Assembly: GCA_018816815.1 (NCBI GenBank)
Contig: JAHIVD010000018.1
Span: 1-33,201 of the forward strand
Reading direction: 5' to 3'
Length of the DNA: 33,201 bases
From: Patescibacteria group bacterium
Lineage (GTDB): Bacteria; Patescibacteriota; Microgenomatia; Daviesbacterales; UBA10151
Each line of letters starts with the position of its first letter. The first letter of the stretch is position 1. Below are positions 1 through 33,201 of this stretch, piece by piece. Below the pieces are notes generated by a model that saw nothing but the letters and a program-made list of their open reading frames with translations, was not told the origin of the DNA and did no database searches. A program made the position numbers and the translations under genes.

Positions 1-46
1 CATATTGAAAAAGTTCCGGATGTTTGAGAAGATATTCTTGATTCAA
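1..46 (-). CDS. Possible start of a gene running off the left edge
   Basis: On the minus strand a TTG codon (46-44) opens a frame that stays open to the window edge and reads NQEYLLKHPELFQY after the start. A perfect AGGAGG (minus strand, 62-57) lies 10 nt upstream, a little farther than ideal. Only 15 codons are visible, so no family can be named. The start codon sits at the foot of an inverted repeat. It may not be a gene at all. Confidence 0.25.
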   Translation of the reverse strand, partial: MNQEYLLKHPELFQY

Positions 47-78
47 AGGCAGATTCCCTCCTAAAAGGTTCTGCCTTT
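45..78 (-). promoter_or_regulatory. 9-bp inverted repeat with an SD-like sequence in the loop
   Basis: AAAGGCAGA (45-53) and TCTGCCTTT (70-78) are perfect 9-bp arms around a 16-nt loop. In minus-strand RNA the loop carries AGGAGG and the 3' arm runs into the putative TTG start. There is no T-run after the stem on either strand, so it does not look like an intrinsic terminator for gpmA. It could be a translational control hairpin or simply an mRNA-end structure. Confidence 0.4.
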
Positions 79-153
79 AATCATATCAGCCTCGATTTAT
101 TTAAATCAAATTTGAGGTATAATTATTTCGCTACAAGTTTACTGTAAAGACAT

Positions 154-765
154 TTAGGGGTTTTTAATTTGCTTATTTAAGATTTTTCCATTTTTATCCA
201 TTTGATATATATAAATTTCCCCTGTTGCGATTTCCAGTCTGGGAATCTCTTTTTCAGGAATATTCTCTAAGTATTTAACCAAAGCCCTTAAGGAATTCCC
301 ATGAGCTACTATTAAAACATTTTTACCTTTTTTTAATTCAGGCAGAATCCTTTTTTCATAATACGGAGACACTCTTTGATAAACATCTTTCAGTGTTTCA
401 CCTCCGGGAATAGGACAATTCCAACCTCTTCTCCACCTTAAAAACTGCTTTTCCCCATACTTTTTCTTTACTTCTAATTTTTTCTTACCTGTGAAATCTC
501 CATAATCCCTTTCATTTAAAGCAGCATTTTCTATGGTTTCCAAATCCTGGATACCAAGCACATCTTTGATTTCATCCAGAGACCGTGTGGATCTTTGAAG
601 TTTAGACGTAAAAGCAATATCAAATGAGATGCCTTTTAGATATTCCCCGTCTTTTCTGGCCTTTTGTATTCCGTTTTCAGTCAAACCAATATCAGTTAAG
701 CCTGTCCAAACCCCAATGGAATTCCATTTTGATTCTCCGTGTCGAACAAGTACTAAGTTTGACAT
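154..765 (-). CDS. gpmA: 2,3-bisphosphoglycerate-dependent phosphoglycerate mutase
   Basis: Cytosolic histidine-phosphatase-fold enzyme interconverting 3- and 2-phosphoglycerate. The phosphohistidine motif LVRHGES follows the start directly. WTGLTDIGLTENG, LNERDYGDFTGK, the WRRGWNCPIPGGE loop and the second catalytic His in IVAHGNSLRAL are all visible. The ORF track begins 20 codons earlier, but I place the start at MSNLVLVRHGES (765), because family members begin just before the RHG motif and the upstream extension lies in the enolase coding end. With this start, the gene overlaps the 3' end of eno by 13 bp. It is the last gene of ppsA-eno-gpmA. At 203 aa it is shorter than the roughly 230-250 aa of typical GpmA, lacking some C-terminal sequence. 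Family assignment is secure; the exact start is slightly less so. Confidence 0.92.
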   Translation of the reverse strand: MSNLVLVRHGESKWNSIGVWTGLTDIGLTENGIQKARKDGEYLKGISFDIAFTSKLQRSTRSLDEIKDVLGIQDLETIENAALNERDYGDFTGKKKLEVKKKYGEKQFLRWRRGWNCPIPGGETLKDVYQRVSPYYEKRILPELKKGKNVLIVAHGNSLRALVKYLENIPEKEIPRLEIATGEIYIYQMDKNGKILNKQIKNP

Positions 766-1973
766 ATTCTCTCTATTTCTATCAGTCTTTGATATTTTAC
801 CAAACGTTCTTTTTGAAGCGGACAACCGCTTTTAAGCCCATCTGCTCCAAGCCCTACTGCCAGATCTGCTATAAACGTATCAAAAGTCTCGCCGGATCTG
901 TGTGAAACAACAATTTTCCAACCATAACTTTTAGCAAGAACCGTAGCAGCAATTGTTTCTGTAACAGAACCTATTTGATTTAGTTTAATAATAACAGCAT
1001 TAGCAGCTTTTCTTTTCTGTGCTAGTCTTATGCTTTCAACATTTGTGGTAGTTAAATCATCCGCAATAATCCAGACTTCTTTGCCAAGTTCTTTAGTTGC
1101 TGCAATAAAACCTCTCCAGTCATCTTCGGCAAAAGGATCTTCAATTGAAAATAGTTCGTAGTCTGCACTAAGTTGTTTATAGCAGGAAAGTAAATCATTC
1201 ATTTTCATTGCTTTACTTCCAATCAGGTAATTACCGTCAATATAAAAAGATGATGCAGCTACATCCAGCCCAAGTCCTGCAGGATTAATTTTTGGATCCT
1301 TAAGAAGCAATTTTGAAAAAACTTCTTTTAAAATTTTCAAACCTATTTCAGGATTCTGGTCTTTCGAAGGCACAATAAACCCTCCCTCGTCTGCTTGTTG
1401 CAGTTCTCCGTACCTTTTCTTGATTTCACTGCCAAGCAATCTAATCATCATATTAACTTGTTTTAAGCTTTGTTCCGGAGAATTTGTCTTTGGAATAAAA
1501 AGATATTCCTGAAAAGGAAGCCCTTTCTTACCTGGTATAAATTGCGCATGAACACCTCCCTCAATTAAATTAAAAAAACAAAAAGGAAATTTGATGTCTT
1601 GTTTTGAAATTTGTGCAATCAGTTGAAAAGTCTGCAGGTTTTGTAATTTAGCCCAGGCTTTGGCAAAAGCAATGCTTAAAGCTAAAATAAGATTACCTCC
1701 CAAATTTTTCTTTTCACTGGTACCGTCTAACTTAATTAAAAAATTATCAAATTCCTCAAGGGAACTAAAATCCTTTTCCAATTCTGGCTTAATTTCCTTC
1801 AATTTATTTAAGGCAAGCTCAGGATCTAAAACAAACGCTTCACCTCTGCCTTTGGATTTTCCAGACGCCACACTAGCCAAAGCTTCCTGTCCCTCAAGTA
1901 TTAAATCAACTTCCAAGGTTTTATCACCGCGGGAATCACTTATTATTCTTAATTGAATGTCATCAATTTTCAT
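753..1973 (-). CDS. eno: Enolase (phosphopyruvate hydratase), divergent
   Basis: Converts 2-phosphoglycerate to phosphoenolpyruvate in the cytosol. At 406 aa it is shorter than the usual ~430 and quite diverged, but the active-site landmarks align. These are DSRG near the N-terminus, SGKS (for SGAS), GGVHA (for GGEHA), FQEYLF, ADEGG (catalytic Glu), LDVAASSFY and SIEDPF (metal ligands), ADDLTTTN, the catalytic Lys in IIKLNQIGS, SHRSGET, and a late Lys in GLKSG. The C-terminal tail after the KYQRL helix is cut short. It lies 26 bp after ppsA and its end overlaps the gpmA start, so the three genes are probably co-transcribed. No clear SD is seen before ATG 1973. Function as enolase is very likely because the catalytic set is intact. 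Confidence 0.93.
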   Translation of the reverse strand: MKIDDIQLRIISDSRGDKTLEVDLILEGQEALASVASGKSKGRGEAFVLDPELALNKLKEIKPELEKDFSSLEEFDNFLIKLDGTSEKKNLGGNLILALSIAFAKAWAKLQNLQTFQLIAQISKQDIKFPFCFFNLIEGGVHAQFIPGKKGLPFQEYLFIPKTNSPEQSLKQVNMMIRLLGSEIKKRYGELQQADEGGFIVPSKDQNPEIGLKILKEVFSKLLLKDPKINPAGLGLDVAASSFYIDGNYLIGSKAMKMNDLLSCYKQLSADYELFSIEDPFAEDDWRGFIAATKELGKEVWIIADDLTTTNVESIRLAQKRKAANAVIIKLNQIGSVTETIAATVLAKSYGWKIVVSHRSGETFDTFIADLAVGLGADGLKSGCPLQKERLVKYQRLIEIERICQT

Positions 1974-1999
1974 ATAAAATTTATCATATTTGCAAACAA

Positions 2000-4411
2000 T
2001 TATTTTTGCTCTAATTTTTGTTCTAATTTATAAACATCAAGAGTTGTCTGGACAAGCGAGTCAGGATTTAACGAAATGCTATCTATTCCTTCTTTAATCA
2101 AGAATTCTACAAAATCAGGATAATCTGAAGGCGCTTGACCGCAAATACCGATATACTTATTTCTAGCTTTACATTTTTTTATAACCTGCGAAATTAATAT
2201 CTTCACAGCCGGATCATTTTCATTGGCAATACCGCTTATCTTTTCATTGCCATCCCGATCAATGCCCAAAACAAGTTGTGTTAAATCATTGCTTCCAATA
2301 CTCATCCCATCAAAAATATCCAAGAACTTATCAGCTAAAATAACATTAGATGGTATTTCACACATTACATAAACCCTTAAATTCTTGAATTTGCCCCTGG
2401 AGAGACCTTTGCTTTTCATTAAATCCATTACTTTTTGTCCTTCTTCGGGTGTTCTGCAAAAAGGAACCATCACAGCTGTATTATCTAAACCTATCTCGCC
2501 AATTACCTTTTTAATGGCTTCAATTTCCAACAAAAAAGCAGGAGCAAAATCTCCTGAATAATACCTTGATGCCCCTCTCCAGCCAATCATTGGATTTTCT
2601 TCGATAGGTTCAAACAAATCCCCTCCCAAAAGCTTCCTATACTCGTTAGTTTTAAAATCCGAAAAACGAACTATCACAGGGTTTGGATAAAAGCTCGCTG
2701 AAATCCTGGAAATGCCGAAAGCCAATTTGTCAATGTAGAACTTTTTTTTATCAGGATATCCCAAAGTAATTTTATCAACCAGGTTTTTAACATTTCCAGG
2801 CAGTTTGTCATAATTTATTAGAGCCAGCGGATGTATTCCGATATTTGACGCTATTATGAATTCTTCCCTGGCTAAACCAACTCCCTTATTTGGCAGGAGC
2901 GATTTCTCAAAAGCTGTTTCAGGAGTTGCAATATTCATCATGATGTGAGTTTTAGTTTGGGGAATCTTTTTTACATCATGCTCTAAAACCTTAAAATCAA
3001 GCTTACCCTTGTAAACAACTCCCTTGCTCCCTGAGCAATCCACAGTTATCTCCTGACCATTGGATATTCTTGCAGTAGCTTTGATACATCCAACAATTGC
3101 CGGAATACCAAGCTCACGAGAAACTATTGCAGCATGAGAAGTTCTCCCACCTTCATCTGTAACAATTGCCGAGGCAATCTTCATGATCGGTTCCCAATCC
3201 GGATCTGTCATTTTAGTAACTAAAACTTCTCCTTTTCCAAAAGATTCAATATTTTTGGTATCTAAAATAATCTTTGCTTTACCAGCAGCAATTTTATTGC
3301 CAACAGAAGCTCCGCTAACAATCTTTGTTCCGCTACCAACTCTTACGTATTCTTTAATTTTTGAAAAATCCCTGTCTGCATGAACTGTTTCAGGTCTTGC
3401 TTGAATAATATAGAGTTTATTATCCAGTCCGTCTTTAGCCCACTCTAGATCCATCGGGGCCCAAGCACCCTTTTTCCTGCTGTAGTGATCCTCAACCTCA
3501 ACTCCCCATATTGCCAGCTTTAAAATTTCTTCATCTGAGAGAGTAAAAGCGCTTTTTTCTTTATCTGTTGTTTTAATAACTTCAGTTGGCTTATCTTCGC
3601 CATAAATCATTTTCTTATTTTTTGTCCCCAATTTCTTTTCAATAATGGGCTTGAAGTGTTTAAATAAGGATTTTCGCTTATTCAACTTTTTCTTGAAAAC
3701 AAAAAACTCATCCGGAATAACCTCTCCCTGAACAATCAGTTCACCCAACCCCCAGGAACCATTTATCAAAACCGCATCTTTAAAACCGGTTTCAGTATCT
3801 ATGGTAAACATTACCCCTGAACAACCTAAATCCGAACGGACCATTTTTTGAACACCAACTGATAAACAAACCTTTAAGTGATCGAATTTTTTGTCTACCC
3901 TGTAAGAGATTGCCCTGTTTGTAAAAAGCGAAGCCATGGCTTTTCTGACCGCCAGCAAAATATCATCTTTTCCTCTTACATTAAGATAAGTTTCATGTTC
4001 ACCTGCAAAAGAAGCTCCTGGTAAATCTTCAGCTGTAGCAGACGAACGGACTGCAAAACCAACATTCTTCCCATATTTTCTCTCGGCAATTTTAAAAGCT
4101 TTCACAATAGCTTCTGTTAGATCATCAGGAAATTCTGTGCTTTTGATTTTTTCCCGGATGCTCCAACCCTTTTTTGCTAAATCTGGCAAGTTATGAGTAT
4201 CTAAACCTTTTAGTTCCTCTTTTATAAAATTACCTAGACCTGTTTTTGATAAAAAATATTTATAAGCAGTTGCAGTTACTACGAACCCGCTGGGAATATT
4301 TATGTCCGGGAGAGATTGAATCATCTCCCCCAGTGAAGCATTTTTACCACCCACTTCAGAAACATCATCTATATTCATTTCCTCAAAGAGTTTTGTAAAA
4401 ACTTTTGACAT
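2000..4411 (-). CDS. ppsA: Phosphoenolpyruvate synthase
   Basis: Interconverts pyruvate, ATP and water with PEP, AMP and phosphate through a phosphohistidine carrier. The 803-aa protein has the full family layout: an N-terminal ATP-grasp/PPDK domain (GGKNASLGEM near 21-30, VRSSATAEDLPGASFAG near 121-137), the swivelling domain with the catalytic His (426) in GGRTSHAAIVSREL, and a C-terminal PEP-binding barrel with GSNDLTQLVLGIDRD and the active-site Cys in GICGQAPSDYP. It heads ppsA-eno-gpmA, so the cluster covers pyruvate/PEP to 3-phosphoglycerate. No pyruvate kinase is in the window, so this enzyme may work in either direction (inference). A promoter-like pair ends 7 nt before the ATG and there is no SD. 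Confidence 0.96.
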   Translation of the reverse strand: MSKVFTKLFEEMNIDDVSEVGGKNASLGEMIQSLPDINIPSGFVVTATAYKYFLSKTGLGNFIKEELKGLDTHNLPDLAKKGWSIREKIKSTEFPDDLTEAIVKAFKIAERKYGKNVGFAVRSSATAEDLPGASFAGEHETYLNVRGKDDILLAVRKAMASLFTNRAISYRVDKKFDHLKVCLSVGVQKMVRSDLGCSGVMFTIDTETGFKDAVLINGSWGLGELIVQGEVIPDEFFVFKKKLNKRKSLFKHFKPIIEKKLGTKNKKMIYGEDKPTEVIKTTDKEKSAFTLSDEEILKLAIWGVEVEDHYSRKKGAWAPMDLEWAKDGLDNKLYIIQARPETVHADRDFSKIKEYVRVGSGTKIVSGASVGNKIAAGKAKIILDTKNIESFGKGEVLVTKMTDPDWEPIMKIASAIVTDEGGRTSHAAIVSRELGIPAIVGCIKATARISNGQEITVDCSGSKGVVYKGKLDFKVLEHDVKKIPQTKTHIMMNIATPETAFEKSLLPNKGVGLAREEFIIASNIGIHPLALINYDKLPGNVKNLVDKITLGYPDKKKFYIDKLAFGISRISASFYPNPVIVRFSDFKTNEYRKLLGGDLFEPIEENPMIGWRGASRYYSGDFAPAFLLEIEAIKKVIGEIGLDNTAVMVPFCRTPEEGQKVMDLMKSKGLSRGKFKNLRVYVMCEIPSNVILADKFLDIFDGMSIGSNDLTQLVLGIDRDGNEKISGIANENDPAVKILISQVIKKCKARNKYIGICGQAPSDYPDFVEFLIKEGIDSISLNPDSLVQTTLDVYKLEQKLEQK

Positions 4412-4418
4412 TGATTCT

Positions 4419-4448
4419 ATTGTAGCTTAAATTCTTCTTAAACCGCAA
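4419..4448 (-). promoter_or_regulatory. Predicted ppsA-eno-gpmA promoter, leaderless type
   Basis: Minus strand: TTGCGG (4448-4443), 18-bp spacer, TACAAT (4424-4419), then 7 nt to the ppsA ATG. A start site 6-8 nt past the -10 box would fall on or next to the start codon, leaving no leader. Confidence 0.55.
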
Positions 4449-4474
4449 ATTCTTGTCGCGTATTGCATCTTTGA

Positions 4475-4912
4475 CTATTTCGGAGATGCGCTTGGCGTAC
4501 CAAAGCCTTCCCTTGTTTGTGTTTGCGGATTTAATTGAATATTTGAAGCGCTGACAATTCCATCTGAATTTACAGAACCAAATACTGCAACCTTCACACC
4601 AATTTTCAGGTCGCTTTTTGCTCCGGGGTCGCTTTTTTGTATCTGAGTACTGTCTGAAATTAGAACAATTTTACTGGAACCATCGACTATCTTTACAGTA
4701 ATACTTTTATCATCAGCAGAGATGATCTCTCCTGTAACAGGCCTGTTATTATTTTGTCCTGTAACAGACCTTCTCCCTTGTTGATTAACAAAAGTTTCAT
4801 TTGCTGACCCAAAAGAAGGCCTCTGGTTTTTTTGATATTGCATTCCGCCAAAAAAACCTGCACCTAAACCAATAAGTAATAATACTACTGTTAAAACAGT
4901 AACATTTTTCAT
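4475..4912 (-). CDS. Membrane-anchored DUF5666-like protein
   Basis: This 145-aa protein has one hydrophobic N-terminal segment (about residues 4-23, VLTVVLLLIGLGAGFFGG) and a low-complexity Asn/Gln-rich stretch. A small beta-rich domain follows, with the pattern GEII-ADDKSITVKI-DGSSKIVLIS-DLKIGVKVAVFGSV-DGIVSASNIQ. That pattern is what I know from DUF5666 (an OB-like domain of unknown function), so the call is by motif resemblance. It lies 52 bp after the MacB-like permease, with a strong purine-rich SD (AAAGGGGGTGG) about 7 nt before ATG. It probably belongs to the export operon and acts outside the membrane. The C-terminus is Pro/Ser/Thr-rich. Function is unknown. Confidence 0.72.
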   Translation of the reverse strand: MKNVTVLTVVLLLIGLGAGFFGGMQYQKNQRPSFGSANETFVNQQGRRSVTGQNNNRPVTGEIISADDKSITVKIVDGSSKIVLISDSTQIQKSDPGAKSDLKIGVKVAVFGSVNSDGIVSASNIQLNPQTQTREGFGTPSASPK

Positions 4913-4964
4913 CTGTTTCCACCCCCTTTCAAATGATTTTACTTACCAAATGTTTTTTTGTTTC

Positions 4965-6188
4965 TTACTCATAACGCAATGCTTCAATCGGCTGCAGGTC
5001 TGATGCTCTTTTAGCAGGATACCAGCCAAATAAAATCCCTATTCCGGCAGAAACACCGATTGCCAACATGATGGCTTGCACAGAAAGCACAAAAGGAACT
5101 TGAGTCAAATTTGAAATAATATATGAAATTAAAATCCCCAAAAGCATCCCTACTATTCCACCTGAAAAAGTTAAGATTATAGCTTCAATTAAAAACTGAG
5201 TGATTATGTCTTTTTTCTTGGCACCTAAAGCTTTTCTAAGTCCAATCTCTCTTGTCCTTTCTGTAACTGTCACAAGCATTATATTCATAATTCCAATTCC
5301 TCCGACAAGGAGCGAAATTGCCGCAATCCCCGATAAAAGAATTGTAAAAGTTCCTGTTGCGCTAGAGGCCGTATTTAAAATATCCTGTTGAGACATTATC
5401 GAAAAATCTGCCTGAGTCACATCGCTTAAATGATGCCTTGCCAAAAGCAAATAGCCTACTTGCGTTTGGGCATCTGTCATAACATCAGAATCTTTCGCCT
5501 CTAAGGCAATTGAGGATAAATAATCTATTCCAAAAAGCTGCTTTTGGGCAGTTGATAAAGGGACAAAAATAATATCATCCTGATTCCCAAATCCTGTTCC
5601 TCCTTTTGACGCTGTTATGCCTATAATGGCAAACGTCTTGCCTGCAATTTTTATGCTTTGTCCGATTGGGGCCGAACCGACGCCAAACAAGTCTGATACG
5701 ACCTGCAGTCCGATCACTGCAACTTTTGTCATACCCAAATCGTCCCGTTCTGAAATAAAACTCCCTGAATCCATAGTAATTTTATGAACAGTAGCATAAA
5801 CAGGTGTCACCCCGATAATTTGGGTATTTGTATTAGCCCCGCCTGTTGTCACTTGAGCTCTTCTTGAAAATTCCGGTGAAACATTTCGGATAGTAGTGAT
5901 TTGATGGGAGGTTTTAATAGAATTTGCATCGTCTAGCGTTAAAGTTGTCACTCCCCCTGCCGCACCCCGCACACCCTCTGTTCTTTGAGCCCCGGGATTT
6001 ATTGTTAAAAGGTTTGCCCCTAAGTCTTCAATCCTGTCTTGTATGGATTGCTGTGTGGCCTGACCCAAAGAAATTAGGGCTATAACAGATCCAATACCAA
6101 TAACAATCCCCAAAGCCGCTAGACCTGTACGCAGTTTGTTAATCAGCATGTTACCAAATGATTCGGAAATAACCTCACTGTACTCCAC
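4965..6188 (-). CDS. MacB-type ABC transporter permease
   Basis: The 407-aa protein has the MacB/FtsX architecture: an N-terminal cytoplasmic stretch and transmembrane helix (about 20-45), a large extracytoplasmic MacB_PCD-like domain (about 50-265), then three C-terminal helices (about 275-305, 330-355, 365-390). The diagnostic GGIGIMNIMLVTVTERTREIGLRKALGAKKKDI follows the second helix. It is a type VII ABC (mechanotransmission) subunit, known in the family for exporting peptides, antibiotics or lipoproteins. Its start overlaps the end of the ATPase gene by 14 bp, so the two are translationally linked. With the HlyD-like adaptor upstream it forms a MacA-MacB-like set. The substrate cannot be told from sequence. 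Confidence 0.92.
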   Translation of the reverse strand: MEYSEVISESFGNMLINKLRTGLAALGIVIGIGSVIALISLGQATQQSIQDRIEDLGANLLTINPGAQRTEGVRGAAGGVTTLTLDDANSIKTSHQITTIRNVSPEFSRRAQVTTGGANTNTQIIGVTPVYATVHKITMDSGSFISERDDLGMTKVAVIGLQVVSDLFGVGSAPIGQSIKIAGKTFAIIGITASKGGTGFGNQDDIIFVPLSTAQKQLFGIDYLSSIALEAKDSDVMTDAQTQVGYLLLARHHLSDVTQADFSIMSQQDILNTASSATGTFTILLSGIAAISLLVGGIGIMNIMLVTVTERTREIGLRKALGAKKKDIITQFLIEAIILTFSGGIVGMLLGILISYIISNLTQVPFVLSVQAIMLAIGVSAGIGILFGWYPAKRASDLQPIEALRYE

Positions 6189-6891
6189 TTGCTCTTATCC
6201 TCCTTTGCATATATCCTTTTCCGTCTTTGATAATTTTCCCGTCTTTAATGTGGATTATTCTTTTGGCATATTTCGCTATATCTAACTCATGAGTAATCAT
6301 GATAATGGTATGCCCTTCCTTATTTAATTTCTGGAAAATTTCCATAATCTCCACCGCTTGAGCACTGGCAATATTTCCTGTTGGCTCATCTGCTAAAAGA
6401 ATTGACGGATTCATAACCAGGGAGCGGGCAATTGCCACCCTTTGCATCTGCCCTCCGGAAAGCTGATTTGAGGTATGATCCATCCTATCTGCAAGACCTA
6501 CCATAGTAAGGAATTTTTTTGCCCGTTCCCTCCTTTCTATCTTTGGAACTCCCGCATACATCATAGGTAACATAACGTTTTGCAGGGCGCTGTAGCGGGG
6601 CAAAAGATTAAATGCCTGGAAAACAAAGCCTATTTTTCGGTTTCTGATATCTGCCAATTGATCGTCAGTTAATTTGGAAACTTCTTCCCCATCTAGAACA
6701 TAGTCGCCTCTAGTAGGCGCATCAAGCGCACCTAAAAGGTGCATTAGCGTGGATTTGCCGGAACCGGAAGGTCCCATGATAGCCACAAATTCCCCTTTTT
6801 TTATATCAAACGAGACATCGTTTAAAGCAATTGTCGAAACTGTACCGGTAGTATAAATTTTTGACAAACGGGAAACATGAATTATGTTCAC
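6175..6891 (-). CDS. ABC transporter ATP-binding protein (MacB/LolD type)
   Basis: 238-aa ABC ATPase with Walker A GPSGSGKST (40-48), Q-loop FVFQAFNLLP, signature LSGGQMQRVAIARSL, Walker B ILLADEPTG and H-loop MITHE. It powers the neighbouring MacB-like permease. The start is GTG at 6891, overlapping the end of the adaptor gene by 4 bp, with GGAGG 6 nt upstream. This is a good example of an operon-internal gene that does use a Shine-Dalgarno. It ends with TGA inside the permease start region. The separate ATPase and permease (not fused as in E. coli MacB) is the layout usual in Gram-positive-type bacteria. Confidence 0.95.
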   Translation of the reverse strand: MNIIHVSRLSKIYTTGTVSTIALNDVSFDIKKGEFVAIMGPSGSGKSTLMHLLGALDAPTRGDYVLDGEEVSKLTDDQLADIRNRKIGFVFQAFNLLPRYSALQNVMLPMMYAGVPKIERRERAKKFLTMVGLADRMDHTSNQLSGGQMQRVAIARSLVMNPSILLADEPTGNIASAQAVEIMEIFQKLNKEGHTIIMITHELDIAKYAKRIIHIKDGKIIKDGKGYMQRRIRASGVQ

Positions 6892-8153
6892 CTGTGACCT
6901 CCGCCGCTAAATACAGCCCGACCTCCTCCGAAAGCGCTAAACGGTGAAGTTGTGCTTTCCGTACTTATTCCTGAATTTGACACACTAGTGGCACCTACAA
7001 CCACAACATCACCTTCATTTATACCTGAAGTAATTTCCGTTTGAGTATCGTTTGAATCACCCAACTCTACATTTACAGTTTCAATCTTACTGTTTTTCAT
7101 TACCCTAACAGTTAAAATGCCATTTTGTGCTGTTGTAACTGCAGCCGAGGGAACCAAAATTACGTCATTTTTAACACTGGTAATTATTTTGGCGGTTACA
7201 CCCATGTTCGGATAAATATGATCATTACCGCTGTCAAACGAAATTATTGCCGGATAATTTACCACTCCTGATGAAACAACTCCGTTAGTATTAATACTGA
7301 CCACCTTGCCGGTAAATGTATCATTAGGAAAGGCGTCCAAAGTCATAGTCACTTTATCTCCCTCTTTGACTTTTACCGAATCTATCTCCGATATATTTAC
7401 CTGCGCCTGAAGTTGACCTGCCTGGTAAATTGAACCTAAAACCTGGGATGTTGAAGTAGAGCTGGAAGAGGAACTAGTAACTGTCACAATTGCACCGGGT
7501 GTGATAGTTAAACCTTTAACTATTCCTGAAACAGGAGCAGTGATAGTTGATGAAAGCTGGGATAAATTCAAAGATGCAGCAGCAAAGGACGATTGAGCAG
7601 CCAAAATAGCTGTTGCCTGGCTTTTGTAATCTGCTTCTGCTACAAGCCACAGGGCATGTTCTTGTATGTATGTCGGATCATCTGTTTCAAGCTCTCTTGC
7701 CACAGCATCGTTTATAAAAGTTTGGTTTGCCTTGAATAAAGCGGCCTGGAGAGAATTTACTTTTACATTTGCACTGTCATAAGAATTTTTTGCAGAAAGA
7801 TAGGAAGCATAGGCCGCAGCCTGTTTTTGCTGGGAAGCCTGATCCAAAGTTAAAATGGCCAAGGTTTGCCCCTGAATCACCTGATCCCCGTTTTTAACCA
7901 ACACTTCTTTTACCACGCCGGAAGCTTGTATTGTGACTGAAACATTATTGGCTGTAGTAATATTCCCGGAGGCAGAAACTGTTTGAATAAGGGTACCTTT
8001 TTCTGCTTGGACTGTCTGATATTGAGGAACAATTGGCTTTATTAAAAATTGTTTGTATCCAAAATATCCAATAATTAAAAACAAAACAGCAACTGCTGCC
8101 ATTTTGGTTTTGCTGCTAAATAACCACTCAATAATTCCAAATACTTTACTCAT
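6888..8153 (-). CDS. HlyD/MacA-like membrane fusion (adaptor) protein
   Basis: RND/ABC-type periplasmic adaptor, about 421 aa. One N-terminal membrane anchor (about 19-38) is followed by a first lipoyl half (GVVKEVLVKNGDQVIQGQTLAIL), a long helical hairpin rich in Ala/Gln/Ser (about 105-200), a second lipoyl half (APVSGIVKGLTITPGAIV), a Ser-rich loop, a beta-barrel domain (INISEIDSVKVKEGDKVTMTL) and a membrane-proximal domain. The C-terminus is Gly-rich. The ORF track starts at 8159, but I prefer ATG 8153 (MSKVFG) because a TAGTAT box ends exactly 8 nt before it. It links the ABC ATPase and permease to the cell exterior. No TolC-like protein is nearby, in keeping with a single-membrane cell (inference). 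Confidence 0.9.
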   Translation of the reverse strand: MSKVFGIIEWLFSSKTKMAAVAVLFLIIGYFGYKQFLIKPIVPQYQTVQAEKGTLIQTVSASGNITTANNVSVTIQASGVVKEVLVKNGDQVIQGQTLAILTLDQASQQKQAAAYASYLSAKNSYDSANVKVNSLQAALFKANQTFINDAVARELETDDPTYIQEHALWLVAEADYKSQATAILAAQSSFAAASLNLSQLSSTITAPVSGIVKGLTITPGAIVTVTSSSSSSTSTSQVLGSIYQAGQLQAQVNISEIDSVKVKEGDKVTMTLDAFPNDTFTGKVVSINTNGVVSSGVVNYPAIISFDSGNDHIYPNMGVTAKIITSVKNDVILVPSAAVTTAQNGILTVRVMKNSKIETVNVELGDSNDTQTEITSGINEGDVVVVGATSVSNSGISTESTTSPFSAFGGGRAVFSGGGHR

Positions 8154-8161
8154 ATACATAA

Positions 8162-8167
8162 ATACTA
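8162..8167 (-). promoter_or_regulatory. Predicted -10 box for the adaptor-ABC operon
   Basis: TAGTAT on the minus strand lies 8 nt before ATG 8153, the same spacing as TATAAT before the response-regulator ATG. No good -35 is present. Its place is taken by the 13-bp repeat shared with the regulator promoter, as would suit an activator-dependent promoter. Confidence 0.4.
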
Positions 8168-8177
8168 CTCAACCAAC

Positions 8178-8190
8178 CTGAGAAAAAGCT
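8178..8190 (-). promoter_or_regulatory. 13-bp repeat, copy 1 (possible response-regulator site)
   Basis: Minus strand AGCTTTTTCTCAG, identical to 9909-9897. It is followed 10 nt later by the putative -10 box of the adaptor gene and overlaps the stop codon of the histidine kinase gene. TTGAG follows in both copies, giving CTCA...TGAG symmetry with different spacing. Confidence 0.5.
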
Positions 8191-9200
8191 TAAAAAGATT
8201 CTTTGCTAGGAAAATATACACTAAAAATAGTACCTTTACCCAGCTCGCTCTCTACTTTTATAGACCCATCGTGCTTTTCAATGATCTGTTTTGCAATAGA
8301 TAAACCTAATCCGTATCCTCTAACTTCAGATTTTGTCCTTGATCCGTCTACCCTAAAGAAACGATCAAACAAACGAGGGATATCATTTTCATCAATCCCC
8401 AAACCAGTGTCTTTAAAATTAATTACTACCGAGTGGTCTGTTTTTTTAGAAGTTAAAACAACAGTTTTCCCTTTTGAGGAATATTTAATAGCATTATCTA
8501 AAAATATAACAAAGAGTTCCAGTAAACTTTGTTTATCTCCGTTGATAACAATACTTTTGATTTGGTTCCTGATTAAAATATCTTTCCTTCTTGCTAAATT
8601 AACTATCTTCTTCTGTGCATTTTCTGAAATTTCTTTTAGATTCACTTTTTCAAAATTTGTCCTTGTCTTTTTTTGGTATTGTGTTAATTTAATTAAATTA
8701 TCAGAAAGGTATTGTAGATTATTAACTTCTTCCAAATTGCTTTGCAAAAGCTTCGTAGCGTCGTCTATCTTCAAATTCTTATCCCTTAAATTAACTTCTA
8801 TCTCAGATTTTAAAGAGGTCAAAGGTGTCCGGAGTTCGTGAGACACATCAGTGATAAACCTTGACTGTTCGTCAACCATATCTTTGATTGGCCGCAGGGT
8901 TCTTTCTGCCAAAAAGTATCCGGCTACTCCTGCAGCTACCAAGATTGCTAAATTTATCAGGACAAGAGCGACACTTAATCTATTTTTAGATTCCTTTAAT
9001 ACTTCCTGATCAATCACCAACCTTGGCTGCACTCTTTGCTCAATAGAATACAAACGTTCTTGTCTTAGCCTTTGCATTCTTTCTACCCTATTTAATTCCT
9101 GAGCCAAAACTCCATAAATTGCAACACTAAAACTAATACTAATTAGCATTATTATCAATAAATACCAGGCAGTTAGTTTTAATCTTGTTCTCTCAAACAT
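8190..9200 (-). CDS. Sensor histidine kinase, two transmembrane helices
   Basis: 336-aa class I histidine kinase. Helix 1 spans about 10-33 and helix 2 about 75-97, with a short external loop of roughly 40 residues rich in Arg/Glu. HisKA has the phospho-accepting His121 in DVSHELRTPLTSLKSE. HATPase_c has DNAIKYSS (N box), DTGLGI (G1), FDRFFRVD (F box) and GYGLGLSIAKQI (G2). The sensing loop has no recognised domain and is too short for one, so the signal may come from the membrane or the envelope, as in bacitracin- or stress-type kinases (inference). It starts 1 bp after the response regulator stops, so the pair is certainly co-transcribed, and it is followed by the export genes it probably controls. 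Confidence 0.95.
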   Translation of the reverse strand: MFERTRLKLTAWYLLIIMLISISFSVAIYGVLAQELNRVERMQRLRQERLYSIEQRVQPRLVIDQEVLKESKNRLSVALVLINLAILVAAGVAGYFLAERTLRPIKDMVDEQSRFITDVSHELRTPLTSLKSEIEVNLRDKNLKIDDATKLLQSNLEEVNNLQYLSDNLIKLTQYQKKTRTNFEKVNLKEISENAQKKIVNLARRKDILIRNQIKSIVINGDKQSLLELFVIFLDNAIKYSSKGKTVVLTSKKTDHSVVINFKDTGLGIDENDIPRLFDRFFRVDGSRTKSEVRGYGLGLSIAKQIIEKHDGSIKVESELGKGTIFSVYFPSKESF

Positions 9201-9201
9201 A

Positions 9202-9873
9202 TTATCCTATCTTATAACCAAAACCTCTTATAGTCTGTATCAACGCTTTTTTACTGGGAAACGGCTTATCTATCTTGTTTCTTAAATAACCAATATAGAC
9301 TTCCACGGTATTTGGCAATATATCAGCATTATAATCCCAAATATGAGAAATGATTTGTTCTTTTTTGAGAATCTGATTTTTATGTCTTAGGAGATATTCC
9401 AGGATAGCAAATTCCTTGCTTGAAAGGTTAATCACTTTCCCGTCCCTTTTCACTTCATAATTAAGGGTATCTAAACTCAAATCCTCAAAGAATAGCACCA
9501 ATCCAATAGAATCTTTTGGTCTTCTGGTTAGTGCTTTAACACGGGCTAGTAATTCCTCAAATGCAAAAGGCTTAACCAAATAATCGTCTGCACCGGCATT
9601 TAACCCTTCCACTTTTTCTGAAACTTGACCCTTAGCAGTAAGCATAAGTACTGGTGTATGAATGTTTTGCGCCCGCAGTTTTTTACAAATCTCCAAACCA
9701 TTTATCTCCGGCAGTAAAATATCCAGAATAATTAAATCGTAATCTTCAGAAGAAGCTAAATCATAACCTCTGCTACCCTCAAATGCCACATCTACTGCAA
9801 AGGATTCTTGTTCGAACCCTTTTTTAATCGAATTTGCAATCTTGTGTTCATCCTCCACCACCAGGATTCTCAT
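9202..9873 (-). CDS. OmpR/PhoB-family response regulator
   Basis: 223-aa regulator. The receiver domain (1-115) has the acidic pair VVEDE, phospho-acceptor Asp51 in LIILDILLPE, Thr in MLTAKG and Lys in LVKPFAFEEL. The C-terminal winged helix (about 128-222) has LSSKEFAILEYLLRHK and the VEVYIGYLRNKID recognition region, ending in IQTIRGFGYKIG. It is first in a tight regulator-kinase-export operon. TATAAT lies 8 nt before ATG with no SD, so the message is probably leaderless. The 13-bp element upstream recurs before the adaptor gene, suggesting it controls both itself and the exporter. Confidence 0.96.
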   Translation of the reverse strand: MRILVVEDEHKIANSIKKGFEQESFAVDVAFEGSRGYDLASSEDYDLIILDILLPEINGLEICKKLRAQNIHTPVLMLTAKGQVSEKVEGLNAGADDYLVKPFAFEELLARVKALTRRPKDSIGLVLFFEDLSLDTLNYEVKRDGKVINLSSKEFAILEYLLRHKNQILKKEQIISHIWDYNADILPNTVEVYIGYLRNKIDKPFPSKKALIQTIRGFGYKIG

Positions 9874-9881
9874 AGCGGTAT

Positions 9882-9887
9882 ATTATA
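9882..9887 (-). promoter_or_regulatory. Consensus -10 box for the response-regulator operon
   Basis: TATAAT on the minus strand ends 8 nt before the ATG at 9873. No recognisable -35 occurs at 16-18 bp. The 13-bp repeat lies there instead, ending 9 nt upstream of the box. Confidence 0.6.
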
Positions 9888-9896
9888 CCCTCAAAA

Positions 9897-9909
9897 CTGA
9901 GAAAAAGCT
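9897..9909 (-). promoter_or_regulatory. 13-bp repeat, copy 2 (possible response-regulator site)
   Basis: Minus strand AGCTTTTTCTCAG, exact copy of 8190-8178, sitting where the -35 element of the regulator promoter should be. It fits an autoregulatory site, by position only. Confidence 0.5.
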
Positions 9910-9914
9910 GAAAG

Positions 9915-10790
9915 TTAAAATTGTTCCCTGGTAAAATACTCATATACTGCTTTGGATATTCCTGCTATGCCCTCCTGTGCGTTTTTAGGAAAATCGCTCT
10001 CTGAAAGAATTACTATTATATAGTCGCCACTGGGTGTATATACTATCCCTGCATCATGTTTAAACCGTCCAATCTCTCCGGTTTTATGAGCAATCTTGAT
10101 TTCGCCGGGTAAATATTTAGGCAAGCCTTCATTTAATTTTTGGTTTTGCAACAATTCAATCATCTTGTCTGAAAACTCAAAATCAACTAATTCTTTTAAT
10201 TCTTTTTTATATAGTTTCTCGTAAAAAAGAGCGACATCAAAAGGAGTGGTTGTCGGAAGATCATAATCAGTACCAATCAGTGATCCGGTAAAACCATTCT
10301 CTTCCAAGAAAGTCTTAACTGAAGATAATTTTATTTCATCGCTCAAAAGTAACGCTGCATAATTATGAGAAATAGTAATCATTTGATTTAATGCTTGAGA
10401 AACAGACAAAGAGATAAAACCTGTTTGTAATTCAGCTTCCTCGGGTTCAATACCAAATTTTTGATTCAACACCTCAATATTCCCAGATAAAACTTTATCT
10501 TCCCTTAAATCACCTTCTTTTATTTTTTGAAACACCACCCCCATCACCCAAAGTTTATATAAACTTCCTGCTGTAAAAACTTGATGTTCGTTTAATTGAT
10601 AACTCTCTCCGGTTTTAAGACTTCTAATTACTATCCCATACTCTCCCTCCAAGTCAGCCACTGCAAGTTCCATTGCATTTTTTAAAGAAGGCTTAGGTGG
10701 TTTAACTTTCTCTTTTTTTGAAAAACCTATTCCCAGCAAAAGAATAATTAGCACCAATAAGAAAATGGCTTTTTTAACAGAGATAGACAT
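9915..10790 (-). CDS. Serine hydrolase of the class A beta-lactamase fold, membrane-anchored
   Basis: 291 aa with an N-terminal hydrophobic anchor (about 8-23) and an extracellular catalytic domain. All three penicillin-recognising motifs are present: SLYK (Ser76-Lys79), SHN (141-143) and KTG (236-238). The omega-loop region reads GTDYDLPTTTPFD and lacks the Glu166-type general base of true class A beta-lactamases. It may therefore be a peptidoglycan-acting or other serine hydrolase and not an efficient antibiotic-destroying enzyme (inference). A good SD (GAGGAG, 8 nt before ATG) is present. It lies between a PAP2-type membrane enzyme and the two-component operon, 41 bp from the latter. A row of TATA-like repeats lies directly upstream. 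Confidence 0.82.
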   Translation of the reverse strand: MSISVKKAIFLLVLIILLLGIGFSKKEKVKPPKPSLKNAMELAVADLEGEYGIVIRSLKTGESYQLNEHQVFTAGSLYKLWVMGVVFQKIKEGDLREDKVLSGNIEVLNQKFGIEPEEAELQTGFISLSVSQALNQMITISHNYAALLLSDEIKLSSVKTFLEENGFTGSLIGTDYDLPTTTPFDVALFYEKLYKKELKELVDFEFSDKMIELLQNQKLNEGLPKYLPGEIKIAHKTGEIGRFKHDAGIVYTPSGDYIIVILSESDFPKNAQEGIAGISKAVYEYFTREQF

Positions 10791-10804
10791 TAATGTAGCT
10801 CCTC

Positions 10805-10857
10805 TTTGTATACACTCTTTATATACCTTTTGTATATTCTTTTATATACTCATATAT
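10805..10857 (-). repeat. Helically phased TTTRTATAY repeat row
   Basis: Four units, TTTGTATAC (10805), TTTATATAC (10818), TTTGTATAT (10829) and TTTATATAC (10841), recur at 11-13 bp, with a fifth ATATATA-like unit after them. The row fills most of the 78-bp gap between the PAP2 gene and the serine hydrolase gene and ends just before the latter's SD. Possible roles are stacked -10-like boxes, cooperative binding sites or a DNA-bending element. Confidence 0.5.
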
Positions 10858-10868
10858 ATAACTTGGAG

Positions 10869-11750
10869 CTAGTGTAGAAAAAATCTTGTTTTACTTAACA
10901 AAAATTTCCTGATTGTCTCTTTTTTTATCACTAAATAAAAAATTACTACAACATATAAAACTCCCACAACAATGTCAAAAACATAATGTTCTCCAAAATA
11001 AATTAATGAGAACCAAATACCTAAAACATATGGTAACAATAGTAATCCTTTAGCTTTGTATTTCCGTACTAAAAAGAAAAGTGCCAGTAATGGATAAGCT
11101 GCATGAAGCGAAGGAACAGCTGCTACTAAGTTAGCACCGACAAGCCGATAAACAGTTGGCAAATCAATAGGATTGGGAAGATTTAAAAAAACTTGATCCA
11201 TAATTTTATAAACTTCCGGGATAATCCCTTTTTGACTAGCCATCCAAGGCGGCATGGCCGGAAAGAAAATATAAGTGAAAAAAGCTAAGTAAGACAGCAA
11301 AAGCAAAGCTAAAAAGAATTGGTTAAAAGTTTTCCGATCCTTTAACCAAAAGGCAAAACCTAAAAGTAGCGGAGTTATAAAATGCGACATATACAGCACT
11401 GTCCCTAAATAATCATACCAATGAACTATCCTGTCTGAAAAAAACAAAGCCTGTAAACTATTGGTCGGCAGACCACCAAAAAGTACTCTATCAAAATCAA
11501 TCATTGGATGAATATAGGCAACTTGGGTTAAATTGGGTACGAGTCCCCTTAAATAATCGTAACTTAACAAAAGTATAATCGGAATTGACCATTCCCGGAT
11601 AAATTGTTTTAACTTTCCTAAAAAAAGAGTGATTAGTAAAGCAGCAACAAAAAATAAATCCGGGGAAAACCAAGTCCCGTGCCAAATTAAAAATATGCTT
11701 ACCACTGTTAAATAAATCAGCGGCAAAAGAACAATTATTTTCCTATCCAC
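10869..11750 (-). CDS. PAP2-superfamily integral membrane enzyme (Aur1/PAP2_3-like)
   Basis: 293-aa polytopic protein with about seven to eight hydrophobic helices. The PAP2 acid-phosphatase signature is split as in the inositolphosphotransferase-like PAP2_3 branch: AAVPSLHAAYPLL (motif 2, His) and GEHYVFDIVVGVLYV (motif 3, His and Asp). Such enzymes hydrolyse or transfer phosphate on lipid headgroups or carriers (undecaprenyl-PP, phosphatidyl lipids) at the membrane. The substrate cannot be told. The ORF start is GTG 11750, with AAAGGGGAA almost touching it, so the true start may differ by a few codons. It precedes the serine hydrolase by 78 bp and follows a polysaccharide deacetylase, suggesting envelope work. 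Confidence 0.85.
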   Translation of the reverse strand: MDRKIIVLLPLIYLTVVSIFLIWHGTWFSPDLFFVAALLITLFLGKLKQFIREWSIPIILLLSYDYLRGLVPNLTQVAYIHPMIDFDRVLFGGLPTNSLQALFFSDRIVHWYDYLGTVLYMSHFITPLLLGFAFWLKDRKTFNQFFLALLLLSYLAFFTYIFFPAMPPWMASQKGIIPEVYKIMDQVFLNLPNPIDLPTVYRLVGANLVAAVPSLHAAYPLLALFFLVRKYKAKGLLLLPYVLGIWFSLIYFGEHYVFDIVVGVLYVVVIFYLVIKKETIRKFLLSKTRFFLH

Positions 11751-11786
11751 TTCCCCTTTCTTTTATAAATTTCGAAGATTGATAGT

Positions 11787-11826
11787 GTTAATTTTTAACT
11801 AGAACAAGATCATTGTCAATTGCCAA
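11787..11826. promoter_or_regulatory. Two small palindromes upstream of the PAP2 gene
   Basis: The 104-bp gap between the deacetylase end and the PAP2 start holds GTTAATTTTTAAC (5-bp arms, about 11787-11799) and the near-palindrome TTGTCAATTGCCAA (11813-11826, one mismatched pair). Minus-strand TTGACA within the latter could serve as a -35, but no good -10 follows at 16-18 bp. They are possible operators. Confidence 0.25.
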
Positions 11827-11854
11827 CTGTTATTCTTTTTTACTAAGGAATTAT

Positions 11855-12724
11855 TTATTTCAAAGATTCAAATCTGAATAATTCCAAAAGAGAATCTCCT
11901 GTTCTTACACCCGGTCTAATCCGGTAAAGGAAAAACTTGTTTACATCAAGAGCAAAAACACCGTAAATTGCTGTTACTGCAGATTTAAATCCTGCTTTTT
12001 TAACAACACCAATAGTCTGATTATCAAAAGCCCCATAGGGGTAAGCAAAAGAGGTCACCTTGATTTCAAAATTGCTTTCAAGATATTCTTTACTTTGTTT
12101 TACTTCATACTCAACCCTATTCAGCGGTAGCCCACTCAAATAAGCATGATTCATAGTATGTGCCCCGATTTCCACCAAAGGGCTTTGTGCAATCTCTTTG
12201 AGTTGCCAAGTGGTTAAATTATTCGGCAGATCCAGGAAGTTTGGCACAATATATACTACTGCCTTAACTTGATATTTTTTTAAAATGGGAAATACATCCG
12301 TATAAAAATCCCTGTAGCCGTCGTCAAATGTTAAGATAACTGATTTCGGGTCAATGCTTGCTTTATCATCTAAAGCATTAGCTAAATCAGCAGTTGTAAT
12401 AAAAGAGATTCCTGCATTTTTTAAAGTTTTTATTTGCTGTTCAAAAATAAAAGGAACTATGTTAAGTGATTTGCGGATAGTATCCCCTTCATCTTTAACA
12501 TATTCCACATAATGATACAGAAGTATTGGTACCCGAAAAGATTTTTGAGGTTTTACATTTTTAATCGATTCTTGAACTTCTTTGGGTATTTCCACAACAC
12601 CAGGAATCGGTTTATTGAAATTTGATTCTTTAAGAATAAAAAAAGAAATCAGGGTTAAAAAAGTAAAGATAGTAAATAAGGTGAAATTTAATTGATTGGA
12701 CCGGTGTTTTTTTGCCATTGCCAT
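11855..12724 (-). CDS. Polysaccharide deacetylase family protein (NodB fold)
   Basis: 289-aa carbohydrate esterase 4-type protein with an N-terminal membrane anchor (about 14-31) and an external catalytic domain. Motif 1 TFDDGYRDF (Asp134/Asp135), motif 2 GAHTMNH (metal His189 and His193) and a later FAYPYGAFDN are visible, so the metal-binding site is intact. Family members remove acetyl groups from cell-wall or exopolysaccharides. ATG 12724 and ATG 12718 (MAKKHR) are both possible starts. TACAAT lies 4 or 10 nt before them and there is no SD. Its position next to a PAP2 enzyme and a serine hydrolase supports a cell-envelope role. Confidence 0.9.
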   Translation of the reverse strand: MAMAKKHRSNQLNFTLFTIFTFLTLISFFILKESNFNKPIPGVVEIPKEVQESIKNVKPQKSFRVPILLYHYVEYVKDEGDTIRKSLNIVPFIFEQQIKTLKNAGISFITTADLANALDDKASIDPKSVILTFDDGYRDFYTDVFPILKKYQVKAVVYIVPNFLDLPNNLTTWQLKEIAQSPLVEIGAHTMNHAYLSGLPLNRVEYEVKQSKEYLESNFEIKVTSFAYPYGAFDNQTIGVVKKAGFKSAVTAIYGVFALDVNKFFLYRIRPGVRTGDSLLELFRFESLK

Positions 12725-12759
12725 TTAAATTGTACAAGAAACTTTATCTTTAGCATTTA

Positions 12760-13008
12760 CTACCCTTCAATATCAATCGTGGGTGGTGTTAGACCAACAG
12801 TGTTGACTGGATTTCCGCAGCAATCATATCTTTGATCCCCTATTGTGACAGCTGAAGGTATCGGAAATTTTTTATCTCCTTCTCTTCTAAAAGTTTCTCT
12901 CCGGGCATCATCAAGAAGTTTCCTTCTGCTTCTACGAAGATCTGGTGAAATTGGTAATAGTTCTTCGACTGGTTTAACCACTCTCCTGCTTATTCTAACT
13001 TCTGCCAT
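12760..13008 (-). CDS. Small hypothetical protein, Arg-rich with a Cys-Cys pair
   Basis: 82 aa, not recognised. The N-terminal half is strongly basic and probably helical (LRRSRRKLLDDARRETFRRE). The C-terminal part is Pro/Gly/Thr-rich with a YDCCGNPVNT motif and has no membrane segment. A TAGAAT box lies 8 nt before ATG, matching the leaderless spacing of neighbouring genes and supporting expression. The competing plus-strand ORF (12845-13069) would run into the purM promoter. It is separated by 35 bp from the deacetylase gene and diverges from purM. Confidence 0.5.
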   Translation of the reverse strand: MAEVRISRRVVKPVEELLPISPDLRRSRRKLLDDARRETFRREGDKKFPIPSAVTIGDQRYDCCGNPVNTVGLTPPTIDIEG

Positions 13009-13016
13009 AGATGTTT

Positions 13017-13022
13017 ATTCTA
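13017..13022 (-). promoter_or_regulatory. Predicted -10 box for the 82-aa ORF
   Basis: TAGAAT on the minus strand, 8 nt before ATG 13008. The -35 position coincides with the -35 of the divergent purM promoter but is a poor match on this strand. Confidence 0.35.
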
Positions 13023-13039
13023 TACTAAAAGTATACATG

Positions 13040-13067
13040 TTGCTTGATGCTGTATTTATGATATATT
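13040..13067 (+). promoter_or_regulatory. Predicted purM promoter
   Basis: TTGCTT (13040-13045), 16-bp spacer, TATATT (13062-13067), then 13 nt to ATG 13081. The leader would be only about 6 nt, with no SD. Confidence 0.5.
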
Positions 13068-13080
13068 AAACACATCAACG

Positions 13081-14196
13081 ATGCAAAAAAAACAACCCAT
13101 TACCTACTCTCAAGTCGGCGATGACTACAATACCAAAGACCCGATTAAAAAATTAGCTCAGACTGCTGCTGCTTCAACTGCCAAACACTTAAAAGAAACA
13201 TTTAATTACGACGAAATACCGGGCAGCCATGGAGAATCTGCTTTCGTTTGGCAAGTAAGTGAAAATACATTTATGGCCTCAGTAATTGAAGGATTGGGAA
13301 CTAAAAACCTGATAGCTGATGAGATGCGGAAAATAACAGGAAAAACTTATTACGATATTATTGCCCACGACTGTGTTGCTACAATAATAAATGATCTTAC
13401 TACATCAGGCGCAAAACCGCTTGTTCTGCATGCATATTGGGCGATTGAGGATAATAGTTTTTTGCAAGATAAAAAGCGCATGGAAGATTTAATCCAGGGC
13501 TGGAAAACTGCTTGCGACAAATCCGGAGTAGCTTGGGGCGGCGGAGAAACCCCTACACTAAAAGGGATTATTAGGCCAGGAACTATTGACTTGGCAGGAT
13601 CCGCAATAGGAATCATAAATCCAGCCAAAAGAAGAATAACTGCAGATAAAATAAGACCGGGAGATCGAATTATTTTCTTAAAGAGTAACGGCATTAATGC
13701 AAATGGTATTTCACTTGCCAGAGCAATTTCAAAAAAATTGCCTGAAGGATACGCAACAAAGTTGCCAAGCAACACAATGTTTGGGCAGTCCCTTTTAACT
13801 AAAACTAATATTTATGCGAATATGATTCAGGATCTATTAGATAATGAAGTAGATATACACTATATCTCTAATATAACCGGCCACGGACTTCGTAAAGTGA
13901 TGCGTGCATTGCAAAATTTTGTTTACATCATAGAAAAGGTATATCCTGTTCCAGAATTATTTTTATTCATTCAGCAACATGCAAATTTATTGGACAAAGA
14001 AATGTATAAAACCTACAACATGGGGCAAGACTATGCAATTTTTGTACCTACAAAAGATGTTGAAAAAACACAAAACATAATTTCTAAAAATGGATTTAAA
14101 AGTTTAAATGCTGGATACATAGAAAAAGGGGGAAGACAGGTAATTATAAAACCAAAAAATATTATTTTTGAAGGTAAAACTTTAGACCTCCGCTAA
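13081..14196 (+). CDS. purM: Phosphoribosylformylglycinamidine cyclo-ligase (AIR synthetase), divergent
   Basis: 371 aa, PurM-like fold. It closes the imidazole ring of FGAM with ATP to give AIR. Recognisable blocks are YSQVGDDY near the start, EGLGTK (for DGVGTK), DCVATIINDLTTSGAKPL, WGGGETPTL, the SNGINANGISLAR loop (for SxGxHSNGYSL), ISNITGHGLRKVMRAL (for LTGGGFWENIPRV), and YKTYNMGQDYAIFV (for YRTFNCGVGM). The order and spacing fit PurM throughout, but several glycines differ from E. coli. It is the only purine gene besides purA on the plus strand and ends 4 bp from the convergent prs end with no terminator between. As no other purM is in the window, it most likely fills that step. Confidence 0.87.
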   Translation: MQKKQPITYSQVGDDYNTKDPIKKLAQTAAASTAKHLKETFNYDEIPGSHGESAFVWQVSENTFMASVIEGLGTKNLIADEMRKITGKTYYDIIAHDCVATIINDLTTSGAKPLVLHAYWAIEDNSFLQDKKRMEDLIQGWKTACDKSGVAWGGGETPTLKGIIRPGTIDLAGSAIGIINPAKRRITADKIRPGDRIIFLKSNGINANGISLARAISKKLPEGYATKLPSNTMFGQSLLTKTNIYANMIQDLLDNEVDIHYISNITGHGLRKVMRALQNFVYIIEKVYPVPELFLFIQQHANLLDKEMYKTYNMGQDYAIFVPTKDVEKTQNIISKNGFKSLNAGYIEKGGRQVIIKPKNIIFEGKTLDLR

Positions 14197-14200
14197 TTCC

Positions 14201-15181
14201 TTACCAATCTCTATCTTGATAAGTCTTGGGGATAAGTGTTTCAGACATAGAATCACCACTATAAATGCATTTGATGGCCTCTGCTAAAAGTTTAGCAACA
14301 GAAATAATAGCAACCTTCGGATTCTCTTGAATTTCCTTTTTAAGAGGCACTGTATCTGCTATATAAACTTTTTCTAAAGAAGAATCATTAATTCTTTGTA
14401 TTGCTGGATCAGAAAATAATCCGTGAGTAGCAGCAACAGAAACACTTTTTGCTCCTCTTTCTTTAATTAATTTTGCAGCATCACAAATTGTTCCTGCCGT
14501 ATCAATCATATCATCAACAATTAACACATCTTTATCCTCAACTTCGCCGATGATACCTAATATGTGACTAACATTTTTTTTCATTACATCCCTCTCTTTA
14601 AACACTATAGCAACTCCGTCAGCATCTAAAAGATTCGCATAAAATGTGGCTTTGGGAACACCACCTTTGTCAGGAGAAGCAATAATTAAATTTGACGGGA
14701 AACGTTTGCGAAGTTGCTCCAAGAGAGAATAACTGCTGTATAGATTATCCCAGGGAATTTCTACAAATCCCGGCTGCTGCTCACTGTGAATATCAATCGT
14801 TAATATTCTATCTGCTCCTGATGATTCAATTAATCTTGCTATTAAAGATGCTGATATGGGAACCCTGGGTCTATCTTTTCTGTCCTGTCTGGAATAGCCA
14901 AAATAAGGAATAATCGCTGAAATCTCTGAAGCGGATGATCTTCTTGCTGCATCTATAATCAACAAAAGTTCCATGATATTTGAATCAGTTGGCGGACAAG
15001 TTGGCTGTATTATAAAAACATCTCTTTTCCGTAAATTCTCGGGGATAATAATTCTTTTCTCGCCGTTAGCAAAAACAGTTACAGTTTCATCAATATTTTT
15101 TCCCAAAATTTCAGCAATATCTTTGGCAAGTTTAAGATTTGCAGTTCCTGTTAAAAGCACAAAACCATTTGTATTTGGCAT
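14201..15181 (-). CDS. prs: Ribose-phosphate pyrophosphokinase (PRPP synthetase)
   Basis: 326 aa. Makes PRPP from ribose-5-phosphate and ATP, the substrate of PurF. Seen are FANGEKRI, the YFGYSRQDRKDRPRVPIS flexible-loop/ATP region, TIDIHSEQQPGF (metal/ATP His), SPDKGGVPKA, and the PRPP-binding loop LIVDDMIDTAGTI. Length is slightly above the usual ~315. It follows purC by 227 bp and has its own consensus-like promoter, so it can be made independently of purine operon II. It lacks an SD. Confidence 0.96.
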   Translation of the reverse strand: MPNTNGFVLLTGTANLKLAKDIAEILGKNIDETVTVFANGEKRIIIPENLRKRDVFIIQPTCPPTDSNIMELLLIIDAARRSSASEISAIIPYFGYSRQDRKDRPRVPISASLIARLIESSGADRILTIDIHSEQQPGFVEIPWDNLYSSYSLLEQLRKRFPSNLIIASPDKGGVPKATFYANLLDADGVAIVFKERDVMKKNVSHILGIIGEVEDKDVLIVDDMIDTAGTICDAAKLIKERGAKSVSVAATHGLFSDPAIQRINDSSLEKVYIADTVPLKKEIQENPKVAIISVAKLLAEAIKCIYSGDSMSETLIPKTYQDRDW

Positions 15182-15186
15182 ACACT

Positions 15187-15270
15187 TTAATCTAAATTAT
15201 ATAGGTCTTCTAAACCTTTTGCAAACTCTAATTCATTTTCTAAGTCAAACCATGCAATATTATTATTCAT
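15187..15270 (-). CDS. Possible 27-aa peptide ORF ahead of prs
   Basis: Minus-strand ATG 15270 opens a 27-codon frame (begins MNNNIAWFDLENELEF) ending 5 bp before the prs start. It is acidic, has no SD and overlaps the prs promoter. It may be a leader peptide, a remnant of a longer gene or chance. Confidence 0.2.
   Translation of the reverse strand: MNNNIAWFDLENELEFAKGLEDLYNLD
15196..15224 (-). promoter_or_regulatory. Predicted prs promoter
   Basis: Minus strand TTGCAA (15224-15219), 17-bp spacer, TATAAT (15201-15196), then 14 nt to the prs ATG. The leader would be about 7 nt. The 227-bp gap between purC and prs holds this promoter and the 27-codon ORF. The rest (about 15271-15408) is AT-rich with nothing recognisable. 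Confidence 0.6.
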
Positions 15271-15408
15271 CTTTGTTAACTTATCATATTTAAAAATCAA
15301 TATCCTAAAAATTTAAAAATCATTATCATAAAACCAGATTAAGGAATTAAAGCTCTTAGAATAGTTCATGCAAATAATAATTCAGATACAAATAAAATGT
15401 CCAATTTA

Positions 15409-16377
15409 CTAAAAAACAATTTCCTTTAAGTTATCTTTAATTCTTTTTTTTACATTTTTTGTTAAATCCGGCACAAATTTTTTTCCGATGATTTTTTCAT
15501 AAATTCCCATATAAAGCATGCTCATTTTAGCAATAAATTCTGAAGGCATCTTAGGAATCTTTCCTTTTCCTGTAAACCCTTGTTTTTTAAACCAAATCCG
15601 AAGGGGTTCTTTATCATTGCTTTCCGGTTCTTTACCAAGAGAAAATCTTTTTTTATAAGTCTTTTTGATCCAATATCTGGATGAATCAGGAGTATGGATT
15701 TCATCAACTAAAACTAACTCTCCATTTTTATCAATACCAAACTCATATTTGGTGTCAACCAAAATTATTCCAGCTCTGTCGCAAATCTTTTGTCCTCTTT
15801 CAAAAAGCGCCAAAGTTGTCTCTTTCATTTGTTTCCAAATTTTAGGAGAAACAATTTTCCGTTTAATTATCTCATCCCCTGTTAATCTTTCATCATGTCC
15901 CTGTCCTGCTTTAGTAGTTGGAGTAATAATCGGTTCCGATAATTTCTGATTTTTCCGTAAACCTTCCGGAAACTTAATCCCATAAATAACCCTGTTTCCT
16001 TTTTCATAAGAACCCCAAATCGACGTATCAGTTACTCCGGTAATATAACCCCTAACCACCATTTCAATAGGAATAATTTTACAGCTTCTAACAAGCATTA
16101 CATTGGGGTCAGGAACTAAAATCAAATGATTGGGAACAATATCAGCAGTTTTACTAAACCAGAATTCAGAAATCCGGGTAAGCACTTGTCCTTTAAAAGG
16201 AATGTAACCCAGCACCCGGTCAAAAGCGGATTGCCTATCCGTAGTAATAATTACTCTTTTATCACCCATTGTATAATTATCACGGACTTTACCTTGATAT
16301 CTTTTACCAAGGTTTGTAATCATTACTTTCTTAAGAGTAAAAGGAATGTTTTCAATAATTTTTTGCCTGCTAATCAT
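15409..16377 (-). CDS. purC: SAICAR synthetase (phosphoribosylaminoimidazole-succinocarboxamide synthase)
   Basis: 322 aa, the longer form of the family (yeast Ade1-like length, against ~240 in E. coli). It joins CAIR and aspartate with ATP to give SAICAR. Motifs are YQGKVRDNY (ATP-binding start), [44 protein letters not shown], and [14 protein letters not shown]. The gene begins on the base after the purE stop, so purE and purC abut exactly. It is the last gene of purine operon II before the prs promoter. Confidence 0.96.
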
Positions 16378-16857
16378 TTATTTTTTAAGATTCCTTGATT
16401 TTTCTTCCACACCTTTAGCTAACTTTTTCTTGTATGCTATCAGTTTGTCTTCCAGATTTTTATCGCTGGTTGCTAAAATTTGTACAGCCAAGATTCCTGC
16501 ATTCAAAGCACCATTGATGGCAACTGTTGCCACCGGAATCCCTGGCGGCATCTGCAAAGTTGATAAAAGTGAATCTATCCCCTCCAGCGCTCCGGCTTGT
16601 ATCGGAACTCCAATGACCGGCAAGGAAAACTCTGCTGCAACTGCTCCTGCCAAATGAGCAGCTAGTCCTGCACCGGCAATAATCACTTTTACCTCATCTG
16701 TTTTTGCTTTTTCTATTAATTTTCTTGTCCTGTCCGGTGATCTATGAGCGGAGGAAATTGTCATTTCATATTCAACCCCGAATTCATCCAAGACTTTGCA
16801 TGCACTGCACATCACCCCTAAATCAGAATCCGAAGCAGCGATAATTAAGACTTTCAT
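16378..16857 (-). CDS. purE: PurE, AIR carboxylase / N5-CAIR mutase (class I-like)
   Basis: 159 aa. [24 protein letters not shown] and [30 protein letters not shown] are class I features. The usual GSxSD reads AASDSD, keeping Ser and Asp but losing the Gly. Class I PurE rearranges N5-CAIR made by PurK, yet no purK is in either purine operon. Either purK is elsewhere or this enzyme uses CO2 directly. It overlaps purB by 4 bp and abuts purC, so the three are one translational block. Confidence 0.93.
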
Positions 16858-18245
16858 GACGTTATTTTCTTTATTTGTCCTGCCAAAGTCAATACCTTTT
16901 CTTTTGCGTTACCAATATGATTTTTTGCATCCAATATTTCTGAAACTTCTATTGGTTTTAGATATTGTCCAATGTTAGGGTCTTCTGTTAATAAATCTTT
17001 CATTGGGTTGGGATCACCATTTTGAATTATCTCCCATGCCTTCATTGAAATTTCTCTTAAAACTTCATGCATCCTCTGTCTGTCTGCACCCTTTTTAACA
17101 GCTTCAATAATAATCCCTTCGCTTGCTGAAAAAGGCCAGTAGATTTCAAGATTTTTATTTATTTTTCTTTCATTAATGATTAATCCGTTAACAATACTAA
17201 TACTGGAAATTAACATTTCATCCAGACTTAAAAACATTTCAGGAATAGCTGTTCTCCTGTTTGCTGAATCATCTAAAGTCCGCTCCAAAAGCATATTGGA
17301 GGCATTATCCCATGCTATCCGGGACAGATTAACCACTAACCTACTAAGCGAACATATTTTTTCAGCTTTAATGGGATTTTTCTTAAAAGGCATAGCTGAT
17401 GAACCAACCTGTAAACTGCCAAAAGGTTCCTGCCACTCACCAATAGCAGGTGACTGCATTATTCTTAAATCAAAAGCGAATTTATTCAGAGACTGGGCAA
17501 TTGAAGCTAACAAATCAGCAATCCAAACTTCTATTTTCCTCGGAGCAGTCTGATTGGTTATTTCTGCTGCCTTAATTCCTAAATCGCTCATGATTTCATC
17601 TTCCAACTCTTTTGCTCTTTTTTTATCTAGTAGCGCTACAAAGCTGGCTCCGGTTCCAACCGCTCCTTTTATCCCTTTACCTGCTAAATTCTTTTTAATG
17701 AATTGCAAAAACTCTAAATCCATTAATAGATCCTGCGAATAAAAAGCAAATCTATAACCTAAAGTTGTTGGTTCTGCCGGCTGTAAATGGGTATAACCCA
17801 TACAAGGAAGTTCGGCATACTTTTCCAGTTTCAAAGAAAACGCAATCAACACCTCTGAAAGTCTTTTTTCAATTATGTTAAGTGCCTTTTGAATCCTGAT
17901 AGTCTCGGCATTATCAGATATATCCATACTTGTAGCGCCAAGGTGAATTTTGCCGCCGCCGATTTTAGCTTTTTCTGCAAATTCTCTAATTGCTGCAACT
18001 ACGTCATGACTGATGTCTTTTTCTATTTCCCAAATCCTTTTTATATCTATATTATTCTGATTTTTTTCCAAATCCATGAGTTCTTCCTTGGAAACCAAGC
18101 CTTTTTTGTGTTCTGCCCGGGCCAGTGCTACCCAAATTTTTCTCCATAATTTGTATTTGTTTTCTTCAGAGAAGATTTGGCGCATTTTTTCCGAACCGTA
18201 ACGCCATGAAAACGGACTTTGATAATTTAAATAATTACTATTCAT
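16854..18245 (-). CDS. purB: Adenylosuccinate lyase
   Basis: 463 aa, fumarase/aspartase superfamily. It acts twice: SAICAR to AICAR plus fumarate, and adenylosuccinate to AMP plus fumarate. Seen are GATSMDISDNAE, GYTHLQPAEPTT (catalytic His), and the signature loop SSAMPFKKNPIKAEKI with its flexible-loop Ser. Length is normal. It follows purH by 40 bp with a weak AAAAGGA close to the ATG, and overlaps purE by 4 bp (ATGA). Confidence 0.96.
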   Translation of the reverse strand: MNSNYLNYQSPFSWRYGSEKMRQIFSEENKYKLWRKIWVALARAEHKKGLVSKEELMDLEKNQNNIDIKRIWEIEKDISHDVVAAIREFAEKAKIGGGKIHLGATSMDISDNAETIRIQKALNIIEKRLSEVLIAFSLKLEKYAELPCMGYTHLQPAEPTTLGYRFAFYSQDLLMDLEFLQFIKKNLAGKGIKGAVGTGASFVALLDKKRAKELEDEIMSDLGIKAAEITNQTAPRKIEVWIADLLASIAQSLNKFAFDLRIMQSPAIGEWQEPFGSLQVGSSAMPFKKNPIKAEKICSLSRLVVNLSRIAWDNASNMLLERTLDDSANRRTAIPEMFLSLDEMLISSISIVNGLIINERKINKNLEIYWPFSASEGIIIEAVKKGADRQRMHEVLREISMKAWEIIQNGDPNPMKDLLTEDPNIGQYLKPIEVSEILDAKNHIGNAKEKVLTLAGQIKKITS

Positions 18246-18285
18246 AATCCTTTTCTTATATAACCCTTACAGGATAACATAAGTA

Positions 18286-19821
18286 TCAATGTCTAAATGC
18301 CCTCCTCCCGGTAAATATCATAGGGATTCCGGCTTTATCTGCTGCCGCAACTGATGCTTTATCATTCACTGATCCACCTTGCTCAACAATAGCCCCAATT
18401 CCATATTTTTCAGCTAATTTCACACTATCATCAAATGGGAAAAAACTATCACTGATTAAAATGCCACCTTTTACTTTTGCCCCGGCCTGCTCCAAAGCAA
18501 TCTTGGTTGCCCCAATCCTGGAAGTTTGACCCGAACCAATGCCTCGCGTCATTGGTATATCTTTATCAACCACCAGTACTGAATTAGATTTAACTGATTT
18601 AACACACTTAAAACCAAATTTCATTTGTTGTAATTGTTTTTTACTGGGTTTTTCTTTTGTAACTACTTTCCAACTAGCAAAGCTTTCTTCTATACCATCA
18701 TCAAAATCCTGAAGCAGCAGCGCTCCGGCAAAATATTTAAGATCCCATTTTTCACTTTTTACCTTCGGAATTTCTCCAAACGTATAGATCCCCATGCTTT
18801 TCCTGACTTTTTTAAGCAGCGCCAAAGCATCACCGGTAATTGCCGGAACTGCCACAATATCAACATTACTCTCTCTTTCGTTTTTAAAAGTAGCAATAAT
18901 TTTTGCACTGGATAGATCCATTGGTTTATTCAAAACTACAACACCGCCAAAAGCAGAGATAGGATCTGCTTTGACTGCTCTATCTAGAGCTTCCTTTACA
19001 TCTGATCCTGTAGCAACCCCGCAAGGACTTAGGTGTTTAACAACACAAGCAGCGCTTTCATTAAATTGCCTAACAGTTTCCAGTCCTGTTTGTATATCAC
19101 CGATATTTGTTCCGGACAGTTCCCGACCCCAGAGATGCTTTAACTGACCAAGAGGTGAATTGGTTTTGGGCATTAAATACAAAACCCCTTTTTGATGCGG
19201 ATTTTCTCCGTAACGCAGGATATTTGTTCTTCTAAGGGGAATTGTGATTTCTTTTGGATACTTTTCTTCTGAAAAAAAACTACCTATCTGAGAGTCATAA
19301 AAAGATAAATGATAAAAAGCTCTTGCTGCTAACTCTTTCCTCGTTTGCGCTGTCATTTCTTTATTTTCCATAGCCGAGGCAACTTTTCCATAATCACCCG
19401 GGTCTACCACTACTGTGACATTTTCATAATTTTTGGCAGCTGCCCTAATCATTGTTGGACCGCCTACATCTATTGTTTCAACGCTAGGCCTTTCTTCAAA
19501 TGGATAAAGATTGCTGACAACCACATCAATTTGAGGGATTTTTAATTCCTTTGCTTTTTTTGCGTGACCTGGATTTTTACGGTCAAATAAAATACCGGAC
19601 TCAATTTGGAAACTAATAGTTTTCATCCTACCGTCAAATGAATTTCTGGGATTACCGGTAATTTCCTCAATTGGGATAGCTTTTATTCCATTTTTTTTCA
19701 AAACATCTAACGTACCGCCTGTTGAAATAATTAGATATCCTAATTCTTTCAAAACTTTAGCAAAATCAACTATACCAATTTTGTCATATACACTAAGCAA
19801 AGCATAACGTTTAGAATTCAT
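18286..19821 (-). CDS. purH: Bifunctional AICAR transformylase / IMP cyclohydrolase
   Basis: 511 aa, full length. The N-terminal MGS-like IMP cyclohydrolase domain (about 1-190) has SVYDKIGIVDFA, STGGT, VSNLYPFE, VDVGGPTMIRAAAKN and YGENPHQ. The C-terminal AICAR formyltransferase has the catalytic Lys-His in VVKHLSPCGVATG, SAFGGVV, VKSNSV, IGSGQTSR, SDSFFPF, and ends IFTGRRAFRH. In the cyclohydrolase domain the usual KTLHPKVHGGIL reads KTISFQIESGIL, keeping the Lys but losing the HPKVHGG block. The start overlaps purP2 by 4 bp. Having both PurH and two PurP-type proteins in one operon is unusual, since either can in principle formylate AICAR. Confidence 0.95.
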   Translation of the reverse strand: MNSKRYALLSVYDKIGIVDFAKVLKELGYLIISTGGTLDVLKKNGIKAIPIEEITGNPRNSFDGRMKTISFQIESGILFDRKNPGHAKKAKELKIPQIDVVVSNLYPFEERPSVETIDVGGPTMIRAAAKNYENVTVVVDPGDYGKVASAMENKEMTAQTRKELAARAFYHLSFYDSQIGSFFSEEKYPKEITIPLRRTNILRYGENPHQKGVLYLMPKTNSPLGQLKHLWGRELSGTNIGDIQTGLETVRQFNESAACVVKHLSPCGVATGSDVKEALDRAVKADPISAFGGVVVLNKPMDLSSAKIIATFKNERESNVDIVAVPAITGDALALLKKVRKSMGIYTFGEIPKVKSEKWDLKYFAGALLLQDFDDGIEESFASWKVVTKEKPSKKQLQQMKFGFKCVKSVKSNSVLVVDKDIPMTRGIGSGQTSRIGATKIALEQAGAKVKGGILISDSFFPFDDSVKLAEKYGIGAIVEQGGSVNDKASVAAADKAGIPMIFTGRRAFRH

Positions 19822-20933
19822 GTTAATATTTGATCTATCTTGTTTTCTTTTAAAGCTTGTTTTATCTCAATTGCTACTCTTTTTCCCATACTTAAATTTT
19901 GTCCGAATAAATAACCACTATAAGGGGTGGCAAAAATCCCGGGACTACCCGGCATTCTCGGAGAAACATCAAACACAATTATTTCTTTTTTAGGAGGACC
20001 GGCAGTTATCATAGCCTGCAAACCAAATGGACCTATGACACCAGGTTTAAATAGTTTTTGAGTAGCTGTTACAAATCTTTCTCCCATACCAAATGCGTTT
20101 TCAAGGAGTGACTCCAGAACAGTTACAGCAATATGCCCTGCCTCTTCATATTTAATATCAACTTTTTTAATCAGTTTTTCTTCATAAATAGACGGTAGTT
20201 TTGTCAAACCCTCTATATTGGTCTGCCTTCTGGTATCAGTTCCTATTAGCTCAAGCCTCTTGTTAACCGGTGAATAAAAGAAATTAAAGTTCACTTGCAC
20301 TCCTACAATAAATTCTTCTATTACTGCTGATTTTATTTGCTCCTTGGTAAACTTACCCAACCCCAAACCCTGAGCAATACCTATTTTATATTCTTCGAAA
20401 GAGCACGCAAAGAAAAATGCCCGCTCAAAGCCTCTTGTCTTTTCCAAAATTTTCACAATACAAAGCCTGTCAATATCTTTTGAGTCTTTAAATTGTTTTG
20501 GGTATCTGATCTTTGCACTGTCTAATAAATCGTACTGATTCGGCTTAACAGTTCGTTCTTCTGCTTTTAATAAAAACCTATTCCCAAACATTGGCACTTT
20601 GAATTTCTTTTCAATAGCATTGTAATCATTTATATAAACCTCAAAAGACCTGTGAGGAATAAATATACAATTTCTTTTAATTAACTCTTTTTGAATTTTT
20701 GGTTTTAGAATATCTGCAAATTTATTCAATACTACTGTCTCATCTACACAACCGAACAAAGCTTGTCCTGTGCTTTCCGAAGAATCACTTTTATAATATT
20801 TTGCATAAGTTTTATCTCTGCCTTTTTGCGCAATTACCAATGTCTTAAAACCCTCATCTTTTGCCCCGCGGCAAACATCTAGGGCTGAATGGGAACCTAA
20901 AACAGCAATAGTGTAATCTTTTATGGTTTTCAT
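19818..20933 (-). CDS. PurP-like ATP-grasp protein, divergent second paralog
   Basis: 371 aa and clearly related to the protein encoded next to it and to archaeal PurP (formate- and ATP-dependent FAICAR synthetase). Shared blocks are VLGSHSALDVCRGAKDEGF, PMFGNR, IEEFIVGVQVNFNFFYSP, LIGTDTRRQTNIEGL, VTVLESLLENAFGMGERF, GPFGLQ, and a C-terminal LSMGKRVAIEIKQAL. Differences from PurP1 fall at conserved places: PHGSF becomes PHRSF, the Gly-rich VKSYGAAGGKGYF segment becomes VKILEKTRGFERAFFF, and EISARIVAGTN becomes DVSPRMPGSPG. It has an insertion near 48-65. A regulatory, assembly or altered-substrate role is possible. PurP1/PurP2 paralogs are known in some archaea. No SD is seen; the gap from purP1 holds an 11-bp tandem duplication. 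Confidence 0.8.
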   Translation of the reverse strand: MKTIKDYTIAVLGSHSALDVCRGAKDEGFKTLVIAQKGRDKTYAKYYKSDSSESTGQALFGCVDETVVLNKFADILKPKIQKELIKRNCIFIPHRSFEVYINDYNAIEKKFKVPMFGNRFLLKAEERTVKPNQYDLLDSAKIRYPKQFKDSKDIDRLCIVKILEKTRGFERAFFFACSFEEYKIGIAQGLGLGKFTKEQIKSAVIEEFIVGVQVNFNFFYSPVNKRLELIGTDTRRQTNIEGLTKLPSIYEEKLIKKVDIKYEEAGHIAVTVLESLLENAFGMGERFVTATQKLFKPGVIGPFGLQAMITAGPPKKEIIVFDVSPRMPGSPGIFATPYSGYLFGQNLSMGKRVAIEIKQALKENKIDQILT

Positions 20934-20934
20934 T

Positions 20935-20956
20935 TTAATATTAGTTTAATATTAGT
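20935..20956 (-). repeat. Exact 11-bp tandem duplication between purP1 and purP2
   Basis: TTAATATTAGT occurs twice in direct succession (20935-20945 and 20946-20956), making up nearly all of the 24-bp spacer. In minus-strand sense it places TAATAT 4 nt before the purP2 ATG, possibly a weak internal -10. Confidence 0.6.
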
Positions 20957-20957
20957 T

Positions 20958-21974
20958 TTAATCCAATACCTCCTTTAATCTATTCAGGTTTATTGCATTC
21001 TTTATCTCTCTTGCAATACGTCTTCCTGTTGACATTGGTTCATCGTATAAAAGATATGCATAAGGTGAACCGTTTATAAAACAATTCGTTCCTGCCACAA
21101 TCCTGGCAGAAATCTCTATTACATATATTTCTTCAGTTGAGGTAATAATGGTTTCCAAACAAAAAGGTCCAAAAAGACCTTTAGGGGAGATAAGTTTTTT
21201 AGAAACCTCAACAACTCTTTCTGCCATAGAAATTGCTTCTGGTAAAAGCGATTCCCTGATAGCCAGGGGAATATTGGCAACAACTTCAAAAGACGGCTCA
21301 ATATTTAAACCTCTTTGGTTTTTCGCAGGGATTCTACCTAGTGAATCAACGTTTGTTTCATATCGTTTGTCCAAACTCATCAATTCCACCTTTTTAGTTA
21401 AAGGTGAATAGAAGAAATGGAAATAAACAGGAACTCCAATAACATATTCCTGAACCATAAACTTCTCTTCGCTGAAACTGGTTAATTTGGCATCAAACTC
21501 TTTTTGATTTCTGGCAGTAAAGTAGCCTTTGCCTCCTGCTGCCCCGTATGATTTAACAATAACTGACCGATCAATTGTATCTCCTCTTTTAAAGAGATGC
21601 GGAACTTTAACACCTGCTTTCTCCATCCACTCCCTTTGCATTTTGCGGTTTTCTTCCCAGTTCAAAACTGCTTTATTACCAAAGTATGGAGTTTTCATTT
21701 TTTTATTTTCGTCCATACCTAGATAAGTCACAAATGAACCATGCGGAATTATAATGGCATTTCTTTTTAAAAGCTCTTTTTCTAATTTAGGAAAATCCTG
21801 CCATGTATCAATTTCTAAAACTCCGTCAATAAAATTACTGTAAGATTTATAAAGCGGGTTTCTGCTTTTCGTTGAAATTACTGCAGTTTTAAAACCTTCA
21901 TCTTTTGCGCCTTTGAGGATTTGCAGCGCAGAATGAGAACCTAGAGTTGTTATCGTGTAGTTTATGATTCCCAT
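20958..21974 (-). CDS. purP: Formate-dependent FAICAR synthetase (PurP), archaeal type
   Basis: 338 aa with strong likeness to characterised archaeal PurP, which makes FAICAR from AICAR, formate and ATP without folate. Motifs are TTLGSHSALQILKGAKDEGF, IIPHGSFVTYLG, TPYFGNKAVLNWEEN, ATP-grasp VIVKSYGAAGGKGYF, YVIGVPVYFHFFYSPL, LDKRYETNVDSLGRIPA, NIPLAIRESLLPEA, GLFGPFCLE, and EISARIVAGTNCFINGSPYAYL. The catalytic landmarks appear complete. It is first in purine operon II, read from a consensus promoter (TTGACA-17-TATAAT) ending 5 nt from the ATG. PurP is a hallmark of archaeal purine synthesis, so this gene, perhaps together with its paralog, may have come by transfer (inference). Codon and base use look like the neighbours', so any transfer is old. 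Confidence 0.92.
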   Translation of the reverse strand: MGIINYTITTLGSHSALQILKGAKDEGFKTAVISTKSRNPLYKSYSNFIDGVLEIDTWQDFPKLEKELLKRNAIIIPHGSFVTYLGMDENKKMKTPYFGNKAVLNWEENRKMQREWMEKAGVKVPHLFKRGDTIDRSVIVKSYGAAGGKGYFTARNQKEFDAKLTSFSEEKFMVQEYVIGVPVYFHFFYSPLTKKVELMSLDKRYETNVDSLGRIPAKNQRGLNIEPSFEVVANIPLAIRESLLPEAISMAERVVEVSKKLISPKGLFGPFCLETIITSTEEIYVIEISARIVAGTNCFINGSPYAYLLYDEPMSTGRRIAREIKNAINLNRLKEVLD

Positions 21975-21979
21975 ATCTT

Positions 21980-23977
<1,998 letters not shown>

Positions 23978-23979
23978 TA

Positions 23980-25521
23980 TTATTCCCATTCCATAGTAGC
24001 TGGAGGTTTATTGGTAATGTCATAGACCACCCTGTTTATTTCTTTTACTTCATTAACAATCCTGGTTGAAATTTTTTCTAAAAGCCCGTATGGAAGTTTG
24101 GCAAAATTAGCGCTCATAGCATCTTGAGCTTCAATTGCTCTGATAGCAACTGTCTCACCGTATACCCGCCCGTCTCCTCTAACTCCTGTTGTTTTAATTC
24201 CTGTAAAAACTGCAAAGATTTGCCAAAGCGTTTTAAATAACTTTGTCTTTTGTATTTCTTCCTGAATAATTTTGTCGGCATTTCTTAGAATCTCCAGTTT
24301 CTCCTCAGTCACATCTCCAATAATTCTTACTGCTAGTCCCGGTCCTGGAAAAGGTTGTCTGTTTACTATTTTATCAGGCAATCCTAAAATCTTACCAATC
24401 TTTCTTACCTCATCTTTATAGAAATTTCTCAAAGGTTCAAGCAATATCAGATTCATCTTCGAAGGCAATCCTCCAACATTATGATGAGATTTAATTTTTT
24501 GAGAAAGTTTGCTTCCGGCGCTTTCTATTACATCAGGATAGATGGTGCCTTGCACTAAAAATGTAGCACCGGATTTCTTAGCCTCTTTTTCAAAAACATC
24601 AATAAAAGTTTTTCCAATGATTTTCCTTTTTTGTTCCGGATCTGTGACACCTTTTAGGTTTTTCAAAAAAATATCCTTGGCATCAACAACCTTAATTCCT
24701 ATTTTGTAGTGCTTTTTAAAAACTTTTCTTAGTGTCTTAGTTTCACCAGAGCGCATCAAACCAGAATCAATATAAACAGATTCCAGATTTTTACCAACTG
24801 CCCTGTGCACTAAAACCGCAGCAACCGATGAATCAACCCCTCCTGATAGTGCACAAATAGCTTTTCCGTTTCCAATGGTTTTTTTAATATCTAAAACAAG
24901 ACCGTCTGCAAACTCCTTGTCCATCTTAGAAGTTGAAATCCTTATCCCGCATATTTTTATAAATGTCTCCAATATAGTCATACCGTCTGGAGTATGAACA
25001 ACTTCAGGATGAAACTGAATTCCATAAATCTTTCTTTTTTTATCTTCTATTACGGCACAGGCAATTGTTTCAGTAGACGCCACAATTTTAAACTCCTTAG
25101 GAACAGATTCCACCACATCACCATGAGACATCCAAACCGGAATCAAATTATCAACTCTTTTCAGTAAATCAGAATCTCCAACTTTTTTTAATTTCCCGTC
25201 TTTTTTTAAAATAGCAGGACCGTATTCTTTGATTTTTCCTTGTTTAACATTTCCTCCCAAAAGATATACCATTAACTGCAGACCATAACAGATACCCAGA
25301 ATCGGAATTCCCAGCTTAAAAATCTTTTTGTCAATAGTTGGTGAATTTTTTTCATAAACTGACGCAGGACCTCCGGAGAAAATTATCCCTTTTGGTTTCA
25401 ATTGTTTAATTATTGTTAACACCCCGTCAGGTGAGACAATTTTACAATCCACTCCCAACTCTTTAATTCTTCTTGAAATCAAATGTGTTGTTTGTGATCC
25501 AAAATCAACAAGTATTATCAT
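23980..25521 (-). CDS. guaA: GMP synthase (glutamine-hydrolysing)
   Basis: 513 aa. It aminates XMP to GMP. Class I glutaminase domain (1-190): GGPASVYE, nucleophile Cys in ILGICYGLQLM, and His-Glu in IQFHPEVVHTPDG. ATP pyrophosphatase domain: P-loop ALSGGVDSSVAAVLV, SGLMRSGE, and VVDAKDIFL. The C-terminal dimerisation domain has RQPFPGPGLAVRIIG and ends KPPATMEWE. It overlaps purQ by 4 bp. guaB, which makes the XMP substrate, is not in this window. Confidence 0.97.
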   Translation of the reverse strand: MIILVDFGSQTTHLISRRIKELGVDCKIVSPDGVLTIIKQLKPKGIIFSGGPASVYEKNSPTIDKKIFKLGIPILGICYGLQLMVYLLGGNVKQGKIKEYGPAILKKDGKLKKVGDSDLLKRVDNLIPVWMSHGDVVESVPKEFKIVASTETIACAVIEDKKRKIYGIQFHPEVVHTPDGMTILETFIKICGIRISTSKMDKEFADGLVLDIKKTIGNGKAICALSGGVDSSVAAVLVHRAVGKNLESVYIDSGLMRSGETKTLRKVFKKHYKIGIKVVDAKDIFLKNLKGVTDPEQKRKIIGKTFIDVFEKEAKKSGATFLVQGTIYPDVIESAGSKLSQKIKSHHNVGGLPSKMNLILLEPLRNFYKDEVRKIGKILGLPDKIVNRQPFPGPGLAVRIIGDVTEEKLEILRNADKIIQEEIQKTKLFKTLWQIFAVFTGIKTTGVRGDGRVYGETVAIRAIEAQDAMSANFAKLPYGLLEKISTRIVNEVKEINRVVYDITNKPPATMEWE

Positions 25522-26303
25522 AACTTCTCTTTCACGGATTCCACAATATTTTCAAAAAGCGGCAGGCCGTCTACTCTAACTCTACCGCGTCTCCAATTAG
25601 GATGTTGCTGCTCCCTTACAAAACATTCAGGATGCGGCATAAGCCCTAAAATCCTGCCTGTTGTGTCGCTCACTCCTACTATAGCATTCAAAGAGCCATT
25701 AGGATTATCCGGATAGTTTTGGGTAGAATTTCCCTTTCTTCTCACATACCTAAAAGCTACCAACTTCTGCGTCTCTATTTCTTTCATAGTTTTTTCGCTT
25801 GCCATGAATTTTCCCTCACCGTGTGCAATCGGATACCAAATAATTCCTTCAAGTCCTGTTAAAAATTTGCACTTACTTGATCTTTCAGCTTTTACTTTAA
25901 CCCATCTGCATTCAAAATGGCCTGAGTCATTATTAGTTAAAGTTACATCCATCTTACCAATATTCCTAAAAGGCAAAAGACCAGTCCGCACCAAAACTTG
26001 AAAACCATTGCAAACTCCAAGTACTGCCGTATCTTTCCTTTCGATAAATTTTTTCATTTCATCTCCTAAAAAAGATGTAAGTTCTATAGCTAAAATCTTT
26101 CCGGAAACTATATCATCTCCATAAGCAAACCCACCTGGCAAAGCAAGGATCTGATAATCACTCATTTTCCTTAGTCCTTTTCTTAATTCATTAACATGGA
26201 CTATCTCCGGATCACCGCCTGCAATCCCAAAAGCAAAAGCCATTTCTTCATCTCTATTTGTCCCATCTGCCTTTAAAACTAAAACTTTAGGTTTATTGTT
26301 CAT
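25518..26303 (-). CDS. purQ: FGAM synthase glutaminase subunit
   Basis: 261 aa class I glutamine amidotransferase that feeds ammonia to PurL. Seen are LALPGGFAYGDDI, nucleophile Cys in LGVCNGFQVLVRTGLLP, FECRWVKV, IAHGEGKF, and the catalytic His-Glu in GLMPHPECFV. It is slightly longer than B. subtilis PurQ, with a loop (HPNWRRGR) near the end. It overlaps the HAD gene upstream and guaA downstream, each by 4 bp. Confidence 0.95.
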   Translation of the reverse strand: MNNKPKVLVLKADGTNRDEEMAFAFGIAGGDPEIVHVNELRKGLRKMSDYQILALPGGFAYGDDIVSGKILAIELTSFLGDEMKKFIERKDTAVLGVCNGFQVLVRTGLLPFRNIGKMDVTLTNNDSGHFECRWVKVKAERSSKCKFLTGLEGIIWYPIAHGEGKFMASEKTMKEIETQKLVAFRYVRRKGNSTQNYPDNPNGSLNAIVGVSDTTGRILGLMPHPECFVREQQHPNWRRGRVRVDGLPLFENIVESVKEKL

Positions 26304-26947
26304 AAATCTTGAATCTCCTTTATACTAAGTTCTTCAAAGCTATCTATTATTTTATCTGCTTTTTTTAACTCTTCCTTTTTATGTGTAGTAGTAATAGCTA
26401 TACACTTCATACCTGCAGCTTTTGCTGCTTGAATACCTTTTACAGCATCTTCAATAACAACACAATCCCGAGGATTTACTTTAAGTTTGTTTGCTGCTAA
26501 TAAAAAAATATCCGGAGCAGGCTTACCATTTTTAACTTCCTCAGTACATACTACTGCTTGAAATTTTTCCCTAATCCTCAGAGTTTCAAGAACCAGATTA
26601 ATGATTCTTAATGGAGCAGATGATGCCAATCCCAAAATAAATCCATTCTTTTTCAATATATTTATAAACTTCAGAGAACCTGGAATTGTTTGTATCTTAT
26701 CCTTTGCCAGTTCTTGAAATAATTCCCATTTCTCATCTTCGACTTTTTGAAGATCAAAACTACAATTAAACCTCTTAAACAAAGTCTTGAACATTACTCT
26801 ATCAGGGACCGCATTGAATTCACTAAGAATCTCTTGAGGTGAAATCTGAATTCCATATCTTAAAAGAACTTTACTTTCAGCTTCACAATGAATAGATAGA
26901 GTATCAGAAATTACCCCATCCATGTCAAAAATAATTGCATTGATCAT
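26300..26947 (-). CDS. HAD-superfamily hydrolase (beta-phosphoglucomutase/phosphatase-like)
   Basis: 215 aa HAD with a C1 helical cap. Motif I is IIFDMDGVISDT (nucleophile Asp8, acid Asp10), motif II LGLASSAPL, motif III Lys in KNGKPAPDIF, and motif IV VVIEDAVKGIQAAKAAGM. It sits between purL and purQ, whose products form one complex, and is joined to both by ATGA overlaps, so it is made in step with them. Phosphatase or phosphomutase activity is expected from the family, but the substrate is unknown. A nucleotide or sugar-phosphate intermediate of the pathway is a fair guess (inference). Confidence 0.9.
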   Translation of the reverse strand: MINAIIFDMDGVISDTLSIHCEAESKVLLRYGIQISPQEILSEFNAVPDRVMFKTLFKRFNCSFDLQKVEDEKWELFQELAKDKIQTIPGSLKFINILKKNGFILGLASSAPLRIINLVLETLRIREKFQAVVCTEEVKNGKPAPDIFLLAANKLKVNPRDCVVIEDAVKGIQAAKAAGMKCIAITTTHKKEELKKADKIIDSFEELSIKEIQDL

Positions 26948-29778
26948 CCAAATAACCTCCTCATCGGCTCATGCCAAACTTTTTTCAAATCATCAACACT
27001 GACTTTAAATAAATCTTTCACTTCTATTTCCTGTTTTGCTGTTGTTTTCCCTAAAATTTTGTATGGAATACTTTTAAAAAGCTTTTTTGCTGTTTTTTCA
27101 TTTTCAACCTCAACAATAAAGCACCCTGCTGTTTCATTAAATAATAGATAGTCAGGACAATTATCTATTACCGCTCCCATGTCCCCACCTACACACATTT
27201 CAAAAATTGCCCCGATAACTCCCCCCTCTGATACATCATGAACAGAAGAGACTTTTTCGGCTTTTATCGCACTGCTAACTAAAGTAAGAACTTTTGGCAA
27301 CAGTTTCAAATCTACTCTTGGTATAGAATCTGTCTCTACATTATTTACCTGATAATATACAGATCCTCCCAAATCATTATCTATCTTCCCAACCAAAACA
27401 ATTACTGACTTAATCTTTTTAAAATCAGCAGTCACAGTTTTTGCAGTGTCCGGAATTTTTCCCAGAACAGAAATACACAGTGTTGGTGGAATTTTAATAA
27501 TAGTTCCATCTTTTCCCCGATAAGTTGAAGACAAGCTATCTTTCCCGGAAATCACTGGAATTTTAAAAGTTCTCATAAAATCCACTACCGCATCAACTGA
27601 TCTATCAAGCGACCAAAGAGACTCTTCGTCCGGAAACGGCCAAATATAGTTATTAATTAAAGAGGCGTTTTGATAATCTCCTCCAACAGCAACAAAATTT
27701 GACAGGGCCTCGGTTGCTGCCCAAATACTGCCCCAGTATGGATCAATCTTATTAAGCGCAGGATTGATTCCGTGTGATATAACCACACCATATTTCTTGG
27801 AAAGGATAGGCCGCAGAACCGGGGAATCATTAGGTCCATCTAAATTAACTCCTGAAAAAGGCTGCAAGTCACAAGTCCCTTGAACAGAATGATCATATAG
27901 TCTCACAATTGGTTCTTTTGAACAAACATTGCCTTGAGATAGTACTTTCTTCAAAACCTTTACCCATTCTTTCTGATTTTTTGGAACTTTTTGAGCTTTA
28001 AACTTTAAACTTTGAACTCTGGACTCTAAACTTTGAACTTTGGACTTGCGCTTTGCTTGCAAAACCTTCTTTGGTAAACCATGATGTAAAAATTTCATAT
28101 CCAAATTTCCAACTAATTCTTTACCAAAATAAACATTCAACTTTTTACTGCCGTCAAATTCTCCCAAAACAGCAAATTCAACATTATTCCTTTTGCAAAC
28201 ACTTTTAAATTTTAAAAGATTCTTCTTTTGAAGAACTACAATCATCCTTTCCTGCGACTCTGATATCCAAATTTCCCAAGGAGATAAACCTTGATATTTT
28301 AAGGGAACATTCTTTATATCAACCCTAACTCCTAAACTTTCACCGATCTCACCAATAGCAGATGAAAATCCTCCGCCACCACAATCCTGCACTAATTTTA
28401 TTAAATCCTGATCTCTTGCTTCAAGAAGCGCATCAAACATACGTTTTTCTTCAATTGCATTCCCGATTTGCACCGCCGAAGAATGCATTGTATGAGTATC
28501 TGCAGTCATTTCCCCGGAAGAAAAGGTAGCACCATGAATCCCATCCCTACCAGTTTTACCTCCTACACATACTATTAAATCACCTTTTTTTGGCTTATCT
28601 TTTATCGCATATTTTTTTGGAATTATTCCATATGCTCCTACAATAACCGAAGGTCTTGCCCGGAAATCATTTTGGAAATGCACAGAACCATTATTAGTAG
28701 GAATCCCCATCCTATTTCCGTAATCCCTTACTCCGGCAACTACTCTTTTTAACAAATATTCGGGCGGAAGACATCCGTCAGGAAGCTCGGAAACTGGCAG
28801 GTCGATCGGGGCAAAACAGAAAATATCTGTTGAGGCAATATTTTTAGCTCCTTTGCCTGTTGCAGCAATGTCACGGAACACTCCGCCTGATCCGGTCATT
28901 GCTCCACCGTATGGTTCAATAGCTGACGGGGAATTGTGAGTTTCAACTTTACCGCAAATCCCGAAATCCTCATAAAAATCCATCACACCTGAGTTATCCT
29001 CAAATGCTGAAACAATATTTTTATTATGTTTTAAAGCCTCTTTTTTGATTCTCTCAATCAAAGGTTCTTTTTTCTTTCCGTCAACAATCAGGTTTGCTCT
29101 AAAAGTTTTGTGTCCTGAGTGTTCACTCCAAGTCTGGGCTAGGGTTTCCAATTCTAGATCAGTAGGATTTCTTTTTATCTTTCGGAAGTACTTTTGAATA
29201 GCCTGCATTTCTTCCAAAGAAAGAAAAAGTTTATATTTTGACAAATCCATAAGTTGGTGTTTATTAAGATTGATAATAGGAATAATTTTGGTTTTACCTG
29301 TTTGTCCTTTTAAAATAAGTGTCTGCGGTTCTTGTCTTACTATATGTTCTATCAGTGGATTATATAGCCTTAGTTTTTCCACTATCTGCAACGCGTCTTC
29401 TTTAGTTAATTTGCCGTAAAAGACATATTCAAAAGAGCAGTCACAAGCTTTCAATTTAACTCTTAAATCAGAAGCAGCTTTCATAATTGAATCCACTTCA
29501 GGATTCATTACTCCTGGTTGATAGGCTATTTCAATAGTCTTGGCTTCCACAGCAACAATTGGCTTATTAACTGCGTATTTTTGATTAAACGATTCAGATA
29601 ATAATTTTTTAGCTAACTTATCAGCATCTTTTTCTGATATTCCCTCTAGTCGGTAAACCCTGACAGTAGAAACCTTTTTTACGATTTTAATACTCAGTCT
29701 TTTATAAATATCGTTTAAGATGCTTTCGCCTTTTAAATCAGGACCAACTGTTGTTTTGACTCTGATTTTTTGTATCAT
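26944..29778 (-). CDS. purL: FGAM synthase, fused PurS-like + PurL
   Basis: 944 aa. Synthetase part of FGAR-to-FGAM conversion. Residues 1-155 look like two tandem PurS-like units (IRVKTTVGPDL... and IEIAYQPGVMNPE...), echoing the PurS dimer. The PurL core follows: linker helix, TWSEHSGHKTF (218-ish, catalytic His), VETHNSPSAIEPYGG (ATP/FGAR loop, ~279), GSGGVFRDI, CVGGKTGRDGIHG, QDCGGGGFSSAIGE, then the second AIRS half with HGINPALNKIDPYWGS, VAVGGDYQNASLIN, SGKDSLSSTY and HDVSEGGVIGA. There is no C-terminal glutaminase; purQ supplies it. About residue 578-596 carries a heptanucleotide-repeat insertion (KVQSLESRVQSLKFKAQ) between the two halves. It overlaps purD by 4 bp and the HAD gene by 4 bp. 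Confidence 0.95.
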   Translation of the reverse strand: MIQKIRVKTTVGPDLKGESILNDIYKRLSIKIVKKVSTVRVYRLEGISEKDADKLAKKLLSESFNQKYAVNKPIVAVEAKTIEIAYQPGVMNPEVDSIMKAASDLRVKLKACDCSFEYVFYGKLTKEDALQIVEKLRLYNPLIEHIVRQEPQTLILKGQTGKTKIIPIINLNKHQLMDLSKYKLFLSLEEMQAIQKYFRKIKRNPTDLELETLAQTWSEHSGHKTFRANLIVDGKKKEPLIERIKKEALKHNKNIVSAFEDNSGVMDFYEDFGICGKVETHNSPSAIEPYGGAMTGSGGVFRDIAATGKGAKNIASTDIFCFAPIDLPVSELPDGCLPPEYLLKRVVAGVRDYGNRMGIPTNNGSVHFQNDFRARPSVIVGAYGIIPKKYAIKDKPKKGDLIVCVGGKTGRDGIHGATFSSGEMTADTHTMHSSAVQIGNAIEEKRMFDALLEARDQDLIKLVQDCGGGGFSSAIGEIGESLGVRVDIKNVPLKYQGLSPWEIWISESQERMIVVLQKKNLLKFKSVCKRNNVEFAVLGEFDGSKKLNVYFGKELVGNLDMKFLHHGLPKKVLQAKRKSKVQSLESRVQSLKFKAQKVPKNQKEWVKVLKKVLSQGNVCSKEPIVRLYDHSVQGTCDLQPFSGVNLDGPNDSPVLRPILSKKYGVVISHGINPALNKIDPYWGSIWAATEALSNFVAVGGDYQNASLINNYIWPFPDEESLWSLDRSVDAVVDFMRTFKIPVISGKDSLSSTYRGKDGTIIKIPPTLCISVLGKIPDTAKTVTADFKKIKSVIVLVGKIDNDLGGSVYYQVNNVETDSIPRVDLKLLPKVLTLVSSAIKAEKVSSVHDVSEGGVIGAIFEMCVGGDMGAVIDNCPDYLLFNETAGCFIVEVENEKTAKKLFKSIPYKILGKTTAKQEIEVKDLFKVSVDDLKKVWHEPMRRLFG
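27991..28046 (-). repeat. Eight tandem 7-nt repeats inside purL
   Basis: Minus strand reads AGTCCAA AGTTCAA and six further degenerate units to AGCTCAA, consensus AGTTYAA, 8 x 7 nt without a gap. Because 3 x 7 nt = 7 codons, the protein gains a seven-residue periodicity (VQSLESR / VQSLKFK). The frame is kept, and the insert sits in the hinge between the two PurL halves. Confidence 0.85.
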
Positions 29779-31130
29779 TTTTTCCTTCCTTGACTCCGCT
29801 CAGGCCTTCGACTCCGATGTTCAGATTCAAAAAGGCCTTGCATCCGATCAACGTCTCTTGCACCAATATCTGTTCTGTAATGTAAATTGTTTCCTTCGAT
29901 ATTCACCAGTTTCATCGCTTTATATGCTTTCCCTCTCGCTTCCAAAACATCTTTTCCGTCACCAACAATATATAATACTCTTCCGCCACTGACCACATAG
30001 TCCTTGTTTGCTTTTTTAATGCCTGCCCCGTAAACTTTAACTTCAGACTTGATTATTTTATCAATTCCTAAAATCTTTTTACCCTTAACTAATTGATAAT
30101 CAACCGGATAACCTTTTGCTACTGCCGCAACTGCTACTCTTACTTTTTTATCAACTTTAATTTTTAGTTTTTTTAGTCTACCCTTGGCGATTTCATTTGA
30201 CAAACTTAAAAAATCATTTTTTATTGAGGGTAGTAGTACCTGTGCTTCCGGATCTCCCCATCTGGCATTAAATTCAATAACATACACTTTGCTGTCAACT
30301 ACAATTCCACCCAAATATAAAACTCCTTTATATGGGCGTCCCTCAACCATTAAACCGTTAATGGTTTTTTCAAAAATCTTCTTCACTTGTTTTTGGATTT
30401 CTTTATCAACTATCATTGGACTAGAGACACACCCCATTCCGCCTGTATTTTCTCCCAAATCCCCATCATTTACTCTTTTATGATCTTGCGCAAAACCAAC
30501 TATATGAAAGTCTTTTCCGTCACATAACGCAAAAGCGGAAAATTCTTCACCAACCAACCATTCCTCCAAAAGAAAAGTTTCTCCGGCACTGCCAAATTTT
30601 TGCATTGCTTTTACCGCATCTATTGCTTCTTGGGCGCTGGGTGCAGGAATCACTCCCTTGCCTGCTGCCAAACCCGAGGCTTTAACAAACCATTTTAAAT
30701 CTTGATTTTTCTTAATAAAATTTATTCCTGCTTTTGTTGAGCGGAAAACATAAAATTTTGGAATCGGAATTTCATATTTAACCATGAATTCTCTTGCCCA
30801 AGCTTTATCCCATTCAATTTGTCCGGCTCTTTTAGTAGGACCTACTACATTAATCCCTTTAGCCAATAGCTTATCTGTTAGTCCTGCCTCAACAGCATTG
30901 TCCTGAGCTACATCTACCAAATCAATTTTATTTTCCTTACAAATTCTCAAAATTTCCTTGATACTTGTTGTTTTTAAATGCTGGTATGTGATTACAGGTT
31001 TTTTAACATTAATCTGCATTAAATCATTGCCAGGAACTGCTAGGATTTTTTTTACATTTCTACTTTGTGCATACTTATCAACCAATGCTGCTCCTCTTCC
31101 GCCACCGTCAATTACCAAAACAGTTTTCAT
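29775..31130 (-). CDS. purD: Phosphoribosylamine-glycine ligase (GAR synthetase)
   Basis: 451 aa ATP-grasp enzyme making GAR from phosphoribosylamine, glycine and ATP. The N-terminal VLVIDGGGRGAAL replaces the usual GGGGREHAL. ATP-grasp motifs WFVKASGLAAGKGV, LLEEWLVGEEFSAFAL, DGDLGENTGGMG, and FNARWGDPEAQVLLP are intact. The family normally ends near HYRTDIG. Here about 18 extra residues (FESEHRSRRPERSQGRKK) follow, encoded by a GGAGTCGAAGG-type dispersed repeat. It overlaps purN and purL by 4 bp each. Confidence 0.96.
   Translation of the reverse strand: MKTVLVIDGGGRGAALVDKYAQSRNVKKILAVPGNDLMQINVKKPVITYQHLKTTSIKEILRICKENKIDLVDVAQDNAVEAGLTDKLLAKGINVVGPTKRAGQIEWDKAWAREFMVKYEIPIPKFYVFRSTKAGINFIKKNQDLKWFVKASGLAAGKGVIPAPSAQEAIDAVKAMQKFGSAGETFLLEEWLVGEEFSAFALCDGKDFHIVGFAQDHKRVNDGDLGENTGGMGCVSSPMIVDKEIQKQVKKIFEKTINGLMVEGRPYKGVLYLGGIVVDSKVYVIEFNARWGDPEAQVLLPSIKNDFLSLSNEIAKGRLKKLKIKVDKKVRVAVAAVAKGYPVDYQLVKGKKILGIDKIIKSEVKVYGAGIKKANKDYVVSGGRVLYIVGDGKDVLEARGKAYKAMKLVNIEGNNLHYRTDIGARDVDRMQGLFESEHRSRRPERSQGRKK
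29784..29824 (-). repeat. GGAGTC(G)AAGG dispersed-type repeat forming the purD tail
   Basis: Minus strand CTGAACATCGGAGTCGAAGG is followed by CTGAGCGGAGTCAAGGAAGG, an imperfect tandem of about 20 nt. It encodes the extra PurD C-terminus, and its last AAGGAAGG lies 5 nt before the purL ATG, where it acts as a Shine-Dalgarno. Its GC content is higher than the surroundings. Sequences of this style are dispersed in many environmental genomes (general recollection, not checked). Confidence 0.7.
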
Positions 31131-31756
31131 GATTCCTCCTTAAGTTTTTGACAGTCAGATGAACATAGTTTCACTAAAACATCTACATATAACTGATTCT
31201 CTTTATTTTTTAACCTTGCATATAAAGATTCAACGCTATCTCTGGATAGAACTTTCTCAAAACATCGTCCCAAAACAGGACCAAAATCTGTTTCATATGT
31301 AATAATGTGAACAGACGAACCAGCATATGTAGCTTTATTATCAAGGAAATTCTGCAAAGCCTTGTCAGTAAACATTTTTTTATTCCATAATCCATTTGTG
31401 CCATCTGGATTTTTTACAACACCATCAATTGTATCCGGAATAAGGCCCGGGTGCAGATTAAGAATTCTATTTTGATATGCACCTATCAATCCATCAGTCA
31501 AAAATTGTCTCCAACCGGCAAGTACAGCAATATCAATATTGTATTTTTTTAAAAGCAGCAATAATTTTTCTTTTTCTTGATTAATTTCTGTTGGGATACA
31601 ATATTTTCTCGCATACTCCAATCCAACTGCATCTTCCTTGTCACTAATAACAACAGCTATGCGACCGTTTATTTTCCCTGAATTTACCCCGTCAATGATT
31701 GCCTGAAGATTTGTTCCTGTACCAGCATTTGATATTAAAATAGCAATTCTTTTCAT
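31127..31756 (-). CDS. purN: GAR formyltransferase (folate-dependent)
   Basis: 209 aa. It transfers a formyl group from 10-formyl-THF to GAR. ISNAGTGTNLQAII (phosphate loop), VVISDKEDAVGLEYA, VLAGWRQFL, and LNLHPGLIP (catalytic Asn and His) are present, as is the Asp in YETDFGPVLG. Between LHPGLIP and the SSVHIITYE strand it has an insertion of about 19 residues relative to E. coli PurN (TIDGVVKNPDGTNGLWNKK). This implies a folate supply, in contrast to the formate-using PurP in operon II. It overlaps purF and purD by 4 bp. Confidence 0.93.
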   Translation of the reverse strand: MKRIAILISNAGTGTNLQAIIDGVNSGKINGRIAVVISDKEDAVGLEYARKYCIPTEINQEKEKLLLLLKKYNIDIAVLAGWRQFLTDGLIGAYQNRILNLHPGLIPDTIDGVVKNPDGTNGLWNKKMFTDKALQNFLDNKATYAGSSVHIITYETDFGPVLGRCFEKVLSRDSVESLYARLKNKENQLYVDVLVKLCSSDCQKLKEES

Positions 31757-33162
31757 TCGCCTAAAATATCATAATCTATTTCTTTTTTTCTTTCTCCAAT
31801 ATCAACAGGATAATTACCGTTAAATAAAGCTGTACAGAGTAAATCCTCTGATAACCCAATTGCTTTTATTAATCCCTGATAAGACAAATAATTCATTGAA
31901 TCAACTCCTAACTCTTCCTCTATCTGTTTAATATTTAAAACAGCTGCAATTAATTCTTTTTGATCCGGGGTATCAATTCCGTAAAAATCAGGAAACCTGA
32001 TCGGCGGTGAAGAAACCAGCAGATGAACCTCTTTCGCTCCAGCATTTCTTATCATTTTAATAATTTCTTTAGAAGTTGTACCCCTAACAATTGAATCATC
32101 TACCACTATTACTTTTTTTCCCTTTATCGCATATCTCATCGGATTAAGTTTCAAATGAACAATATGCCCCCGGGTATGTTTTTCAGGTGAAATAAAAGTC
32201 CTGTGGATGTAACGATTTTTAATTAAACCCATTTCAAACGGGATTTTTGATTGCTTGGAAAAACCAATTGCCGCAGGAATCGCTGAATCCGGAACAGGAA
32301 TTACTATATCAGCTTGAATTTTATTTTCTTTAGCTAATTCCCGACCTAAATTTTGTCTAACAGCGTCAACGCTTTTCCCTAAAATAACACTATCTGGTCT
32401 TGCAAAATATACAAATTCAAAAACGTCCAGCTTTTGTATGCCTTTTTCAATTTGAACACTCCTCAAACCATTACTACCAATAATTAACATTTCCCCGGGT
32501 TTAACTTCTCTTACAAACTTTGCACCAATAATATCCAGTGCGCAAGTTTCCGATGCAATAATAAACCCTCCATTTAATTCCCCTAAACTTAAAGGTCTTA
32601 TTCCAAAGCTATCTCTTAAGGCAATAAGCTTTTTCTCATCCATAACTAATAAACAGAATACACCGGTAAGCAGCGGATAAGCTTTTTTAATAGCTTTTTC
32701 AAGCGAAAAACCTTCTTTCATATAAACAACAATCGCTTTTGCAATCATTTCCGAATCATTTAGACCTGCTGTGGAAACTTTTCTGTTTGTTAAGAATTCT
32801 TCCAACTTTTTAGTTGAAGGAAGATTGCCGTTGTGAGCTAATGCAATAAAACGATTATCCCGGACTTTTTCTAAAATTGGCTGTGCATGAGACTCAATTG
32901 AACCGCCTGAAGTGGAATAACGATTATGTCCAATTGCTAAATGACCTTTTAATCTTTTTAACTTTTTTTCGCTAAAAACATGGGCAACTAAACCCATCCC
33001 TTTGTGTAAATATATTTTTTTACCGTCAGATGATGCAATACCGGAAGATTCCTGACCTCTATGTTGAAGGGCCCAAAGACCTGGATGAACTAATCGGGCT
33101 GCCTCAAAACCCTGCCCGCATACTCCAAATATCCCACACTTTTCCTTTACCCTTTGTCCCAT
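31753..33162 (-). CDS. purF: Amidophosphoribosyltransferase
   Basis: 469 aa, committed step: PRPP plus glutamine to phosphoribosylamine. The N-terminal nucleophile Cys9 follows a short propeptide (MGQRVKEK then CGIFGV), as in B. subtilis-type enzymes. The glutaminase has WALQHRGQESSGI, GHNRYST, AHNGNL and ALRDSFGIRPL. The PRPP site is VIVVDDSIVRGTTSKEI. Of the four cluster Cys in the B. subtilis type, only the one in ETCALDI and the first of CxxC (LLCTALF) remain. PCFYGID is PDFYGID and the last Cys is Leu, so an Fe-S cluster is unlikely. It heads purine operon I from a TTGACT-17-TATATT promoter. Confidence 0.97.
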   Translation of the reverse strand: MGQRVKEKCGIFGVCGQGFEAARLVHPGLWALQHRGQESSGIASSDGKKIYLHKGMGLVAHVFSEKKLKRLKGHLAIGHNRYSTSGGSIESHAQPILEKVRDNRFIALAHNGNLPSTKKLEEFLTNRKVSTAGLNDSEMIAKAIVVYMKEGFSLEKAIKKAYPLLTGVFCLLVMDEKKLIALRDSFGIRPLSLGELNGGFIIASETCALDIIGAKFVREVKPGEMLIIGSNGLRSVQIEKGIQKLDVFEFVYFARPDSVILGKSVDAVRQNLGRELAKENKIQADIVIPVPDSAIPAAIGFSKQSKIPFEMGLIKNRYIHRTFISPEKHTRGHIVHLKLNPMRYAIKGKKVIVVDDSIVRGTTSKEIIKMIRNAGAKEVHLLVSSPPIRFPDFYGIDTPDQKELIAAVLNIKQIEEELGVDSMNYLSYQGLIKAIGLSEDLLCTALFNGNYPVDIGERKKEIDYDILGE

Positions 33163-33167
33163 AACCT

Positions 33168-33196
33168 AATATAACTATTTTAGTCTTGTAAGTCAA
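33168..33196 (-). promoter_or_regulatory. Promoter of purine operon I
   Basis: Minus strand TTGACT (33196-33191), exactly 17 bp, TATATT (33173-33168), then AGGTT and ATG at 33162. Only 5 nt separate the -10 box from the start codon, so the transcript should begin at or next to ATG, as for purP1. The 39-bp right-edge flank holds only this promoter. Confidence 0.75.
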
Positions 33197-33201
33197 GTTT
33201 A

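Follow-up and report, generated by a model that had tools for sequence, protein, structure and literature searches.

A PurP-like gene pair adjoining a full-length purH in a purine operon of Patescibacteria

The purine operon and its promoter

The window, by which we mean the whole stretch of 33,201 nucleotides that was analysed, comes from a patescibacterium ('Ca. Daviesbacteria'). The host is a tiny bacterium from groundwater. Three consecutive open reading frames on the minus strand belong to one purine operon: PurPI (20958-21974, 338 aa), a cluster I PurP-like protein and predicted formate/ATP-dependent AICAR ligase (FAICAR synthetase); PurPII (19818-20933, 371 aa), a PurP-like protein of cluster II that is predicted to partner PurPI and is a candidate FAICAR cyclase (IMP cyclohydrolase); and PurH (18286-19821, 511 aa), a full-length bifunctional AICAR formyltransferase/IMP cyclohydrolase. 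A gap of 24 bp separates PurPI from PurPII, and PurPII overlaps PurH by 4 bp. A sequence-only reading of this DNA had described tandem PurP-like genes adjoining or overlapping a full-length PurH in one bacterial operon; the reading frames at these coordinates and their Pfam domains bear this out, and the order recurs in the relatives searched.

The next gene of the operon is purB (16854-18245; TIGR00928, 406 bits against a cut-off of 326), followed on the same strand by purE (16378-16857; TIGR01162, above cut-off) and purC (15409-16377; NF009251, 425 bits against 371). A prs-like ribose-phosphate pyrophosphokinase gene (14201-15181, minus strand; Pfam Pribosyltran_N/Pribosyl_synth) occupies a position conserved in relatives. 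The neighbour of PurPI on its other side, purA (22002-23339, plus strand; NF002223, 566 bits against 402), is transcribed divergently, an orientation that is likewise conserved, and its true start is probably the ATG near 22038. The window also holds purN for a folate-dependent GAR formyltransferase (31127-31756, minus strand), recognized by Pfam Formyl_trans_N and scoring 112 bits with TIGR00639, under the cut-off of 150; its presence implies that the cell has a pool of 10-formyl-THF.

The promoter of PurPI combines a -35 element of exact consensus, TTGACA (22003-22008, minus strand), with a -10 element, TATAAT (21980-21985, minus strand), at a spacing of 17 bp. The ATG of PurPI follows 5 bp after the -10 element, and the PurPI transcript should accordingly have no leader or almost none. 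A TTGAC-type element is found at a comparable place in most relatives, and in nearly all of them a TATAAT-like box precedes the start codon of PurPI by about 5 bp. Behind this conserved promoter, the order purA (divergent) and PurPI-PurPII-purH-purB-purE-purC recurs across the window's family, so the arrangement is not due to chance.

Two dissimilar PurP-like proteins and an intact PurH

PurPI consists of the PurP domains (DUF1246+DUF1297 in Pfam) and has the ATP-grasp architecture and fold. The residues for ATP and for formyl/AICAR, on which the sequence-only reading had staked its assignment, are kept: H27, S94, N258, S266 and R314 are all present, as is the ATP loop GAAGGKGYF, whose P-loop AGGKG has Ala at the first position of the motif (K/R)GG(K/R)G. 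The PRK13278 score of 397 bits is under the NCBIfam PurP equivalog cut-off of 580; these cut-offs look tailored to sequences close to those of the seed, and the low score lowers certainty without excluding the assignment. The closest solved structures of PurPI, as of PurPII, are archaeal PurP proteins. The nearest to PurPI is PF1517 of P. furiosus (2R84-2R87, cluster Ib; 352 bits, 52% identity). The characterized FAICAR synthetase of M. jannaschii, MJ0136 (2R7K-2R7N, cluster Ia), has the same domains, loop and substrate residues and shares the fold (TM 0.82) at 44% identity; M. jannaschii has one PurP and uses PurO, whereas PurPI has a cluster II partner instead. In the tree PurPI groups on the MJ0136/PF1517 side with a branch support of 100; no other purine protein in the window's family is as well conserved (83%, against 74% for PurH and PurPII). 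With the loop and all substrate residues of the characterized PurP present, PurPI can be predicted with good confidence to be a formate-dependent AICAR ligase.

PurPII has the same Pfam domains, DUF1246+DUF1297, and its fold matches that of M. jannaschii PurP (TM 0.79). Its ATP loop is lost, the corresponding loop, EKTRGFERAFF, being two residues longer, and His replaces Asn at MJ position 258; H27, S94, S266 and R314 are kept. The protein scores 276 bits against an NCBIfam PurP equivalog cut-off of 556. As it has neither the P-loop nor Asn258, we do not file it as a FAICAR synthetase, and AICAR formylation by PurPII is not to be assumed. The His at 258, the two extra loop residues and the cluster I companion gene agree with cluster II, to which PurPII was assigned by the signature given in PMC3261824; the tree, in which it forms a separate branch with a support of 100, includes two archaeal sequences (MJ0136 and PF1517) and shows separation from cluster I only. 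The same His and loop extension occur in the archaeal cluster II proteins PF0421 and AF0256, and no function has been assigned to this cluster from Brown et al. 2011 (PMC3261824) onward. In bacteria the division between the clusters is exceptionless (116/116 against 104/104): N258H and the longer loop are each found in 104 of 104 PurPII sequences, and E310D, Y229R and E230Q also belong to the fixed differences. AF2 models are weak near position 258 and do not resolve this region.

Both domains of PurH (MGS and AICARFT_IMPCHas in Pfam) are full length. The protein exceeds the NCBIfam equivalog cut-off of NF002049 (516 bits against 402) and stays under that of TIGR00355 (447 against 528). The intact Lys-His pair of the formyltransferase, claimed earlier from the sequence, was confirmed by a residue check, as were the other AICAR-contacting residues and the catalytic motifs of both domains (KT, NLYPF, DVGGP and AAAKN; LRYGENPHQ, KHLSPCG, SNS, GQTSR, FFPF and the terminal RRAFRH). 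Bacterial PurH proteins such as 4EHI and 3ZZM are alike in length and in all catalytic residues; unlike them, the PurH of the window has a shorter loop after NLYPF, reads GRMKTISFQ where GRVKTLHPK is usual, and adjoins PurP. A clean division of labour through a degenerate PurH formyltransferase domain is ruled out, the residues being intact in every PurH checked.

Distribution of the pair with and without PurH

PurPI and PurPII almost always occur together. Pairs are present in 19 of 20 PurP-positive relatives, the twentieth being interrupted by a contig end, and 59 of the 63 PurP-positive genomes of the class have exactly two PurP copies. Among 374 genomes of the class, 36 carry the pair with PurH, 27 the pair alone (14 of these at least 90% complete) and 29 PurH alone. 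PurH is kept in 24 of 25 PurP-positive genomes of the window's family and in 27 of 29 PurP-positive genomes sampled from the phylum. The pair recurs in several Patescibacteria lineages and is found in purine operons of Eremiobacterota too, so that an arrangement first thought uncommon is not isolated. A transfer origin had also been suggested. The tree, which includes only two archaeal sequences, does not show a recent transfer from archaea, and a recent single transfer is not supported, since the pair occurs in many families and in another phylum. No relative was found in viral contigs, and hence no phage or viral link was seen. PMC4177761 describes PurP as confined to archaea, although the same pair stands here in bacterial purine operons; searches of PMC open-access text yielded no publication on PurP pairs in bacteria.

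In six PurP-positive genomes (Daviesbacteria, Shapirobacteria, two Gottesmanbacteria, Roizmanbacteria and one other bacterium), PF01808, the IMPCH profile and PurO were not found. A 98% complete Daviesbacterium, L102, has purA (divergent) and PurPI-PurPII-purB, with PurH missing from its usual place in the operon. Genome G369 carries the pair together with purF, N, D, M, L, Q, E, C, B and A and guaA; a PurH/IMPCH match was not found in 1.14 of its 1.31 Mb, nor PF01808 in the whole assembly. All these genomes are MAGs, in which any single absence may be an assembly gap. Two groups were rejected as cases of PurH absence: Curtissbacteria have a split PurH (223-aa cyclohydrolase-like and 342-aa formyltransferase reading frames), and 19 of 20 PurP-positive Eremiobacterota carry PurH elsewhere.

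Both states have archaeal counterparts. Methanosarcinales possess a full PurH and two or more PurP proteins (clusters Ib and II; Brown et al. 2011, PMC3261824), which is a precedent for the pair with PurH and shows the earlier statement, by which a full PurH is generally missing from archaea that use PurP, to be too strong. Like the window, they hold the same three proteins in one genome, have PurN and use folate; no purPI-purPII-purH operon has been described in these archaea, in contrast to the bacterial operon with its conserved order and promoter. The pair-only bacteria show the same pattern as Crenarchaeota and Pyrococcus, which have clusters Ib and II without PurO or PurH2 (PMC3261824). 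P. furiosus, the host of PF1517, is without any known IMP cyclohydrolase.

Possible routes from AICAR to IMP

What could be the role of the pair beside a complete PurH? We give an even chance to the operon encoding two parallel modules from AICAR to IMP. In one, PurH would formylate AICAR with 10-formyl-THF and then cyclize the product. In the other, PurPI would bind ATP and AICAR and ligate formate to yield FAICAR, and PurPII, a paralogue with most FAICAR-contacting residues kept but the ATP loop lost, would for that reason act after or jointly with PurPI. Its most likely step would be ring closure from FAICAR to IMP, for which the candidate catalytic residue is the invariant His258, located where the Asn of PurPI contacts the carboxamide. 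The activities and the use of formate are here predictions, as is the cyclization of FAICAR by PurPII, which we propose tentatively from its residues and the pair-only genomes. That PurPI and PurPII function as one unit is likely, and together they probably provide a two-gene route, dependent on formate and ATP, that can stand in for PurH. The redundancy suggested by the sequence-only reading stands insofar as PurP and PurH coexist, and fails insofar as the two PurP proteins are not duplicates, PurPII having neither ATP loop nor Asn258. It may cover both final steps, beyond formylation, and this reading is the more informative one.

It is conceivable, if somewhat short of probable, that PurPII represents an unrecognized family of IMP cyclohydrolases and that the pair is a complete formate/ATP-dependent substitute for PurH, acting alone in several Patescibacteria and in Crenarchaeota and beside PurH in Daviesbacteria. 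Against a cyclase role of PurPII count the intact PurH cyclohydrolase that accompanies it in many genomes and makes another cyclase superfluous there, and the possibility that another cyclase family could fill the hole. Moreover, tests of PF1517 (cluster Ib) and of PF0421 (cluster II) reportedly gave no AICAR formyltransferase activity (PMC3261824). The route from FAICAR to IMP in many archaea and the role of cluster II PurP have been standing questions since at least 2011. The three states among close relatives (pair with PurH, pair without it, PurH alone) amount to natural gene-loss experiments, and the bacterial PurP proteins, presumably not heat-adapted, bring the matter within reach of E. 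coli purH strains, so that a 15-year-old question on the second protein of the pair becomes directly testable.

The inactivity of PF1517 alone would also be expected if it needed a partner, and we hold it possible, though rather unlikely, that the pair makes up a single heteromeric, formate-dependent AICAR ligase in which PurPI is the catalytic subunit and PurPII a non-catalytic one with a structural or regulatory role, cyclization falling to PurH here and to an unrecognized cyclase in pair-only lineages. The near-strict pairing, the loss of the ATP loop from PurPII and the retention of PurH in most PurP-positive Eremiobacterota and throughout nearly all of the window's family are consistent with such a complex. 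It requires, however, an extra unrecognized enzyme in each pair-only lineage, and a pure scaffold would have no need of the invariant His258 and Asp310 at the substrate site. The choice put forward by the sequence-only reading would confine the redundancy to formylation and let conditions decide, with PurH acting while folate C1 units abound and PurP while formate and ATP do. This choice appears unlikely: it leaves PurPII and the pair-only genomes unexplained, and separate transcriptional control is not apparent in a single operon, even if both formyltransferases of the window seem intact from their residues. Genome G000 has FolD, and FTHFS was not found there, so formate would enter its purines mainly via PurP; FTHFS is nevertheless present in 7 of 11 congeners, six of which are also PurP-positive. 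Nor does a lack of folate explain the presence of PurP, given PurN in the window and FolD in G000. Finally, scores under the curated PurP cut-offs and the frequent presence of PurH would agree with the PurP proteins catalysing another reaction, as a different formate or ribonucleotide ligase with an incidental link to purines. We regard this as very improbable in view of the checked AICAR-contacting residues retained in PurPI, the purine synteny in several bacterial lineages and the pair-only genomes, whose purine pathways are otherwise near-complete.

The operon and its conservation

The three genes that the sequence-only reading had placed in one operon are borne out as consecutive minus-strand reading frames: PurPI (20958-21974), PurPII (19818-20933) and PurH (18286-19821), with a gap of 24 bp between the first two and an overlap of 4 bp between the last two. 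Downstream of PurH follow purB, purE, purC and a prs-like gene, in that order, while purA is divergent. Together with purF, purN, purD, purL, purQ, guaA and a plus-strand purM elsewhere in the window, this makes the purine pathway near-complete and clustered. The contig belongs to a MAG of 1.08 Mb, 96% complete, and its relatives, where they carry a name, belong to ‘Ca. Daviesbacteria’ (Microgenomates, Patescibacteria). A HAD phosphatase gene (beta-phosphoglucomutase-like; 26300-26947) lies between purL and purQ, and only some relatives have one.

PurPI is preceded by a perfect TTGACA-17-TATAAT promoter (21975-22008, minus strand), and its ATG lies just 5 bp past the -10 box, which implies a leaderless transcript. 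Of 18 relatives, nearly all have a TATAAT-like box equally far from the ATG, and most a TTGAC element ahead of it; the -10-to-ATG spacing is kept across the family.

PurH is intact: every checked residue of both domains is present, and these residues are kept in relatives wherever the domain is covered, except for a single Phe at which genome G020 shows an alignment gap. PurN lies in the window and the same genome encodes FolD at another place, so a supply of 10-formyl-THF is to be expected. Formate-THF ligase (FTHFS) is patchy within the genus, occurring in 7 of 11 congeners (G001, G003, G005, G007, G009, G010, G011), and was not found in the window genome or the remaining family sample.

PurP is present in 20 of the 56 nearest genomes, all 20 of which also have PurH. 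Exactly two PurPs occur in 19; in the exception, G009, a contig end cuts the locus, leaving a PurPII fragment. The order purA (divergent), PurPI-PurPII-purH-purB-purE-purC was found again in nearly all pair-bearing family members, and mean identity within the cluster is highest for PurPI (83%; PurH and PurPII both 74%). The pair is neither decaying nor accidental.

Two PurP subtypes

Archaeal PurP-like proteins of cluster Ia/Ib carry an ATP loop and Asn258 (M. jannaschii numbering), whereas those of cluster II, with no function assigned, have His258 and a loop longer by two residues (Brown et al. 2011, PMC3261824). Judged by its residues (H27, S94, N258, S266, R314; loop GAAGGKGYF), window PurPI belongs to cluster I; PurPII retains H27, S94, S266 and R314 and carries the cluster II signature (His258; loop EKTRGFERAFF). 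Among bacterial sequences, residue 258 is Asn in 116/116 PurPI and His in 104/104 PurPII, and the loop stretch has 17 residues in all the former versus 19 in all the latter. Other fixed differences from PurPI to PurPII are Y229R, E230Q, E310D and T319P/N320G. In a tree whose archaeal members were MJ0136 and PF1517, both of cluster I, the two groups split with support of 100, and these two fall with PurPI. AF2 models of both proteins (pLDDT 75-76, weak around 258) have archaeal PurP as their best PDB matches.

Full PurH alongside cluster Ib and II PurP is already known in Methanosarcinales (PMC3261824), and the co-occurrence seen here therefore belongs to a known kind. A search of the open-access literature turned up no account of bacteria with the pair, of an operon joining it to purH, or of bacteria in which whole lineages depend on it alone.

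The pair without PurH and the proposed roles

Among 374 genomes of the class, all MAGs like the others surveyed, 36 have the pair and PurH, 27 the pair only, 29 PurH only and 282 neither, a few PurP-positive genomes showing a single copy; 14 of the 27 with the pair only have a completeness of 90% or higher. PurH was not found in any of the 11 PurP-positive genomes of family f23. Six pair-bearing genomes from named records gave no match to PF01808 or the PurH2/IMPCH profile, and no PurO. One of them, Daviesbacterium locus L102 (inferred from contig coordinates to be genome G436, 98% complete), has the same operon with PurPII followed directly by purB, PurH missing from its usual place. In G369, of family f23, the pair and other purine genes were found in the 1.14 of 1.31 Mb read, with no PurH or IMPCH match there and PF01808 negative over the whole assembly; the PurO search covered a handful of other pair-only genomes. 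A single 812-aa frame in G369 (C1, 251427-253862) matches purD and purM, an apparent fusion. The IMPCH profile does pick up the diverged split copies in Curtissbacteria, which have the PurP pair too and in which PurH (L053; G037:C25, 26888-28535) is divided into a diverged stand-alone IMP cyclohydrolase-like frame of 223 aa and a separate formyltransferase frame of 342 aa.

Where the pair is kept and PurH and IMPCH are absent, AICAR must be taken to IMP by the pair itself or by the pair together with an unknown component. These bacteria repeat the ‘missing cyclohydrolase’ situation known in Crenarchaeota and Pyrococcus (Brown et al., PMC3261824). From its residues and relatives, PurPI follows as a predicted formate-dependent AICAR ligase; ATP use by PurPII cannot be assumed. 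PurPII keeps residues contacting the formyl group and the phosphate, and its fixed His replaces the Asn that contacts the carboxamide. The main rival reading makes PurPII a non-catalytic partner of PurPI, which fits the report that PF1517 alone is inactive. Ring closure requires the carboxamide to attack the formyl group, and the His would be placed at just this contact; for PurPII the most economical assignment is a candidate cyclase, perhaps acting on product received from PurPI.

Wider distribution and gene order

Real PurP matches occur in 29 of 287 genomes sampled across the phylum, in two copies in 28 and together with PurH in 27. Eremiobacterota purine operons also hold the pair, and PurH is retained elsewhere in the genome in 19 of 20. 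In other classes, purH often adjoins or lies near the pair in varying gene orders. In Levyibacteria and one other lineage (L137, L155, L160, L134, L103) it sits between PurPI and PurPII; the interleaving has shifted, the linkage unbroken. In a few Patescibacteria (G278, loci L186/L292; G435; G577) a PurPII-like gene was detected but no PurPI; the one in G278 has lost His27, perhaps a sign of decay.
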